A DNA stretch of 64,000 nt from Chloroherpetonaceae bacterium (GTDB taxonomy: Bacteria; Bacteroidota; Chlorobiia; Chlorobiales; Thermochlorobacteraceae): contig JANRJQ010000007.1 in assembly GCA_033763895.1 (NCBI GenBank), positions 248,001 through 312,000 on the forward strand. Reading direction: 5' to 3'. The translations under genes and the position numbers were made by a program. Under the pieces are notes generated by a model. That model was not told the origin of the DNA and ran no database searches. It saw only the letters and a list, made by a program, of their open reading frames with translations. Positions 1 to 64,000 of the stretch are shown piece after piece. Every line of letters starts with the position of its first letter. Position 1 is the stretch's first letter.

Positions 1-338
1 GTTAACTCAATAATATCGGAGACAAGCTGAGAAGATCCACCGATCCTAAAGTTTGCAATAACATGACAAATTTCAATTTTTTTTATATTTACATTTTTTT
101 TTAACTTTAAAGAGTAAGGTTTTAATTCAGATGTTTTATAAAAATCATCATATTTATGTATTCTTTTTCGATCAAGATCAAAAAAAGCCTTTAATTTATT
201 ATTAAAATATGTTAAAATAGGCTTAATAGACTTTTTTAATGAGTTTTCATTAGAAAATTTTTCCTCAGCATTATGTTGAACTTTCTTTTGCAGCTTTGCC
301 AATTCAGCTTCTAAAAATTGCATGTATTCAACAGACAT
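1..338 (-). CDS. Glycosyltransferase, GT4-like, N-terminal part only (runs off the window)
   Basis: Reading the minus strand from an ATG at 336-338 gives an open frame of 112 codons with no stop before the window edge. The first 85 or so residues are a charged, lysine-rich leader. Then comes a hydrophobic beta strand ending in a Gly-Gly turn (ICHVIANFRIGGSSQ), the usual start of the N-terminal Rossmann domain of GT-B glycosyltransferases of family 4. The start lies 11 bp after the stop of the gene at 350-1525, so it is probably the next gene of the same operon. The catalytic C-terminal domain is outside the window, so donor and acceptor are unknown. The GT4 assignment rests on the N-terminal motif alone. 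Confidence 0.6.
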   Translation of the reverse strand, partial: MSVEYMQFLEAELAKLQKKVQHNAEEKFSNENSLKKSIKPILTYFNNKLKAFFDLDRKRIHKYDDFYKTSELKPYSLKLKKNVNIKKIEICHVIANFRIGGSSQLVSDIIEL

Positions 339-349
339 ATAAAAAGAAA

Positions 350-1525
350 TCACTTAAAGAAATTACAAAAATTCTGAACACTCATTTTTTCTGGTAGAAA
401 CATATACTTATTTAATAGATAGCCTGTATAAAGGTAAAGAGAGTTTATATGAATATTTGAAGAGAAATTTAGGTTACTAATTAATTCATCAACATCATTT
501 GACTGAATAGCACAATCCTTATTCCAAAAAACACCACTATGAAGAAGAAATAATTTTTTACCCTTCAATAATACATTCAATTCCAGTTTTGAACCAACAG
601 TAATAACCAAATCTGCCCAATCAATAAGTATATTTGGATCAACATTAAGAATGAAATGGTTAGTTGATATTTGTTCTTCTTGATATTTATTTCTTGTAGG
701 ATGTGGCTTAAAAATTAATAAATCATCATTATTTAATCTTTTTGAAATTTCTAATGAAATCTCTAAGCAACTATTAAACCTGTTTAAGTAAGTTTTTTTT
801 GATTTTAAGTAAAAAGGAATACATCCTTGGTCATATTCATTAATCCCTAAAAAAAGAATCTTATTGCCATTTATTTTCTTTCTATAAATTTGATCCAATA
901 ACGGAGATTGAAATTTTTGATTATAGATATTGATATCAATGTTGTTTATACTAAATATGCATTCTTTTCCTATATTAGTCAGAATTTGATAATTGTCTTG
1001 AATAAGAATATTTAAAGAAGAAGATGCAATGCTTGACTCTCCAGCGTATCCACTTTTATCTAAGATGAAAGAGTCTGGAATGTAGCCCCACTCAATGATA
1101 GAAGTTTTAATTTTAAGGATTGAACAAAAATCATAGTAAATACCAAAGTAATAATGATGGTTATTCCAACAGCAAAAATGATTTATTTTTTTTATAGTAT
1201 AAATTTTATAAAAATTAAGAGTGTGATTGAATATAAAATTTAAGTAATTTGTTTTTAATATTTTTTGAGATTTTATATTAATATACCAATTAAAACCATA
1301 AAGAAGTAAAAAGAAAATAAAATAGAATATAAATTTTAATTTATCAAATGCAGTGAGCTTATATCTCTTAACATCTACCTCCCATTGAGATAAAGCTGGA
1401 TACTTAAATTTATATAAGTGTAAATATGCCTCACCTGAATGATTTAAATTATTAAAAACATCGATTAAAAAGGACAGATGCTTTTCAGTTAATCTTCCAC
1501 CAATTGAGATAAGTATTTTATTCAT
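350..1525 (-). CDS. Capsule-polysaccharide-type (KpsS/KpsC-like) protein
   Basis: A protein of 391 residues. The N-terminal half is very rich in Phe, Tyr, Ile, Asn and Lys and has a hydrophobic stretch at about residues 64-80. The middle holds an E-W-G-Y-IPDSF...GYAGESS segment. The C-terminal half has the I-FKPHP motif followed by a D-W-A-DLVITVGSK element. KPHP plus a Ser/Gly loop for nucleotide-sugar binding is characteristic of capsule polysaccharide synthesis proteins of the KpsS/KpsC type and of related GT-B enzymes. It overlaps the cytidylyltransferase gene by 8 bp, which fits use of a CMP-activated sugar. Its strong AT bias differs from genes beyond 10 kb and hints at horizontal acquisition. 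Exact activity is unknown. Confidence 0.5.
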   Translation of the reverse strand: MNKILISIGGRLTEKHLSFLIDVFNNLNHSGEAYLHLYKFKYPALSQWEVDVKRYKLTAFDKLKFIFYFIFFLLLYGFNWYINIKSQKILKTNYLNFIFNHTLNFYKIYTIKKINHFCCWNNHHYYFGIYYDFCSILKIKTSIIEWGYIPDSFILDKSGYAGESSIASSSLNILIQDNYQILTNIGKECIFSINNIDINIYNQKFQSPLLDQIYRKKINGNKILFLGINEYDQGCIPFYLKSKKTYLNRFNSCLEISLEISKRLNNDDLLIFKPHPTRNKYQEEQISTNHFILNVDPNILIDWADLVITVGSKLELNVLLKGKKLFLLHSGVFWNKDCAIQSNDVDELISNLNFSSNIHINSLYLYTGYLLNKYMFLPEKMSVQNFCNFFK

Positions 1526-2210
1526 TAATTATAAACTGACTCTTATTTTGATACAGTAATTGCGCTAGCTTAAAATCAAATTCCGTATCGATGTCAATTC
1601 CCTCGAATGCGGAGGATTCAAATAAATAGGGTTTTGTTGAAATGACATATCTATTTTTAATCATTTCTTTTTTTGTAGATATAAATAGCGAGCCTGTAAT
1701 TCGATACAATGTTTCTAGGTTTTGGGAATAATCATGCCAAACTCCCCAATTATAATTAAATGGACGTGATTTTTCATTTACCAAAAATTCCTTAAAGGCA
1801 GACACTGAAATAAGACCATTGTAACCTTTCGAAAGTTTATCAAAATAAACAGTAACAGCCTTAGAATATGAGTCAAATAACGGTGAAGTTGTATGGCACC
1901 AAGCAACATGATCGTTATCACAAATATTTAGCGAATCTACGACATGATGAATAACTTCACTCCAAGGGGTGGTATTATTACAAAACTCTTGGGGTCTTTT
2001 AATAAATTTCAGACTATAATTTTTGGCTATCTCCTCGGCTTTTTCAGAATCACTAGAAATATAAATTTCATCAAAAGCTTTTGAATTAATAATTTGTAGT
2101 AATTTAAACTCAAAGAGTGATAAATTTTGATCAAATAATCTAAAATTTTTTGATTCTACTCTTTCGGATTTATCCTTCACCGGGATAACACTAATTATTT
2201 TATTTTCCAT
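1518..2210 (-). CDS. Cytidylyltransferase of the CMP-sialate/CMP-Kdo synthetase family
   Basis: A protein of 230 residues, the normal length of single-domain CMP-sugar synthetases. The N-terminal nucleotide-binding loop reads VIPVKDKSERVESKN, a variant of the family signature IPARxGSKRxPxKN. It is followed by YISSDSEKAEEIA (the STDSEEIA element) and, near residue 105, by AWCHTTSPLF, the region that contacts the sugar and the base. The enzyme is expected to transfer CMP from CTP to the anomeric hydroxyl of a 2-keto acid sugar. It overlaps the KpsS-like gene downstream. About 190 bp of AT-rich sequence separates it from the next gene upstream, so a promoter could lie there. A second, divergent cytidylyltransferase is at 4972-5715. 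The substrate is not predictable from the sequence. Confidence 0.75.
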   Translation of the reverse strand: MENKIISVIPVKDKSERVESKNFRLFDQNLSLFEFKLLQIINSKAFDEIYISSDSEKAEEIAKNYSLKFIKRPQEFCNNTTPWSEVIHHVVDSLNICDNDHVAWCHTTSPLFDSYSKAVTVYFDKLSKGYNGLISVSAFKEFLVNEKSRPFNYNWGVWHDYSQNLETLYRITGSLFISTKKEMIKNRYVISTKPYLFESSAFEGIDIDTEFDFKLAQLLYQNKSQFIINE

Positions 2211-2402
2211 ACAAAGAAATAGTGTATTAAATTAAATAATTTTAATTTCTTTAAGTGATAAAATTAAGGAATATCAATAAAGACTGTGTTTCTTTATATT
2301 TTTAATTTCATATAATAATTAACATTCTATAATACTTCATCAACTCAATATAAGGGCATAAGTAAAATACTGTTTTCTTCCCTTTTAAAGTAAAATGTCA
2401 AA

Positions 2403-3359
2403 CTAAGGTATTGATAAAATATTAAACGGTTTCTTGTTTTCTATTATTCTCAATGCATTTAATGCAGCCTTTGTACGCATTTCATAGTAGGCTTCCTTTG
2501 AATAATAAGCTGAATGTGGATTAATTATTAACCTTCCGTCTAGCCAATCTTCCCTATTCCTCCACGCATCAATAAGCTTAGATCTCTTAGGTGGCTCTTC
2601 CGGTAACACATCCAAGTAAACAGAGTTCAATTGACCACTCTTCAATGCATCATAGAAAATGTCAATATCTGATACGATCGCACCTCTTGCTGTGTTTACA
2701 ATTGACGATCCGTGCTTCATTTTTGATATAAAACTCTCATTGATCATCCCTTTTGTATCATTATTAAGGGGTAAATGAATTGAAATTATCTCTGAAATAG
2801 ATAATAGCTCTTCGAGTTCATCAACCCTCATCGTATTGAGTAGTTTTTCATATCCACGCTCTTTGAAAGGATCATAAATAGCAGTTTTGAATTTTAATGA
2901 ATTACATTTTAATACTGCATTTCCACCGATTCGACCTGCACCCAAAAAACCAATCGTAGTTTCTGAATTTCTTTTAAGAGATTTTATAGTGTTTTCTTGC
3001 CAAGAATCTTCTCGAAATGTTCTTGCTAAATTGTCATATCGATAAATGCCTCTTGCAATTCCAGTGATCATAGAAACAGCTGTATCACTCACTTCATCTG
3101 TACCATAGTCTGGTGTATTACAAGCTATAATTTTATTTTTAGCTAAGTAATTAAGATCTAATGAATCATAACCTACGCCGTATCTTACAACACCTTTAAG
3201 ATTCGGAAAACGTTTACAATAATCTTGATTGATTATCTCATGCCAAACCAAAAGTACTTCAACATCAACACTTGGTTGATTGGTTAAAATATTTCCTAAT
3301 ATTTTTGACTCCAAATCAGGAGTTTGAATGTAGTCGGTAATGAATACTTTCCCATTCAT
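2403..3359 (-). CDS. D-isomer-specific 2-hydroxyacid dehydrogenase
   Basis: A 318-residue NAD-dependent dehydrogenase of the SerA/CtBP type, which interconverts a 2-keto acid and a D-2-hydroxy acid. Visible signatures are the dinucleotide loop G-x-G-xx-G at residues 140-145 (FLGAGRIG), the catalytic Arg near 225 (NTARGAIV), the Glu in LDVLPEEPP near 254 and the catalytic His at 282 (NPHSA). The start was set at the ATG at 3357-3359. It overlaps the TGA of the upstream gene as ATGA, is preceded by GGAGAG, and begins directly with the first beta strand (MNGKVFITDY). An in-frame start 19 codons earlier would only add residues encoded inside the neighbouring gene. Within this locus it probably modifies a 2-keto acid sugar or precursor rather than serving serine synthesis. 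Confidence 0.85.
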   Translation of the reverse strand: MNGKVFITDYIQTPDLESKILGNILTNQPSVDVEVLLVWHEIINQDYCKRFPNLKGVVRYGVGYDSLDLNYLAKNKIIACNTPDYGTDEVSDTAVSMITGIARGIYRYDNLARTFREDSWQENTIKSLKRNSETTIGFLGAGRIGGNAVLKCNSLKFKTAIYDPFKERGYEKLLNTMRVDELEELLSISEIISIHLPLNNDTKGMINESFISKMKHGSSIVNTARGAIVSDIDIFYDALKSGQLNSVYLDVLPEEPPKRSKLIDAWRNREDWLDGRLIINPHSAYYSKEAYYEMRTKAALNALRIIENKKPFNILSIP

Positions 3360-4201
3360 CTTATTATCTCTCCAGTAAAGTTTATGTCTAAATTTGGTGT
3401 ATTTTTCTTTAAGCACTCATTAAAGGCTTCATCGAGCGAGATTTTATGAAATATTTCTAATTTCGAATTTTCAGTAGCGTTTTTAATTGATCGATTAGAA
3501 GCCTCGTAATAGTATTTTGTGAGTGTTAGAGCGGCTTCTGTCTGCTTTTTATCAGGTGGCAACCAAATTTCATCTTTAAAGTATGAAGGCAGAAAATGAT
3601 TTGGATCATTTCCTATCATTAATTCAGGAATAGTTTGTGTGCCTTTATATGTATAATTATGATCTACTCCAACTAAGAAAACGCGTTTAAACCCCATATA
3701 ATAAGCAATTTGAAGTGCCGCATTTGTCACAGTGCCTAATCCCATTTCTTCAGAAATATCAAAACCTCCAAATGAAATTGTGTCATTTACATGAAAGATG
3801 TATCTATTCTCTCTCTTGCTTAGCTTTGGGTAAACTTCTTTATAAAAAAATTTTTTAACACTTTTAGTCGTTCCAATAAAAGAAGATGTGGTAATTTTAT
3901 CGATGTCACTTACCCCTTGTTTCACAACTAAATGATCATAAGCAATATAATATGTAGGTCTCCATTCGATTTTATCAAAAATTAAATAGATTTTATTCGT
4001 AGCAAATGTATAGTAATCATTAAAGATATTCAAATCAACATTCTTTAAGCTTGGTCCATTTCCAATAATAAAACAATCTTGGCCAAGGTGCTTATTTTTT
4101 AACTTACGTATATTAATCCTATTTTCATCAAATTCTTTTGATGATTTCAATCGAGTTGAAAGGTGGATTTTATACTTCAACTTTCGTAGCAGTTCAACCA
4201 T
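3356..4201 (-). CDS. MptE/DUF115-like protein, possible sialyltransferase-like enzyme
   Basis: A protein of 281 residues if it starts at the ATG at 4199-4201, one base beyond the stop of the upstream aldolase gene. Earlier in-frame Met codons lie inside that gene. It carries CFIIGNGPSLKNVDL at residues 43-57, the nucleotide-binding signature shared by MptE-like (DUF115) proteins, flagellin-modifying Maf proteins and GT42 sialyltransferases such as CstII. Later it has GLGTVTNAALQIAYYMGFKRVFLVGVD, equivalent to the segment before the acceptor site in those families. With two CMP-sugar synthetases nearby, transfer of a CMP-activated acidic sugar is a reasonable guess, but only the fold can be claimed. 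Its stop overlaps the next start by 4 bp, so the genes are translationally coupled. Confidence 0.55.
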   Translation of the reverse strand: MVELLRKLKYKIHLSTRLKSSKEFDENRINIRKLKNKHLGQDCFIIGNGPSLKNVDLNIFNDYYTFATNKIYLIFDKIEWRPTYYIAYDHLVVKQGVSDIDKITTSSFIGTTKSVKKFFYKEVYPKLSKRENRYIFHVNDTISFGGFDISEEMGLGTVTNAALQIAYYMGFKRVFLVGVDHNYTYKGTQTIPELMIGNDPNHFLPSYFKDEIWLPPDKKQTEAALTLTKYYYEASNRSIKNATENSKLEIFHKISLDEAFNECLKKNTPNLDINFTGEIIR

Positions 4202-4202
4202 A

Positions 4203-4970
4203 TTAAAGATTAAATTTAGAAAATACATTTTCATAAGAACTTTTGAGCATCTCGCAGTCAACAAGATACACGATATATTTAATACCTAAGTCAGAAAATG
4301 AATTCAATTTATCAATACTAGTAGCAATTGTTCCTGTATATTTTCCAGAATTATTAATTTTCCGTGTGATATTTTTTAGCATACTTTGTACCTCAGGATG
4401 ATCAACTTCGCCCGGCATTCCAAGCGATTTAGAGAGATCAAAAAGACCGATAAAAATTATATCTAATTCTTTTAATTGCAGGATATCATCAATTTTATCA
4501 AAAGCTTCTTTACCTTCAATGTTTATCGCGATAAGAGTATTGTGATTTGCTATTTCGGTAAGTGTTTTTGAATTATGAATTGAATAATTTCCAGCTCGTG
4601 TAAAAGGTGAGAATCCACGATTACCTATTGGTGGATATTTTGAAAGTTGAATGATTTTTTCAATGTCAGACTTAGAACTAACATTTGGAATTTGAATACA
4701 ATGAACCCCAATATCAAGTGCTTTTAAGATATCGGGCTCATGAATCCCTCCCACTCTCATAACGGGTGAAACATTTCTCGACTCGGCAGCAATCGCCATT
4801 TGCTGAGCGGTTTCGAAACTAATCGGTCCGTGTTCGGCGTCTATGATAATAAAATCAAGTCCGGTGCTTGAAATAATGTCAGCTGTGATCGCAGATGGAA
4901 TCGTGCACCAAGTACCGAGCACCGTTCTTCCTGATTGTAATTTATCCTTCAAAAAATTCTTTTTAAGCAT
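4203..4970 (-). CDS. HpcH/HpaI-family class II pyruvate aldolase
   Basis: A 255-residue TIM-barrel enzyme of the HpcH/HpaI aldolase family, which cleaves or condenses 4-hydroxy-2-keto acids with pyruvate and an aldehyde using a divalent metal. The signatures fit: LGTWCTIPS near residue 18, IIIDAEHGP at 41-49 with the catalytic His47, MRVGG with the pyruvate-binding Arg72, IQIPNVSS, the metal ligands Glu152 (INIEGKEA) and Asp178 (GLFDLSKSLG), and the loop GNRGFSPFTRAGNY. The gene is one base from the cytidylyltransferase stop upstream. In this setting it may assemble a 3-deoxy-2-ulosonic acid from pyruvate and a sugar aldehyde rather than degrade aromatics. That role is inferred from the neighbourhood. 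Confidence 0.85.
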   Translation of the reverse strand: MLKKNFLKDKLQSGRTVLGTWCTIPSAITADIISSTGLDFIIIDAEHGPISFETAQQMAIAAESRNVSPVMRVGGIHEPDILKALDIGVHCIQIPNVSSKSDIEKIIQLSKYPPIGNRGFSPFTRAGNYSIHNSKTLTEIANHNTLIAINIEGKEAFDKIDDILQLKELDIIFIGLFDLSKSLGMPGEVDHPEVQSMLKNITRKINNSGKYTGTIATSIDKLNSFSDLGIKYIVYLVDCEMLKSSYENVFSKFNL

Positions 4971-4971
4971 A

Positions 4972-5715
4972 TTATTTTTTCCAAGGAGTTTCTGTTTCTG
5001 TGAAACCGTGCTTTTTTAACCAAAATTCAATAACAGGAACTTGCCACTCGGCGTCAATATCAAAACCAAAATCAGTGACAATAGCTTTTGATCTTTTTCC
5101 TTGCCACTTAAATGGTAATCGGCCTTCGTTCATTTTATCAAAACAAACAGGTTTCATAACCTGAATTGATAAATCACAATAAAAAACAGATCCGGAAGAA
5201 TCTCTTATAGAGGAAACATTTCCAAGGAGAGAAAGATCAATAAACGGTTGAATTTCTCCATTTTCATCTATTTTTCTTGCACGAGCAGGTGAAAACATAT
5301 CATATTTTGCAACTGAAAAGCAAGAATCAAATTCATTTGAATTTTGAAGTGATTGGATAGCTTCATTAAGTAGAAGAACATCAATCGCCGGATTATTTGC
5401 AAATAATAGAGAAATTGAAGAAATATTTGTATGAGGATTATCCATTTTAATTTCATTCCACGCATGAAGTAAAGCATCCTCGGTTAGTGCATCTGGTGTT
5501 GCTAATTCGGGAGGCCTTTCGATATGAATCGCACCGTATTTTTTTCCAATATTGGCAATTTCCTCTGAGTCAGTTGAAACATATACCTTATCAATCATCG
5601 AAGAAATTGCGGCAATAAATGCATATTCAACTGCAGGTCGGCCCAAAATGATACGGATGTTTTTTCCGGGAGACCCCATACTTTTTTTCTTCCCGATTAC
5701 CAATCCAATATTCAT
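4972..5715 (-). CDS. Second cytidylyltransferase (acylneuraminate-type)
   Basis: A protein of 247 residues from the ATG at 5713-5715. That start is 13 bp after the GAPDH-like stop and has a TAGGAA stretch upstream. Longer frames begin inside the GAPDH-like gene and lack homologous residues. The N-terminus is MNIGLVIGKKKSMGSPGKN, a modified CMP-sugar synthetase loop in which the usual IPARGGS part is changed but PxKN survives. KVYVSTDSEEIANIGKKYGA follows. The mid region SISLLFANNPAIDVLLLNEAI corresponds to the base and sugar-binding strand. The C-terminal FDIDAEWQVPVIEF resembles the conserved D-I-D element of the family. Two distinct cytidylyltransferases in one operon suggest two activated acids, or that one has a new role. 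Confidence 0.75.
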   Translation of the reverse strand: MNIGLVIGKKKSMGSPGKNIRIILGRPAVEYAFIAAISSMIDKVYVSTDSEEIANIGKKYGAIHIERPPELATPDALTEDALLHAWNEIKMDNPHTNISSISLLFANNPAIDVLLLNEAIQSLQNSNEFDSCFSVAKYDMFSPARARKIDENGEIQPFIDLSLLGNVSSIRDSSGSVFYCDLSIQVMKPVCFDKMNEGRLPFKWQGKRSKAIVTDFGFDIDAEWQVPVIEFWLKKHGFTETETPWKK

Positions 5716-5728
5716 ATTCCTACTATAA

Positions 5729-6778
5729 TTAAATTTTAGATTCAATAAACTTGATTTGATCAACAACGCGAGTGCTGTAACCCCATTCATTGTCATACCA
5801 TAGAACGAGTTTAACCATATTATTTCCAACAACTTCGGTAAATCGATGATCAATTGTTGCAGAAAATGCAGATTTTTTGAAATCAAGTGAAACTAAAGGT
5901 TGCCAATTATTATCAATAATATCCCACTGCTGTGAGTTTGCATATTCTTCATATAAAGACAGTATATCCCGTTTTGTAACAGAGGATTTTGTAATCAAAG
6001 TTATGTCAGCACAACCAACAATTGCAGTTGGGGTTCTAAATGAAAACGAGCCGATAAAATCTTCTGATAATCCTTTAACAACTTTACATGTTGCCTGAAT
6101 TGCAGAGGTAGGTTTTGGTATCATATTCCCAATCGAAGATCTCCCAAGAGCATAGTGATGGTGAATATCACCGGGAACAGACCAAGAACTTGCCGGGCCA
6201 TCCATCAGATTTTGATAGTTCAACCAAGGATGAAGCGTAGTCACATAGGCTTTATCAATTCCAAAGTGATTATATGCTAATTTCATCACTGGGGCTATGG
6301 CTGTTGCATCACAAATTGAAGAAGCAATGACTTTATGAATTTGATGGTTAAATTCGTCATGATTTGCACCAAGAACCATCGTAAAATCAACTCCTAAATT
6401 TGGCGAATGAGTTACGATTACACGTTTTGCTTGAAAAGTTTCAATCAGATTTCTTGAACGAATTACATTATCAAGGATTCCAGAGGCGTCGATAACATAA
6501 TCCACTTCTTGAGATTTCCAATCAACCTCGTCGATGTGTTTTTGATGAAAAATTTTTATATTATGATTTGAATCATAAATAAATTTTTTTTCCTTTTCGA
6601 ATTTGAAAAGTTCAGGAAGCCTGTCATACAATGAATCGTAATTTAAGGTGTAAGTTAAATTACCAATATCTGGATTAATATCATTAATTGCAACAACTTT
6701 GAAGGATTGACTTTCTAAGTTTGACCTAAAAATCGCTCTGCCAATCCGACCAAAACCGTTAATACCTATTCTAAGCAT
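5729..6778 (-). CDS. Divergent glyceraldehyde-3-phosphate dehydrogenase paralogue
   Basis: A 349-residue protein with the full layout of phosphorylating GAPDH. It has the NAD loop INGFGRIGR at residues 6-14 and INDINP at 31-36. The catalytic Cys156 sits in SSICDATAIAP, where housekeeping enzymes have SCTTNCLAP, and His183 is in TTLHPW. The C-terminus has WYDNEWGYSTRVVD. Cys and His are kept, but the TTN after the Cys is replaced and the phosphate-site loop carries a HHHYALGRSSIGNMIP segment. It sits inside a sugar-nucleotide operon next to wzt, which is not where a glycolytic gap gene is expected. It may oxidise or phosphorylate a different aldehyde phosphate. A housekeeping role cannot be excluded from the sequence. 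Confidence 0.8.
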   Translation of the reverse strand: MLRIGINGFGRIGRAIFRSNLESQSFKVVAINDINPDIGNLTYTLNYDSLYDRLPELFKFEKEKKFIYDSNHNIKIFHQKHIDEVDWKSQEVDYVIDASGILDNVIRSRNLIETFQAKRVIVTHSPNLGVDFTMVLGANHDEFNHQIHKVIASSICDATAIAPVMKLAYNHFGIDKAYVTTLHPWLNYQNLMDGPASSWSVPGDIHHHYALGRSSIGNMIPKPTSAIQATCKVVKGLSEDFIGSFSFRTPTAIVGCADITLITKSSVTKRDILSLYEEYANSQQWDIIDNNWQPLVSLDFKKSAFSATIDHRFTEVVGNNMVKLVLWYDNEWGYSTRVVDQIKFIESKI

Positions 6779-8020
6779 TTAATATATCTTTTTTGTTTTC
6801 CAATCTAATTTTGTAAAAATTTCACCTACCCGATTTTTCGCATAAGAATGTAAAAAATCACGTTTCTCATCTTGATGAACTTCAAACCTTAAAATATTTC
6901 TTTCTACATGTAGTTCTGTTTCATCAATACCTACAATACCAATTTTGTTAAAAATGTATTCGCCAGCCTTTTTTGGATTAACGAGTGTAACATAAGATGT
7001 ATAAATTCCCGGAGCCCTTTCTTTTGGAGAATAATCTCCAGTATCAGTATCATAAGAACGATATAAAATCGTTCCATTTCTCTCTAAATCGAATAATAAT
7101 CTTGAAAATAAAAATTTTTCTCTCAAAATATATTCTATTTTCAAAGTTATCGGTTCAAATACATCGAAATTTATCGAAGGAACTTGAACTTGACTAAGTA
7201 GTGAGATTTTTAACATTTGAGCTTTCTTACTCTCATCGATACTAAAATTTATTTCCGGGAATGCACTATCAATGTATCCTCTTTGAACATAATGATTTAT
7301 TGTATCATCAATATTACCATCAAAAACCAAACGACCTGATTCCAAAAGAAAACCCCTACGCGTCAAAGCTTGCATTAAACTAATTCTATGGCCAACAAAC
7401 AACACAGTTTTACCTTCAGTAAGTGTAATTTCTTTTAGTTTGGCCTTACATTTTCTTTGGAATTCCGCATCCCCAACAGCCAAAACTTCGTCAATAATAA
7501 AAATTTCGGGATCAAGATGAACGGCAACGGAAAAAGCAAGCCGAACATACATTCCTGAAGAATAGCGCTTAACCGGTGTATCTATAAACTTTTCAACTCC
7601 CGAAAAATCAACAATTTGATCAAAGCGTTTCTCTAGCTCAGGTTTTGACATCCCTAGAATTGAGCCATTTAAGAAAATGTTTTCCCGACCCGTCAACTCA
7701 TTATGAAAACCGGTACCAACTTCTAATAACGAAATCAATTTTCCCTTAATTGAAAATTTACCGGTTGTTGGTCTCAAAATTCTTGATAGAATTTTGAGGA
7801 GGGTACTTTTACCGGATCCATTCTTACCGATTAAAGCAACCGATTCACCTTGCTTAATCGAAAAATTTATGTCTTTTAATGCCCAAAATTCTTCTTTCGT
7901 TGATTTTGAACTTTTTAAAGAAAAAAGATTTGACCAAGCCTCTCTTAAGCTTCTCGAATTCGATTTTCCAATAAGAAACTTTTTGGAAATATTTTCAACC
8001 TCAATCGTATTAACACTCAT
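6779..8020 (-). CDS. wzt: O-antigen/capsule ABC exporter, ATP-binding subunit with C-terminal domain
   Basis: A 413-residue ATPase. The Walker A motif GKNGSGKST lies at residues 65-73, the signature YSSGM at 153-157, Walker B IFIIDE at 173-178 and the switch His at 211. Wzt, TagH and KpsT proteins share the extended N-terminus and LLEVGTGFHNELTGREN. Residues from about 250 to the end form a separate beta-rich domain, as in Wzt proteins whose C-terminal domain recognises a modified chain end. KpsT proteins lack it. The ATPase pairs with a permease at 8636-9451 or 10021-10836. It overlaps the HAD gene by 11 bp and abuts the GAPDH-like gene. Because of the C-terminal domain, the exported polymer probably carries a chain-terminating group. 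Confidence 0.9.
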   Translation of the reverse strand: MSVNTIEVENISKKFLIGKSNSRSLREAWSNLFSLKSSKSTKEEFWALKDINFSIKQGESVALIGKNGSGKSTLLKILSRILRPTTGKFSIKGKLISLLEVGTGFHNELTGRENIFLNGSILGMSKPELEKRFDQIVDFSGVEKFIDTPVKRYSSGMYVRLAFSVAVHLDPEIFIIDEVLAVGDAEFQRKCKAKLKEITLTEGKTVLFVGHRISLMQALTRRGFLLESGRLVFDGNIDDTINHYVQRGYIDSAFPEINFSIDESKKAQMLKISLLSQVQVPSINFDVFEPITLKIEYILREKFLFSRLLFDLERNGTILYRSYDTDTGDYSPKERAPGIYTSYVTLVNPKKAGEYIFNKIGIVGIDETELHVERNILRFEVHQDEKRDFLHSYAKNRVGEIFTKLDWKTKKIY

Positions 8021-8639
8021 TTGGAAATTCTGTCCAATCTTGAAAATAGGTAATATTTTTTTCGGTTACATAACTTTTCCAATCTTTAACCTGTGTATAA
8101 CCGAACATGAATAGAAAATTAAAATTAAAGTGATTAGCAACCTCGTAGTCAAGTTTACTATCACCAATATACAAAGTTGGACCCTTCAAGTTCAATCTGT
8201 CAAGATGATCGTATTTGGAATTTGGACCTCCGCAAATTTCATTAAACTGGCGAAATATATTCTTATGAGCCAACACCGAGATTAATTCGGTTTCTGCTCC
8301 ACCTGAAAGAACAATTTTTGTACCCTTAAAATGAAAAAGAACATTTTCGTAAAAAGAATGAAATCCTTTAGTTAATTCGGAATTCATAAGCGAACTTGCA
8401 TTTAAATCAGAATAATTCTTTAGTACCTCCTCTGAAGTAGGTGGATTAAAAAACTTTCTAATTTTTACTTCCCGTGTGATACCGTTATTTCCTACAAAAT
8501 AGTCAATAAACTCATTTAGACTTTCTTTATCTAAATAGTTTTTTACTACTGACTTTATATTTGATTCCTTCAAGGCGTTACTATCTAAAATTACTCCATC
8601 GCAATCTAATATGATATTTTTGTATTGACTTAATCTCAT
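8010..8639 (-). CDS. HAD-superfamily phosphatase
   Basis: A 209-residue HAD subfamily IA hydrolase. Motif I is IILDCDGVILDSN with Asp12 and Asp14. Motif II is KIVLSGG near residue 110. Motifs III and IV are represented by the Lys-containing stretch before LYIGDSKLDYEVA. The cap is the helical type inserted between motifs I and II. It overlaps wzt by 11 bp and the permease by 4 bp, so it is translated with the exporter. Phosphatases at this position commonly remove phosphate from a sugar-phosphate intermediate before nucleotide activation, as in Kdo or sialic acid routes. The substrate is inferred from context only. Confidence 0.75.
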   Translation of the reverse strand: MRLSQYKNIILDCDGVILDSNALKESNIKSVVKNYLDKESLNEFIDYFVGNNGITREVKIRKFFNPPTSEEVLKNYSDLNASSLMNSELTKGFHSFYENVLFHFKGTKIVLSGGAETELISVLAHKNIFRQFNEICGGPNSKYDHLDRLNLKGPTLYIGDSKLDYEVANHFNFNFLFMFGYTQVKDWKSYVTEKNITYFQDWTEFPNEC

Positions 8640-9451
8640 AATAATTCACTTAAAGTATCTTCTGTGGCTCTAAAGAAAACTTGAACCAAAAAAAACAAGG
8701 GGATAAAGCAAAGGAGCAAGTAAAAAAGAGACATTAAGTTAAACTCCCCGCCAACAAAACACCACCGAAAACCTTCTGTAATCGTGACCATCGGATTTAG
8801 CGAGTAAATCCATAAATATTCTGCGGGAAAAATTTTTGCCGGGTAGGCGACAGGTGTCGCATAAAGCCCAATCTGAACCAAAAAAGGAATTAAAATTTGT
8901 AAATCTCTAAACCGAATGCTTATTGCACTTAAAAATATGCTAAGCGTGAAGGAAATAAAGAATAGTGAAAAAAATAAAAGAGGGAAAAAAATAATATTTT
9001 TTGAAATAGGGAATCCTGTAAATATTATATATAACAGTAGAAATCCAAATACAATAAAGAAGTCAACCAATCCAACAAATGACTTCGATAGAAGCAAAAT
9101 AATTCGAGGGAAATAAATTTTATTTACTAGTTGAATATTTGATGTAATTGCATTTGAAACTTGATTTATCATGAATGCAAAGTATGTCCAAGCAAGCAAT
9201 CCTGAAAGTGTAAATATTGGGTAAGGGGTTGAACCCGTATTAATTTTGATCGCTTTATTAAAAATTAAAATCAAAATAATTAATGTAATCAAAGGTTGAA
9301 AGATTGCCCATAAAAACCCAAGAGAGGTTTGTGCATACCGAACTTTTATATCTCTTTGAGAAAAAGTAAAAAGTAAATTCCTATAACCCCAAACTTGTCG
9401 CCAATCAATTAATAAATTTGACCGTTTTGAAATATCAACCGTAAATTCCAT
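8636..9451 (-). CDS. wzm: O-antigen/capsule ABC exporter permease (copy 1)
   Basis: A 271-residue ABC-2 integral membrane protein of the Wzm/TagG type with about six hydrophobic segments. The N-terminal cytoplasmic coupling region reads QRDIKVRYAQTSLGFLWAIFQPL, which is near-universal in this family. The conserved cytoplasmic FRDLQILIPFLVQIGLYATPVAYP and NPMVTITEGFRW are also present. It would form the channel for polysaccharide export with the Wzt ATPase at 6779-8020. A second permease of identical length and clearly related sequence lies at 10021-10836, with a small regulator-like gene between the two. The start codon is 2 bp downstream of the regulator stop, and the stop overlaps the HAD gene. 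Confidence 0.88.
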   Translation of the reverse strand: MEFTVDISKRSNLLIDWRQVWGYRNLLFTFSQRDIKVRYAQTSLGFLWAIFQPLITLIILILIFNKAIKINTGSTPYPIFTLSGLLAWTYFAFMINQVSNAITSNIQLVNKIYFPRIILLLSKSFVGLVDFFIVFGFLLLYIIFTGFPISKNIIFFPLLFFSLFFISFTLSIFLSAISIRFRDLQILIPFLVQIGLYATPVAYPAKIFPAEYLWIYSLNPMVTITEGFRWCFVGGEFNLMSLFYLLLCFIPLFFLVQVFFRATEDTLSELL

Positions 9452-9453
9452 AG

Positions 9454-9990
9454 CTAATTCACCTCATTCCATAAAACCAAAGCTTTTTCAAGCTTTAGAG
9501 TGATTTTTAACTTAACAAACTCCTCATCTGTTAAAATTAATATTCTTATTTTTCGACTGATAATTTTCTCGGTTTTTTCAACCAACTCGTTTAAATAATT
9601 TTTATTAATATTTCCAACAATGGTCAAATCAATAATTCCCGAATCTATTCCTTTTGCATAATCTCCTGAAATAAAAGCAAACTTTACATCTCCAAGTTTT
9701 GACAAAACACGATCAATGACTTGATCGATTCCTAAATATTTTTTTACAAGGCTATTCAATTCAGGAAATAATGCATGTTTTGTATTGGCTTGGTACAATT
9801 TCGTTCGGCCATCATCTTTCACTGTTAAAAAACCTGCCTCTGTTAGGCGGTTTAATTCAACCCGCACTGCATTTGTCGATTCCCCAAATTCCTCAGAAAG
9901 ACCGCGCAAATATGCCTGCGTCTCTTGATTGAGAAAAAACTTCAAAAGAAGCTTTATGCGCGTTTTAGAAGTAACGAGATAATCAAGCAC
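9454..9990 (-). CDS. Winged-helix protein with a nucleotidyltransferase-like domain
   Basis: A protein of 178 residues. Residues 1-80 form an ArsR/MarR-like winged helix: LRGLSEEFGESTNAVRVELNRLTEAGFLTVKDDGRTKLYQAN is a typical recognition helix plus wing. Residues 90-178 resemble a minimal nucleotidyltransferase fold, with ISGDYAKGIDSGIIDLTIVG standing where the family has GSxARGxxxxDSDIDL. The Ser of the GS motif and one of the paired acids are replaced, so catalysis is doubtful. Proteins of this layout are found inside polysaccharide loci of Bacteroidota-like bacteria, as far as I recall. Its place between two permease genes, 2 bp before one and 30 bp after the other, suggests a local transcriptional regulator. 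The ligand is unknown. Confidence 0.65.
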   Translation of the reverse strand: MLDYLVTSKTRIKLLLKFFLNQETQAYLRGLSEEFGESTNAVRVELNRLTEAGFLTVKDDGRTKLYQANTKHALFPELNSLVKKYLGIDQVIDRVLSKLGDVKFAFISGDYAKGIDSGIIDLTIVGNINKNYLNELVEKTEKIISRKIRILILTDEEFVKLKITLKLEKALVLWNEVN

Positions 9991-10020
9991 AATATTTTCT
10001 TTTTTGTGAGGTTCTTTTCG

Positions 10021-10836
10021 TCAAATGATATCAGCCAGTTGTCTTTCAGTCGTTCGGAAGAAATACAAGCCAGAAATAAACATTAAAATAATTATCCAAA
10101 ATGAATAAAAGGCGTAGATTTCAGGTGGTGCTCCACCTAATATAGACCACCGAAATCCCTCGATAACCCCGGCCATTGGATTTAAATAATAAAACGAAAG
10201 GTATTGAGAAGGTATCATTGCACTAGGGTAACCCACTGGAGAGGCGTATAGTCCAATTTGCACTAAAAAAGGGATAATAATTTGCAAATCACGAAATCGT
10301 ATCACCAAGGCATTGAGCCAAAGTGAAATTGCAAATCCGGTAAAAATGATAAGGAAGAAAAAAAACGGCAACCAAATTATATTATGTGAAGGCATGACTC
10401 CCATAAATGCCATCATGATCAGCAAAAAGATAAAAGTGACCGCAAAATCAACTAAACCGACAAGTAATTTTGAGAGCGGAAGAATTAAACGGGGGAAATA
10501 AATTTTCGTCACCAACTGTTGTGACCCTAAAATTGAATTTCCGGCTTGTGTGATAATAAATGAAAAATAGGCCCACGCACACATTCCACTTAATGCAAAT
10601 AATGAATAAGGAACGGAAGCGGTATTCACTTTAGCAGCTTTACCGAATACGATAATAAAAATAAGAAGTGTGAGTATTGGCTGAATTAATACCCAAAGCA
10701 ACCCAAGTGAAGTCTGAGCATACCGAATTTTAAGGTCTCTTTGAGCCAATACGATGAGTAACTCTCGATACTCCCAAATCTCGCGAAAATTTATCGATAA
10801 GCGGGATTTTTTTGGATTAATAACAATCTGATGCAT
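10021..10836 (-). CDS. wzm: O-antigen/capsule ABC exporter permease (copy 2)
   Basis: A 271-residue ABC-2 permease, paralogous along its whole length to the protein at 8636-9451. Both have the same N-terminal QRDLKIRYAQTSLGLLWVL region, the same FRDLQIIIPFLVQIGLYASPVGYP loop and the same NPMAGVIEGFRW, with differences spread mostly through membrane segments. About six transmembrane helices are expected. It is the first gene of the export block, with an 87-bp gap to lysA upstream. Only one Wzt ATPase is present in the window, so either the two permeases form a heterodimer or one is a diverging duplicate. Both copies look intact. Confidence 0.87.
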   Translation of the reverse strand: MHQIVINPKKSRLSINFREIWEYRELLIVLAQRDLKIRYAQTSLGLLWVLIQPILTLLIFIIVFGKAAKVNTASVPYSLFALSGMCAWAYFSFIITQAGNSILGSQQLVTKIYFPRLILPLSKLLVGLVDFAVTFIFLLIMMAFMGVMPSHNIIWLPFFFFLIIFTGFAISLWLNALVIRFRDLQIIIPFLVQIGLYASPVGYPSAMIPSQYLSFYYLNPMAGVIEGFRWSILGGAPPEIYAFYSFWIIILMFISGLYFFRTTERQLADII

Positions 10837-10923
10837 TCTTAAATCTCAAATTCAGCACAAAACGTGATGATAAAACGGATAGATTAAGAGTAAAAAAATT
10901 ACTCAATTAAATCTACGATTTAA

Positions 10924-12171
10924 TTACTCATTTTGCAAGTGCTGCTCCAAAGTTTCTCTTTTTCGAATCATCGTTTGGCTTTTACCTGAAACCAACACCT
11001 CCGCAGGCTTCAACCTCGCGTTGTAATTGCTTGCCATTACAAGCCCATAAGCACCAGCAGAAAGTATGGCCAAAAATTCCCCTTCCTTTACAGCACCAAT
11101 CTGACGCTCTTTCGCAAAAAAATCACCCGATTCGCATACAGGACCAACAATATCCGCAATTTCCTTTTTTCCGGACTTTTTAACCTCAACAATATCGTGA
11201 TGCGAGCCGTACAGCGCCGGGCGAATTAATTCCGACATCGCCGCATCGACAATGATAAATTGTTTCTTTTTGTGATTCGACTTCCGATACAAGACCTTCG
11301 TGACTAAAACCGAAGCATTGGCCACAAGATATCTTCCGGGTTCAAAGAGAATTGCAGCACCGGCATTCTTAAGAAGTGGAGATAACACCTTTGAAAATTC
11401 ACGTATTGGTGTTGCCGGTTTCTCTGATGTGTAAGTGACAGGAAAACCACCACCAATATCAATGTAGCGGATCGAATACCCCATTGATTCGGCTAACGAC
11501 TTCACACCCAAGAGTTTTAATGTGGCGTCATGATACGCTTCCGGGTCAAATATCTGTGACCCTATGTGCATCTCAAGCCCAATGATATCAATATTTTTCA
11601 GCTTCTTCGCAATTCGAAGCGATTCATCAGCAATGGCTTCATCGATGCCAAATTTTTTATCGCTGTTTCCGGTGGTGATATAAGGGTGCGTTTCTGCGGT
11701 GATGTTTGGCGTAATTCGAAGGGCAAGCGGAGCACGCTTTTTCAACCGTTTTGCGACCTTGTCAATTAATTGGATTTCCGAAATCGATTCCGCTTTTAGA
11801 AGTAGAATTCCGGCTTCAAGAGCAAATTCAATTTCATCAACGGTTTTGCCCACACCGGCCATTATGATTTTTGAAGGCGATGCGCCTGCTTTAAGCGCAC
11901 GGGCAAGCTCACCGCCCGAATTCACATCAAGTCCGCTGCCTGCCTCGAGTAGCACACGAATCACACCAATTGTATAATTCGCCTTTACCGAGTAACACGT
12001 CAGATGAGGCAATTCATCAAAGGCCTTCTCAAACTGATCATATTGATGAAGAATCGCGCTTTTACTTGTCACAAACAAAGGGGTTGCATGCGATTTGGCA
12101 AGCTTTTCTATAGAAACATTTTCAACGAACAAACTCCCGTTTTTGTAACGGAAAAAATCATCAAGAGGCAC
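10924..12171 (-). CDS. lysA: Diaminopimelate decarboxylase
   Basis: A 415-residue PLP-dependent fold-III decarboxylase that converts meso-diaminopimelate to L-lysine in the cytoplasm. The PLP lysine is Lys63 in CYSVKANYT. The alternating barrel motifs follow: GLDVNSGGELARALKAG, IGLEMHIGSQIFD with the glycine-rich phosphate site IDIGGGFPVTY, and FEPGRYLVA. CESGDFFAKER carries the Cys/Glu pair that completes the active site across the dimer, and SAGAYGLVMASNYNARL is the C-terminal substrate and PLP tyrosine region. Length and motif order are standard. It begins 3 bp after the stop of the acidic protein gene, so the two are probably co-transcribed. The neighbouring glycan genes seem unrelated to lysine synthesis. 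Confidence 0.95.
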   Translation of the reverse strand: MPLDDFFRYKNGSLFVENVSIEKLAKSHATPLFVTSKSAILHQYDQFEKAFDELPHLTCYSVKANYTIGVIRVLLEAGSGLDVNSGGELARALKAGASPSKIIMAGVGKTVDEIEFALEAGILLLKAESISEIQLIDKVAKRLKKRAPLALRITPNITAETHPYITTGNSDKKFGIDEAIADESLRIAKKLKNIDIIGLEMHIGSQIFDPEAYHDATLKLLGVKSLAESMGYSIRYIDIGGGFPVTYTSEKPATPIREFSKVLSPLLKNAGAAILFEPGRYLVANASVLVTKVLYRKSNHKKKQFIIVDAAMSELIRPALYGSHHDIVEVKKSGKKEIADIVGPVCESGDFFAKERQIGAVKEGEFLAILSAGAYGLVMASNYNARLKPAEVLVSGKSQTMIRKRETLEQHLQNE

Positions 12172-12174
12172 GGA

Positions 12175-12945
12175 TTATTCTTCGTTAAAATTTTTCAAAA
12201 TTGAAGCGAGTTCTATGATTCCAGCATCCGAGAGTTCAATATCTTTCTTTGAACCGGTATCTAAAAAGTACTCATGCGCTCTTGCGATGTTCGAAGGAAA
12301 ATTTGAATCGTAAATTCCTAAATCCTTACAGTCTTGCCGAATTCGCTTGAGAGACATCCGAAAATCCCCGGTTTCAATTGCTCCAGCCAAACATCCAAGC
12401 AGCGCCGCTTTGATTTGCGCTCGGGTTCGCACATTTGTTCCGAGTGAGGTATAGACTCGAAGGGTAGCTGAATCTCCAACGGCAAAGAACGCTCTGACGG
12501 CATAATCATTCAACTTGAATTCATTAAGAAATGCACGAACATTTTCAATTGAAGGCTTTACTTTTGAGCCGCCCCGATTTCGATCATTCGACGTTTTTGA
12601 GAGCGTATCCGATAGGTCAGAGTCATCATCCTCTAAAACTTGAGCATTTTCCTCTTCTTCTTCATGTTCATCGTGAAATTCAAAATCACTTTCCGAATCC
12701 GCTTCATCAATGTCCTCAGATTCTTCGACGAACTCGTTTAAATCGGTTTCTTCCTCATCAGTTTCTACCTCATCATTTTCTTCAAATTCCTCTTCCACCA
12801 ACTCATATTCAATGTCGTCATCAGCAGTGGATAAAGCGTCTTCAATTAAAATGCGCAACACCATTTCCTTTTCATCTCCCTCAAATTCCGCCACAATTTG
12901 TTTGATTGCATCAAGATGAGGCAAAAGCTTCGAATAATCTTTCAT
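12175..12945 (-). CDS. Protein of unknown function with a long acidic linker
   Basis: A protein of 256 residues that I do not recognise. Residues 1-42 form a short helical domain (LLPHLDAIKQIVAEFEGDEKEMVLRIL). Residues 43-115 are almost entirely Glu, Asp and Ser, a highly acidic disordered spacer. Residues 125-256 form a globular, probably helical domain (RAFLNEFKLNDYAVRAFFAVGD...AALLGCLAGAIETGDFRMSLKRIRQDCKDLGIYDSNF). There is no signal peptide or membrane segment. It lies between rfbB and lysA with 17-bp and 3-bp spacings, so it is in the same operon. The acidic middle could be a protein-protein or nucleic-acid-mimic element, but no function is assigned. Confidence 0.75.
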   Translation of the reverse strand: MKDYSKLLPHLDAIKQIVAEFEGDEKEMVLRILIEDALSTADDDIEYELVEEEFEENDEVETDEEETDLNEFVEESEDIDEADSESDFEFHDEHEEEEENAQVLEDDDSDLSDTLSKTSNDRNRGGSKVKPSIENVRAFLNEFKLNDYAVRAFFAVGDSATLRVYTSLGTNVRTRAQIKAALLGCLAGAIETGDFRMSLKRIRQDCKDLGIYDSNFPSNIARAHEYFLDTGSKKDIELSDAGIIELASILKNFNEE

Positions 12946-12962
12946 ATTTTTTTTGAAATGAA

Positions 12963-13976
12963 TTAACGGTTAGCGTATTGAAGTTCGTAGTACTTTTGAT
13001 ATTCGCCGCTTAAGATTCGCTCCCACCACGGGCGATGTTGAAGATACCAATCGACAGTTTTTTTAATTCCGGTTTCAAAAGTTTCCTCGGGTTTCCAACC
13101 TAACTCTCGCTCAATTTTTGAAGCATCGATAGCATACCGGCGGTCGTGACCCGGTCTATCTGTTACAAAAGTAATGAGCGACTCAGGCTTTCCAAGCATT
13201 TGAAGAATTAAACGAACGATATCAATATTCTTCTTTTCATTGTGCCCGCCAATATTATAAACCTCACCGATTTTTCCTTTCGAAAGCACCAGCTCGATTG
13301 CACGGCAATGGTCTTCCACATATAGCCAATCTCGAACATTAAGCCCGTCTCCGTAAACCGGCAAATTTTTATCGGCCAAGGCATTGGCAATCATTAAAGG
13401 AATCAACTTTTCAGGGAAGTGATAAGGACCGTAATTATTGGAACAGCGAGTGGTTAAAACCGGTAAATGAAAGGTTTCGAAATATGCTCTCACCATCATA
13501 TCGCCACCGGCTTTGCTTGCTGAATAAGGTGAATTCGGAGCGAGCGGCGTTTCCTCTGTAAAATATCCTGTTTCTCCTAGAGAACCATACACTTCATCGG
13601 TCGAAACTTGCAAATAACGCTCAACTTCATATTTTTTTGAAACTTCAAGTAAGGTTTGTGTCCCTAAAACATTGGCTTCAACAAATATTTTTGCCCCCAA
13701 AATGCTTCGATCGACATGAGACTCCGCAGCAAAATTCACCACATGCGATATCTTCTTCTTAGTAAAAATATCTTCTAACAAAGATTGATCGCAGATATCG
13801 CCTTTAATAAATTCGTAATTCTCTTTTCCTTCAATATCGGTAAGGTTTTCAAGATTTCCGGCGTAGGTCAGTTTATCAAAATTGATCACCAAATCATTTG
13901 GATTTTTTTTCAGGTGATAACGAACATAATTGCTTCCGATAAAACCAGCACCACCCGTAACAAATACATGTCTCAT
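12963..13976 (-). CDS. rfbB: dTDP-glucose 4,6-dehydratase
   Basis: A 337-residue extended short-chain dehydrogenase. The NAD motif [17 protein letters not shown] begins at residue 5. The catalytic triad region is STDEVYGS, with YSASKAGGD as the YxxxK element. It also has [19 protein letters not shown] and the substrate loop [19 protein letters not shown], which are specific for dTDP-glucose 4,6-dehydratase. The product, dTDP-4-keto-6-deoxyglucose, feeds rhamnose and other 6-deoxysugars. The ATG at 13974-13976 was chosen because the Rossmann strand starts three residues later. An in-frame ATG six codons upstream is possible. It is the first gene of the minus-strand run, and the 450-bp divergent gap upstream should contain its promoter. 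No other dTDP-rhamnose genes are in the window. Confidence 0.93.
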
Positions 13977-14425
13977 GAATCTTTTAGGTAACATTGAGAT
14001 GAAGATGAACTCAAAATTAGTGAATTTCCGTTGATAATACTTAAAAATTCAATTAATAGGCGTTTTCTACCCTTTTTTAATATCAAAATATCGCTTGATT
14101 TATCTCCTTTTAACCCCGATTTCAATTAAATCTGGGGCAAACATTTCAAAAGCAAGGGACTTCTTTCATCTTTGGATTCACCACCATCCTTTGAACATCG
14201 TGATCTTACGCCAACATATTCAAATGGGAAATCCAAAGCAAGAGTTCAATAATTTTAGGTTATATAAATTCAAGAATCACCTCCAAGTAAACCATTTCAA
14301 AACAAAAAACGACCTTATCACAGTAATTTAGTTCAAGCCGTTGTATATTAATCATAATATTGATTTATACTCCAATTCAATGAATATCAAGATTTCAAGC
14401 CTTTTTAACTTTTTTTAAGCAACCT
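13977..14425. other. Divergent intergenic region between rfbB and a histidine kinase gene
   Basis: About 450 bp between two divergently transcribed genes. The sequence is AT-rich towards the kinase side (TTGTATATTAATCATAATATTG near 14340) and must hold promoters for both directions. I cannot place them with confidence. A 78-codon frame at 14095-14331 has no ribosome-binding site, no recognisable motif and unusual composition, so I do not call it a gene. Confidence 0.5.
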
Positions 14426-16651
14426 TTGAGTTACAAATCGCTTTCACTCAGCGCGAGAATCTTTTTGCTTGTTAGCATCTTGCTATTCTCCTCATTATTC
14501 CTCATTTGGTTTTTTGTTCGTCCTTCTTACGATGCCTCTTTGGTTGATGAACGAATGACGGTTATTTCTCAACAGCAGCGTTATGCGCAAGAAACGGTCG
14601 ATCGGCAGGTTTCTCAATGGATTGAGGTGTCACGGTTTTTAGGTACTTTATTTAACGAGCAACCCGTTTATTTTGAACGCGCCTTAAAGCAACAAATCGA
14701 GATGAGAAGCGAGCTTGCGCTTGTGAGGATTATCTCTCAAACAAGCCGAGATGAACTTGAGGGCAGAAATACTTCATATCCTGATTTAAATTTAACCATC
14801 TCTGATTCCTTGTGGCAAAAATGCCCGACCGACGACCTTACCGAAGTCGCTTGGGTTCGAACTGAAGTTCCAATTTTAAATCCAAACATTACCGAAGTCC
14901 AACCTTTTGATAGTACTGCCACAACCGCAAATTCTGAAGTAAAAACTCAAACCACAGCATTCTTGGTTTTTAGGCGATATTCCCTATTTAAAAATGATAC
15001 CTATACCATTCTAACCTACTTCGACGCAACCAATATCCGCCGACTTCTCATCAATTTGCCAATTGGTGATGGTACTGCCGTGCGAATTGACGGAGCTAGT
15101 AAGACACTTGATTCCACAGAAACCACTGCACCCTTTACATCGATTCCGATTCGATCAAAGTATGCTCAGGTTGAACGCGTTTCTTCAAATCTTGGTCATT
15201 GGCGAATTACTTCTTCGGGATTTGAAACCTTGCCCTTTGCGATACGGATTGCGGTTCCTGAAGATTTAATTTTACGCCCCGCTCATGAATTGATGATCTA
15301 TTCACTTTTTGTAATTGGCTTTTTAGCCGCAGTTGTACTTCTTGTCGGTTGGCTTGCCTCACGCGAACTCACCCAACCTGTAAAAGAATTGCAAGAAGAC
15401 ATTGAACCCCTTACCAAGCTTGAATTTGACCGACCCGTTCGGCCGTCAAGACTGCCGGAACTGAGTGCAATTTCAGAGACGATAGAATCAATGCGCCTTT
15501 CGCTCGACCGCTATCAACAGCTCAATGTCGATAAAATTATTTTTGAAGAATGGAAGAATCGATTCTTAATGACCTACTCTCAAGATATGATTGGGATTTG
15601 TGACAGCAGTGGCAAATTCTCATTTATCAATACACGATTAAGCGAAATATTCACTCAATTAAAACTCGATTCAGACTGCACCAAAGATCGACTCCTCGCC
15701 TTTACTTCTGCTTCGACATCAAATGAAAAACGCCGACGCGACACCGTTTCAGGCTATAATATCGAAACCGTTCAAGTTGATATTTCTTTTCGATTCGATC
15801 GCACGGATAATCATTTTCATTATTTCAGTTTGCAGGATATCTCAATACGAACAAGTTCTGGTGAACTTTGGGGTTCGATGATTATTCTTCGCGATCAAAC
15901 CACGGAACGAGAACTTGAACAAGTCAAAAATGAAACCTTAGGTATTATCGTTCACGAAATTCGCAGTCCACTCAATGGAATAACCGGTTTTGCGGATTTG
16001 CTTAAAATGACTGATGGGCTTACCGAAGAAACCAAAGAATATGTTGATTTGATTTCAGACAGTGCCTTGCGCATTTCAAAACTTGTCAATCGATTCTTGG
16101 ATGTGATGCGTTTAGAATCAGGTTCAATGATATTAAATCGTGCGCCGGTTTCGCTTGAAGAAATTATTCACGGGCTGATGCTTTCATTGAAAGGGCTTGC
16201 TTTCCAAAAAAATCTTCGATTTAACTTTGTTTCCGAACCTTCCATCACCCCAATCAACGCCTCAAAAGATTTAATGACAGAAGCTATTCAAAATCTAATG
16301 ACCAATGCCATTAAGTACGGCGGAAAAGATCGGACAATTGATATGAATCTTAGCCAAACGCCAACCCATTTAATTTTCTCGATCACTGACTATGGATATG
16401 GGATTCCAAAAGAATTTCAGGATAAACTATTCACGAAATTTTATCGGATTCAAAGCGAGAACAATAAGACTGAAATCGGAACAGGATTAGGGCTTGCCTA
16501 TGTCCGCGAAATCGTAACCCGGCACGAAGGGCAAATTACTTTAGAGTCGCGCCCGGAATTCGGCAGCCGATTTACAATCAAGCTACCAATAAAAAAATCG
16601 TCTGAATTTGGCAAAGATTCACTGAGTGAATTCAAACCGGCATCACTCTAA
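14426..16651 (+). CDS. Membrane-bound sensor histidine kinase with HAMP and PAS regions
   Basis: A 741-residue kinase. TM1 is at residues 10-31. A periplasmic sensor of about 255 residues follows, with no family I recognise, then TM2 at about 290-313 running into a HAMP-like segment (ELTQPVKELQEDIEPL). Next is a PAS-like domain (DMIGICDSSGKFSFINTRLSEIF). The HisKA phosphoacceptor His510 is in VHEIRSPLNGITGFADLL. The ATPase domain has the N box NLMTNAIKYGG, the G1 box DYGYGIP and GTGLGLAYVREIV. The start is a TTG. The next Met is at residue 43, which would remove TM1, so the TTG start is preferred. There is no response regulator next to it. The following genes encode exported proteins, so it may regulate surface functions. 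Confidence 0.85.
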   Translation: MSYKSLSLSARIFLLVSILLFSSLFLIWFFVRPSYDASLVDERMTVISQQQRYAQETVDRQVSQWIEVSRFLGTLFNEQPVYFERALKQQIEMRSELALVRIISQTSRDELEGRNTSYPDLNLTISDSLWQKCPTDDLTEVAWVRTEVPILNPNITEVQPFDSTATTANSEVKTQTTAFLVFRRYSLFKNDTYTILTYFDATNIRRLLINLPIGDGTAVRIDGASKTLDSTETTAPFTSIPIRSKYAQVERVSSNLGHWRITSSGFETLPFAIRIAVPEDLILRPAHELMIYSLFVIGFLAAVVLLVGWLASRELTQPVKELQEDIEPLTKLEFDRPVRPSRLPELSAISETIESMRLSLDRYQQLNVDKIIFEEWKNRFLMTYSQDMIGICDSSGKFSFINTRLSEIFTQLKLDSDCTKDRLLAFTSASTSNEKRRRDTVSGYNIETVQVDISFRFDRTDNHFHYFSLQDISIRTSSGELWGSMIILRDQTTERELEQVKNETLGIIVHEIRSPLNGITGFADLLKMTDGLTEETKEYVDLISDSALRISKLVNRFLDVMRLESGSMILNRAPVSLEEIIHGLMLSLKGLAFQKNLRFNFVSEPSITPINASKDLMTEAIQNLMTNAIKYGGKDRTIDMNLSQTPTHLIFSITDYGYGIPKEFQDKLFTKFYRIQSENNKTEIGTGLGLAYVREIVTRHEGQITLESRPEFGSRFTIKLPIKKSSEFGKDSLSEFKPASL

Positions 16652-16670
16652 ACTAAAACAAGTTTATTAC

Positions 16671-18503
16671 ATGATATTTGATTGTCTTCCTCCGATTGCG
16701 GCATCTCAAAAACTTATTGCACGATTATTTCTAGTATTCGCGTGTTTAACAAATTTTTCTTCTTCAATCTTAGCTCAGCAAAAGCCTTTTTCATTTCCGG
16801 CGAGCCAATTGTATTCCATTTCAGAAAAAATTGCCGGAGATTCGTTGGCTTGGCCGGTGGTTGTTAGCTTAGCTTCAAGAAAACCTGAAACAAACGAGTT
16901 TTTCTTAACTCCTACAGCCCAAACAACCCTTCGCGATTTTTCAGTTCTTGCAAAGCGAATTCGACTCGCAAGGGTTGATCTGAGCCGATTTATCAAAGGC
17001 GGTGCTCGAATATTTGCCGAGTCAGAATTGCTCGCGACCGAACGGGCTTTGCAAGAGTATGACCGTGCCGTGAATTCAGGAAATCTTAAAACCTCGAAAG
17101 CCTTTGGCGATTCGTTTTTAGCCAATCTGATTATTCTTGGAAAGGCACTTGCAGCAAGAAGAATGGAATCGGTTGAGGCAAAACTGACTCAAAAAAATGG
17201 TTTGGTTGAGCGGCGAAAGGGGCTTCTTGGCTCGTGGCAAAAGGCAAGTATCGGCGATTTCTTCTCTGAAGCCGATGGGCTTCGAACAGGAGCAGAAAGT
17301 GTGGCAGTTCTTTCTCTTGTGGATGGCAGTAATGTGGTGATTGAACAAAATACCACCGCAATTATTCGTACTGCACGTGTTGATAAACTCAATGGTTCCG
17401 TGAAAACCGATATGACACTCGTTCGCGGCAGTTTGCTTGCGCAGCTTTCGGCCAATGCGCAAGAAGGAGAAAACTTTAACTTTTCTGCCGGAAATACAAG
17501 TGCTGTTGTTCGCTCAGGAAAATTCTGGGCGAGCTCTGCTGTTAAAGGCTCAAGCGGCGAAACCCGCCTTTCAAATTATGACGGAACGCTTGATGTTCGC
17601 TCAGGCAAAGCGGTGGTCACGCTTAAGAAAAATCAAGGTACGGTTGTGCTGGTTGGAAAAGAACCAATGCCACCCGTTGAGCTCTTGCCTTCTCCTCGCT
17701 TAAACTGGAAAGATCTTGATACCGTGATTTATCAAGATAAAATGACGTTGGAATGGAATAGTGTCCAAAACACAGTTCAGTATCAAATTGAAATCAGCGA
17801 TTCTCGAACTTTTGAAAACATTATTCAAACTTACCGAACCCCGTCACTTTCATTAGCGATTTCGGTAGCCGGTTCGGTCTATTTCTTAAGGTTGCAATCC
17901 ATTGATAAACTTGGGCTTCGCGGGGCGGATAGCCCGATTTACCGAATCTTAAGAAATGCCGACCGTGAACCGCCCTCCATTACCGTGCAGGATTGGCCAA
18001 CCGATTTGAATGGGGTTGGGATTCGGTATACCACCCGAAGCGCTGTAGATGTTGAAGGTGAAACCGAACCGGGCGCAACCTTAAAGAGAAATGGTTCGGT
18101 GGTGCCCCTCTCAGAAAATGGGCAGTTTCGATTTACGGTTCCCGTTGACCAAACCGAAAGTTTTATCACCTTAAAAGCCTTTGATAAATCCGGCAATGAA
18201 CTCACCCGCCTTTTAAAGGTTGTACCGGTAAAATCGAAAAAAGTGGCTGAAATGAATTGGAATGTGCAGCAATCGGGCGATACACTTTATACCGTTGGGA
18301 CAAAAATTCAAGCAACTGGGATTTCTTACCCGAATCTTCGATTGATTTTCAAACAAGGCGAAAAATCAGAAGCAGTGCAATCGGATGCGCAAGGGCAGTG
18401 GAAAATCTCGCTTTTGCCCAATCGTAACGAGGAGATCTCAGTTTATTTTGAATCTCCGGATACCGGCGAGCTTGTTTCAGTAAAGAAATTTTTTGTTCGA
18501 TAA
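16671..18503 (+). CDS. Exported FecR-domain protein with Ig-like C-terminal region
   Basis: A 610-residue protein with an N-terminal hydrophobic signal (KLIARLFLVFACLTNFSSSILA, then QQ) indicating export. Residues of about 195-310 match the FecR fold (EADGLRTGAESVAVLSLVDGSNVVIEQNT...MTLVRGSLLAQL...FSAGNTSAVVRSGKFW), used here for peptidoglycan-associated or surface proteins rather than sigma-factor sensing, since no cytoplasmic anti-sigma helix is seen. The rest is beta-rich with fibronectin or Ig-like repeats (LNWKDLDTVIYQDKMTLEWNSVQNTVQYQIEIS and VDVEGETEPGATLKRNG). The ATG at 16671 is 20 bp after the kinase stop. An earlier GTG in frame lies inside the kinase gene. Probably periplasmic or at the cell surface, with no enzymatic motif. 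Confidence 0.75.
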   Translation: MIFDCLPPIAASQKLIARLFLVFACLTNFSSSILAQQKPFSFPASQLYSISEKIAGDSLAWPVVVSLASRKPETNEFFLTPTAQTTLRDFSVLAKRIRLARVDLSRFIKGGARIFAESELLATERALQEYDRAVNSGNLKTSKAFGDSFLANLIILGKALAARRMESVEAKLTQKNGLVERRKGLLGSWQKASIGDFFSEADGLRTGAESVAVLSLVDGSNVVIEQNTTAIIRTARVDKLNGSVKTDMTLVRGSLLAQLSANAQEGENFNFSAGNTSAVVRSGKFWASSAVKGSSGETRLSNYDGTLDVRSGKAVVTLKKNQGTVVLVGKEPMPPVELLPSPRLNWKDLDTVIYQDKMTLEWNSVQNTVQYQIEISDSRTFENIIQTYRTPSLSLAISVAGSVYFLRLQSIDKLGLRGADSPIYRILRNADREPPSITVQDWPTDLNGVGIRYTTRSAVDVEGETEPGATLKRNGSVVPLSENGQFRFTVPVDQTESFITLKAFDKSGNELTRLLKVVPVKSKKVAEMNWNVQQSGDTLYTVGTKIQATGISYPNLRLIFKQGEKSEAVQSDAQGQWKISLLPNRNEEISVYFESPDTGELVSVKKFFVR

Positions 18504-18546
18504 GTTCGCGTGATTAAAAATTAAGAATAGAAGTAACTTTAGATTT

Positions 18547-21500
18547 ATGAGGTCATTGCTAAAAAAACGTTTAGACTTTTTGCCTTTAGGGTCTAATCAA
18601 ATTCAACTGTGTCGAATGCTACGATCATCACTTTTTGTATCCCCCATAAAGAATCGTTTGCTTTTACTGCTGCTGGCTCTTCAATTTTTTGGAGTTCATG
18701 CGGCGGCACAAGAAGTGTTTATGTCGATTTCAGGCACTACCGCTTCGACCATCAGCGGCGTTGATGAACGGCAGTATGATTATTGGTTTAAGCCTTCGCA
18801 AACGGCAAACAATGCAACCATCCGCATTTTCGATGCCGGAATCTCTAAAAATTCGTTTGATGTGATTTATGGTGCAATGGATACCCGCACCACCTTCTCT
18901 TTGTATCGCTTTTCCGATTTATATGAAATTACCCCCGAAGGTGTTCGCCCGAAACCCGATTCGCTTGTAAAAGCTTCACCTTTGAAAGTATTAACTGTTG
19001 CCGATGAACAACAATATCGAAACCGATGGGCTGAATTTTCACGAATTTCCAAAGGCGATTCTCCCGAGGGTTTCATTGTTCGTGCCTCCACGAAAGATGG
19101 GGGAAATGATGTCAACGCCTTTCGAATTATTTCAACAGAAGCAAACAGCCTTTCTGCTCAAAGCCCAAATTGGAGATTAGTTACCATCAATCTTTCTGTG
19201 GCTTTAATCGAACTTCCCAATACCTTTGAAGCCCAATTTCTCCCCTATACCGAAGGGTATTCTGAATACCCAAAGCCGACAACCTTTGCGGTGGTTGGTG
19301 AAGAAGGCGCGATTGTAACACTCAAGGATGAATTTGGAAAAAATGCTTCACCAAAAAATCCGGGTGATTTCTGGATCCCTGAAGTTTCGGGCGAAAAGAA
19401 CCGCTGGGGGCTTTCAATATCTAAATCAAAAGTCAATAATCACCTTTCAATTTTAAGCACCTCCGGCTTTCCAATGCTTTGGGAATTCACGCCAAAGCTT
19501 TTTAAGGTACAAAGTGAACCGCCTCTCCGTGTTATAGAATTGCCGGGGAAAGAATGTAATGAAGTTCGATTTCAAATTGCGCCGGAAACTAAACGCGGTA
19601 TCGGAAATGCCGTCCCGATTTGGGTTTTTGATGCTGAAAAACGCACCGGCGATTCCACTGAATTTTCCTTTAAAGAGTCTGGAGATTATAATGTGAGCAT
19701 ATGGATTCCCTCATCAGGAATTTATTTCCCTAAGTATTGGGTTCGCAAGTTTACCACGCATGTCAATGCACCTCCGAAATCAGTCATCAGCGTTTCTAAA
19801 AACATTTTATCTCCAAATGAATCGTTGCTTTTTACTTCCGAACGCTCCTATGACCCCGAAGGAAAGCCGCTCCGTTTTATTTGGACAGTTGATGGCGTGC
19901 CTCGTGGCAACAGCTCTGAATTCCGTTTTCAAACATCCATCCCCGGGAAATATGCAATTGGATTAACCGTTGTCGATGATGCCAAAAATTCTTCGTGTAT
20001 TACCAACACCTCTACTGCCGAGGTCGTTGTTAACTCTCAGCCCTTTACTGAAATTGAATTTCCGGCAGAATTCGCACGAAAGGAAACGCAAACCTTTTCT
20101 GCTAAAAATGCCTATGACCCTGATAATCATCCGCTCAATTATTTGTGGAGCGGTAAAGGGGTTGACCCGCAAAACAATAGCTCTTCGCAAGCCGATGTTT
20201 ATCATGAAGAGCACGGCTATTATGACGCCGCCCTCACCGTTGATGATGGTACAGGAACACTGAATGCAACTTATACAAAATCGGTTCGATACCGTGTCAA
20301 TGCCGAGCCGTTACCCAAGTTCACTCTTACCGAGCTTGCTGCACCGAATGATAAAATTGTGATTTCCGCTTCGGCCACCACCGATGCCGATGACCGCAAT
20401 CTCATCTACACTTGGGAAGTCTCCGACGGGCGAGATTTTGAAGGCCGTGACATTTCGCTCACCTTTACAAGCCCCGGCGATTATACCGTTGAGCTTTCTG
20501 TTGATGATGGTCATAATGTCTCAAATTCAATTCAATCCCTCACCAAAAATATTCATATTAACTTTCCGCCTGTTCCGGTGATTACGGCTGAATCTCAATC
20601 AACTTCCGCCAAGCAAGAATTCTCTGCCTCTGAAACTGTAGATAAAGATGATGAAACACTCCGCTACACTTGGGATTTTGGCGATGGGACGCGCGGCGAA
20701 GGAATGGATGTCACGCATTTATACCAGCGCAACGGCACTTTCAAGGTCACGCTGACCGTTGACGACGGCCGCAGACAAACCAACAGCGTGCAACGCATTT
20801 CACATGAAATCGAAATCCTTCGATACCCGATTGCAGAATTTACGATTCCTGATTTTGGCGAGCCCGGCAAACCCGTTCAAGTGGATGCAAGCCGAAGCTA
20901 CGCACCAAGCGGGGATATTGAATCCATTACTTGGTATATCGATGGCGTTCAAGTGGCTGATGGAAAAACCGCCTTACTCACCATCACCGAACCCGGCGAT
21001 CATACGATCACGGTTGTGGTAAAGGATAACACCGGTTTTGAAGATGCCAAAAGCTCAAAAAGCAAAATGGTGCACATCAACTATCCACCCACGCCTGAAT
21101 TCACGGTGTCTTCTGAAGTATTTGCACCAAAAGACTTGATTTCATTTGATGCCTCTTCTTCAAGCGATAATGAAGGTCGCATCAAAGCCTATATGTGGCG
21201 GTTTTCCGATGGCACGGTGCTTAATGGCCCAAAAGTGAAAAAATCGTTCAACAAAAGCGGAATCGTAGAATTCACTTTAACGGTGGATGATGGAAGTGGC
21301 TTCAATAATAGCATTCAACAAAAATCGGGAAGGGTGCTTGTCAATAGTACCCCAATCTTAGTGAGTCAATCGTATATCAAAACCAATTCAAGCCGCATCT
21401 TGCTTGATGCCTCGCGAAGTTATGATATTGATAACCACGCCATTAATTTTGAATGGGTATTGCCAAACGGCGAAAAACGCAGTGGTGCCTCGTTCTTTTG

Positions 21501-23436
21501 GGATGCTCCTTCCGGCGGCGTTCATTTTGTTTCTTTAAACATTGATGACGGTCAAGGCCTTTCCAATAGCCGTGTTCGCGAAACCATTAAAATTGTGATC
21601 AATCGCCCGCCCGTAGCCATTGTCGATTCCCTTGTCACCGCTTGTACAGGCCAAACAATTCTCTTCAGCGGCTCTCGCTGTTTTGACCCAGATGCCGACG
21701 CGTTGAAACTTACTTGGGATTTTGGTGATGGCACACAATCTTCCGAAACCAATCCTGCAAAAACATACAAGTTACCCGGGCAATATTCTGTCAAAATTTT
21801 CATTTCAGATGGCTTTGCAGACCAACCAACCTTGGCCGTGATTCCCGTGAAAATCGGTGGTTCACCCATTGCCATTCAACGCTTTACCGATACCACCGTT
21901 TGTGTTCAAAGCTTGATTACTTTTGATGGAAGCCTCAGTTTTTACCCCGGAGGCACAATCGGCTCTTATGCGTGGGATTTCGGCGACGGTGAAACGGCGC
22001 TCGGCAAAACCGTTCAACATCTTTATTCAAAACCCGGAAAGTATAGTGTGGTGCTTACAGTCATTGGGGAAAATGCGCTCACCGGCACAAGCCGTTGCAG
22101 CCGCATCAGCCAAACCAATGCCACGGTTTATGTGGTTTCTGGTCCTGTAGCAGAGATTGCAATAAATTCGTGGGTTGCACCCGGCGATACACTGATGATG
22201 GATTCTAGCCCCTCGCAATCGGGTGATGGAAAAATTGTTAGTATAGAATGGATTATCGGGGCAGATACCAATTCAACAGCGTATGATTCCCTCGCCACGG
22301 CTCCTATCAAAAAGCAAGGTGAAAAAATTGAGCATATTTTTAAAAAACCGGGCATTTACCCTGTAACTTTGTTTATTGCTTCAAACGCGACAACCAATTG
22401 CAGAACTTCAAGCATTACCAAATATGTAAGGGTGAATTATGCGCCTGTGATTGTTTGGCGTTTACCGAAATCGATACCGCTTGGAGAGCCGCTCATTTTA
22501 GATGCGAGCCAATCAAAAGACCCCGACGGCATCATTATGGGTTTTGAATGGAAATTAGATGGGCGTGTCATTGGCACAACCCCCATTTTGCAGTACACCA
22601 TTACCGCTCCGGGCAATCATACCATTGAATTGAAAGTCTATGACGATTCGCCCACCCGCTCAAAATCAAGTGTGGTGTCGAATACAATTTATGTCAATGC
22701 CCCTTCTCGACCCGAGATGATTGTTCCTTCGCCCATTTATGCGCAAGAAACCGTGCCGTTACGAATTAAAACAAGCACTCGGCAAAAAGCCACGTCTTAC
22801 GCTTGGCTTGTCAATAATACACCCGTGACCGATAGCACTTACCAATTCCCTGCCGGGCGGCATATCATCACTTTAATTTCTGATGATGGCCTTGGTCTTT
22901 CCAATTCAATCGATTCTGTTCGTCAGGAAGTGTTTGTCACACCTGCGCCTCTGCTTGAAGCGTCATTGCCGCGCTATCTTAATAAAGGCGCGAAGCTTTC
23001 ATTCAAAAAGTATTCACGCGAACGCTTTTCAGGCTTTGTGAATGACGATAAACTTGACTCGGTTTACATTGCCAAAGAAGTTGGCGAAGTTTCCATCACC
23101 TTAGGTTGGAAACCCAAAACCGAAATTTTAGCCACTCGCGTTTATTCAGCAACGGTGTTCGATTCACTTTCATTCACCGAATCACCTGAAACGCTTGTTC
23201 TCACTTGGAACCCAGCGAATCCATCAACGCTTGTTTCCGCACCAAAAATCAACCGCGTTGGCAATTGGAATGTGAGTTACAAGTGGTTTAATTCTGCCAA
23301 AAAACTTGTGGGATATGGCAAAATGGCCGAAGTACCGCTGCTGAAAGGCCTAAACACATTTACTGTTGAAGCCACTGAACAAGGCGTTTTTGGAAGTGTG
23401 AAATCGCGCGCGGTTGTGAAAGTAAAAACTGAATAA
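18547..23436 (+). CDS. Giant exported PKD-repeat protein
   Basis: A 1629-residue protein with a signal sequence around residues 36-55 (NRLLLLLLALQFFGVHAAAQ). An internal ATG at 18616 would give a more usual signal length. From about residue 415 it consists of roughly a dozen PKD/Ig-like repeats of 80-100 residues, each with a D-rich turn and a W or F core. The clearest copies read WDFGDGTRGEG, WDFGDGTQSSE and WDFGDGETALG, each followed by a GxYxVxLTVxD strand. Other copies are degenerate (WRFSDGT, WEVSDG, WKLDGR). No catalytic domain, LPxTG, OmpA domain or obvious type IX C-terminal sorting domain is seen. It is probably a long surface or extracellular adhesin or scaffold. It starts 43 bp after the FecR gene, so the two are likely co-expressed. 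Confidence 0.85.
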   Translation: MRSLLKKRLDFLPLGSNQIQLCRMLRSSLFVSPIKNRLLLLLLALQFFGVHAAAQEVFMSISGTTASTISGVDERQYDYWFKPSQTANNATIRIFDAGISKNSFDVIYGAMDTRTTFSLYRFSDLYEITPEGVRPKPDSLVKASPLKVLTVADEQQYRNRWAEFSRISKGDSPEGFIVRASTKDGGNDVNAFRIISTEANSLSAQSPNWRLVTINLSVALIELPNTFEAQFLPYTEGYSEYPKPTTFAVVGEEGAIVTLKDEFGKNASPKNPGDFWIPEVSGEKNRWGLSISKSKVNNHLSILSTSGFPMLWEFTPKLFKVQSEPPLRVIELPGKECNEVRFQIAPETKRGIGNAVPIWVFDAEKRTGDSTEFSFKESGDYNVSIWIPSSGIYFPKYWVRKFTTHVNAPPKSVISVSKNILSPNESLLFTSERSYDPEGKPLRFIWTVDGVPRGNSSEFRFQTSIPGKYAIGLTVVDDAKNSSCITNTSTAEVVVNSQPFTEIEFPAEFARKETQTFSAKNAYDPDNHPLNYLWSGKGVDPQNNSSSQADVYHEEHGYYDAALTVDDGTGTLNATYTKSVRYRVNAEPLPKFTLTELAAPNDKIVISASATTDADDRNLIYTWEVSDGRDFEGRDISLTFTSPGDYTVELSVDDGHNVSNSIQSLTKNIHINFPPVPVITAESQSTSAKQEFSASETVDKDDETLRYTWDFGDGTRGEGMDVTHLYQRNGTFKVTLTVDDGRRQTNSVQRISHEIEILRYPIAEFTIPDFGEPGKPVQVDASRSYAPSGDIESITWYIDGVQVADGKTALLTITEPGDHTITVVVKDNTGFEDAKSSKSKMVHINYPPTPEFTVSSEVFAPKDLISFDASSSSDNEGRIKAYMWRFSDGTVLNGPKVKKSFNKSGIVEFTLTVDDGSGFNNSIQQKSGRVLVNSTPILVSQSYIKTNSSRILLDASRSYDIDNHAINFEWVLPNGEKRSGASFFWDAPSGGVHFVSLNIDDGQGLSNSRVRETIKIVINRPPVAIVDSLVTACTGQTILFSGSRCFDPDADALKLTWDFGDGTQSSETNPAKTYKLPGQYSVKIFISDGFADQPTLAVIPVKIGGSPIAIQRFTDTTVCVQSLITFDGSLSFYPGGTIGSYAWDFGDGETALGKTVQHLYSKPGKYSVVLTVIGENALTGTSRCSRISQTNATVYVVSGPVAEIAINSWVAPGDTLMMDSSPSQSGDGKIVSIEWIIGADTNSTAYDSLATAPIKKQGEKIEHIFKKPGIYPVTLFIASNATTNCRTSSITKYVRVNYAPVIVWRLPKSIPLGEPLILDASQSKDPDGIIMGFEWKLDGRVIGTTPILQYTITAPGNHTIELKVYDDSPTRSKSSVVSNTIYVNAPSRPEMIVPSPIYAQETVPLRIKTSTRQKATSYAWLVNNTPVTDSTYQFPAGRHIITLISDDGLGLSNSIDSVRQEVFVTPAPLLEASLPRYLNKGAKLSFKKYSRERFSGFVNDDKLDSVYIAKEVGEVSITLGWKPKTEILATRVYSATVFDSLSFTESPETLVLTWNPANPSTLVSAPKINRVGNWNVSYKWFNSAKKLVGYGKMAEVPLLKGLNTFTVEATEQGVFGSVKSRAVVKVKTE

Positions 23437-23523
23437 TTCGCTGACATCAAAAGTTAAGATTCCATATTTTTGGCGGCGAAAGTCACCACTATTTTTAATG
23501 GGTAGATTTAATAGGTAGATGAA

Positions 23524-23988
23524 ATGAAACCAACTTGCACATTCACCGCTTATTCCCTGTTCGTGGCAATTATTTGTGGCTTCGCTCTCAGCAGCTGCAC
23601 CAATCCGCCCCAATCTCAGGAAACCATAAAAGCAGAGATTAAAAAGGCTGAAAATAACTTTCGCGATGAGATGCGAATTTTGGGTGCTGCCGGCGCATTC
23701 TTTAAGTACGCTGCGCCTGATGCCGTGATTAAACGCGAAAACGACACACTCATTCGCGGCGCAGAATCTATTAAAGCCTATTATTCACAACCATTTTATC
23801 ACAATGCAACGGCCGATTGGGAACCCGAGTTCATTGAGGTATCTCCCGATGGAAATCTCGCTTATACCTATGGTCGTTATGAATGGACCGTCAAGCGCGA
23901 TTCCCTCCCAACCCTTCAATTCAATGGCGTTTTTCATACCGTGTGGCGCAGAATGCCAAACGGCGAATGGAAATATGTGTGGGATTAA
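23524..23988 (+). CDS. SnoaL/NTF2-like (DUF4440-type) lipoprotein
   Basis: A 154-residue protein. The first 25 residues are a lipoprotein signal ending in the lipobox LSSC, with Cys25 as the lipidated residue. The mature part has the cone-shaped NTF2-like pattern: a helix (EIKKAENNFRDEMRILGAAGAFFKYAAPDAVI), then RGAESIKAYYSQ, then strands ending in FNGVFHTVWRRMPNGEWKYVWD, typical of the DUF4440 and SnoaL-like group. Such proteins bind small ligands or act as simple isomerases, and many have no known role. The start has a good AGGTAGATGAA leader. It stands alone, 87 bp after the PKD gene. Confidence 0.75.
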   Translation: MKPTCTFTAYSLFVAIICGFALSSCTNPPQSQETIKAEIKKAENNFRDEMRILGAAGAFFKYAAPDAVIKRENDTLIRGAESIKAYYSQPFYHNATADWEPEFIEVSPDGNLAYTYGRYEWTVKRDSLPTLQFNGVFHTVWRRMPNGEWKYVWD

Positions 23989-24036
23989 TTGCTTAGACAT
24001 ATTTAACCGGATTTAAAGATTCATCATTAAACATTT

Positions 24037-26193
24037 ATGACAAACGACAACCTCATTTCTCCGCCTGCAACTCTGAGTTTAAAGATTAAAGAAGGATTAC
24101 AAAAAGATGTTGGTCGTTCAATTGCGAGGCTCGACCCCGCCGATATGAATTCACTTGGACTTGTGGGAGGCGACATCATTGAAATATTAGGCAAATCAAA
24201 AGCACTTGCGAAAGTGATGCCCGTTTATGCCGATGACCGCGGCAAATCCATCATTCAACTTGATGGCATCTTGCGCGAAAACTGCGGCGCCGGACTTGAT
24301 GAAAAAGTGAAAATCTCCAAAGCCGCGATTCAACCGGCAGAGATGATTTTGCTCGAACCGCTCAGCGGCACGCTTCGTACCGAAAATGACATTCGCTACA
24401 TTTCTTCGCTCTTGGATTCCATCCCCGCCATTAAAGGCAATCGGCTTCGCACCGTATTCTTTGGTGTAAAACCTTCAGAATTTCGTGTGCTTGATACCGA
24501 ACCGAAGGGCGCGGTGATTATTTCTTCCTCGACACAATTCAAACTTTCACAATCCAGTTCACCTGCTGCAAGTGAGCGAAGCCAAGGCATTACTTATGAA
24601 GATATTGGCGGCTTGGGCAATCAAATTCAGCGCATACGCGAAATGATTGAACTCCCGCTTCGCTACCCCGAACTCTTTGAACGCTTAGGGATTCGTGCGC
24701 CAAAGGGCGTGTTACTTTTCGGGCCACCCGGTACAGGGAAAACCCTCATTGCTCGTGCCGTTGCCAACGAAACTTCCGCATTCTTCACAAGCATTTCAGG
24801 CCCTGAAATTATGGGCAAACTTTATGGCGAATCGGAACAAAAACTTCGCGCGGTATTTGAAGAAGCCGGGCGAAAGGCACCAAGCATCATCTTCATTGAT
24901 GAAATTGATTCGATTGCGCCAAAGCGCGAAGATATGGGCAGCGAAAAGCAAGTGGAAAAACGCGTTGTGGCGCAGCTTTTGGCCTTAATGGATGGGCTTG
25001 CTTCACGCGGACAAGTGATTGTGATTGGTGCAACCAATTTGCCCAATGCCATCGACCCCGCGCTTCGTCGCCCGGGCCGATTCGATCGTGAAATCTCCAT
25101 TCCCATTCCCGATCAGCGCGGCAGACTTGAAATCTTGGGCATTCATACTCGTGGAATGCCGCTTTCTCAAGAGGTTTCGCTTGAACGCCTTTCGGAAATC
25201 ACGCACGGCTTTGTCGGTGCCGACCTTGAAGCGCTTGGCCGCGAAGCCGCAATGGCTGCAATACGCGGCATCTTGCCTGAAATTGATTTTGCCAAAAAGG
25301 AAATTCCTTTTGAAACCCTTGCGAATCTCTCGGTCACGATGGATCACTTTCGCGATGCCTTGCGTGATGTAGAGCCTTCGGCGATTCGTGAGTTTTTTGT
25401 GGAAGTGCCGAATGTCCATTGGGAGGATGTCGGTGGGCTTGAGACGGTTAAGCAAGAATTGGTGGAAGCGATTGAATATCCCACGCGCTTTAAGGAAGTC
25501 TTTCAGTCGATTGGTGCAAAACCGCCAAAAGGCATTTTACTTTCCGGCCCACCGGGCACAGGGAAAACCTTGCTTGCAAAGGCCGCAGCAAGCCAATCGG
25601 GCATTAATTTTATTTCTGTGAAAGCGGCGGAATTGCTTTCACGCTTTTTGGGTGAGCCGGAGCGAAGCCTTCGCGAAATCTTCAAAACGGCGAAGCATGC
25701 CGCGCCTTGCCTCATCTTCTTCGACGAAATCGACGCGCTTTTGCCCAAACGCAGTGGCAGCGATAACAGCACGAGCGATCGGCTTGTGGCGCAATTTTTA
25801 ACCGAAATGGATGGCATTGAGGAACTTGTGGGCGTGGTGGTACTCGCCGCGACAAACCGCCCCGATATGCTCGATGTTGCCGTGCTTCGCAGCGGGCGCT
25901 TTGATCTCTCGCTTGAACTGTCGCTTCCCACAGAAAAAGATCGGGAACAGATTTTTGATATTCACCTTCGCGGCAAAACACTCGGCAAAAGCCTGCTAAC
26001 CGAAAACACATTCCTTTTGAAAGACTTGGCGAAGAAAACCGAAGGATTCACAGGCGCAGATATTGAATTCATTTGCCGCAAAGCCACAATGCTCGCCGTG
26101 CGCGAATGCTTGGCAGAAAACCATCCCACCGCCACTTTGGAAGAACGCCATCTCCATCAAGCAATTGCAGAAAAGCAACGCGGAAAGAATTAA
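24037..26193 (+). CDS. CDC48/p97-family AAA ATPase (archaeal VAT-like)
   Basis: A 718-residue ATPase with the complete CDC48 layout. Residues 8-105 form the N-terminal double-psi barrel (LQKDVGRSIARLDPADMNSLGLVGGDIIEI). Residues 110-180 form the second part of the N domain. D1 has Walker A GPPGTGKT at 229-236 and Walker B IIFIDEIDS near 285. D2 has Walker A GPPGTGKT at 504-511 and Walker B LIFFDEIDA near 559. Both arginine-finger regions (RRPGRFDRE, RSGRFDLS) are intact. The family unfolds proteins as hexamers in archaea and eukaryotes and is scattered in bacteria, where Clp, Lon and FtsH normally do such work. It has its own leader, 48 bp from the lipoprotein gene. Its bacterial partners are unknown. 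Confidence 0.93.
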   Translation: MTNDNLISPPATLSLKIKEGLQKDVGRSIARLDPADMNSLGLVGGDIIEILGKSKALAKVMPVYADDRGKSIIQLDGILRENCGAGLDEKVKISKAAIQPAEMILLEPLSGTLRTENDIRYISSLLDSIPAIKGNRLRTVFFGVKPSEFRVLDTEPKGAVIISSSTQFKLSQSSSPAASERSQGITYEDIGGLGNQIQRIREMIELPLRYPELFERLGIRAPKGVLLFGPPGTGKTLIARAVANETSAFFTSISGPEIMGKLYGESEQKLRAVFEEAGRKAPSIIFIDEIDSIAPKREDMGSEKQVEKRVVAQLLALMDGLASRGQVIVIGATNLPNAIDPALRRPGRFDREISIPIPDQRGRLEILGIHTRGMPLSQEVSLERLSEITHGFVGADLEALGREAAMAAIRGILPEIDFAKKEIPFETLANLSVTMDHFRDALRDVEPSAIREFFVEVPNVHWEDVGGLETVKQELVEAIEYPTRFKEVFQSIGAKPPKGILLSGPPGTGKTLLAKAAASQSGINFISVKAAELLSRFLGEPERSLREIFKTAKHAAPCLIFFDEIDALLPKRSGSDNSTSDRLVAQFLTEMDGIEELVGVVVLAATNRPDMLDVAVLRSGRFDLSLELSLPTEKDREQIFDIHLRGKTLGKSLLTENTFLLKDLAKKTEGFTGADIEFICRKATMLAVRECLAENHPTATLEERHLHQAIAEKQRGKN

Positions 26194-26824
26194 GAGAAAA
26201 AAGATGTCATTCCCGCAAGTCGCTTCAGCGACGCGTCGGGAATCCTGCACGCCACAAAATTTGGTGGTTGAGCCTGTCGAAACCACCGTGTCGTGAACCT
26301 TAAAAACTAAAGGAGTCATTTCGAGCGCAGCGAGAAATCTCAGACCCTCCGTACGCTACACCTTGAGGTGGCCACGACCTGTCGAAACTACTGTCTGAAC
26401 TATGATTTATGGGATTAAAATGATTAACAGGATTAAGACTGTCATTCCGGCAAGCGAAGCGCGTCCGGAATCCTGCACGCCCTTTATTTGAATGAGTCAT
26501 TTCGAGGCTTTAATGATGCTCGTCAAGCTCGCGGAGAGAAATCTCAGACCTTCCGCACACCAGAGATTTCTCCCTCCGCTTCGCTTCGTTCGAAATGACC
26601 AAAAACGGGACAATATAAAAGGTGGTTGAGCCTGCGCCGTACTGAGCTTGTCGAAGTGTCGAAACCACCGTGTCGTGAACCACACATTAACTGCATGTCA
26701 TTTCGAGGCGTTAGTTTGCTCGTCAAGCTCGCAGCGAGAAATCTCAGACCTTCCGTATGCTACACCTTGAGGTGGCACTTCCTGCGCTGAACTGAAATTT
26801 ACGGAGCGTGAAGGATTCAAATCA
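26194..26824. repeat. Intergenic block of dispersed palindromic repeats (left side of accessory patch)
   Basis: About 630 bp with no gene. It holds several related elements. One is a 25-bp hairpin with GGTGGTT and AACCACC arms at 26263-26287, and another copy at 26621-26669 carries about 24 extra bases in the loop. Others are stretches of the type GTCATTTCGAG...GAGAAATCTCAGACC (26312, 26493, 26697), a TCATTCC...GGAATCCTGCACG element (26210-26251 and 26439-26480), and a GTCTGAACTATGATTTATG element near 26393. The same elements recur at 31080-31790 in the opposite orientation and at 62480-62790 in this orientation. They probably form structured transcripts or are small non-autonomous repeats. 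No transposase is present. Confidence 0.8.
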
Positions 26825-26896
26825 TTGAGCCTCTTGAAGTCTTGTATAAAAAACATAAATTCTAAAAGAATACACAATCAAATTTACCGGACGCTT

Positions 26897-27097
26897 ATGC
26901 TACAGCCGCAATTCACTTTAAAAGAAAAAATCATTCAAGCCCTTTCTGCACTGCCTGCTGATATGACATCAGACGAAGCTATTGAACAGATCCTTTTGAT
27001 TGATAAAATTGAAAAGGGATTAAAAGCCAAAGCGGAAGGAAAAACAACAAGTCATTCTGAAGCCAAAGACCGCGTTTTGAATCAATGGCAACAATAA
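26897..27097 (+). CDS. Small antitoxin-like protein of a type II toxin-antitoxin pair
   Basis: A 66-residue protein from the ATG at 26897. A longer frame from 26825 adds 24 residues that look unlike the family. The sequence TLKEKIIQALSALPADMTSDEAIEQILLIDKIEKGLKAKAEGKTTSHSEAKDRVLNQW resembles small antitoxins that precede ParE/RelE toxins, with the typical IEKGLxxxxxGxxxSHxEAKxR ending. The last codons overlap a start for a second reading frame (27085) that opens like a ParE/RelE toxin but stops after 12 codons, so the pair is broken. There is a weak ribosome site and no promoter can be placed. It sits just after the repeat block. Confidence 0.65.
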   Translation: MLQPQFTLKEKIIQALSALPADMTSDEAIEQILLIDKIEKGLKAKAEGKTTSHSEAKDRVLNQWQQ

Positions 27098-27123
27098 AAT
27101 GGACAGAACCTTCTCTGAACTAA
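27085..27123 (+). pseudogene. Remnant of a ParE/RelE-type toxin gene, truncated after 12 codons
   Basis: From the ATG at 27085, which overlaps the antitoxin end by 13 bp, the frame reads MATIKWTEPSLN and then stops at TAA (27121-27123). The opening matches the start of ParE/RelE-family toxins (M-x-x-I-K-W-T-E-P-A-L-x-D), and the overlap with the antitoxin is the normal arrangement of such pairs. Sequence beyond the stop shows no toxin in any frame and runs into a repeat element, so the rest appears to have been deleted or replaced. Confidence 0.5.
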
Positions 27124-27489
27124 TTACGACACTTTCCACTACTTTTTTGAAACCCTTTCATCCTTTGTGCACTTTGCGGATTTTCTCCGTGTTCTCTGTG
27201 TTTTGGAATTACAAACACAAAAGGCACTAAGAAAGAACACAAAGGACACAGAGAAATAAAATCAATAGGTCATTCCGGCAAGCGAAGCGCGCCCGGAATC
27301 CTGCACATGATAAATGAGATTGTTGAGCATATCGCAACCACCGTCTGAACTATGATTTATAGGATTTAAAGATTGATTATGATTCAAAATGGGTTATTAA
27401 TGAGGCAAATAATTCCAATAAATTATTTAACAGGGTGTTTGATAATGAAATATTTAGTATTTTATTATTTATAAAAATCAATTAAATGT
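27124..27489. repeat. Intergenic region with long imperfect inverted repeat and dispersed repeat pieces
   Basis: The segment at 27165-27260 has two opposing arms built on CCTTTGTGCACTTTGCGG / TCCGTGTTCTCTGTG and AGAACACAAAGGACACAGAG, which could fold into a long imperfect hairpin. It is followed by another TCATTCCGGCAAGCGAAGCGCGCCC / GGAATCCTGCAC piece (27270-27305) and by a GTCTGAACTATGATTTATAGG piece (27342). All are known here from the block at 26194-26824. This looks like repeat accumulation at the point where the toxin gene was lost. No gene is seen. Confidence 0.6.
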
Positions 27490-27960
27490 ATGTCAATACT
27501 CAAATATCTCTTCATGAATGTAAAGAAAACAATCACTTTACAACTAAAAGATATTTATCCTTGTGACTTATTTTCTAATGAAAATGAGCTTGTCAAAATA
27601 ATACCTTCAGAATATAAAAATAAAACAGTCGGAAACTCGGGCATAATTATTGACCTCACAAAAAATTCCTTATTTTTTTATTTTGATAATTTTATTTACT
27701 CATCTTCCATTAATGACATCAAAATGTTGAGCATTTTATTAACCGGAAATGACCCTGACCGAGGGAACAGATGCACTTTTAGCAAATTAATTCTTTATAA
27801 AAATAATGACAGTTATTTAGAATTGTTCTCGGGCGCACTTGAATTTGATTATAGATTGTCTGAACTAAAAAATATTCTAAATACTTGCGACATTCAGTTA
27901 AAAATTGAGGATAACCCAAGCGATACTGATTATTTAATTCATGATCAAGGTATGGTTTAA
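27490..27960 (+). CDS. Protein of unknown function, 156 residues
   Basis: I do not recognise this protein. It is soluble, with no signal or membrane segment, and rich in Asn, Ile, Lys and Leu. Alternating strands (IIIDLTKNSLFFYFDNFIYSSSIN; TFSKLILYKNNDSYLELFSGALEFDY) suggest a beta-sandwich or PH-like fold, with a short helix at the end (LSELKNILNTCDIQLKIEDN). An internal ATG at 27514 is an alternative start. Its AT-rich composition differs from the CDC48 gene before it and the small gene after it. A strong terminator follows at 27985. It is an orphan in the accessory patch. Confidence 0.6.
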   Translation: MSILKYLFMNVKKTITLQLKDIYPCDLFSNENELVKIIPSEYKNKTVGNSGIIIDLTKNSLFFYFDNFIYSSSINDIKMLSILLTGNDPDRGNRCTFSKLILYKNNDSYLELFSGALEFDYRLSELKNILNTCDIQLKIEDNPSDTDYLIHDQGMV

Positions 27961-27984
27961 TCCAAATTAATTCTATTAAAATTC

Positions 27985-28015
27985 AAAAACCGCCACAACT
28001 CGGCGGTTTTTTTAT
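27985..28015. terminator. Bidirectional intrinsic terminator
   Basis: A hairpin AAAAACCGCC, loop ACAACT, then GGCGGTTTTT followed by TTATTT. The stem is about 9-10 bp with a GC core, with a T run on one side and an A run on the other. It sits between the plus-strand gene ending at 27960 and the minus-strand gene ending at 28051, so it can stop both. Confidence 0.85.
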
Positions 28016-28050
28016 TTAATTATCCTCTTTGCATGAAAGAACAAATCAAT

Positions 28051-28416
28051 TTACTCCGCTTTTTTGGTGCTGCGTGCCGGGCGTTTCCGCTCCGATTTCT
28101 TTTTGAGCCCTACCGCCTGCACTTCATTGGAATTTGCCCCGTACTGCGCCACGATTTGCTGCCGCATACCCAAAATGGCATCGTAAAAAGCCCATTCGCG
28201 CTGCACGGCATTGTCGCGGGCGGTGTCGAAGGCGGCTTTCGCTTGCGTTTCGGCGGCTTCGGCGGCAATCATGTCGTCGTAGGCGCGTTGCAAGGCGCTC
28301 ATTTCGAACGCGGGATTCGCGGGTTTATAACCCGTGATGGCTTTTAGCGCATTGAAGGCTTCTTTGGATGTTGCAAGTTGATCAACAGCAGGACGACTTC
28401 TTGTTCTCGTAATCAT
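28051..28416 (-). CDS. Small basic-tailed protein of unknown function
   Basis: A protein of 121 residues, not assigned. It is mostly helical and alanine-rich (SALQRAYDDMIAAEAAETQAKAAFDTARDNAVQREWAFYDAIL), followed by MRQQIVAQYGANSNEVQAVGLKKKSERKRP and a lysine and arginine-rich tail. The GANSNEVQAVGLKKKSERK ending resembles a group of small hypothetical proteins I have seen in Bacteroidota and cyanobacteria, with no function attached. The base composition is more GC-rich than its flanks. It is isolated: a terminator is downstream and a 580-bp repeat-bearing gap is upstream. Confidence 0.65.
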   Translation of the reverse strand: MITRTRSRPAVDQLATSKEAFNALKAITGYKPANPAFEMSALQRAYDDMIAAEAAETQAKAAFDTARDNAVQREWAFYDAILGMRQQIVAQYGANSNEVQAVGLKKKSERKRPARSTKKAE

Positions 28417-28507
28417 TTGTGGTATTTGATTATAATTATTTGAAAGTTAAGCGAGAGTTGGTGATTGCTCTCATTACAAGAAACAAAGCAAATTGAAAAT
28501 TGTCAAG

Positions 28508-28570
28508 CGCGAATCGCCAAACACTCACAAATCATCGCTAAACACTCAAATTTCATCGCCAAACGCTCTA
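28508..28570 (+). repeat. Three-unit 21-bp tandem repeat, TCATCGCxAAACRCTC type
   Basis: Units begin at 28508, 28529 and 28550. Each contains ATCGC, then AAACACTC or AAACGCTC, at fixed positions. The length of exactly 21 bp equals two turns of B-DNA, so the motif repeats on one face of the helix. The ATCG core is shared with motifs at other intergenic sites in the window. Confidence 0.75.
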
Positions 28571-28715
28571 TTTTCTCCGATTTTATGCTTTATAAATGGT
28601 GTTTATTGAGTGATTACGCTTTTTAATCGAATTCAAGTGTCGTTCTTCCTTTTTTGAGTGTTTGCTTTGCTAAGGTGTAGCCACTTTTTAGTTATTTGAG
28701 GCAGTAAAATCAAAA

Positions 28716-28967
28716 AGTAGTGCTGTGCTTTTGATTAGCAGCGAGGTGCTTTCGATGAGCGGAGCATAAATATCGAAAAGCGGCGCAGTGCTTTTGATTA
28801 GCAGTTTGGTGCTTTCGTAAAGCGGAGTGAATCTTTCAAATAGCAGTGCAGTGCTTTTAATTAGCTGCGCGGTGATTTTGATTAGCAGTGAAGTGCTTTC
28901 GATTAGCTGTGCTAATCATTCAAAAAGCAGCAGAATGCTATTAAAGGACAATAGAATGTTTTCGAGG
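28716..28967 (-). repeat. Twelve-unit degenerate 21-bp tandem array
   Basis: Twelve consecutive 21-bp units start at 28716 and end at 28967 without length change. On the plus strand most begin AGC(A/G)G and continue GTGCTTTxGATx. The two last units are the most divergent. On the minus strand the units read ATCGAAAGCAC, so the ATCGA core matches the motif of other arrays in the window. Sequence drift with strict length conservation suggests selection or replication-driven renewal of spacing. It is not a CRISPR array, because there are no spacers between units. It lies downstream of the methyltransferase gene and upstream of the small gene at 28051-28416. Confidence 0.8.
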
Positions 28968-28999
28968 TTTATTAAGAAAATTATAAATTTCAGTTTGAA

Positions 29000-30679
29000 T
29001 TATTCTTTTGTCACCACCCCATTAACTTTCAATCGAATCACTTCAAGGCTTTCAAGCCCATCGTTATCGAACGCTTTCACAGCAACAATATGACTGCCAG
29101 CCTTAAATTTTGCCGTCTGAACGCCTTCTTTATCCATTAACACTTCGGGCTTAAAGTGGTTTTTTTCGCTATCGAAATTCCAATCCCACGCATAAAATTC
29201 GATGCCGGATTCTGAATTGGCAACGGCGCGAAATTCGATTTCCCGAAGCCCCTTTTTATCGGCGCCTTTATCTTCAAACGATACTTGCAAGGTTGGTTTT
29301 TTGGCGATAGGAATAATCTCGCTAACAGATACCAATTTAATTATTGCATTTTCATCATTTTTAATCCGCGCCGCTTCTTGAATGGCGCCTTTGCCAAAAC
29401 TAAACGCGATGATATAACCAACAGGTTTTCTTTCATGAATATTTCTCTCGAAAGCAACTTTATCGTATTGCTTTGCCGAAACAAAGAAATTTTTAATCAC
29501 ATTCACCCCAATATCATCAGAGCGTTTGACTTGAATCGGCGCATTGTCTTTGCTTTTTCCATCGATGCCTTTATCGCCGCCTTTTTTTGCATTGGGCGTA
29601 CCGCCAAATTGGGTAATAATCCAACTTTCAAATTCAAAGGCATCTTTATACCGAAGTGTATCGTAGTCGTATTTATGCAGTTGAATGGCGTAGGGTTTTG
29701 AGAATAAATCTTGTTGATTGGCTAAGCGCAATTCCGTTACTTTTATGGCGGCTACCGATTGGTCTATTCCTATCCAATGTCGGTTTAATTTATCGGCAAC
29801 AACCACCGTTGTACCCCCACCGACAAAAGGGTCAAGCACGGTATCGCCCTCGTTGCTTGCCATTTGAATAATGCGCTCTAATAATTTTATGGGTTTTTGG
29901 GTAGGGTAGCCGATTCTTTCAAAAGATTGAAATTGAACATTTGGTATATCTGTCCAAACATCTCCCACCAGCGTCCCTTTATCTTCATCTAAATATCTCT
30001 TAAATGCTAATCTTCCATTTTTATCGACTGGAAACCATATTAAACCATTTTCATCCCATTCTTTCATTTTTTCAATTGTACAGCGCCATCCGTTTTTTGG
30101 CGGTTTGTATCCTTTGTATTCATACAATCCGTTTTTATTTACCCTACTCGGGTTTGCTAAATTATCTAATCGAAATCTTCCTTTATCATCATATTTATTG
30201 TAGGCCTTTTCTAAATACTCAATATTATAATCACCATAAATTGGGTTATAATTAAAATTTGAAGTTTTAGAGTAAAACCATATAGTATCTTTAAGGACTG
30301 GAAGTTTCTTTTTCGCATCGTTATGAGTAGTTGTTCGTTGCCAAATTACTTCACCTCTAAAATTCTCTTCCTTAAAAATTCTATTCATTATAAAAATTTT
30401 TATTTCTGCATTTGCATGCCAATCGCAATGGAGGAAGATGGAGCCGGTGGGTTTGAGCAGGCGGTGCATTTCCTCGACGCGTTCTTTCAGCCACGCGATG
30501 TATTGGTCAATGCCGCCGCTCCAACGGTCTTGGAAACTGCGGACTTCCCCTTCATCGCCCCAAATAATTTCATAGTTTCGGTTTGAGAAGAAGGGAGGGT
30601 CTAAGTAAATCAGGTCGATGCTGTTTGAAGGTAGTTTTTTCAAGACTTCAAGGCAGTCGCCGAGGATGAGTTGGTTCAT
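29000..30679 (-). CDS. DNA methyltransferase fused to Mrr-like nuclease and PKD-like domain
   Basis: A protein of 559 residues in three parts. Residues 1-330 are a beta-class amino-methyltransferase, with catalytic DPPF at 27-30 and the AdoMet site DPFVGGGTT at 283-291, so motif IV comes before motif I. Residues 345-455 look like an Mrr-type PD-(D/E)xK nuclease: Glu351, GIDG with Asp373, and QVKRS with Gln383 and Lys385, followed by YIIAFSFGKGA. Residues 463-553 are a PKD/Ig-like sandwich (FYAWDWNFD...GSHIVAVKAFDNDG). It should methylate a specific DNA sequence and may cut it, acting as a one-polypeptide restriction-modification enzyme. A 95-codon gene ends 4 bp upstream. Similar methyltransferase-nuclease fusions exist in thermophiles, as far as I recall. 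Specificity is unknown. Confidence 0.85.
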   Translation of the reverse strand: MNQLILGDCLEVLKKLPSNSIDLIYLDPPFFSNRNYEIIWGDEGEVRSFQDRWSGGIDQYIAWLKERVEEMHRLLKPTGSIFLHCDWHANAEIKIFIMNRIFKEENFRGEVIWQRTTTHNDAKKKLPVLKDTIWFYSKTSNFNYNPIYGDYNIEYLEKAYNKYDDKGRFRLDNLANPSRVNKNGLYEYKGYKPPKNGWRCTIEKMKEWDENGLIWFPVDKNGRLAFKRYLDEDKGTLVGDVWTDIPNVQFQSFERIGYPTQKPIKLLERIIQMASNEGDTVLDPFVGGGTTVVVADKLNRHWIGIDQSVAAIKVTELRLANQQDLFSKPYAIQLHKYDYDTLRYKDAFEFESWIITQFGGTPNAKKGGDKGIDGKSKDNAPIQVKRSDDIGVNVIKNFFVSAKQYDKVAFERNIHERKPVGYIIAFSFGKGAIQEAARIKNDENAIIKLVSVSEIIPIAKKPTLQVSFEDKGADKKGLREIEFRAVANSESGIEFYAWDWNFDSEKNHFKPEVLMDKEGVQTAKFKAGSHIVAVKAFDNDGLESLEVIRLKVNGVVTKE

Positions 30680-30683
30680 TGGG

Positions 30684-30971
30684 TTATATTTTTCGATTTA
30701 AAAATTCAGGTATATGATAATAAACGGTCAGCAATTCTTCAATAAGTTCATTTGAAAACAAATTAAACTCCAGTTCATTTCTTAATACATTTTGGTGAAC
30801 TAAGGTATTATATCTATTTGAATGATCAATAAAAGAATAAAATGTATCCCAATCAGATGGATGTAAACGATTCACCCTTTTTTTCCATAGTGTTGGAGCA
30901 TTCAGAAACTCATCAAATTTTTTTCTTGCAGATGGAAGTAATTTTGATCTGTACTTTAAATTCTTTCTCAT
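30684..30971 (-). CDS. Small protein of unknown function upstream of the restriction-modification fusion
   Basis: A protein of 95 residues, not recognised. It is basic at the start (MRKNLKYRSKLLPSARKKFDEFL) and then helical and aromatic-rich (HPSDWDTFYSFIDHSNRYN...LIEELLTVYYHIPEFLNRK). It has no helix-turn-helix that I can see, so it is not an obvious controller protein. Its stop is 4 bp from the methyltransferase start, so the two form an operon and it may act with the enzyme. The ATG at 30969-30971 is preceded by AAAAAAGT with only a weak ribosome site. Confidence 0.6.
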   Translation of the reverse strand: MRKNLKYRSKLLPSARKKFDEFLNAPTLWKKRVNRLHPSDWDTFYSFIDHSNRYNTLVHQNVLRNELEFNLFSNELIEELLTVYYHIPEFLNRKI

Positions 30972-31948
30972 ACTTTTTTAGTGCATAAGCTCTACATATT
31001 AATTCAGTTTAATTGATCAATAAAGGGTATTGCTTTTCATTTCAATTCGAATAGTTGCATAAATTATTGAATATGGAGGTTTTCTCGCTTTAGCCACGTG
31101 GTTTCGACAGCCCGTGGCCACCTCATTGTGTTGTTTGCGGAGAGTCTGAGATTTCTCGCTGCGCTCGAAATGACTTCTTCAGGTTTTGTGGGATGCGACG
31201 CGGTGGTTTCGACAAGCTCAACCACCTTTTATATTGTCCCATTTTTGGTCATTTCGAACGAAGCGAAGCGGAGTGAGAAATCTCTGATGTGCGGAGTGTC
31301 TGAGATTTCTCGCTGCGAGCTTGACGAGCAAACTAATGCCTCGAAATGACTTCTTCAGGTTTTGTGGGAAGCGACGCGGTGGTTTCGACAAGCTCAACCA
31401 CCTTTTATATTGTCCCATTTTTGGTCATTTCGAACGAAGCGAAGCGGAGTGAGAAATCTCTGGTGTGCGGAGTGTCTGAGATTTTTCGCTGCGAGCTTGA
31501 CGAGCAAACTAACGCCTCGAAATGACTTCTTCAGGTTTTGTGGGAAGCGACGCGGTGGTTTCGACAAGCTCAACCACCTTATTTTGTTCCGTGCAGGATT
31601 CCGGACAAGCCGGTATGACATGCCTTTATTTGGTGCGTGCGGAGAGTCTGAGATTTCTCGCTACGCTCGAAATGACATATTCAATTGATGGGATTGCAAC
31701 ACGGTGGTTTCGACAAGCTCAACCACCTCAATTTGGTGCGTGCAGGATTCCGCAGCGAGCTTGACGAGCCTATTACCGCTTCGAAATGACAAAAGAGGGA
31801 GTCATTCCAACGAAAAATAATTTCCTTTTGAACCCAAGATGTTCTAATTTCTTACAAGTCTCTCTCACACCCATTGAAAAAGGAAATAAAAACGAGCGAC
31901 GAGAAGCTTTACGAAAGCTGGATTTCTAATCATTTATTTTGATTTCCG
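30972..31948. repeat. Large intergenic repeat block (right side of accessory patch)
   Basis: Nearly 1 kb without a credible gene. From 31080 to 31790 it is built from the same elements as the left block but in the reverse orientation: GGTGGTTTCGACAAGCTC / AACCACC hairpins at 31202-31226, 31378-31402, 31554-31578 and 31703-31727, stretches of the type GTCTGAGATTTCTCGCTGCG...TCGAAATGAC, and a GCAGGATTCC element near 31590. Open frames here are repeat readings. About 150 bp before the kinase start at 31949 is ordinary sequence that could hold its promoter. Confidence 0.85.
31172..31580 (+). repeat. 176-bp tandem repeat, two full copies and a partial third
   Basis: The junction word GACTTCTTCAGGTTTTGTGGGA begins at 31172, 31348 and 31524, exactly 176 bp apart. 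The 25-bp hairpin inside each copy is spaced by the same 176 bp. Copies 1 and 2 differ at only a few bases (GGATGC/GGAAGC, GATGTGC/GGTGTGC, AATGCC/AACGCC). The third copy breaks off after the hairpin near 31580. Near identity points to recent unequal crossing-over or slippage. Confidence 0.85.
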
Positions 31949-33328
31949 ATGAGTAAACCGTACGAATTTTCGGCTGAGCTGCAGCTTTATAAAAAACAGT
32001 ACGATTCCCTGCTTGAACTTTCGCGTTCACCCGCGATTGATAGCGGCGACTCCGAACTCGCCTTCCGCGAAATTGTTTGGACTGCCGCCGCAACCTTGCA
32101 ATGCGAGCGCGCTTCCATTTGGCTCTACAACGATTCGCGCGATGCCATCACGTGCGTTTGCCTTTACTCACGAAAACAAAAAGAATTTTCATTCGGCGAA
32201 ATTTTGCATGCTGCCGATTTCCCCGCCTATTTTCAATATCTCAACGAAGAACGCTTCCTTTCCGCCTCCGATACCTATAACGACCCCGCGACATTGGAAT
32301 TCAAAAACGGGTATTTGGAAGAGCATGACATCCGCTCAATGCTTGACGCCCCGATTCGGCTTGATGGGAATATGATTGGCGTGCTGTGTCATGAACACTG
32401 CGGGGAAATACGGGAGTGGTCGATTGTTGAGCAAAGCTATGCCGGCGTGCTTTCGGAAATGGTTTCGCGGGCTATCCAAGCCAAGAATCGCGAAAAGGCG
32501 CAGCGCGAGCTTAAGATTGTCAATGAAAATCTTGAACGCATCATTCACAATAAAACCAACCACTTAGAGGCCGCTCTGCAAAGCTCGGAAGAAAAGCTGA
32601 TTCGGCTTCAGCAGTTGAACCGCGATAAAAATCAAATGATGGGAATGGTGGTGCATGACTTGAAAAATCCGCTCACGGCCGTCACACTTTACGCCGATTC
32701 CATTTTAATGAGCAACCCCACCCGCGAGCAAGCTCAGTATGCGCATTTGATTCAAGATATCGTCACCCGAATGACGAAAACCATTGAAGGCTTTCTTCAA
32801 AGTATGGAAAGTGATTCGGGTAGAATCTCTCTGAGAAAGCGACCGATTGATATGGCGCAGCTGATTATGCTGGTTGTTTCGATGAATGAAGAACAGGCCA
32901 AGCGCAAGGAACAATCAATATCGCTTGAATTGGAAGATGGATGCCTTGCCAATGTGGATGAAGATAAAATGTGCGAAGTGCTGGATAATCTGGTTTCCAA
33001 CGCCATAAAATATTCGGAGCGAGGCAAAGAGATTCGAATCGTGGTGAAGCGTGTGGAGTATCCTAATCCAAAGCCGCAATTTCTTTCAAGCGTGGTTGTG
33101 GCAGTATCGGATAAAGGTCAAGGGTTTTCGGAAGATGATAAACACAATCTTTTTGGATCATTTCAACGGCTTTCTTCAACCCCGACGGCCGGAGAGAGCG
33201 CTTCGGGCTTGGGGCTTTCAATTGCAAAGCAATTGGTAGAATTGCATGAGGGGAAAATATGGGTTCACTCCGATGGCAAAGATAAGGGCGCAACTTTTTA
33301 TGTGGAACTGCCGGCGGCTGAGAATTAA
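31949..33328 (+). CDS. Cytoplasmic GAF-domain histidine kinase
   Basis: A protein of 459 residues without membrane segments. Residues 20-180 form a GAF domain (ERASIWLYNDSRDAITCVCLYSRKQKEF...DIRSMLDAPIRLDGNMIGVLCHEH), a small-molecule sensor. A coiled linker (KAQRELKIVNENLERIIHN) leads to HisKA with His236 (MVVHDLKNPLTAVTLYADSIL) and an ATPase domain with NLVSNAIKYSE, SDKGQGF and ASGLGLSIAKQLV. The ATG follows an AT-rich leader after the repeat block. The nearest downstream genes are a glycosyltransferase and a GGDEF response regulator at 34634, a plausible phosphorylation partner. It belongs to the signalling genes interleaved with the second glycan locus. Confidence 0.85.
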   Translation: MSKPYEFSAELQLYKKQYDSLLELSRSPAIDSGDSELAFREIVWTAAATLQCERASIWLYNDSRDAITCVCLYSRKQKEFSFGEILHAADFPAYFQYLNEERFLSASDTYNDPATLEFKNGYLEEHDIRSMLDAPIRLDGNMIGVLCHEHCGEIREWSIVEQSYAGVLSEMVSRAIQAKNREKAQRELKIVNENLERIIHNKTNHLEAALQSSEEKLIRLQQLNRDKNQMMGMVVHDLKNPLTAVTLYADSILMSNPTREQAQYAHLIQDIVTRMTKTIEGFLQSMESDSGRISLRKRPIDMAQLIMLVVSMNEEQAKRKEQSISLELEDGCLANVDEDKMCEVLDNLVSNAIKYSERGKEIRIVVKRVEYPNPKPQFLSSVVVAVSDKGQGFSEDDKHNLFGSFQRLSSTPTAGESASGLGLSIAKQLVELHEGKIWVHSDGKDKGATFYVELPAAEN

Positions 33329-33434
33329 AGTATTCATAAGCAGTATTGATAAAGCATATCCTCCTTTCATCCTGCCAAAAGAAATCATCAACAGGCTGCT
33401 TCTGAGCATCCCCTTTCAATCTTATTCAGTTTCA

Positions 33435-33497
33435 ATCGTACCTTTTCATCGTTTCATCGAGTAATAAGGCGTGTTTATCGAAGCGGCTCAGCTTGGC
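33435..33497 (+). promoter_or_regulatory. ATCG motifs at exact 21-bp spacing upstream of a glycosyltransferase gene
   Basis: In the 219-bp gap before 33548, ATCG occurs at 33435, 33456 and 33477, exactly 21 bp apart, within words TCAATCGT, TTTCATCGAG and TTTATCGAAG. An extra ATCG at 33448 is out of phase. The spacing is the same as in the tandem arrays at 28508 and 28716, but the rest of each unit is not conserved. It could be a helically phased protein-binding site or a decayed array. Confidence 0.4.
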
Positions 33498-33547
33498 GCG
33501 CCGATTGATTCTAAGTTTGCATACTTATTTAATCAACTTAGAATTCG

Positions 33548-34627
33548 ATGAATTTCAATCACATTTCATGCCAATCCTTTCACTCCGGCATCGGTCGATA
33601 CAGTTTTGAATTGGCATTGGCTTTAAGAGAAAAGAATGAAGATACTTTCCTCTATAAACTGAAATCGTTACCCGACCCGCTCGCTGCGTTTGATTGGGTG
33701 CGAAGCATCCCGTTCCGTTCGTTTCGCAATCTGCATCCTTATCTCTTGCCGCTCTTTATCGAACGCGGCATCGCACAGGCGCAAGGGCTTTTGCATGCGC
33801 ATTGGTTTCTTTCGGGGCTCTCGATTCTTAATCGCAAAGCGCCAAAGGTGGTAACGATGCACGATGTCTCGCTCCTTCATATTCCTGAGAAAAACAAGCT
33901 GTTTGAATCTTATTACCGAAGCGCGTTAGAGGCGTTTCGGCGAAAGCAAATCCCGCTCATTGTGGTATCAGAATCGGCTAAGCGCGATACGCTTAAATTT
34001 GCGCGTTACCCTGAGCATTTGGTTCACGCGGTTCATAATGGAATTAATCATCACCAATTTTATCCGATTGAAAATAGCCGCGCCAATCGTGAGGCAAGCG
34101 GGAAATTCACCCTGATTTATTCCGGTGGATTGGGTGTGAGGAAAAATCTTGGACAGTTGTTACGTGCCTTTTTTCATATTGAAAAGGAATTCCCCGAAGC
34201 ACGGCTGAAAATTGCCGGTGCCTTCCCTGAACGGACAGACTACCCACGCCTTGCGATGTCGCTTGGGCTCAAGAATGTTGAGTTTACGGGCTACATCCCC
34301 GAGTCAGAAATGAATGCCTTCTATAACAGCGGCGATCTCTTTGTTTATCCGTCACTTTATGAAGGCTTTGGCTTTGCGCCTCTTGAAGCAATGGCGGCCG
34401 GCGTTCCGGTACTCTCTTCCTTTAAGGGGGCACTCAGCGAAACACTTGAACACGCCGCATTCCCGCTCGGACAAAGCGTTGAGGACGCCGTCGATAAAAT
34501 GACCTTTTTGATTCAGAACCCGTCATTCAGGCAAACACTCACCGAAAGGGGCTTGGCAAGAGCTAAGGAATTCAGTTGGGAAAAAACCGCACAAGAAACA
34601 ATGAAAGTTTATTCACAAACCTATTAA
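33548..34627 (+). CDS. Glycosyltransferase family 4
   Basis: A 359-residue GT-B enzyme. The N-terminal domain has the glycine-rich acceptor loop SGIGRYSFELALAL near residue 14 and MHDVSLLHIPEKN. The C-terminal domain has the donor signature YSGGLGVRKNLGQLLRAF and EGFGFAPLEAMAAGVPVLSS, the E-x7-E retaining motif of GT4 (mannosyl-, glucosyl- and rhamnosyltransferases). There is no signal or transmembrane segment, so it acts at the inner face of the cytoplasmic membrane. The protein at 35552-36736 is a paralogue, and the GGDEF regulator gene lies between them. The start is 6 bp after an in-frame stop. The sugar donor is not predictable. Confidence 0.87.
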   Translation: MNFNHISCQSFHSGIGRYSFELALALREKNEDTFLYKLKSLPDPLAAFDWVRSIPFRSFRNLHPYLLPLFIERGIAQAQGLLHAHWFLSGLSILNRKAPKVVTMHDVSLLHIPEKNKLFESYYRSALEAFRRKQIPLIVVSESAKRDTLKFARYPEHLVHAVHNGINHHQFYPIENSRANREASGKFTLIYSGGLGVRKNLGQLLRAFFHIEKEFPEARLKIAGAFPERTDYPRLAMSLGLKNVEFTGYIPESEMNAFYNSGDLFVYPSLYEGFGFAPLEAMAAGVPVLSSFKGALSETLEHAAFPLGQSVEDAVDKMTFLIQNPSFRQTLTERGLARAKEFSWEKTAQETMKVYSQTY

Positions 34628-34633
34628 AGACTT

Positions 34634-35551
34634 ATGAAAATTCTCTTAGTTGATGATGATCAATTTGCAATCAGCTTGTTTAAGAAGTTCCTCGAAAAGG
34701 AATCATTTGAAGTGGTAACTGCATTTTCATCAAAGGATGCACTTGACATATTGGCAATCGAAGAAATCGATGTGGTTATTACGGATTGGATGATGCCCGA
34801 AATGGATGGATACGAACTAACGAAAGCCATTCGGGAGCAACAAGCGAATCGATATGTTTTCATCATTATGATTAGTGCACGAGGCGGTAAATGGCGCTAC
34901 ATCGAAGCGATGGAATCGGGCGTCGATGATTTTATTTCAAAACCGCTTGATGGGGATGAAGTGCTTGCCAAGTTAAGAACGGCCAAGCGAATGCTGGCTT
35001 ATCAATCAGTTCTTTATGAGCGATCGATTACCGATAAGCTCACCGGACTTTCGAACCGATCCAAATTTTACGAATTCTTTCAGAAAGAATGGCGAAGGCT
35101 TGCAAGAAACGCGTCCCCACTTTCGCTCTTGATGATTGATGTGGATCATTTCAAAAAGTATAATGATACCTACGGTCATCTTGCTGGTGATAAAGCGCTG
35201 CAAGAAGTTTCTTCGGTCTTAAAGCACGCCAGCCAACGCGTAACCGACCTTGCGGCACGGCTGGGCGGAGAGGAATTTGCAATCATTTACTCGAACACCG
35301 ATTTGAACACCGCGCATCGATATGCCGAAAGTATTCGTACGGCGGTATCAAATTTAAGGATAAGGAATGAAGGCGTTTCGCCCGATCACTACTTGAGTGT
35401 CAGTATCGGGATTTTCAGTTTAAGCGTTACGCCATCTGAATCTATGGATACTTTCATTGAATTTGCTGATAAAGCACTGTATCAAGCAAAGTCTCGCGGG
35501 CGAAATCAAATATGCCTTTATCCCAATCTTGTTCAGGAGGGGCTTGTTTAA
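34634..35551 (+). CDS. Response regulator with GGDEF domain (diguanylate cyclase)
   Basis: A 305-residue protein. Receiver residues 1-120 have the acidic pocket DDD at 7-9, the phosphoacceptor Asp51 (VVITDWMMPEMDG) and the switch Lys in DDFISKPLDGDEVLAK. Residues 130-300 form a GGDEF domain with KLTGLSNRSKFYEFF, IDVDHFKKYNDTYGHLAGDKAL and the active site LGGEEF near 211-215, which is a competent GGEEF sequence. An RxxD inhibition site is not obvious. It makes c-di-GMP when phosphorylated. Stop and next start are adjacent (TAAATG), with AGGAGG at 35535-35540 serving the next gene, so it is co-translated with a glycosyltransferase. This supports second-messenger control of polysaccharide production. 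Confidence 0.92.
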   Translation: MKILLVDDDQFAISLFKKFLEKESFEVVTAFSSKDALDILAIEEIDVVITDWMMPEMDGYELTKAIREQQANRYVFIIMISARGGKWRYIEAMESGVDDFISKPLDGDEVLAKLRTAKRMLAYQSVLYERSITDKLTGLSNRSKFYEFFQKEWRRLARNASPLSLLMIDVDHFKKYNDTYGHLAGDKALQEVSSVLKHASQRVTDLAARLGGEEFAIIYSNTDLNTAHRYAESIRTAVSNLRIRNEGVSPDHYLSVSIGIFSLSVTPSESMDTFIEFADKALYQAKSRGRNQICLYPNLVQEGLV

Positions 35552-36736
35552 ATGCCAATCGAATTGATTTCTTGCCAACATCGCTCGTGTGGAATCGGCA
35601 GATATAGCGAGGAGCTTTCACAAGCTTTTATCAGAATTGGGGCTTCATTAACCTTAAGCCGCAAAGGAAAAGGCGATACCAATCACATTCGAAACTACCG
35701 TTATCGCTCGTTTGGCGGGCTTCGGCACTATATCGCTCCGTATTACTTGGCGGCAGATATTGCGAAACGAAAGCATCACTTGAACTTGAATGAAACGGTG
35801 TATCATGCCGACTATGTCGATGCGGCATTTGCATACAGTATCGCGGGAGTGAAGAATGCGCCGCTCATCACCACTGTTCACGATGCGATTCCCTTCATTT
35901 ACTCAAGCTCGCAAGCGGCTTTCTATAACTATTTGATACAATTGAAGCGTGCTGCGACGATTTCAAAAAAATTGATTGTGGTTTCGGAGCAATCGCGGGA
36001 AGATTTGATTCGCTTAGCAAAAATTCCGGTGGAGAAAATCGCTGTGATTCCGAATGGAATCAACCATAATCAATTTTTTCCTGATGCAGTTAAAACGGCG
36101 AATGAACGCTTTACGGTGCGTTACATCGGCGGGCTTTCGAAGCATAAGAATGTTGACTTGGTTCTAAAAACAGCGAAGGTGATTGAATCGCGTGGGCTTG
36201 AGATTGACTTTGAAATTGGCGGCGGTTTCCCCGAAAAAACAAACCTTCCGAGCCTTGCGCATCACATCGGTCTCAAGCGGCTTCGCTTTACCGGGTATAT
36301 CTCTGATGGTGAACTTCGCAATTTCTATGCAAAAGCTGATGTCTTCATTTTCCCAAGTTTATATGAGGGGTTTGGGTTTCCGCCCTTAGAAGCGATGGCA
36401 TCGGGAACGGCGGTGATATCGAGTAACCGCGGGTCGCTCAATGAAATCTTAAAAGGCGGGGCAATCGTAACTGAGCCAAATGAGTTCATTTTTGCGGATC
36501 GGATTGAAGAGCTTTATCGAAATAAGCCGCTCCGCGAAAAGCTGCGCCAAAAAGGGATTCAACGCGCAAAAGCATTCACTTGGGAAAAATGTGCGGAAGA
36601 AACGCAATCCATTTACCAAGACATCATTCCGAGCTTCGCCCGATATCAAACCCCATTCAACGAGCAAAAGACCGCACTTATCGATAAAACGGCTTCGTAC
36701 GCGAATTCAGAACCGATATTTGAAAAATTCGATTAA
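35552..36736 (+). CDS. Glycosyltransferase family 4 (paralogue of 33548-34627)
   Basis: A 394-residue GT-B glycosyltransferase. The N-terminal loop is SCGIGRYSEELSQAF, followed by TTVHDAIPFIYSSS. The donor half has YIGGLSKHKNVDLVLKTAKV and EGFGFPPLEAMASGTAVISSNRGSLNEI. It is closely similar in plan to the product of 33548-34627 (both open with CQ..S.GIGRYS), which suggests duplication with divergent acceptor use. It has a strong ribosome site (AGGAGG, 11 bp before the ATG) placed at the end of the GGDEF gene. The C-terminal 30 residues are a polar tail beyond the usual end of the domain. Confidence 0.87.
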   Translation: MPIELISCQHRSCGIGRYSEELSQAFIRIGASLTLSRKGKGDTNHIRNYRYRSFGGLRHYIAPYYLAADIAKRKHHLNLNETVYHADYVDAAFAYSIAGVKNAPLITTVHDAIPFIYSSSQAAFYNYLIQLKRAATISKKLIVVSEQSREDLIRLAKIPVEKIAVIPNGINHNQFFPDAVKTANERFTVRYIGGLSKHKNVDLVLKTAKVIESRGLEIDFEIGGGFPEKTNLPSLAHHIGLKRLRFTGYISDGELRNFYAKADVFIFPSLYEGFGFPPLEAMASGTAVISSNRGSLNEILKGGAIVTEPNEFIFADRIEELYRNKPLREKLRQKGIQRAKAFTWEKCAEETQSIYQDIIPSFARYQTPFNEQKTALIDKTASYANSEPIFEKFD

Positions 36737-36750
36737 ACAATTAAAGTTCT

Positions 36751-38100
36751 GTGAACATACCATTTCGCAATATCCTTTGGGCAATCTTTAACAATGCTTT
36801 CGAAATCATCTTAGGTTTTGGAACGCTGGCTTTTGTGACTCAACATTACACAGCCTCTGAATCGGGCTCGTGGGTCGTGTTTACAGCGCTTACTTTTTTA
36901 ATCACAAAAATTCGAGAAGGCATGCTTAGCCCCTCGCTTATTCGTGATTCAGCCGAAAATCGACTTGAAAAGGAAAACAGACTGCCTCTTTATCGCCTAT
37001 TCATTGTGCTATTTGAATTGGCCCTGACTGGCCTCATGCTTTTGGGTTCGATTTTTGTTAAAGATGCCGCACTAAAATCGCTCATGCAATGGTATGGCGT
37101 TTTAGGACCGCTTGCTGCGTTTTTCAGATTTCGGATTCAGTTATTTCAATTGAAAAAGCAGTTTGATTGGGTTTTTGTGACGAATGTATCCTTTATCGTT
37201 CTTTATGCCGGTGGGCTTTTTCTTATATCAACTCAGCCTCGCGCGCTTTATCATTTGCTCTTCATTCACTCGGCTTCACTCCTGTTAAGCCTTGGCGGTT
37301 TCGCGGTTTTCAATGGATATCAATCGAAAGTAAGAGAAAAGCATAAAGCCAAATCAGTATCAATTTGGGAAATGCTTGTGGCTATGAGGCAAATCATAAG
37401 TTTTGGAAAAGAAGGTGCGTTGAAAGAGATTTCAGGCACACTTGCCAATCGGATTGGCGTATTTTTATCGGCATCGATTCTCACCCTTGCGGAAACAGCG
37501 TTGATTGGTCTATCGCAGCGATATGTTCAGTTGGTTCAATTTCCAAACTCTGCTCTACAAACGATTGTGCTTTCTGAGCTTCTGGAAACAATGAAATCAG
37601 GCCGTTCCATTCAATTGTCACTTCATTTATGGATCAGCCGAATCACGGCCGTGAATCTCATTGCCCTTCCCTTTTTCATCGTGTCCATTGCCCTTGCAGT
37701 TCCCTTGATTCACGGGTCTGCATTTTCAGGCGCTATTCCACTTGTCATCGGTGGTTCAATTTTAGCGGGCGTTATAAGCCCAATCGGGAATGCGTTTGGC
37801 AGCGCGATGATGCTTCTTGGAAAGCCTGAAGAAGCGGCAAGATTGGTTTATCAAAGCAGCGCTTTCACAATCCTCTTCTCTTTAATCGGGATGTTGTTTT
37901 TCGGGATGTATGGGGTTCTCTTGGGCGCATTTCTTGCGGAGATAATTGGCCTTATACACATGAGAAAAATTTTCATTCAAGAGCTCTCTTTGAAACTTGA
38001 AGATGCTGCAATTGAGAGCATCGTTTCACTGAAAGAATTACTTCCCTTAGTTCAAAAGAAACTTACAACCAATTTTATTAAACCTGATTTCAGACTGTGA
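36751..38100 (+). CDS. Polysaccharide flippase, Wzx/MVF type
   Basis: A 449-residue membrane protein starting at GTG, 14 bp after the preceding glycosyltransferase. It has about 12 hydrophobic helices (for example GFGTLAFVTQHYTASESGSWVVFTALTFLI; LFELALTGLMLLGSIFV; IAGVISPIGNAFGSAMMLLGKPEEA). The pattern of early charged turns and a C-terminal IGLIHMRKIF region is that of Wzx-like lipid-linked repeat-unit flippases in the MATE/MVF superfamily. It would move undecaprenyl-linked repeat units to the periplasm for polymerisation. The stop overlaps the next gene start (GTGATG), so they are translationally coupled. Confidence 0.8.
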   Translation: MNIPFRNILWAIFNNAFEIILGFGTLAFVTQHYTASESGSWVVFTALTFLITKIREGMLSPSLIRDSAENRLEKENRLPLYRLFIVLFELALTGLMLLGSIFVKDAALKSLMQWYGVLGPLAAFFRFRIQLFQLKKQFDWVFVTNVSFIVLYAGGLFLISTQPRALYHLLFIHSASLLLSLGGFAVFNGYQSKVREKHKAKSVSIWEMLVAMRQIISFGKEGALKEISGTLANRIGVFLSASILTLAETALIGLSQRYVQLVQFPNSALQTIVLSELLETMKSGRSIQLSLHLWISRITAVNLIALPFFIVSIALAVPLIHGSAFSGAIPLVIGGSILAGVISPIGNAFGSAMMLLGKPEEAARLVYQSSAFTILFSLIGMLFFGMYGVLLGAFLAEIIGLIHMRKIFIQELSLKLEDAAIESIVSLKELLPLVQKKLTTNFIKPDFRL

Positions 38101-39002
38101 TGAAACCGATTATTTCCGTCGTGATTCCAACTTACAACCGCGCCGAGTCTTTATTAGACTTGCTACAAACGCTGCAAGGTCAATCGTTACCAAATTCCGA
38201 TTATGAAGTAATTGTCGTTAGTGATGGCAGTACCGATGGTACGGCGCGGGTTGTCAGGGCGATGCAGCGCATTATGACGAACCTTGCATTTTTTGAGCAA
38301 GCCAATTCCGGCCCTGCCGCAGCAAGAAATAACGGCGTCTTGCAGGCGAAAGGAAAGTTTATCGCTTTTACTGATGACGACTGTTTAGCCTCGAGAGATT
38401 GGCTCAAGGAAATTGTTAAAACCTTAGAAACAAAACCCATTATCGGTATCCAAGGGAAAACGACAACCTACAAAGAAGAAAAGACGCCGCTCACTCATCA
38501 AATTGAAAATCACTTTGGGCATCCTGCGCTTCCCACTTGCAATGCGGCATTTCATAAATGGGCATTTCAAGCTGTTGGTGGGTTTGATACCTCGTTTCCT
38601 TTTGCTCACAATGAAGATGCGGATCTTGCGTGGCGAATTCAAGCCTTAGGGGAAATTTCATTTGAGCCGAGTGTTCACATTATTCATCCTCCTCGCAAAG
38701 AAGCGTTTTCAAAATTGGCAAAGCGGATGCGGATTTTAGAAAGTGAATTTTTGCTCTTCTATAAAAATCAAAAGTTGTATCAAACGCATCGAACCAGTAG
38801 TCCGTGGGTAACGATTTATAAAGAGGTTTTCTTGATTCATTTGTTCAGACATTTGAAATCGCACTTCAAATACGTTGCTCGTCCAAGACTATTTTTTCAA
38901 GGCGTGGCTTTAAATGTGGTTTGGTGGATTTCGCTGATCAAGTTATTTCCAAAGTTTCGAAAGGCAGAACTGAAATATCAATCTCATTACAAATCATCAT
39001 GA
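38100..39002 (+). CDS. Glycosyltransferase family 2
   Basis: A 300-residue GT-A enzyme. The N-terminus is ISVVIPTYNRAESLLDLLQTL, then VVSDGSTDGTARVV, AAARNNGVLQAKGKFIAFTDDD with the metal-binding DDD near residue 95, and FPFAHNEDADLAWRIQALG, an acidic catalytic element. The last 60 residues are hydrophobic (HLFRHLKSHFKYVARPRLFFQGVALNVVWWISL), probably membrane-associated. An in-frame GTG one codon earlier is an alternative, but the ATG overlapping the flippase stop is preferred. The last codons overlap the next gene (ATGA). Confidence 0.85.
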   Translation: MKPIISVVIPTYNRAESLLDLLQTLQGQSLPNSDYEVIVVSDGSTDGTARVVRAMQRIMTNLAFFEQANSGPAAARNNGVLQAKGKFIAFTDDDCLASRDWLKEIVKTLETKPIIGIQGKTTTYKEEKTPLTHQIENHFGHPALPTCNAAFHKWAFQAVGGFDTSFPFAHNEDADLAWRIQALGEISFEPSVHIIHPPRKEAFSKLAKRMRILESEFLLFYKNQKLYQTHRTSSPWVTIYKEVFLIHLFRHLKSHFKYVARPRLFFQGVALNVVWWISLIKLFPKFRKAELKYQSHYKSS

Positions 39003-40219
39003 AAACACCGATTGTCATGCACGCCTTACCGCGTTGGGACGGGCCTTATGCCTCCACAAGTTGTCAAATGGCGAAAGTCCTTTCGCAAGATCGATTGGTG
39101 TTTTATGTCGATAATCCCTTTACGCTAAAAGACCGACTGAAGCAGAACGCTCAGATAAAACGCCGTTTGAAAATATGGAAAGGCGAGGCTCCGCCATTCT
39201 TGACTCCCTTTCCGGAATTCAAAAACTTTATTGCCATTTCGCCGCCCGTGATTTTTCCAATTAATGCATTGCCAAGCGGATTGATTTATAATGCAATGCG
39301 CACCTTTTATGAAAAAGCCATTTGGCGCGTGATTGATGAGACCTTAGAACACTATCAAGTTGAACAGTTTCATTATGTCAATTCCTTTCTTCCTCAATTT
39401 TCACACATCCATAGCACTAAACAAGTCGTGCGAAAATTTTATCACTGTGTTGATTTGATTGAAGGAGAAAACTATATCGCCCGACACGGTGTAAAGGCAG
39501 AGGCGGATTTTGCATGTGTTGCCGATGCCACCATTTCAACCTCACGTGCCCTACAAGAGCGAATGAGCAGATATAATAAGCATTCATGCTTTGTGCCAAA
39601 TGCCGCCGATTTTTCACTTTTCTCAAAAACCACATCAACAGCAATTCCGGAAGATTTGGAATCGATAAAAGGCGTGAAAATTATTTATTCAGGGAATATC
39701 GGTCTTCGGCTTGACTATGCAATGATCTACGAAGCCGCAACCCTTGAACCGACTTGGAATTTCGTTTTTATTGGCCCCATTGATCAAGCGAAGTTTTCCG
39801 GAGAAAAATTATACACACTTTCCAATGTCCATTTTCTTGGTTCAAAACCTTATGAGGCGCTCCCTACGTATCTCTCCCACGCCGATGTTTGCTTGATTCC
39901 TTTTGAAAAAAGTGAATTGACGAAATACATCTACCCCTTAAAAATCAATGAGTATTTGGCCACAGGAAAGCCTGTAGTTAGCACTTCATTTGCCAATCTC
40001 AGCGACTTTGAGTCGGTGATTTATCAAGCGAATTCAGCAACGGAATTGATTAAAGCTGTATCTAATGCCTTAAGTGAAAATTCAAATGAGAAAATTGAGG
40101 CAAGAAAAAAAGTCGCTGAAAGTAATACTTGGGAAGAACGCGCAAAAGCCTTTGACGCCATACTTGATATGCCAAAAGCACATTTTTCAAAAGCAGTGCT
40201 GAACTCTACTACTTTATAA
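38999..40219 (+). CDS. Glycosyltransferase, GT4-like
   Basis: A 406-residue protein from the ATG at 38999, which overlaps the previous TGA. An earlier start would lie deep in that gene. The N-terminal domain opens IVMHALPRWDGPYASTSCQMAKVLSQ. The donor domain carries IIYSGNIGLRLDYAMIYEAA, NVHFLGSKPYEALPTYLSHADVCLIPFEKSELT and PLKINEYLATGKPVVSTSF, a pattern typical of GT4-type transferases in exopolysaccharide loci. The protein is cytoplasmic or peripheral. Sugar specificity is not predictable. About 120 bp of low-complexity sequence follows. Confidence 0.82.
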   Translation: MKTPIVMHALPRWDGPYASTSCQMAKVLSQDRLVFYVDNPFTLKDRLKQNAQIKRRLKIWKGEAPPFLTPFPEFKNFIAISPPVIFPINALPSGLIYNAMRTFYEKAIWRVIDETLEHYQVEQFHYVNSFLPQFSHIHSTKQVVRKFYHCVDLIEGENYIARHGVKAEADFACVADATISTSRALQERMSRYNKHSCFVPNAADFSLFSKTTSTAIPEDLESIKGVKIIYSGNIGLRLDYAMIYEAATLEPTWNFVFIGPIDQAKFSGEKLYTLSNVHFLGSKPYEALPTYLSHADVCLIPFEKSELTKYIYPLKINEYLATGKPVVSTSFANLSDFESVIYQANSATELIKAVSNALSENSNEKIEARKKVAESNTWEERAKAFDAILDMPKAHFSKAVLNSTTL

Positions 40220-40254
40220 TTCTCTCTCCCTTCTACTCTTCATTCGTTTCGTTT

Positions 40255-40300
40255 ATCTCCCGCATCATCCGTTTCATCGACATTTATCGCCCCTTCATCG
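40255..40300 (+). promoter_or_regulatory. ATC(G) motifs at exact 21-bp spacing between glycosyltransferase and acetyltransferase genes
   Basis: In the gap 40220-40360, TTATCTCC, TTTCATCGAC and TTCATCGTTC place ATC at 40255, 40276 and 40297, exactly 21 bp apart. A further ATCG lies midway at 40286, about one helical turn from its neighbours. Pyrimidine-rich sequence surrounds them. The function is unknown. The phasing is the same as at 28508, 33435 and 51084. Confidence 0.4.
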
Positions 40301-40360
40301 TTCTCTTCCCCTTTCGCCTCAAAGGATGGTATAGTTTTGTGTCAACTAAACTTATCAACG

Positions 40361-40975
40361 ATGAAACTTAAATACTATTTGAATCAACATCCGGCCATTA
40401 AGCAATGGGTTCACCGACTTCTGGTGAAACCCAATGAGGCAAGGCCGAGCCTTATTTCGCGGCTGATTGTGAATCCTCTTTTCCATCGCATTTCAAGAGA
40501 AGCAACTATTCGAAGCTCAGTGCGCCGAGATCTTTTCCCATTCAATCCATTCAGCATCGGGAGAAAATCCATCATCGAAGATTTTGCCACCGTTAATAAC
40601 GGGGTTGGAGAGGTTCGTATTGGTGAAGGTTCTCGCGTGGGAATCGGGAATGTTCTCATAGGCCCAGTTGAAATAGGGAATAATTGCATCCTAGCACAGC
40701 ATGTGGTGATTTCAGGCTTGAATCACGGGTATGAATCGCCTGAGATTCCCATCAAATTGCAAGCAGTAAAAACGAATAAAATCACAATCGAGGATGATTG
40801 CTGGATTGGAGCGAATGTGAGTATTGCAGCAGGGGTTACCATTGGCAAACACTCTGTTGTTGGAGCGGGAAGCACTGTTACGAAATCAATTCCACCGCTT
40901 CATGTTGCAGTTGGAAATCCCGCAAGGCTTATTAAACGCTATGATGACTCACGAAAGGAGTGGGTGAAATTATGA
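40361..40975 (+). CDS. Hexapeptide-repeat acyltransferase
   Basis: A 204-residue protein starting at the ATG at 40361. A TTG start 8 codons earlier is unlikely. It has a left-handed beta-helix of hexapeptide repeats (IGEGSRVGIGNVLIGPVEIGNNCILAQHVVIS and IEDDCWIGANVSIAAGVTIGKHSVVGAGSTV) and the catalytic His in GLNHGY. The ending AVGNPARLIK is typical of WbbJ/maltose-acetyltransferase-like enzymes. It probably O-acetylates a sugar of the repeat unit or an intermediate using acetyl-CoA. The gene after it starts inside its stop (ATGA), with AAAGGAG upstream, so the two are coupled. Confidence 0.87.
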   Translation: MKLKYYLNQHPAIKQWVHRLLVKPNEARPSLISRLIVNPLFHRISREATIRSSVRRDLFPFNPFSIGRKSIIEDFATVNNGVGEVRIGEGSRVGIGNVLIGPVEIGNNCILAQHVVISGLNHGYESPEIPIKLQAVKTNKITIEDDCWIGANVSIAAGVTIGKHSVVGAGSTVTKSIPPLHVAVGNPARLIKRYDDSRKEWVKL

Positions 40976-41934
40976 TCACTAACACGATTCCTTCCTCACT
41001 TGAAGCGCCGAAGGTCTCGGTGATTATTGTCAATTACCGAACCCCAAAGTTGCTGCTTGAAGCCATACGAAGCGTCATGAATACCGTTCGCAATCGTTTT
41101 GAAATTATTGCTGTTGATAATGCGAGCGGCGATAATACGGCTACCCTTGTTCGGGAGCAGTTTCCATTGGTTCACATGATACAAAGCTCGGTGAATGTGG
41201 GATTCGCGGCAGGCAATAATCTTGCAATGCCTTTTGCGAGGGGAGAATACATTTTTTTCTTAAACCCTGATACCATTGTGCATGAAGGGAGTATTGACAC
41301 GCTTATCGCGTATTTGGACTCTCATCTAAAAGTTGGGCTCGTTTCGCCGAAATTATTGAATGCGGATGGAAGCTTGCAGCGCTCAATCAATAGATTTTAT
41401 TCTTTTTTTGGAACACTCTTCGATAACCGAATCGCTTCTCAATTCTTAAAAACCGATGCATTTGAAGATCATGATACCATAAGGGAAATCGATTGGGCAA
41501 AAGGCGCTGCGTTAATGATTCGGCATTCAATCCTTAAAGAAATTGGAAGCTTTGATGAACAATTTTGGATTTATGCCGAGGAAATCGATCTCTGCTATCG
41601 AATCAAAAAGGCCGGATGGGCAAATGTTTACCTCCCTTCAGCAGTAATCACGCACCTTGAAAAGCAAAGCTCCAAACAGCACCGTGCTGAAATGTTCATT
41701 CAAAATTATAAAAGCTTTTATCTCTTTCTCCGGAAGCATTACTCCACACTTGACTTTACACTTTATCGGCTACGCTCGATCATCGGAATTTTCTTTTGGC
41801 TTACAATTTATTGGATTCAGTCGCTGAGGGGTAATGACAGTGCTCGAAAATCGCTCGATACATACCGCACCTTGTTTCAATGGCATCTGAATCTTTCTCA
41901 AAATCTTTCTCAAAAAACACTTGCACCTCGATGA
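40972..41934 (+). CDS. Glycosyltransferase family 2 (WbbL/rhamnosyltransferase-like)
   Basis: A 320-residue GT-A enzyme from the ATG at 40972. Motifs are VSVIIVNYRTPKLLLEAI, IIAVDNASGDNTATLV, NVGFAAGNNLAMPFARGEYIFFLNPDTIV with the NPD metal site, and IDWAKGAALMIRHSILKEIGSFDEQFWIYAEEIDLCYRIKKAGW with the catalytic acidic pair. This order is that of WbbL-type rhamnosyltransferases and relatives, so transfer of a deoxysugar is plausible. A hydrophobic helix near residue 275 may anchor it. It overlaps both neighbours by 4 bp. Confidence 0.85.
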   Translation: MITNTIPSSLEAPKVSVIIVNYRTPKLLLEAIRSVMNTVRNRFEIIAVDNASGDNTATLVREQFPLVHMIQSSVNVGFAAGNNLAMPFARGEYIFFLNPDTIVHEGSIDTLIAYLDSHLKVGLVSPKLLNADGSLQRSINRFYSFFGTLFDNRIASQFLKTDAFEDHDTIREIDWAKGAALMIRHSILKEIGSFDEQFWIYAEEIDLCYRIKKAGWANVYLPSAVITHLEKQSSKQHRAEMFIQNYKSFYLFLRKHYSTLDFTLYRLRSIIGIFFWLTIYWIQSLRGNDSARKSLDTYRTLFQWHLNLSQNLSQKTLAPR

Positions 41935-43166
41935 ACAACGATTTCTTTATCATTCTTTTTGCTGCGCTCTTTGGGCTTGTCTTTTATACCTATCTCGGTT
42001 ATGGCCTTCTACTGTATGTTGTTGTAAGAGTGAAGCGGCTTGCGAAGTACCTTTATTATCAATTCTCTCCAAGAATGAATGCGCCGACTTCTGGGAATTT
42101 GATGTCTGATAGGCTTGCTTATACGCCACGCATGACAATGATTATCGCTGCTTATAATGAAAGCTCGGTAATTGAAGAGAAGCTCAGAAATACTTTTGCA
42201 CTTCGATATCCGCTTTCCAATCTTTCTGTCATTGTTGTTACAGATGGCTCTACTGATGAAACACCAAAATTGGTGAAACGATATGCGGGAGCAACGCTCT
42301 TGCATCAAGACCGTCGTGAAGGGAAAAGCGCCGCATTAAACCGTGCAATGAGCTTTGTGACAACGTCTATTGTCGTTTTCAGCGATGCGAATTCGATGCT
42401 GAATGACGATGCGTTGCTTGAGCTTGCACAAGCTTATGAAGACCCCGGAGTCGGCGCAGTTTCGGGGGAAAAGCGAATAGCCAGTAGCGAGAAATCGGGG
42501 GCAAGCAGTGCCGGTGAAGGGATTTATTGGAAGTATGAATCACTTCTTAAAAAGTGGGATGCTGAGCTCTACTCATTGGTTGGCGCTGCGGGCGAACTCT
42601 TTTCAATTCGCACAGAGCTTTTTCATCCGATTCCGAATGACACTTTGCTCGATGATTTTATGATCTCAATGCAGATTGCCAAATGTGGTTACAAAATTGC
42701 GTATGTACCGAAAGCGTATGCACTTGAAACAGCCTCAGAGAACATTCGTGAAGAATTTAAACGAAAGGTGAGAATCTCAACGGGTGGGGTTCAATCAATT
42801 CTTCGTTTGGCAGACTTTCTAAACCCATTCGAAGCCCCAAAACTATGGTGGCAGTTCATTTCTCATCGGATGCTTCGATGGAGTTTAACGCCCTTTGCAC
42901 TTTTTCTTCTCTTTCCGATGAATCTTTATCTCATGTTAAGTGAAGGATTAATTTTTAAGGCGCTTTTGATTTTGCAATGTGGCTTTTATCTCTTGGGTTT
43001 GTTAGGCTATCTCTTTGAAAAGAGGAAGCTTCGGTTTAAGCCGTTTTTCATCCCATTTTACTTCCTTGTGATGAACTATGCGGTGGTGCTTGGTTGGTTT
43101 CGATATTTTCGTAAATCTCAAAGCGTTTTGTGGGAGCGCTCGGCGCGTGAAGTATTGCTCACTTAA
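41931..43166 (+). CDS. Membrane glycosyltransferase family 2
   Basis: A 411-residue protein. An N-terminal transmembrane helix lies at residues 4-30 (FFIILFAALFGLVFYTYLGYGLLLYVVV). A cytoplasmic GT2 domain follows (TMIIAAYNESSVIEEKLRNTF; VVTDGSTDETPKLV; FSDANSMLNDDAL with the metal site; LLDDFMISMQIAKCGYKIAYVP). Three or four C-terminal helices complete it (FALFLLFPMNLYLMLSEGLIF; ILQCGFYLLGLLGYLF). The layout is that of BcsA/HAS-like or NodC-like glycosyltransferases, but the QxxRW processivity motif is replaced by RKVRISTGG, so it may add single sugars. It is the last gene before the terminator at 43222. Confidence 0.83.
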   Translation: MNNDFFIILFAALFGLVFYTYLGYGLLLYVVVRVKRLAKYLYYQFSPRMNAPTSGNLMSDRLAYTPRMTMIIAAYNESSVIEEKLRNTFALRYPLSNLSVIVVTDGSTDETPKLVKRYAGATLLHQDRREGKSAALNRAMSFVTTSIVVFSDANSMLNDDALLELAQAYEDPGVGAVSGEKRIASSEKSGASSAGEGIYWKYESLLKKWDAELYSLVGAAGELFSIRTELFHPIPNDTLLDDFMISMQIAKCGYKIAYVPKAYALETASENIREEFKRKVRISTGGVQSILRLADFLNPFEAPKLWWQFISHRMLRWSLTPFALFLLFPMNLYLMLSEGLIFKALLILQCGFYLLGLLGYLFEKRKLRFKPFFIPFYFLVMNYAVVLGWFRYFRKSQSVLWERSAREVLLT

Positions 43167-43221
43167 TGTGAATTTCTCTGCTAACTTTGCTTCATTGAAT
43201 ATTTATTCGATAAGAAAAGAT

Positions 43222-43252
43222 AAAAGACGATCTGAAACAGGTCGTCTTTTTT
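43222..43252 (+). terminator. Intrinsic terminator
   Basis: The hairpin runs AAAAGACGATCTG, loop AAA, CAGGTCGTCTTTT, with one T-G wobble pair, and is followed by TTTTT. It ends the glycosyltransferase operon 55 bp after its last stop and is upstream of the LytTR regulator at 43284, which therefore needs its own promoter. Confidence 0.85.
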
Positions 43253-43283
43253 GTAACTTATAAGAACGATCAATCAATCTTCT

Positions 43284-43982
43284 ATGGCTATTCGCTGTAT
43301 CGTCATTGATGACGACGACATCTTTCGCAAGGTTCTTGTTAAGGCCATTCAAAAGCTCGACGCTTTGAATTTGGTTCAGGAATTTGATAATCCGCTTGAT
43401 GCCATCAATTTTCTTTCGAAAGAGAAAGTAGAATTGATTTTTAGCGATGTCGAAATGCCTGAAATGTCGGGGCTTGATTTTATTAGCAGCCTTTCATACA
43501 AACCGAAGATTATTCTCATCACCGCCCACGAAAACTATGCCGTCAAAGCCTTTGACTACGAAGTCACCGACTATCTTGTCAAACCCTTTCAATACCCACG
43601 ATTTCTTAAAGCCATTGATCGAGTCAAGGCAGAATTAGAGTCTGAAAAGGAACAGGCGTCAAACCCAAGTGACTCGCAATATCTTTTTGTTAAAAAGAAA
43701 GATGCAATGATTAAAGTCGATTTTCGTGACATCTTATGGATTGAAGCGGATACCGATTATATGGTGATTCAAACAGAATCGGAAAGTTTTATGATGCTTT
43801 CAACAATGAAAGCGTTGGAATCAAAGTTGAGCGCTGAATTTATGCGGGTTCATCGCTCGTTTATTGTCAGGCTTGATAAAATCAATGCAATTCAAGATTC
43901 TACCATTATTATCAACCGCAAGGTTATCCCAATCTCTGATTCTTACTGGCCTCTTTTAAAGGCGCGTTTGAAAATGACTTAA
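43284..43982 (+). CDS. LytTR-type response regulator
   Basis: A 232-residue regulator. The receiver domain has acidic residues at 10-12 (IDDDD), Asp55 (LIFSDVEMPEMSGLDF) and Lys in YLVKPFQY. From about residue 125 a LytTR DNA-binding domain follows (DAMIKVDFRDILWIEADTDYMVIQT...ALESKLSAEFMRVHRSFIVRLDKINAI). Regulators of this kind bind direct repeats upstream of exopolysaccharide, competence or virulence genes and pair with LytS/AlgZ-like kinases. None is adjacent, so a kinase elsewhere or one of the cytoplasmic kinases here may act on it. It has its own transcript after a terminator. Confidence 0.93.
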   Translation: MAIRCIVIDDDDIFRKVLVKAIQKLDALNLVQEFDNPLDAINFLSKEKVELIFSDVEMPEMSGLDFISSLSYKPKIILITAHENYAVKAFDYEVTDYLVKPFQYPRFLKAIDRVKAELESEKEQASNPSDSQYLFVKKKDAMIKVDFRDILWIEADTDYMVIQTESESFMMLSTMKALESKLSAEFMRVHRSFIVRLDKINAIQDSTIIINRKVIPISDSYWPLLKARLKMT

Positions 43983-44119
43983 GCCGCCGTTTGCATTTTC
44001 CCCTTATTTTTCTTCTCTTGCAAAACCCCAATTCGTTGAATACTTCTATCACTTAGCGAGGTCATCACGAAGTGCTTCTTCTTCATTCCACCGTCAATTT
44101 CTTACACCAAATCTTTTTT

Positions 44120-44165
44120 ATCGGCTGACTTCGTCTTTAATCGATGATTCATGCCCACTTATCGA
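44120..44165 (+). promoter_or_regulatory. ATCG motifs about 21 bp apart upstream of the LruC lipoprotein
   Basis: ATCGG at 44120, ATCGAT at 44140 and ATCGAA at 44161 lie 20 and 21 bp apart in the gap before 44235. Spacing and core sequence match other intergenic sites, but only three copies are present and the phase slips once. It is treated as a weaker member of the set. Confidence 0.3.
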
Positions 44166-44234
44166 ATTCCCCGAATTACATCTCACCGATGAAAATATGT
44201 TTGCGATGTCTTGTTAATCTTTAATTCGCAACTT

Positions 44235-46280
44235 ATGATACTTCTCAAAAAACAACTGATTGCTTTACTCATCCTCTTATGGATTGTTGGGTGCTCATCT
44301 CAAACAGAACCTGAGATGACTGCTTCAAATAAAACAACGGAAGAGTTAACGATTCCGGCCACTTTCAATTTCGAAACGGTTTCAACCGTCAATCTTCACA
44401 TCAGTGCCAAGAATGGTACGGGATCGCCCTTAAAGCAAGTGAAGCTTTCTTTACTGATGATTGGGGAAGAGGGCGAGCCACTTCATCTCGGCTCCGGATC
44501 AACAGATGCAAACGGTAAGTTTGATACTAAAATCACCGTACCAAATTGGGTTCAGGAAATTTATGTTCAGACCGAATATCTTGGTTTACCAAATTATTCA
44601 GCTTTTGAAATTCGTGGCGGCGTCTGTGAAGGTGATATTGCTGAAAATGCCATTGAAAATCCATTTGTGAGTGAAAAAGTTACTTTGCATTCTTCCTTTG
44701 AAGCGACGCCAACGGCAACCCTCACCGCGCTTACCTATCGATTTTTAGGGACTTGGAATGGGCAAGGCGTACCAAACTATCTTTTGGGAAGAGATAATGT
44801 TTCACAAGATCTTTTGGATGACATCAACGCATCGTTACCTGAAACTCGGCCGGTTCCGACTTTCAATCCACAATATCTTCGAGATATTGATATGAACACG
44901 CGTTTGCAAGATAGCGCGGAGGTATTTGTCACATTCGTTCATGAAGGCGCCGGCTGGGTGAATGCCCTTGGATTTTTCACTTATGAACTCAGCAATCCGC
45001 CCCAATCGTTAAATGACATCGATTCGCTTACGCTAGTATTTCCCAATGTTTCTTATATCGGTAGCGGTGGTGGGCTTCGCTCCGGAGATAAAGTAAAATT
45101 AGGCAACTTCAAAGCCGGCACCGGAATCGGTTGGTTTTTGGTACCTAACGCGTGGCAAACCAATACAAGAAGTGTTCTCAATGCAGGCAGTGTCCAAACC
45201 AAATACTCGGTAAAAGACTTTAATGCTTTTACCACCGCTCAGTTTCGCCAGCATGTTATTCTTTTGAAAGATGAATCACGCCAACTTTTACTCTTGGGCT
45301 TTGAGGATACTTCTCGACCCGGCGGCGATAATGATTTCAATGATGCCATTTTTTATGTAACTGCGAATCCATACACCGCCGTCATCACTGAGGATTTGGA
45401 TTCGGTTCAAGAGGCCATTGATTCTGACGGCGATGGGGTATTTGATTATATGGATGAATATCCTACTGATGCGGCGCGCGCCTTCAATGTATATGCTCCC
45501 GCAAAAAATGCTTTTGCGTCACTTGGCTTTGAAGACTTGTATCCTGTTAAAGGTGACTACGATTTCAACGACCTTGTGGTGGATTACAATCATCACCTTG
45601 TGACCAATGCTCAAAACCGCGTCGTTGAAATGAAATCAACCATCATTACAAGAGCAATTGGCGGGATATTCAAAAACGGGTTCGGATTTCAGCTTGGTGT
45701 TTCCCCTTCAAGTATTTCAAACATCACAGGGCAAAACATAACTGAGAATTTCATTGCGAGAAACGAAAATGGAACTGAAGCGGGCCAATCAAAAGCGGTG
45801 ATTATTGCTTATGATAATGCCTTTCGAAAACTTGCGCCACCCGCGGGCTTTTACACAGTTAATGCACAGGAAGGGTCACCATTCATTACACCGGATACAA
45901 CAAAGCTTAGAATTTCCTTTAGCACACCACAAATTGTTTCGGAGTTGGGAAGTTCGCCTTTCAACCCATTTATTTTTGTCAATAAACAGCGCGGCTATGA
46001 AGTTCATTTGCCCAATATGCAACCGACAGACTTAATGAATACGAGCCTTTTCGGCACGGGTAACGACAACACCCTTTTGCCATCACGCAGTTACAAAACA
46101 TCTCGAGGCTTGCCTTGGGCAATTCATATTCCCGTGAAGTTTGAATACCCGATAGAAAAAAGAGATATCACACGGAGTTATTTACGATTTTCAATTTGGG
46201 CTGAATCGGGAGGTTCATTGTTTCAAGATTGGTATTTATCAAAGGCTGGCTATAGGCAAGCGGCAAATCTGTATCGATAA
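44235..46280 (+). CDS. LruC/DUF4114-domain lipoprotein
   Basis: A 681-residue lipoprotein with signal LLILLWIVGC, so the mature Cys is about residue 20. The start is the ATG at 44235. A TTG start 8 codons earlier is less likely. The first third is beta-rich with an Ig-like fold (VNLHISAKNGTGSPLKQVKLSLLMIG). Residues 190-390 match DUF4114 (VFVTFVHEGAGWVNALGFFTYE...RPGGDNDFNDAIFYV). A calcium-type DSDGDGVFDYMDEYPTD loop follows, then the LruC region (KGDYDFNDLVVDYNHHLVTN). It is a cell-surface or outer-membrane lipoprotein, and LruC proteins occur in Bacteroidota and spirochetes. It is flanked by terminator-like hairpins and by regulators, so it may be controlled by them. Confidence 0.88.
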   Translation: MILLKKQLIALLILLWIVGCSSQTEPEMTASNKTTEELTIPATFNFETVSTVNLHISAKNGTGSPLKQVKLSLLMIGEEGEPLHLGSGSTDANGKFDTKITVPNWVQEIYVQTEYLGLPNYSAFEIRGGVCEGDIAENAIENPFVSEKVTLHSSFEATPTATLTALTYRFLGTWNGQGVPNYLLGRDNVSQDLLDDINASLPETRPVPTFNPQYLRDIDMNTRLQDSAEVFVTFVHEGAGWVNALGFFTYELSNPPQSLNDIDSLTLVFPNVSYIGSGGGLRSGDKVKLGNFKAGTGIGWFLVPNAWQTNTRSVLNAGSVQTKYSVKDFNAFTTAQFRQHVILLKDESRQLLLLGFEDTSRPGGDNDFNDAIFYVTANPYTAVITEDLDSVQEAIDSDGDGVFDYMDEYPTDAARAFNVYAPAKNAFASLGFEDLYPVKGDYDFNDLVVDYNHHLVTNAQNRVVEMKSTIITRAIGGIFKNGFGFQLGVSPSSISNITGQNITENFIARNENGTEAGQSKAVIIAYDNAFRKLAPPAGFYTVNAQEGSPFITPDTTKLRISFSTPQIVSELGSSPFNPFIFVNKQRGYEVHLPNMQPTDLMNTSLFGTGNDNTLLPSRSYKTSRGLPWAIHIPVKFEYPIEKRDITRSYLRFSIWAESGGSLFQDWYLSKAGYRQAANLYR

Positions 46281-46297
46281 GATTATTTCAAAAGGAG

Positions 46298-46330
46298 AAG
46301 AAAGGCAGTTTTAGGACTGCCTTTCTTATT
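46298..46330. terminator. Bidirectional intrinsic terminator
   Basis: The hairpin is AAGAAAGGCAGT, loop TTTAGG, ACTGCCTTTCTT, then TATTTTG. The stem is 12 bp without mismatch. It lies between the convergent LruC gene (plus strand, ends 46280) and the hybrid kinase gene (minus strand, ends 46326). The kinase stop codon is inside the right arm. Confidence 0.85.
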
Positions 46331-49300
46331 TTGAATGGAGTCTATTATTTAAGAGCAAATAACAAGCGCTTAAACGGTTCTTAAACTTGATGAGATTTTG
46401 ATCTAATTTTTGGGAATCTATGAAGTTTTCATTTTCACAAATTTCTTCTATTTCAGAAAGTACATTTTTTTGTTCAGGAAACCCCATCAAGTGAAAGTTT
46501 GGCTTGATTTTGTGAGCAATACTCTTTAGCATTTGATAATTTTTTTCTTCATAGCTCTTGATTAAAGCATCCACTTGAGCCGGCATTTGTGTGAGAAACA
46601 GATCAATCATTTCATTGATGAATTCAACATCACCACCTGCAAAAGTTTCAAGATTTTCAAGATTGAGTTTTTCGTGATTCTCTCCCTCTTCAATAGAGGA
46701 AGTTGTTTTTTTTGGGGCATCTCGTTTATGTGATTCAATACCCGTCAGTGAGGAAATTTTATAAAAGAGATCATCAGGATTGAAGGGTTTTGAAATGTAT
46801 TCATTCATCCCAACAGCGAAACATTTTTCTCGTTCCTCGGTCAGAACACCGGCTGTCATTGCAAGAATCGGCACATTGGCTTTTCTCGGATTTTTCAACT
46901 GTCGAATGCTTCGAGTTGTGGCGTAGCCATCCATCCCCGGCATTTGTACATCCATTAAAATGAGGTCGTATTCACCGGCTTCAACTCTAATAATCGCCTC
47001 CTCGCCGTTTGAAGCAATATCGGGGTTGATTTTCCATTTCTTTAAAGTATGTGAAGCCACAACTTGATTGATGTAGTTATCTTCAACTAAAAGAATCTTC
47101 AGGCCTTCCAAACTGCCATTGGGGAAGTCGTGATTTGAAAATGGGCTTGAAAGTCCTTTGGTAATCGGGAGATTCAGGGTGACCGTAAAAACCGACCCTT
47201 CACCAATCTTACTTTCAACTTCAATTTTTCCTTCATGAAGCTCAACCAAATTCTTGACAATGGATAAACCCAGCCCTGTTCCGCCAAATCGTTTGGCTGT
47301 ATCAAGATTACCTTGAGAAAAGCTTTCAAAAATTGAATCCAAATGCTGTTCATCAATGCCGATTCCGGAATCACGAATCTTAAACTGAATCGATGCCCGC
47401 TCATTTTTGCTTTGTAGTAACACCGCCTCTAATGTGACTTTCCCCTTTTCTGTAAACTTTATTGCATTGCTCAAAAGGTTGGTGAGAATTTGATAAATGC
47501 GCGTGGAATCGCCGATGAGATACTCAGGAATATTTTGATCGATATTGCAATTGAATCCCAAATTCTTTTCTATCGCCTTAGGCTTCAATAGATTTGTAAT
47601 GTTATCAATAAGGCTATGCAATTGAAATGGTTGAGAGAGAATTTCCATTTTACCTGCTTCTATTTTTGATAAGTCAAGGATATCGTTGATAATCACCAAG
47701 AGATTATCCGACGATTGCTTAATGGTTTTCAGAAAGTGCCTTTGTTCATTTGATAGTGGGGTTTCAAGCAAAAGATTCGAGAGACCGACGATCGCATTCA
47801 TCGGAGTGCGAATTTCATGACTCATATTTGCCAAAAACATTTCCTTCGCACGCTTGGATTGCTCTGCCACTTGAATGGCATTCTTAAGATCTTTTTCAGC
47901 CTCCTTTAGGGCAGTAATATCAAGCCCAAATCCAAGTAAATCTGTTACTTCTCCGTGTTCATTAATTACAGGGGTAATTTGACGATAGTAATGAAGTGTT
48001 CTTCCATCTTTGGTAGTGATTTCTTCTTCAAAAGAGACATTCTTTTTAGCTCGGGTTGCTTCCAATTGCAAGGCGGTTCTTTTGGTGCCAATGGCCAAGT
48101 CAAGCCCGCGATATTGGCAATACTCCTCGTTTGTTTTTCCAATAATCCATTGGCGTGTCTCTTTATTAGCCACAGCGCTTGGTGTAACAAATCTGTATCG
48201 ATTATTGACATCAAATACCGCCAATTGAGCTGGCATTGTATTGAGCACCTGCTCATAAAAGTTTTTCAATTCATTCAATTCCTTTTCAAAGCGGTTGTTT
48301 CGAATCGCAGTTCCAAGAATATTGGATACTGCTTTGAGAATTGAATCTTCAGAACCAAACCATTGACGCTCATCATTACAGACATCAAACCCGATAAACC
48401 CCCAAAACTCCTTGTCAATAAATATGGGGGCAATCATAATCGATTTCACCCCCCTATGATTCAAAATCTCAGCCTCAGGTTTTGGAAAAAACTTCGCGAC
48501 TCCGCCAATGGTATTCCCTTGCGAAAGCTCAGTGTACCAACGGCTAAAAGTTGGGAAATAGTCATATTCCTCCGGAATCGTTGAATCATTCGCGAGTTTT
48601 AAGTCACTATTATTCCACTCATATCGGCGGCGCATCAATTTATTTTCGCTATTTGAACCTGTTACATTTTCATAAATGTAAACACGATCGACATTGGCAC
48701 CCTTACCAATCACGCTAAGCGAGAATTGGATAGCTTTATCCAAGTCTTTATCCTTTAAAATTCTTTCAGCGGCTTTTGCAACCCCATTAAGGATTGAATT
48801 TTGAAGTCTCAGCGCTTTTTCTACTTTTAGTCTTAGAGTAACATCACGGTAAATCCAAAGGTGTCCTTCATATTCACCATCAATGATAATTGGAATAAAA
48901 TCACGCTCAACCACGCGTCCATCAGCGAAATCAACAATTTGATTAATAACTTGTTCTTTTTTCTCGACAATGGCTTTTACGTTATGAACAAACTGTTCCG
49001 GGTACAGAAAGAGATGTTTAGAATTTTCAGCAGCATCGGTGCAGTCTAATCCCACAATTTGCTCCGGCTTTAATGGGATTGAAAAGAGCTCGCAAAACAT
49101 TTCATTGGCAAGCACAATATTGCGGGTTTTATTTTCAACCAATACTGCTGCATTAAAATTGGCGACATGCGTTTTGTAAAGCGTTTCGCTTCTTGAAAGC
49201 GCGGCTTGTGCCAATTTTCTCTCACGAACCTCAGAAACCAACTTTGCATGTGAAATCGAGGCCTCTAAAGAGACCGAAAATTTCTTTACAACACTGAGTA

Positions 49301-49763
49301 GCTTTTTCGGGAGCAATAATGAAATGTCATTGAACGCGTAGCGAAGTTTGAGAATCCCAATTCGATCAAGTTTGAAAACAAGCAAAGACCCTTTATCCAA
49401 GGTTCGATCTAAGAAAAGCGATTTGCGGCTTGCCTCTTCATTTGAATAAGCAAAAAAATCAGCGTCGCCTAATTCTTGAACCAAAGGATGTGTGTAAGGC
49501 AGGGTATCAATCTCGGAAAGTGGTAACGGGGCAGAATAAACTTTAATGAGTGAACTTTTTGAAATACTAAGTTTATCTCCGCCCAAATATTTTGAATCAA
49601 TCCATACAGAGGCAGAAATAAATGCTTGCCGTGAGAGCAATGCAGAGATAAATGAGGAACAATTTTCTTCAAGATCAAGGGAGTTACCAATCGAAAGTGA
49701 TACCTCGTAAAGGGTTGATATTTCTTGAACGATGGGTGTGGATTCGCGAGGATCATTTATCAT
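46326..49763 (-). CDS. Hybrid sensor histidine kinase: GAF-PAS-GAF-PAS-HisKA-HATPase-REC-HPt
   Basis: A soluble protein of 1145 residues from the ATG at 49761-49763. An earlier in-frame start would extend 80 bp into the FIST gene. GAF-like sensor regions are near residues 12-175 and 350-510, and PAS-like domains near 200-310 and 520-620 (YRFVTPSAVANKETRQWIIGKTNEEYCQ). HisKA has His649 (NMSHEIRTPMNAIVG), followed by an ATPase domain (NLLSNAIKFTE, DSGIGID, GTGLGLSIVKNLV). REC has Asp938 (LILMDVQMPGMDG). The HPt domain at about 1050-1140 has the acceptor His1084 (SIAHKIKPNFHLMG). It can complete a four-step His-Asp-His-Asp relay and pass phosphate to an outside receiver. The coupled FIST gene precedes it, and a lone receiver is divergently encoded at 51227. 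Confidence 0.93.
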   Translation of the reverse strand: MINDPRESTPIVQEISTLYEVSLSIGNSLDLEENCSSFISALLSRQAFISASVWIDSKYLGGDKLSISKSSLIKVYSAPLPLSEIDTLPYTHPLVQELGDADFFAYSNEEASRKSLFLDRTLDKGSLLVFKLDRIGILKLRYAFNDISLLLPKKLLSVVKKFSVSLEASISHAKLVSEVRERKLAQAALSRSETLYKTHVANFNAAVLVENKTRNIVLANEMFCELFSIPLKPEQIVGLDCTDAAENSKHLFLYPEQFVHNVKAIVEKKEQVINQIVDFADGRVVERDFIPIIIDGEYEGHLWIYRDVTLRLKVEKALRLQNSILNGVAKAAERILKDKDLDKAIQFSLSVIGKGANVDRVYIYENVTGSNSENKLMRRRYEWNNSDLKLANDSTIPEEYDYFPTFSRWYTELSQGNTIGGVAKFFPKPEAEILNHRGVKSIMIAPIFIDKEFWGFIGFDVCNDERQWFGSEDSILKAVSNILGTAIRNNRFEKELNELKNFYEQVLNTMPAQLAVFDVNNRYRFVTPSAVANKETRQWIIGKTNEEYCQYRGLDLAIGTKRTALQLEATRAKKNVSFEEEITTKDGRTLHYYRQITPVINEHGEVTDLLGFGLDITALKEAEKDLKNAIQVAEQSKRAKEMFLANMSHEIRTPMNAIVGLSNLLLETPLSNEQRHFLKTIKQSSDNLLVIINDILDLSKIEAGKMEILSQPFQLHSLIDNITNLLKPKAIEKNLGFNCNIDQNIPEYLIGDSTRIYQILTNLLSNAIKFTEKGKVTLEAVLLQSKNERASIQFKIRDSGIGIDEQHLDSIFESFSQGNLDTAKRFGGTGLGLSIVKNLVELHEGKIEVESKIGEGSVFTVTLNLPITKGLSSPFSNHDFPNGSLEGLKILLVEDNYINQVVASHTLKKWKINPDIASNGEEAIIRVEAGEYDLILMDVQMPGMDGYATTRSIRQLKNPRKANVPILAMTAGVLTEEREKCFAVGMNEYISKPFNPDDLFYKISSLTGIESHKRDAPKKTTSSIEEGENHEKLNLENLETFAGGDVEFINEMIDLFLTQMPAQVDALIKSYEEKNYQMLKSIAHKIKPNFHLMGFPEQKNVLSEIEEICENENFIDSQKLDQNLIKFKNRLSACYLLLNNRLHSK

Positions 49764-50865
49764 AACGTGTTCCAATGACAATGGTTTTATTGTAAAAATC
49801 AATAAGCCCGTCTCCGTGAGAGGCAATTTCACCTAATGTTAATACACCCTCAATGTAATCGGATTTTACGGTCTGTTCTAAAACTTTCGAAATCGCAGAA
49901 ATTTCTTCTTTATACTTTCCTTCCAAAAATAACGCTCTCGAAATGCAGTCAATAACCAAAGAATCCGCCGGCGTACCTTTTTGGCGAAGGCTTGCTCTTG
50001 CAGCATGCGACGCCGCCTGAACCAATGATTCTTCGTTTCCATTGAGCAATCTCAAAGCGGCATTTTGAGGCACTTCTCCAACGCAAATTAACTCATCATG
50101 TTTTCCAACCATAATCGGGTCGCGAACCAAGTCCTCACCCACTTCCCGGCAAAGCGCCAAAGGATAGTGCTTGGCGATTCCAAAGAAGTTTTCTTTTTCA
50201 ACCATTATTCTCTCTACTTTCGAAACGAAGTGTTTGTAAACTTCAAATGCAGGAAGCCAATTCAACTCTTCAATCACATTTTTGTACGATTTCGTTACCA
50301 GCATAAGATCGCTTATCGGATGCCAACCGTGGCGAACACCGATTTCCATTTCTAACGACGAGAATACAATGATGGCCGCGTTTTCAAAAAGTCCTTCGTT
50401 CGTGAAAAGGCAAGGCTTTCGTTTAAGGGATAACGACCCGGCGCCGCCGCCCATCACTTTTAGGGGTAAATCCATTGCAGATTGAAAATTACGAAGAAAT
50501 GATGTGATAGAATCCGCTAAGCCGTCAACAAAACAAAAAGCGCTGTGCTCAATCGATTTTGATTGAATTTTTCTCTGAATTGAATGAACATTGGCATTCG
50601 CAAGATCTTCAACTACAATCGGCTTGTGATGAGTCGCTATTCGCTTAATGATAACGCCCAGATCTTGCTTCTCTCCATCACCAATGACCGCGGGAAAAAG
50701 CCCTCCAAAAAAGGGTATCTGCCTCTGATTCAGTGTTTGAATTAAATCGTGGAGGTTTAGCTCTACGCCTTCTGCTACGCCAATAAATACCGTTTCGCTT
50801 TTCTGTAATCGAAGTGATAGAATGGCTTCAAGGATTGATTCTTTTGTTGCGCTTGTGATGTACAT
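49753..50865 (-). CDS. FIST-domain sensor protein
   Basis: A soluble protein of 370 residues. The first 200 match the FIST N domain (TVFIGVAEGVELNLHDLIQTLN...PFFGGLFPAVIGDGEKQDLGVIIK; LPLKVMGGGAGSLSLKRKPCLFTNEGLFENAAIIVF) and the rest the FIST C domain (LNWLPAFEVYKHFV; NAALRLLNGNEESLVQAASHAA; ALFLEGKYKEEISAI; GVLTLGEIASHGDGLIDFYNKTIVIG). FIST proteins are thought to bind small ligands such as amino acids and act with histidine kinases or cyclases. Its gene overlaps the hybrid kinase gene by 11 bp, strong support for a sensor-kinase pair. The ATG is preceded by a 360-bp divergent region. Confidence 0.9.
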   Translation of the reverse strand: MYITSATKESILEAILSLRLQKSETVFIGVAEGVELNLHDLIQTLNQRQIPFFGGLFPAVIGDGEKQDLGVIIKRIATHHKPIVVEDLANANVHSIQRKIQSKSIEHSAFCFVDGLADSITSFLRNFQSAMDLPLKVMGGGAGSLSLKRKPCLFTNEGLFENAAIIVFSSLEMEIGVRHGWHPISDLMLVTKSYKNVIEELNWLPAFEVYKHFVSKVERIMVEKENFFGIAKHYPLALCREVGEDLVRDPIMVGKHDELICVGEVPQNAALRLLNGNEESLVQAASHAARASLRQKGTPADSLVIDCISRALFLEGKYKEEISAISKVLEQTVKSDYIEGVLTLGEIASHGDGLIDFYNKTIVIGTRYDK

Positions 50866-51226
50866 AGTATTGAATGAATTTTTTCAAGCTATAATTCATC
50901 ATCGCAAGAATGAATCGAGAATCGACGAAACAGCCTTTTTCATCGATGAATTTCCCTTTTTTCTGGTTCAATGCAACTTCTCAATTTCTGAATACCCTTC
51001 ATTCAGTTTGATTTGTTCGTACTCAATATTTCTCACCTTCTTTCTTTGAAATAAGCTCGATGCTGTAAATCTCTGATTGATTAAACGAGCATCTCAATCG
51101 ATTCATCGAGAGTTATTGCCTAATCATCGAAGAGGAACTGCTATCGCTCATAATGCCGCGTACTTTGCATCGTTCTTAACAATGATTTCAAAGAATCAAA
51201 ATCGTAAACACTAAATCATAAAAACA
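50866..51226. promoter_or_regulatory. Divergent regulatory gap with 21-bp spaced ATCG motifs
   Basis: About 360 bp between the FIST gene (minus strand) and the lone receiver (plus strand), with promoters expected for both. ATCG words are frequent: ATCGAC at 50921 and ATCGAT at 50942 are 21 bp apart, and AACGAG at 51084, ATCGAG at 51105 and ATCGAAG at 51126 are also exactly 21 bp apart. This matches the phased arrangement seen at 28508, 33435 and 40255. No gene is seen in this gap. Confidence 0.45.
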
Positions 51227-51682
51227 ATGCAATACAATATTCTATTAATCGACGATGAACCAATGATGCTTCGTGTCTTGAAGCAATACTTTCGCAAAAG
51301 CTTCAATGTCTTCAGCTGCACCGATGGCATTGAGGCGCTTCAATACCTTCACCAAGTTGAAACTTTTATAAAAGAGGCCTCTCATTACAAAGAAGAACCA
51401 AAAAATGGAAGCAATTCTCTTCCCAACGTGATTCCTGATGTCATCGTCGCAGATTTGATGATGCCAAATCTTGATGGGTATGAATTTATTAAAGCCTTGC
51501 GCGCACATCCACGATTTAAAAACGTTCCGCTCATTATGCTCTCAAGCCGCGATACCAGCGCCGACCGAATTAAGTGCCTTAAAGCCGGTGCTGATGATTA
51601 TGTGATTAAACCCTTTAATCCGGAAGAATTGCAAACCCGAATTCAAAATCTTTTGAAACGCACGAAGCATGTCGCTGCCTAA
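51227..51682 (+). CDS. Single-domain response regulator with an insertion
   Basis: A 151-residue receiver-only protein. The acidic pocket is IDDE at residues 8-11. The phosphoacceptor is Asp76 in VIVADLMMPNLDG, displaced by an insertion of about 20 polar residues (IKEASHYKEEPKNGSNSLPN) between helix 2 and strand 3. Lys128 is in YVIKPFNPEEL. There is no output domain. A shuttle receiver of this type would accept phosphate from the HPt domain of the hybrid kinase on the other side of the divergent gap, or act by protein contact. It is 18 bp before the sugar transferase gene, so it is in the operon that starts polysaccharide synthesis. Confidence 0.88.
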   Translation: MQYNILLIDDEPMMLRVLKQYFRKSFNVFSCTDGIEALQYLHQVETFIKEASHYKEEPKNGSNSLPNVIPDVIVADLMMPNLDGYEFIKALRAHPRFKNVPLIMLSSRDTSADRIKCLKAGADDYVIKPFNPEELQTRIQNLLKRTKHVAA

Positions 51683-51700
51683 TCATTTAATATTTCATTC

Positions 51701-52555
51701 ATGTCAACTGTAAAAAATTATATGACCACAGAATCAAATATTGGTCTTCTCTTTTTGCAGAGAGGGGACGCGCTTCACCAAGAGCAACTTGAAGTTACTG
51801 AGGTAAAAACCCCTCTCTTAAAGCGTGGGTTTGATGTTTTGGTTTCAGGAACCGCCTTGCTCGTACTTTCGCCTCTTTTTTTGATTGTTGCAGCAATCAT
51901 CAAATTAAGTTCTGATGGACCTGTGTTTTACTTTTCAAAGCGCGTAGGGAGAGGTTGGGAGATATTTGAGCTCATCAAATTTCGAACAATGTTTACCAAT
52001 GCTGAAACTCAGCTCGCGTCACTGAAGCATCTCAACTTATACAGCGAACAAAATTCTAACAACGAACCATCGAATGCCTTCAAAGATGAATCCTTAGAAA
52101 TTGACTCTCAAGGAATGATATTTATCCAACCCGATGGCACAATGATTGATGAAAAGGACTTAACCGCCGTGCGGAAGCAAGCTCAAAAGGAAGTTTTTTT
52201 CAAGTTAAAAGATGATCCGAGAATCACACCGCTTGGTCGTTTCCTTCGCAATACAAGCATTGATGAACTGCCGCAGCTCATCAATATTTTCCGAGGCGAT
52301 ATGTCGCTTGTTGGCAATCGGCCGCTTCCCATCTATGAAGCGGAAAAACTCACCACTGATGATACCATTCTACGGTTTTACGCGCCTGCCGGGCTTACCG
52401 GCCTTTGGCAAGTGACCAAACGCGGAAAAGGCGATATGAGCGAAGAAGAAAGAATTGCTTTAGACAATCATTATGCAAAGCACGGCAGTTTTTGGTTTGA
52501 TATCAAACTCATATTCAAAACCATTCCTGCATTGTTTCAAAAGGAGAATGTGTAA
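51701..52555 (+). CDS. Initiating sugar-phosphate transferase (WcaJ/WbaP-type core)
   Basis: A 284-residue phosphoglycosyltransferase with the single-helix membrane domain only. The re-entrant helix is [31 protein letters not shown] at about 31-65, followed by [65 protein letters not shown] and [17 protein letters not shown] come later, with the catalytic Asp-Glu pair in IDELPQL. A stretch of about 70 polar residues between them (about 105-170) is longer than usual. It transfers the first sugar phosphate to undecaprenyl phosphate. It is followed directly by the TolC-like and co-polymerase genes. The stop overlaps the next start (TAATG). Confidence 0.92.
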
Positions 52556-53268
52556 TGCGCTTGCAACTTCAATTTCGATTCACCCTTTGGATCATGCTCG
52601 TTCTTACTGCTTCGTTTGAATTGCAATCTCAAACGAGACCGTATCAAGAGATTGTCTCAAAATCAGATAGAATGACCGTTGATTCCTTGGTCATTGCGGC
52701 GTATAAGAATTCATACCTCTTGGAGGGGCTTCGTGAGGGAATCACTGTCGCGGAAGAAAAGACTTTTCAAGAAAGCATGCATTGGCTTTCAAATCTTCGC
52801 TTTGGCGTTCAGTTTCTCAATCTCCCCACAAACCCCGATTACAACGGAGGAAGCATCATTCCAACGCTTGGGGTCAATATTAGCCTCGATCTCGAAGGAC
52901 TTGTCACCCTACCGAGCAGAATTTCTGGGGCAGAAGCCGGAAAGCGTGTCATTGAAAATGAACTCTTAAAGCAAAAGCGCATTCTTCGCACTTGGGTTGA
53001 AAGCAAGTATTTCGACTACCTGCAAAGTCTTGAACTCCTAAAATTGCAATACGCCATTTTGGAATCGCAAGAAGAGCAAATGAAATTAGTCAAAGCACGC
53101 TTTGAAGGTGGCGAATCGAAAATTGAAGATTATCTCCTAATTCAAAACGCCATTGCACAAACCAAACAAGCCATCGTTCGAGCGGAAATTGAGGCAAAGC
53201 GCATTGAGCGAGAATTGGCGATTGCCACCAATGAAAAAGAAAATTTAAACGGATTAATGGAGCGTTAA
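52555..53268 (+). CDS. Short TolC-like outer-membrane-channel protein
   Basis: A 237-residue protein with a signal sequence (FTLWIMLVLTASFELQSQ). It holds one OEP-type repeat: TVDSLVIAAYKNSYLLEGLREGITVAEEK, then coiled-coil helices SKYFDYLQSLELLKLQYAILESQEEQMKLVKARFEGGESKIEDYLLIQNAIAQTKQ, the typical KxRFExGxxxxxDxLxxQ turn. Full TolC proteins have two such repeats and more than 400 residues, so this is a half-length form. It lies between the sugar transferase and the co-polymerase, where a Wza-like exporter is expected. It may assemble as a higher oligomer. It starts in overlap with the sugar transferase stop, after AAAAGGAGAAT. Confidence 0.7.
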   Translation: MRLQLQFRFTLWIMLVLTASFELQSQTRPYQEIVSKSDRMTVDSLVIAAYKNSYLLEGLREGITVAEEKTFQESMHWLSNLRFGVQFLNLPTNPDYNGGSIIPTLGVNISLDLEGLVTLPSRISGAEAGKRVIENELLKQKRILRTWVESKYFDYLQSLELLKLQYAILESQEEQMKLVKARFEGGESKIEDYLLIQNAIAQTKQAIVRAEIEAKRIERELAIATNEKENLNGLMER

Positions 53269-53269
53269 A

Positions 53270-55489
53270 ATGACCGAATTTATTTCAATTGTTCGAACGC
53301 TTCTGAAGAAGTGGAAACTCTGGGTGGCAATTCCTATCCTTTCAGCTGCTGTTATGTATGGGCTAACCTTCAATGAAAAGAAGGTTTATCAATCCGACGC
53401 CTTGATGCAACTAAATTTGCAACAAAGTAAAAGTTTGAGCCTCACCGAAGACGCTTTGCAACAGCATGAGATCAATCTTCGATTTGAAAACTTGATTGAG
53501 CTTCTCAAAAGCCAACGAACTTTGGAAGAAGTTCGCGTGAATTCACTGCGCGATTTCTATCTCGCGAAACATCAATTTTTTAATTGGGAACTCGCGCCCT
53601 TCCCAATTTCTGATTCACTGGAAGTGATTGCCTTACTTGATTCCATTTCTTTTGAAAGCCGCGAAAGCGCTCAGCAAGGGGTGAATTCCGAGAAGTGGCA
53701 AAAGCTATCTCGCTTCTTGGATCAAGAAGGCGTTTCAGGCGAAGACCTTCAAAAAGCGACAAGCATTGGTCGAATTCGAAACAGCGCTTTCATTCGCGTT
53801 TCTTTCGAAGCCGATTCCCCGAAAAAAGCCGTGTACTTCGCGGGGTTAATGATTGATGCAATGATTTCTCAATATGCCTTTCTTTCACGCTCACGCTCTT
53901 CATTCGACCGTGAAATGTATGAACGCTTGGTTCGTGAAGCAAAAACGGTGGTTGACCAAAAAATCAAAGGGCTTGAGCGATATAAGGTTCAAAACAATGT
54001 GATCAATTTGGGTGAGCATACAAAAGCGATTGTTGGAAAACTCGTTGAACTTGAAATCGAACGAACTCATCTGAGAGAAACCGAAGCATCGAAATCACGG
54101 GCATTAGAGAAACTCCGCGAGGCCTTTCAATCGCGAGGGTCTTTGCCCATAAACATTACATCAAACGCTCGGCTTGTGAAGTTAAAAGAAGAACTCACAC
54201 TCTTGAACCAACGGAGAATTCAAAACCGTGTGTCACTCGAATCCATAGTCGATACAACCATTGAAATTCAAATTGCCAACTTAAAATCAAAAATTGAATC
54301 TGAAATCAAAACCCTCATTCGCGATCAACCCTATGATATCCGCGAATCCCGCCAAGATTTACTTTACCGATACACGTCCAATGAACTTGAACTCTCTGCG
54401 GTTACTGAAAGCTTGCCAATTCTTGAAAGAGAGATTGAGCGAATGTCAAAATATGCGAATCGCTTTGCGCCTCTCGAATCAAATATTGGAACAATGGAAA
54501 AGGAGATTTATGTCGCGCAGGAAAGCTATCTCGTGTTACTTAATAAATTGAACTTAGCCAAGTCGGTTGAGCTTGGGCAATCAGGAACTGATATAACCAT
54601 TATCGACCCGCCCAAATATCCTAGTAGTGCAGAGCCATCAAAACGCCTAATGCTCATTTTACTTGCCGGTGTTGCCACTTTTATTTTGGTGGTCGTCACA
54701 TTGGTCCTCATCGAACTCTTGGATAAATCCGTTCAAAGTGTTGAACACTATGAGGCGCGCTCACCTTTTCAAGTCATTTGCGCCATTCCTTCTTCTGAAA
54801 GCACAGAGTCATCTTCTATCGCCCCTGTTCAAGTGGCACAAATTAAAAACGAGCAGTTGAAGCGGCTTCGCAAACACTTCATTCAAAATCAAAATGAAGA
54901 AAAAGTCACTTTGTGGTTTTCAACGCATCAAAGCGAAGGCGTTTTTGACATTGCCCGTGATACCCAATCTTTATTGACAAAAGCGGGATATCGATGTTTA
55001 ATCCTTCATGCCGGTTATGAACCCTCAAATACTAACGATGTAACGATTAAAAAGTATTCAGAGATTATCAATGGCGAATCTCTTTCAAGTATCATCTCAG
55101 AAAGCATTCTCACTTTTGACCCCAGCGAAGGCTCTCCTTTTGAACAGCGCACGCCAAATATGTGGCAAGCCGATTTCAATATTCTTAAAACCCAATTTGA
55201 TTTCATCTTCATTTTGCCTCCCGCACTGGTTGAATCAACTGATTGGAGCGAGTGGGCACAAGTAACCGATGCCGCACTTCACATCTTTAAAGCCAATCGG
55301 TTATTCTCCGCTGCCGATTTGCGGCTCACCGGAGAGCTCAGCCGAATGATTAAAGTTGGTGGCGCCGTTGTTTTTAGCCCATTCATCGAGAAAATGGAGT
55401 CACTCATCGGAGAGGCTCCCAAAAAGCGCAGCCGCTTGCGAATCTTTGCCAAACAGATTCTTCAACATTCATTTGGAAAAGCAGCATAA
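53270..55489 (+). CDS. Polysaccharide co-polymerase (GumC/Wzc-like) with degenerate kinase domain
   Basis: A 739-residue protein. TM1 at residues 18-36 and TM2 at about 462-485 enclose a large periplasmic coiled-coil (Wzz-type) domain with LERYKVQNNVINLGEHTK and YVAQESYLVLLNKLNLAKS. TM2 is preceded by DITIIDPPKYPSSAEPSKR, the conserved PxxPxxP-type segment. Residues 500-739 are cytoplasmic and aligned with a BY-kinase, but the P-loop is replaced by LWFSTHQSEGVFDIARD, and the Walker A-prime position reads ILHAGYEPSN, so no nucleotide site remains. The C-terminal tyrosine cluster is missing. It controls chain length and export with the polymerase, but is probably not a kinase. Confidence 0.85.
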   Translation: MTEFISIVRTLLKKWKLWVAIPILSAAVMYGLTFNEKKVYQSDALMQLNLQQSKSLSLTEDALQQHEINLRFENLIELLKSQRTLEEVRVNSLRDFYLAKHQFFNWELAPFPISDSLEVIALLDSISFESRESAQQGVNSEKWQKLSRFLDQEGVSGEDLQKATSIGRIRNSAFIRVSFEADSPKKAVYFAGLMIDAMISQYAFLSRSRSSFDREMYERLVREAKTVVDQKIKGLERYKVQNNVINLGEHTKAIVGKLVELEIERTHLRETEASKSRALEKLREAFQSRGSLPINITSNARLVKLKEELTLLNQRRIQNRVSLESIVDTTIEIQIANLKSKIESEIKTLIRDQPYDIRESRQDLLYRYTSNELELSAVTESLPILEREIERMSKYANRFAPLESNIGTMEKEIYVAQESYLVLLNKLNLAKSVELGQSGTDITIIDPPKYPSSAEPSKRLMLILLAGVATFILVVVTLVLIELLDKSVQSVEHYEARSPFQVICAIPSSESTESSSIAPVQVAQIKNEQLKRLRKHFIQNQNEEKVTLWFSTHQSEGVFDIARDTQSLLTKAGYRCLILHAGYEPSNTNDVTIKKYSEIINGESLSSIISESILTFDPSEGSPFEQRTPNMWQADFNILKTQFDFIFILPPALVESTDWSEWAQVTDAALHIFKANRLFSAADLRLTGELSRMIKVGGAVVFSPFIEKMESLIGEAPKKRSRLRIFAKQILQHSFGKAA

Positions 55490-56770
55490 ATGATTCTTCT
55501 CGATTTTCTCGGACAAATTGTTTTCACCGTATTGTCAGTAATAGGGTTCATACTAACTTTTTTTTCGATTCTACTGTTGGTGCTCTCCCTTTCAAGCCGT
55601 ATTGAATTAAAACGACGCATGACCCTGCTATACCCCAACCCAAGGCTTGTAATTTTGATTGCGGCTTATAAACCAAATTCGTTTTTACTTACCGTGCTTC
55701 ATCGGTTGATGGAAGCGCGGGCTTTGCTTCGTCACCCGAATCTTCAATCGGAAATCGTGGTGCTCTTTCAAGACACCGCTCCGGAACTTGTTGCGAAAGC
55801 CAAAGCGCTCCCTATAACGGTGCTTGAAGCGTCCTTCCAACATCTTTCTGGCAACCCGTATCATCATGCTTTGCGATATGCTGTTTCGCAAATCGATGAA
55901 ATGGACTTTCACCCGTCGCACCTGCTTTTGCTGGATAAAGACAACCTACCGGAAATCAATTATTTTGAAAAACTATTACCACACCTTCATACTTCCGCCG
56001 ATTTGATTCAGGGCAAACGGCTTCCTCTCAACGTAAGCAATGCTTCAGAGCAATTCGATTTTATTTCGGAGCATCTCAATGATAGGATGTTTCGTTTGGG
56101 TTTGCTTCGGCTTGGCGGTGAATTAGAAATCAGCGGAAGCGGAGTTACCTTTCGCTATGAACGGTTTCGCGAAGCCATTCAAACCCTTGATTCCCGCTCA
56201 CCCGGAATGGATAAAAGCTTAATGATTGAGCTTTATAAAAAACGCTTTGTTTCGATTTTTGCTCCCGAGTTGGTTGTGTATGAAGAAAAGAGCGCCGAGC
56301 CTACCATACTCGAAAAGCAACGCATTCGATGGCTTGGCGCTCAATATTTTAATGCCTTCTGTCATGCCCTCGATTTAATTCTCTCATCTCTTCGCGAGAA
56401 ATGGATTGCCCCGCTTTTGTATTTGATTGTTTTGCTTCGGCCGCCTCGTTCCGTTCATGCTCTCATTGCTTGGGCCGTCACAGGCGTTGAAATCATCTAT
56501 TTCTTCATTTATAGCACTTTTCCGAATCACCTTATTTTGGGAGTACCTTTTGGGATTTTCAATTCACTGTGTTTAATCGTTTCTGCCTTGCTGATTTCGG
56601 AGTCGCCGTTGGTTCGAAAATCGATGTTACAAATGGCATTGCATTTGCCTGATTTCGGGCTAAGAATTTTCCGCTCAACGCTTCAAGGGTTAAAGCGAGA
56701 AAATCAAGGGAAATTCATCCACACCGTTCATCACTTTCATGACACCACATTAAGAACGGAGCATCAGTGA
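55490..56770 (+). CDS. Processive-type membrane glycosyltransferase family 2
   Basis: A 426-residue protein. An N-terminal helix at about 10-35 (IVFTVLSVIGFILTFFSILLLVLSL) is followed by the GT2 core: LVILIAAYKPNSFLLTVLHRL, SHLLLLDKDNLPEINYFEKLL with the DKD metal site, GGELEISGSGVTFRYERF, and QRIRWLGAQYFN as the QxxRW motif. C-terminal helices lie at about 310-390 (WIAPLLYLIVLLRPPRS; GVEIIYFFIYSTF). The motif set is that of processive BcsA-like or HAS-like enzymes. The start is right after the co-polymerase stop (TAAATG), and the last codons overlap the next start (GTGA). It is probably the main repeat-unit or polymer-building transferase of this set. Confidence 0.83.
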   Translation: MILLDFLGQIVFTVLSVIGFILTFFSILLLVLSLSSRIELKRRMTLLYPNPRLVILIAAYKPNSFLLTVLHRLMEARALLRHPNLQSEIVVLFQDTAPELVAKAKALPITVLEASFQHLSGNPYHHALRYAVSQIDEMDFHPSHLLLLDKDNLPEINYFEKLLPHLHTSADLIQGKRLPLNVSNASEQFDFISEHLNDRMFRLGLLRLGGELEISGSGVTFRYERFREAIQTLDSRSPGMDKSLMIELYKKRFVSIFAPELVVYEEKSAEPTILEKQRIRWLGAQYFNAFCHALDLILSSLREKWIAPLLYLIVLLRPPRSVHALIAWAVTGVEIIYFFIYSTFPNHLILGVPFGIFNSLCLIVSALLISESPLVRKSMLQMALHLPDFGLRIFRSTLQGLKRENQGKFIHTVHHFHDTTLRTEHQ

Positions 56771-58269
56771 TTCACCGCGAAACCAGCCCAGACGCAATCT
56801 CGCAAAGGCCACACGTCGCTCAGCCAACGCTCGGCGAGCGACTTTTAAACGGCGTTTATACCAAGCTCATTCTTCCCCGACTTGAATCGCCTTTAGGCAT
56901 ATTTATACTTGCGCTAATGGGTATTGGCATTGCCTTGCTTGGCGTTAAAATGGGAAGTGTTATTCTCATTCTTTTTATCACAGCCTCGATTGGGTTCCCG
57001 ATTGTTTTCTCAACCCTCTTTTTCCAACAGGTTGGAATTTACCTCTTGCTTTTCTTTGCCTTTTTCTTGGGCACTCTTTTAATGGCACTCCCATCCATTC
57101 AGATTGGCTTGATTCAAGACGTATTGATTCTCTTTATGTTTTCGGGGCTTTTGATTCGCACTTATCGAAATGGAGAGTGGCGGACTTTCAAAACGCCCCT
57201 CAATCTTCCCATCGTTCTATGGATTGGGTATAATCTCGCTCAAATTGCCAACCCTCAAGCGGCTTCGCGGGAAGCGTGGTTTTATGTTATGCGTCCTGCG
57301 GTGGGCTATGTTCTTTTCTTTTTTATTGTTTATCACGCCTTAAGCAACAAGGCATCGGTGGTTACGCTTCTGAATGTTGTACTCGGATTCGGGGTTCTTT
57401 CTGCAATGTGGGGCATTGTTCAGTACTACGCAGGATATTTTGATTTTGAAATGACTTACATCGTCTCACACGAAGCCGTTCATCTTGTCTTTAACGACGG
57501 GCGTTGGCGAAGCTTCGGGACAATGGCATCACCCTCTCAATACGGAATCTTGATGGCGTGTTTTCTTGTCGTTTCGGGTGTGCTTGCCGTAACCGCGCAA
57601 AAGCGAATGATGCAATTCCTTTATGCCACCGCTGCCGTCTTATTCTTATTTGCGTTGCTTTACTCAGGAACACGCTCGGCCTTTGTGATTCTCCCGCTTT
57701 CCTTTATGATGATGACGATTCTCGCGCGCTCTGTTAAAATGCTTGTCACAGCGGCAATCTTTGGTCTCTTTCTTTTTGGGCTGATTCAAATGCCCACCAA
57801 CAATTATCAATTGCTTCGGCTTCAATCGGCCTTTAACGGCTCAAATGATCCTTCGTATCTCGTGCGGAAAAAAAATCGGGAAATGATCATGCCTTGGATT
57901 GCATCTCATCCGATTGGCGGCGGCTTAGGCTCTACCGGCGTATGGGGACAACGATTTTCACCAAACACATTTCTTGCCAATTTCCCACCCGATTCAGGCT
58001 TGATTCGCGTGGCGGTCGAATTAGGTTGGATTGGGCTTCTATTCTATCTCTTTCTTTGGGGGAATATTTTAGTTCGCGGCGTGACTTCTTATTGGAAACT
58101 ACAGGAGCAACCCTTAAAGCCAATTTCGATGGCGCTTCTTTCCATTCTCTTTTCGATTCTGGTGGTTGAATACGCTCAAGACATTGTTGGGAAAATGCCG
58201 TCATCGTTGCTCTTTTGGGTTTTTCTTGCGTTGCTTTTCAGAAGCACCAGCCTAAATGAAGCGACTTGA
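56767..58269 (+). CDS. O-antigen ligase/polymerase family protein (Wzy/WaaL-like)
   Basis: A 500-residue membrane protein with about a dozen helices, beginning with a GTG overlapping the previous TGA. The family motif is seen in the long periplasmic loop: YSGTRSAFVILPLSF near residue 298 (the STRSA region of Wzy_C) and PIGGGLGSTGVWGQRF, then FPPDSGLIRVAVELGWIGLLFYLFL. These are characteristic of O-antigen ligase and polymerase proteins. It would polymerise lipid-linked repeats or attach them. It is the last gene of this plus-strand run. Only about 100 bp separates it from the convergent TPR gene, with no clear terminator. Confidence 0.85.
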   Translation: MIHRETSPDAISQRPHVAQPTLGERLLNGVYTKLILPRLESPLGIFILALMGIGIALLGVKMGSVILILFITASIGFPIVFSTLFFQQVGIYLLLFFAFFLGTLLMALPSIQIGLIQDVLILFMFSGLLIRTYRNGEWRTFKTPLNLPIVLWIGYNLAQIANPQAASREAWFYVMRPAVGYVLFFFIVYHALSNKASVVTLLNVVLGFGVLSAMWGIVQYYAGYFDFEMTYIVSHEAVHLVFNDGRWRSFGTMASPSQYGILMACFLVVSGVLAVTAQKRMMQFLYATAAVLFLFALLYSGTRSAFVILPLSFMMMTILARSVKMLVTAAIFGLFLFGLIQMPTNNYQLLRLQSAFNGSNDPSYLVRKKNREMIMPWIASHPIGGGLGSTGVWGQRFSPNTFLANFPPDSGLIRVAVELGWIGLLFYLFLWGNILVRGVTSYWKLQEQPLKPISMALLSILFSILVVEYAQDIVGKMPSSLLFWVFLALLFRSTSLNEAT

Positions 58270-58367
58270 AACAATAAACAAGTGAACCCACACACTACAC
58301 GACCACCCACCGAAAAAATCATCAAAGATGTCTTGTTTTACAAAGAACTGCGCGAAACCAAATTGCG

Positions 58368-58946
58368 CTACTCTTTTCCTTCAATTCTCTCTTTTAAGCG
58401 ATTGGCAAGAATGGTATTCTTCTCTCGAATCATTTGATAAACGGTTTGCGCAGAGTCCTTTTGACCCAAGTTCACATAAGCAGCACCCAAACTAAAAAGC
58501 GATTCATACATTTCCGGATTCAATTCCACGGCTTTTTTATAAACAAGTTTTGCCCCTTCAAAGTCACCGGTTTTCATGAGCACATTGCCCAAGTTTTGTT
58601 GGGCTTCGGCGTTTTGAGGCTGCATTTGGGCTAATCGCGTGAGAGCAGGTAAGGCATCGGCATACCGTTCTAATCGAAACGCAGTTAGAGAGAGCAGTTG
58701 AAGTGCCGCGGTATCATCGGGGCTGATTTTGAGAAGCTCTTTCCAAGAGGAAATGGCTTTATCATAATTTTTTACGCTTGAGTAAGCAAGGCCCAATCTG
58801 AAGCGGGCTTTAACATTATTCGGTTCAAAACGAACGAGTTGCTCAAGGGCTGTGATATCTTCAGCGGCTTTGTTTTCGCCGCATCCCGCAGTTAAGAGTG
58901 CTGCAAGCCCAATGAAGAAAAGCGAGGAAATGATGTTGGTCTTCAT
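58368..58946 (-). CDS. TPR-repeat lipoprotein
   Basis: A 192-residue protein with a lipoprotein signal ending in LLTAGC (Cys22). The start is the ATG at 58944-58946. An in-frame start 9 codons upstream is less likely. From about residue 35 come four TPR units of 34 residues (ALEQLVRFEPNNVKARFRLGLAYSSVKNYDKAI; QLLSLTAFRLERYADALPALTRLAQMQPQNAEAQQNLGNVLMKTGDFEGAKLVYKKAVELNPEMYES). It is likely a scaffold in the periplasm or outer membrane. It lies 28 bp from a second TPR gene, so the two probably work together. Confidence 0.82.
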   Translation of the reverse strand: MKTNIISSLFFIGLAALLTAGCGENKAAEDITALEQLVRFEPNNVKARFRLGLAYSSVKNYDKAISSWKELLKISPDDTAALQLLSLTAFRLERYADALPALTRLAQMQPQNAEAQQNLGNVLMKTGDFEGAKLVYKKAVELNPEMYESLFSLGAAYVNLGQKDSAQTVYQMIREKNTILANRLKERIEGKE

Positions 58947-58974
58947 AAAATATTTTGATTTAACTGCCTGCAAT

Positions 58975-59508
58975 TTACAAAAGCGATTTCACACGCAGCG
59001 CAAGTTCGCGGTCGGTCATTTCTAAAAGTCGATACTCCCTTTCGAGTGCCTCTTTATTCCCCATTCGAAAATGAATAAAGGCAAGCGCCATTCTTGCCTC
59101 GGCAAAGTTGGGGTCAAGCTTTAAGGCAGATTCCGCGGCTTCAATGGCCTTGGTGCTTTCGCCCAAGTCATCGAGCGCATTGGCTAAATAAAAATAGCCA
59201 TCGGGCTTTGAGGGATTCACATCCACGGCTTTTTGAAAAGCACTCGCCGCTTCTTTTAATTTTCCTGCGTTAAGCAGCGCGCCGCCTAAGCCAAAGTAAA
59301 GCTCTTCACTTTTTTCGCCGCGTTTTTCAGCTTCTTGAAATGCCGCAACCGCTTCATTAAACCGCGAAAATTCTAGCAGACGCTCCCCAAGTTGCAGATA
59401 GGCCTTTTCTTCTTCCGCCATCGAAACCAATCGACTTCTGAATTCCGGCTCAAATGCACTTGTGATGCTTGGGCTCATTTGCAAAAGATAGTCTTGAAGT
59501 GAATTCAT
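58975..59508 (-). CDS. TPR-repeat protein
   Basis: A soluble protein of 177 residues with no signal. It carries about four TPR units (YLQLGERLLEFSRFNEAVAAFQEAEKRGEKSEELYFGLGGALLNAGKLKEAASAFQKAVDVNPSKPDGYFYLANALDDLGESTKAIEAAESALKLDPNFAEARMALA). It is cytoplasmic by prediction and may be a protein-interaction adapter. It is placed between the TPR lipoprotein (28 bp) and the metallopeptidase (24 bp), in the same direction, so the three genes look like one operon. Confidence 0.8.
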   Translation of the reverse strand: MNSLQDYLLQMSPSITSAFEPEFRSRLVSMAEEEKAYLQLGERLLEFSRFNEAVAAFQEAEKRGEKSEELYFGLGGALLNAGKLKEAASAFQKAVDVNPSKPDGYFYLANALDDLGESTKAIEAAESALKLDPNFAEARMALAFIHFRMGNKEALEREYRLLEMTDRELALRVKSLL

Positions 59509-59532
59509 TGTTTCAAATTAATTATCGTGATT

Positions 59533-62196
59533 CTAGTGATTGTCGTTTTCCCCTCCCCCGCCGCGCGATTCCCGCAATAGCGCACTAAAGAAAATGGCGT
59601 TCATCAAAATTTTATTCGTACCAAGCCAAAAGGCACGGAAACAGAGATTCTCCGGAAACACCACCACGCTTCCATTCCGCCGTGCGGTTACAATTCCCGT
59701 AGCGGCACCGCTCGCAAGCGGCATTTGTTCAGGATGCATGTAACCGCTTTGAAGCGGCTTTTGGGCATAAGTAAACGCGGGCATTGCCGTTTGCTTAGGC
59801 TTTTCTAAAAAAGTACGTGTGGTTCGAAAAAGAAATTGACGCGGCTCTTCATATCCAAACGCGAGCGGATTTGTCAGGTCAAGCCCAACTTCAAAAATGC
59901 TGCCGGCGAGAACCTTTGCGCCTTCGTAATTCGCCACATCCCGAAATGGAACATTGCCGGGCTTTACCGTATCGCTTTTTAACTTTTTTATCACTGCCGA
60001 TGAAAGCCCCTTTTCAATAGCCCAATCTGCTGCCGATTCCAGCGCAATCATCGTTCCGCCGGCCTCAACCCAATCGCGAATCTTCTTCACCGACTCCGCA
60101 TCAAGCTCTGAATACGTGCCTCCCGTCATCAAGAGAATATTGTAACGATTCAAATTCATCGCGCGTATACGCCGCCCCTCCGAGAGCGTCACGGCCATAT
60201 TCATCCGCGAATCCAAGAGATGCCAAACATCGCCCGCATCGGTTGGTGAAACACCCGCCCCTGTAATGAGCAATATTTTTGGCATTTCAAGCGGCAAAAA
60301 TTTCTCACTCCCAAGTGCCGGACCTTCAAGGTTTAAGCCGGTTGTAAGTGGCACAACCGTTATCGCATCTTGCTCTGCAATCTCAGCCAGCCGCCGTTTA
60401 ATCGTTTCTTGGCTTAGGCTTTGATTTCCTAACGGAATGACAATCGTGCCTTGTGCAAAGCGCTGGCGCTCTCCGGTGGAAAAAGGCTCACGAGCGACAT
60501 ACGCGCGAATCCCAGATTTCATCAAGCGATACAGCGCTTTGGGTGCATAATAATGTTTCCATTCAAAGGCAAAGGCATAAATGCTTCCGGTGGCACTTGG
60601 CATTTCCCCTTTCGGAAAAGAGGTTGTGGGAACTGCTTCAACTTCCGGGGCTTGTTTCAAAGGCGCAAATTGAAATCCAAACGCCCGCGCCATCGACCAC
60701 GCCGAAATGTCATAAAATAGGCTATCGGTAAAACTGGTTTGTTCTTGAAACATCGCTTGCAAAAGCTTGGTTTCGCGCTGAACAAGCGGCAGGTAAAGAC
60801 TTTCTTCCTTCTTAAAGACTAACCCCGATTGCGCCAAATCTTTCTTTAGCGATTTGAATTCAATACCGTGCGCTGCAAGGATCTCTTGAAAATGAAAGAG
60901 CCTTGCACGGTCGCCGCCCGCACTGATGAGATACCCTTTGGTTGCATCGCGCAGGGCTTCTTCATACGCCGTTGCAAAAGCGTTTTGCTGATACTGAAGT
61001 AGCTCCGTTCGAAGTGCCACACCTGCGCGAAGCGTTGAAAGCGAAGTGGTTACTTGATTGCGAATTGTGAATGGAAAAGTTACCGTTCCGTTACTGCTTT
61101 CTTGGGCATGACCGCGAGCGCTCGCTTGCTCAAACAAGATGCCCACACAGCCGTGAATATCGGGGAAGGTTGAGCCTTTGCCGTAATAGAAATCATCGAA
61201 TCCCTCTTTGGTGTAATAAAGAGAACCGATGCCATCAAGCGCTTTGGCGTGAAAGGCCGCAATTTTCTCAGTGAGGGTTTGATTGATTTTTGGGGTGAGC
61301 GGGTTTGTTCGCGAAGGCACACCGGGCTGAAAGAAAAATGTTGCGTTGGTGCCCATCTCGTGATGATCCGTTAAGATATTGGGCATCCACTCATGAAATT
61401 TTGCCACGCGAGCTTTGGATTCCTTTTGTTGAACGGGCATCCAATCGCGATTGAGATCAAACCAATAATGATTAAACCGTCCTGAAAGCCACGGCTCTTG
61501 GTGCTCGGCGTGATTCGCATCGGGGTTGATGACTTCCCCTTTATGAATGTTTGCCCAATGTGCAAAGCGTGCGATGCCATCCGGGTTGATATGCGGGTCA
61601 AGTAAAATGACCGTATTTTTTAGAATAGATTCAATTTCCTCTCCTTCTGCCGCCGCAAGGTAATACGCAACAAGCACCGATGCATTCGCACCACTGGGTT
61701 CATTGCCGTGAACCGAATACCCCATCCAAACCACCAAGGGCATTGCCCCAAGCGACGCCGGCTTTCCAGCCAAGGGCTCTGTAAGCTTTCGATGTGCCGC
61801 TTTTATCGATTCCAAATTCTTCATGTTTTCTGGGGAACTCACCGTTGCCAAGATGAGCGGCCGCATCTCCACCGTTTGGCCAATCGTTTCAACCTTCAAC
61901 CGCGGCGATTCCTTCACCAACAGCTGAAAATAGGCGTCGATTTGATCGGGCCTTAAATGCCAATCACCCACTTGAAACCCAAAAAATTTTTCAGGCGAAG
62001 TAATTTGCGCGTTCAATCGGGTATTTGGCGGAAAGTAGTAAGAGGTAGGAATTTGCGCCCAAAGCGCGGAAGAAGTGAGGAGGAACAGCCCAAGAATGAA
62101 AGCTCTTTTCAATGGTCGTTTCGTTTTGTTGTTAGATACCGTCTGGTAATTTAAGCAAGCGTCCGTTTTGGAAAAGGAATTATTCCGCGATTTCAC
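59533..62196 (-). CDS. M14-type zinc metallocarboxypeptidase, exported
   Basis: An 887-residue protein. The start is a GTG at 62194-62196. There is no ATG before the signal peptide, which spans residues 29-48 (LKRAFILGLFLLTSSALWAQ). The M14 domain carries the zinc ligands His163 and Glu166 (SVHGNEPSG), with NPDG and DLNRDW following, and TDHHEMGTNATFFFQPG as the third-His region. ILFEQASARG contains the probable catalytic Glu. The remaining 500 residues hold a ThiJ/PfpI-like (DUF-type) domain with LLMTGGTYSELDAESVKKIRDWVEAGG. Related proteins are large exported peptidases of Bacteroidota. It may trim cell-wall peptides or take part in nutrition. It lies upstream of the TPR genes. Confidence 0.85.
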   Translation of the reverse strand: MKSRNNSFSKTDACLNYQTVSNNKTKRPLKRAFILGLFLLTSSALWAQIPTSYYFPPNTRLNAQITSPEKFFGFQVGDWHLRPDQIDAYFQLLVKESPRLKVETIGQTVEMRPLILATVSSPENMKNLESIKAAHRKLTEPLAGKPASLGAMPLVVWMGYSVHGNEPSGANASVLVAYYLAAAEGEEIESILKNTVILLDPHINPDGIARFAHWANIHKGEVINPDANHAEHQEPWLSGRFNHYWFDLNRDWMPVQQKESKARVAKFHEWMPNILTDHHEMGTNATFFFQPGVPSRTNPLTPKINQTLTEKIAAFHAKALDGIGSLYYTKEGFDDFYYGKGSTFPDIHGCVGILFEQASARGHAQESSNGTVTFPFTIRNQVTTSLSTLRAGVALRTELLQYQQNAFATAYEEALRDATKGYLISAGGDRARLFHFQEILAAHGIEFKSLKKDLAQSGLVFKKEESLYLPLVQRETKLLQAMFQEQTSFTDSLFYDISAWSMARAFGFQFAPLKQAPEVEAVPTTSFPKGEMPSATGSIYAFAFEWKHYYAPKALYRLMKSGIRAYVAREPFSTGERQRFAQGTIVIPLGNQSLSQETIKRRLAEIAEQDAITVVPLTTGLNLEGPALGSEKFLPLEMPKILLITGAGVSPTDAGDVWHLLDSRMNMAVTLSEGRRIRAMNLNRYNILLMTGGTYSELDAESVKKIRDWVEAGGTMIALESAADWAIEKGLSSAVIKKLKSDTVKPGNVPFRDVANYEGAKVLAGSIFEVGLDLTNPLAFGYEEPRQFLFRTTRTFLEKPKQTAMPAFTYAQKPLQSGYMHPEQMPLASGAATGIVTARRNGSVVVFPENLCFRAFWLGTNKILMNAIFFSALLRESRGGGGENDNH

Positions 62197-63042
62197 GCGT
62201 GTTTGAAATGGAAGTCAAGTGTGAAATAACCTTCGATAAGCAGCAATTCAATCGAAACATTGGGGAAAATCACCGAAAAAAAGCAGCTCTTTAAAATTGT
62301 TTTAAGGTTAAAAACAAAATGTTTTAAGGCTTAAAACAAAACGTTTTTAAGTTAAAAACAAATTGATTTTAAGCTATTCTTACTTTTTGAAAGCCTTAAA
62401 TTTAGTTGAAAAATGCGTGTTTTAGGGTATGATTGTGCTGCAAGGGGGTTGCGCTTCTTGGAACCCCACGGCATTTCTTTTCATGTCATTCCAGCAAAAG
62501 AAGAGTGTCCAGAATTCTGCACGCCGATTATTCGCGTGGTGGATGGGCCTGTGTGGTGGTTGAGCTTCTTGAAACCACCTGCCACATGACACGGTCATTT
62601 CGACAGGCTCAATGACCTCCCTCTTTGTCATTTCGAGGCTTTATGATGCTCATTAGGCTCGCAGCGTGAAATCTCTGACCTTCAGCACACCAAAGATTTC
62701 TCCCTTCGCATCGGTCAAAATGAGACGCATTTTTCCTTCTCGCGATAAATGAGGTGTTGAGCCTTTTGAAACCACCATCCCTTCCCTGTCAAATCGTTCC
62801 TACATTAAACTCCATAGGCTCATTGCGGTACTGAAAAGTAAAAGCTAAAAAAACCGAATTGTTCCTACTTCAAAAATAATTTTAGAAATGTTGATGAATA
62901 AGTTAAATGTCATATCAAAAAATGGCCTTTTGACGGATAAAAAAAAGGAGTAACACCAGACAACCTTGTCATCTATATTTATGTGATTTTATCACACCTA
63001 TAAGCGGTCTCGAGGGAAGTAAAAAAAAAGAGAAGCAAGAGT
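62197..63042. repeat. Intergenic region with repeats and no clear gene
   Basis: About 850 bp. At 62299-62374 there is a 22-bp tandem repeat of three full units (starts 62299, 62321, 62343) plus a partial fourth, of the type GTTTTAAGGTTAAAAACAAA. From 62480 to 62790 come the dispersed elements seen at 26 kb in the same orientation, including a 25-bp hairpin at 62555-62579 with GGTGGTT and AACCACC arms and a TCATTTCGAGGC / AAATCTCTGACC element. The last 200 bp before 63043 are ordinary AT-rich sequence and should contain the promoter of the following gene. Confidence 0.7.
62299..62374 (+). repeat. 22-bp AT-rich tandem repeat, three and a half units
   Basis: Units start at 62299, 62321 and 62343, with a partial unit at 62365. 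Each begins GTTTTAAG or GTTTTTAAG and ends AAAACAAA plus two variable bases. The 22-bp length differs from the 21-bp arrays elsewhere, and the sequence is unrelated. Confidence 0.75.
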
Positions 63043-63642
63043 ATGACTTACGAAGAAATTGCCAAAAAAATAATTGATCTTAAAAACGCGGACTTAGCTT
63101 TAAGGGACAAACTTGTTCAAAGCCATCAACTACATGACGGATATAACCAAGAAATGGCAGAGTTGCACATCAGAAACGCAAAAATCTTAAACGAAATAAT
63201 TGACACAATCGGCTATCCAACATCCGATAAAATCGGAAAAGAAGCAAGTCAAGCCGCTTGGTTGATTATACAACATTCTATTGGACAACCTGACTTTATG
63301 AAAAATTGTGTGAAACTATTAGAAGTCGCTGTTAATGAAAACAACGCCGACTCTATATACTTAGCTTACTTGATAGACCGAGTAGAAGTATTTGATGGAA
63401 AACCTCAACTTTACGGAACTCAATTTGATTGGGATGAAACCGGAGAATTAAGCCCAAACGATTTTGATGACTTGAAAAAAGTAAACCAAAGGCGAAAATC
63501 TATCGGCCTGAACACACTTGAAGAACAAACAAAAATTATAAGAGAACAAGCGAAAAATGAAAACCAAACACCTCCGATAAATTTTAAAAAACGAAAAGAA
63601 GAAATTGAACAATGGAAAAAAACAGTTGGTTGGTCAAATTAA
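63043..63642 (+). CDS. DUF6624-like protein
   Basis: A 199-residue cytoplasmic protein. The core (QEMAELHIRNAKILNEIIDTIGYPTSDKIGKEASQAAWLIIQHS...VKLLEVAVNENNADSIYLAYLIDRVEVFDGKPQLYGTQF) fits the pattern I associate with DUF6624 proteins: an N-terminal GWPT-like loop, an AAxAAWLIxQH helix and the closing GKPQxYGTQF motif. Function is unknown, though such genes are frequent in environmental Bacteroidota as single cargo genes in variable regions. It is AT-rich and isolated beside repeats, consistent with transfer. The ATG follows AGAGAAGCAAGAGT. Confidence 0.7.
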   Translation: MTYEEIAKKIIDLKNADLALRDKLVQSHQLHDGYNQEMAELHIRNAKILNEIIDTIGYPTSDKIGKEASQAAWLIIQHSIGQPDFMKNCVKLLEVAVNENNADSIYLAYLIDRVEVFDGKPQLYGTQFDWDETGELSPNDFDDLKKVNQRRKSIGLNTLEEQTKIIREQAKNENQTPPINFKKRKEEIEQWKKTVGWSN

Positions 63643-64000
63643 AACCGGCTGCATACAAGTCTCTTGCTTTTAGTGAGTTAACATGCAAATTTGGAGTTTT
63701 GTGCAACTAATGACTTTTAGGAAAAATGAAACTCTATTCAAAGGGACCCAAGCAACACCAAGTCTGAAAACTTTTTGCTAAGCTCAACTCGCCTTACCGA
63801 ACATCGGTTTTGCTTAATGCTCCAATTCAAAACGAATCTCTAATGTGGTAAAATCTCTGCACAAAAATTTAACATTTAGAAATGCAATAACTGTTAAATT
63901 TCAAATAAGCTAGGAAATCAATACTTCTACCTTTAAGCTAACGATTGAGAAAAGTAATTAAACCAAGCTAGTTGAAGTTCTACAATCAAGGAATCATATA
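63643..64000. other. Terminal gene-free stretch
   Basis: The last 358 bp show no open frame with family features, no palindromic repeat of the type found elsewhere and no clear terminator. A gene running off the right edge cannot be excluded. Confidence 0.5.

Follow-up and report, generated by a model that had tools for sequence, protein, structure and literature searches.

Plasmid centromeres and iterons (ParR–parC, omega–parS, Rep) are made up of tandem sites, often of about 20–22 bp, near the gene of a small DNA-binding protein, and in Nostoc the NsiR1 tandem direct repeats lie upstream of hetF and encode sRNAs with their own promoters. CRISPR arrays comprise identical repeats with unique spacers. 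In type III toxin–antitoxin systems (ToxIN, AbiQ and relatives) an array of direct repeats precedes a small gene, the repeat being described as conserved in length (34–36 nt in ToxIN-family examples) but divergent in unit sequence and in number (PMC5086642). REP/RAYT systems (REPtrons) are described as palindromic repeats that are dispersed in genomes and that flank an associated protein gene present in one or a few copies (PMC3733652); the palindromes are GTAG-tagged and the partner is an IS200/IS605-type tyrosine transposase. Direct heptamer repeats (TAACTGA; cyanobacterial STRR), many of them intergenic, are described for cyanobacteria, Beggiatoaceae and Bacteroidetes (PMC4679880).

The locus studied here lies in a 64,000-nucleotide stretch of a Chloroherpetonaceae genome (contig JANRJQ010000007.1), hereafter the window, and comprises an array of diverged 21-bp repeats which, read on the minus strand, is located upstream of a gene for a 121-aa protein. 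Array and gene are one module, and the protein family is undescribed. In layout the closest analogy is with the type III systems, in which direct repeats likewise precede a small gene, with repeat length kept and sequence and number diverging. Our locus differs from these in its shorter unit (20–21 bp), in the near absence of a terminator in the gap between array and gene, in its all-helical 121-aa protein and in the frequent occurrence of arrays without the gene; membership of type III is disfavored because terminators are missing and arrays are free-standing. Like REP/RAYT repeats, the arrays are dispersed beyond the partner gene, both in the own genome and, as matches to a unit pattern, in nine of ten cyanobacterial genomes, but they are strict 20–21-bp tandem arrays instead of tagged palindromes, and the partner is not recognizable as a transposase of the RAYT type. 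Compared to plasmid centromeres and iterons, no linked ParA, ParM or TubZ NTPase or Rep gene is found among 80 loci, the loci are mostly on chromosomal contigs, and the protein is not recognizably of the RHH or HTH type. The head-to-tail units have no spacers, unlike CRISPR, and differ from the TAACTGA/STRR repeats in lacking 7- or 14-bp periodicity, in sequence and in having a dedicated partner gene. The NsiR1 repeats likewise form a tandem array upstream of a Nostoc gene, but a different one. In the open literature in PMC, to which our search was confined, nothing was found that describes this pairing of array and protein.

The array and its partner gene in the window

The features of the locus and its surroundings are collected in Table 1. 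A preliminary description, made from the letters of the window, had reported 12 units of exactly 21 bp, and this was confirmed: over the 252 bp of the main array the identity at lag 21 is 0.593 (0.562 at lag 42 and 0.646 at lag 63), whereas a 252-bp stretch reaches at most 0.40 at lag 21 when the window is mononucleotide-shuffled 200 times, and TRF detects the array at periods 21, 42 and 63. The same description held that an ATCGA core is largely kept on the minus strand; exact ATCGA is present in only two of the 12 units, and the recurrent minus-strand pattern is looser, roughly AATCRAAAGCAC...CTGCT. Its arguments that the array is neither a young microsatellite nor a CRISPR are supported, as is its view that the array does not encode protein: all six frames hold at least one stop, so that the array is not one coding sequence, with one plus-strand frame containing only two stops and one minus-strand frame a single stop. 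The array region gave one 56-base DNA match to a crAssphage record, and a comparison of positions 27000–32000 with Rfam returned seven matches at E ≤ 1, all far under the gathering scores.

Table 1. Features of the array locus and of its surroundings (positions counted from the first letter of the window).
Feature	Positions	Strand	Remarks
Main array	28716–28967	−	12 diverged direct repeats, 21 bp; partly dyad-symmetric (AGCA....TGCT)
Rightmost unit of main array	28947–28967		weak
Second array	28513–28575	−	3.0 units of exactly 21 bp, between main array and gene (TRF)
TTGACA, −35-like hexamer	28501–28506	−	between arrays and gene; alone not above chance here (p 0.37)
Leader inverted repeat GAGAGCAATCACCAACTCTC	28453–28472	−	by eye like a leader hairpin of Accumulibacter relatives
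Gene for the 121-aa protein	28051–28416	−	ORF; predicted helices 11–25, 39–92 and 97–101; basic tail 103–121, net charge +7
Terminator-like inverted repeat with T runs	27990–28016		at the 3′ side of the gene; read in the sequence
DNA methylase (N6_N4_Mtase)	29000–30679	−	beside the main array; weak Mrr-like C-terminal match in the same polypeptide
Tandem repeat, 176 bp	31164–31580		2.4 copies, 98% identity; built of an interspersed GGTTTCGACAAGCTCAACCACC-type repeat that recurs in the genome
Short tandem array	62294–62373		22 bp × 3.6

The preliminary description overlooked the partner gene. It did note a small array near 28508–28570, which is real, but the opposite-facing, convergent arrangement proposed for it is unsupported because the second unit matches the main-array consensus at 9 of 21 positions, no better than shuffled letters (p 0.48 in the same sense, 0.86 inverted); judged by its sequence, the second array appears to be an unrelated 21-bp array. 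The inverted repeat in the gene's leader resembles, by eye, an Accumulibacter leader hairpin (CGAGGGTAATCC..CTCCTCGG), with an AATC-containing loop that seems common to the window and the relatives L068 and L073. A 95-aa ORF lies upstream of the methylase gene; the methylase itself is not conserved as a neighbor of the family in the ORF comparison of 80 loci described below.

For the 121-aa protein AlphaFold2 predicts (pLDDT 89, pTM 0.59) the helices given in Table 1, the second of which is long and the third short, followed by the basic tail at low confidence, and the same helix layout is predicted for an array-bearing distant subfamily (pLDDT 86). Across 129 family proteins the median net charge is +7 for the C-terminal 22 residues and −3 for the 100 residues before them. 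The protein has no Pfam match at E ≤ 1, and no Pfam, NCBIfam or PADLOC family was convincingly matched by its family. Comparison of the alignment members with NCBIfam and Pfam returned weak, scattered matches only (best E 0.006), one member touching AT_hook at E 0.05. A sequence search of the PDB gave nothing below E 0.1, fold searches of the PDB and BFVD gave no match at E ≤ 0.001, the best Z from VIA-align was only 2.0, PHROGs yielded weak matches only, and the phage and viral collections yielded none. No ToxN/AbiQ-type endoribonuclease fold was seen among Pfam, NCBIfam, PADLOC or PDB matches, a missing match not excluding such a fold, and none of the transposase families in Pfam or NCBIfam was matched.

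Occurrence of the family and its association with upstream arrays

The own genome (3.55 Mb in 14 contigs) holds one intact copy of the gene and one truncated remnant (L002, at about 37.7 kb of contig C13), in which the 3′ end of the gene is followed by a similar terminator-like inverted repeat; this remnant is a sign of loss or decay of gene copies. Among 61 genomes, the own and 60 relatives, none of which is of the same genus, the gene is present only in the own, and it is lacking from all eight other genomes of the same bacterial family. In wider samples of the window's phylum it occurs in 12 of 296 genomes by single-protein search and in 18 of 394 by profile, and among cyanobacteria in 16 of 194, so that its distribution over the sampled genomes is patchy. 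A profile scan of genome contigs gave 278 relatives, the best 80 of which, ranked by similarity to the query, were taken as contig loci. Array-bearing relatives belong to at least seven phyla (Cyanobacteriota, Pseudomonadota, Chloroflexota, Acidobacteriota, Verrucomicrobiota, Bacteroidota and Ignavibacteriota). On plasmids the protein family was found once in Nostoc and, for a distant subfamily, once in Kovacikia. Members of double length (about 240 aa) exist in the window's phylum (L188, L191 and L192), with 17.8 units upstream of the gene in L191 and an 11-unit array downstream in L192; no plasmid occurrence of this form was found.

Two of the first relatives compared, L054 from a distant family of the phylum and L065 from the Nostoc plasmid, have a 21-bp array just upstream of the gene, the unit sequences being unrelated. 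Over the contig loci a period-21 signal, defined as an identity of 0.60 or more over 63 bp, was detected in 50 of 77 upstream 600-bp stretches, versus none of 75 downstream stretches and four of 66 far-upstream stretches (1.8–2.4 kb), loci among the 80 with less than 400 bp upstream or with missing control stretches having been dropped. No other period from 12 to 40 was found upstream in more than three loci. TRF was applied to 127 distinct family loci; the window itself, duplicate proteins, loci in which no ORF could be called with confidence and stretches shorter than 150 bp were left out. An array with a period of 20, 21 or a multiple thereof is present within 1250 bp upstream in 90 of these 127 loci and downstream in five (Fisher p about 2e-31, ignoring relatedness). 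The upstream count is 65 of 83 in the close family, 8 of 14 for the close family in a separate cyanobacterial sample and 17 of 19 in distant subfamilies (weak profile matches), and 0 of 11 in a Kapaibacteria-centered clade. The association of array and gene is the firm result, and the retention of unit length under drifting sequence, which the preliminary description had seen in the window, holds far beyond it. Since relatives usually carry differently spelled 20–21-bp arrays in the same place, it is the length of the repeat, not its sequence, that seems to be kept.

By the TRF test 37 of the 127 loci, including the clade of 11, are without an array, which indicates that the array is dispensable or replaceable. 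The leaders of the array-less clade (L055–L063) have, by eye, GGCATGCAGCATAA in common before the start codon, possibly an element that replaces the array. Mapped on a tree of 124 proteins, of which 88 have an array and 36 do not (three long forms left out), the array state requires at least 18 changes, 12 of them forced by well-supported branches, and despite these changes the arrays found keep a period of 20–21 bp or a multiple. An all-against-all comparison of the ORFs of 90 aa or more that start within 4.5 kb of the gene revealed, over the 80 loci, no recurrent second gene beyond syntenic loci, mostly of Nostoc; family members and overlapping-frame artefacts aside, the largest cluster covers eight loci, looks aldo-keto-reductase-like by eye and is mostly from syntenic Nostoc.

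Anatomy of gene-linked and gene-free arrays

Within 83 loci 61 arrays were delimited, which contain 4.1 to 18.6 units (median 8.7) and range in G+C from 25 to 72%. At lag 21 the mean excess match is +0.375; at lags 20 and 22 it lies slightly below zero, and at lags 7 and 14 it is −0.033 and −0.030, respectively, so that there is no 7-bp sub-period; in some loci the period is 20 bp. Unit sequence and copy number vary freely across the family while the period is constant, and the arrays of different clades have no obvious motif in common. A conserved unit count, which the preliminary description named as a possible sign of function, was not found: relatives with 94–98% identical proteins have 11.3 versus 13.7, 11.9 versus 9.2, and 6.5 versus 4.7 units (the pair L138/L145, with an identity of 0.09 from an ungapped offset, was left out). 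Dyad symmetry is widespread, with a mean best-centre complementarity of 0.66 compared to 0.53 in column-permuted controls, and is significant at p ≤ 0.05 in 32 and at p ≤ 0.01 in 20 of the 61 arrays. Hairpins (RNA or cruciform) maintained by compensatory change, first suspected by eye in L054, are unsupported, because paired positions do not covary within arrays. After arrays under 147 bp had been dropped, 47 of 63 arrays (the 61 plus two gene-free ones) were used; mutual information is 0.27 versus 0.30 at decoy centres and higher in 20 of 41 arrays, and the compensated fraction is 0.044 versus 0.023 at decoys and higher in 25 of 47. On the gene strand G·T mismatches number 153 and A·C mismatches 106 (40 arrays), an excess which, counted by array, is not significant (23 versus 14, p 0.19). 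Codon-phase variability reaches p ≤ 0.05 in none of 49 arrays, by which a coding repeat is refuted as the general explanation, and 16 of the 61 arrays have no fully open frame.

The stretch between array and gene could be scanned for promoters and terminators in 58 of the 61 loci. The best sigma-70-like site of ten betaproteobacterial relatives is located below the array, 46–54 nt before the start codon (for instance TTGACA-18-TATTCT in L073), and, as read from sequence, these genes seem to have their own promoter there. Over all clades the promoter score exceeds chance (p ≤ 0.05) in only 7 of 58 gaps, five of which are Accumulibacter-type, and a simple scan finds a terminator-like hairpin in two gaps, compared with 0.7 expected by shuffling. 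In filamentous cyanobacteria TGGGCACATTAAA is common to the array–gene stretch.

Arrays also occur away from the gene. The own genome has two further 21-bp arrays (L026 and L028), neither beside it, one of which starts with window-like units (an exact match to the unit pattern) and then drifts to AATCAGACGCCCCTGATTTCG with the ATCGAA linker kept. The three-unit pattern CATTNNNAATG at a spacing of 21 matches in nine of ten cyanobacterial genomes, up to 163 times in one, and its reversed control has zero matches in the same ten. None of 15 pattern-match regions that were fetched contains a family ORF, and the immediate flanks of the fetched gene-free arrays are mostly unrelated. Of the 16 cyanobacterial genomes that have the gene 11 contain the pattern, as do 2 of the 178 that lack it (p about 1e-12, ignoring phylogeny), with the provisos that in some genomes the matches are the gene-linked arrays themselves and that a few single two-mismatch matches look like chance; such pattern tests detect one unit type only. 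At one gene-free array (L251) a flank resembling the gene leader is kept and the gene is absent. Two others (L239 and L241, Nostocales HT-58-2) have flanks alike on both sides, beside ORFs of ~260 aa, and perhaps represent a duplicated, mobile segment containing the array. A 4-core pattern at 21-bp spacing matched in five of the eight other genomes of the bacterial family; the clean matches read, by eye, as FKDEMKD-type heptads (TTCAAAGACGAAATGAAAGAC and variants), which are seen in G001, G003 and G008. These are probably coding coiled-coil repeats and not this array, and such coding heptads are a source of false matches in 21-bp searches.

Proposed phased DNA sites and rival explanations

A period of 20–21 bp corresponds to two turns of B-DNA. 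We put at roughly two in five the probability that the protein binds its own array as DNA, at sites in phase every two helical turns, and the dispersed arrays likewise. The 121-aa protein would then be a DNA-binding protein, small, helical and probably dimeric. Its dimers would occupy dyad sites exactly two B-DNA turns apart and so be aligned on one face of the helix; aligned dimers would assemble cooperatively via their long helices, and the basic C-terminal tail would touch the DNA. At the gene-linked array, which would lie upstream of the gene's own promoter, such assembly would bring about autoregulation of the gene, and at dispersed arrays the same complex may form and organize or regulate those places. 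That spacing is fixed while sequence drifts suits a protein which recognizes the spacing and dyad form of its sites more than their exact bases, and non-compensatory variation within arrays is as expected for protein sites, not for hairpins. We count in favor of a DNA platform the association, the period, the dyads, the non-coding nature of the arrays, the promoter position, the gene-free arrays of the same unit, the co-occurrence, the basic tail and the common helix layout. Against it we count that no DNA-binding fold was recognized, that the clades' arrays share no obvious motif though the protein's C-terminus shows good conservation, a combination unexpected of sequence-specific binding, that loci without an array exist, that gap promoters rarely exceed chance and that the co-occurrence figure takes no account of phylogeny.

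Alternatively, the module could operate through RNA in a manner like type III toxin–antitoxin pairs, with the array transcribed to a tandem-repeat RNA that is bound by the small basic protein and perhaps restrains it. We think this unlikely, although the layout, with repeats preceding a small gene, is alike, the type III monomer is also described as conserved in length while diverging in sequence and number (PMC5086642), the dyads would yield hairpins, and G·T mismatches outnumber A·C mismatches on the gene strand. Against these stand the lack of covariation between paired positions, the loss of significance of the G·T excess when counted by array, the near absence of the Rho-independent terminator that is a type III hallmark, the promoters that the betaproteobacterial genes seem to carry below the array, where type III systems have a single promoter ahead of an array that is transcribed and processed, the many arrays without the gene and the fact that no toxin-like fold was recognized. 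Phased DNA sites fit better than structured RNA because the period is constant while sequence is free, the dyads do not covary and gene-free arrays of the same unit occur; the position of the array above the gene's promoter, where this can be judged, favors them as well. Comparably doubtful is a repeat parasite of the REP/RAYT kind, in which the array spreads in genomes, the protein acts in trans to copy, protect or move it, and gene-free arrays are non-autonomous. Such a parasite would account for the abundance of dispersed gene-free arrays with the gene-linked unit, for their mostly different immediate flanks, for the patchy distribution of the family and for decayed copies such as L002 and L251, but the protein is small, helical and without a Pfam or NCBIfam transposase family, defined ends or target duplications are not established, and a parasite would not need an array kept upstream of its gene across seven phyla.

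That a neutral minisatellite without a role arose upstream of these genes by chance is very improbable. Copy number does vary among near relatives and many loci are without an array, but the excess of upstream over downstream arrays, the recurrence of one period in many clades whose array sequences are unrelated and the at least 12 forced state changes on the tree, with a period that is always 20–21 bp or a multiple, speak against it. We give almost no credence to a coding heptad repeat (21 bp being seven codons) that has become a pseudogene: heptad-reading 21-bp repeats exist in related genomes and the window array has frames with few stops, but each of its six frames is interrupted, and the family's arrays show no codon-phase signal and in part have no open frame.

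Starting again from phased DNA sites, we tentatively propose, as a less probable extension, a widespread undescribed two-part system, in which a small, conserved helical protein whose tail is basic is paired with an array whose sole strict rule is the 20–21-bp period, spacing and dyad shape, and not a fixed sequence, being what is recognized. Each lineage could then give its arrays new sequences and place them at numerous sites of the genome as platforms for nucleoprotein assembly. As it is the period and not the letters that defines it, the array is nearly invisible to alignment-based annotation; the finding concerns a period-defined DNA feature tied, in at least seven phyla, to a protein family to which no Pfam or NCBIfam model could be assigned. 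Should the array act as RNA instead, the pair would represent a new system that operates in the manner of type III toxin–antitoxin pairs. Should assembly of the protein on helically phased arrays prove true, these would constitute a new kind of bacterial chromosome element, the same unit being scattered at many sites in cyanobacterial genomes.
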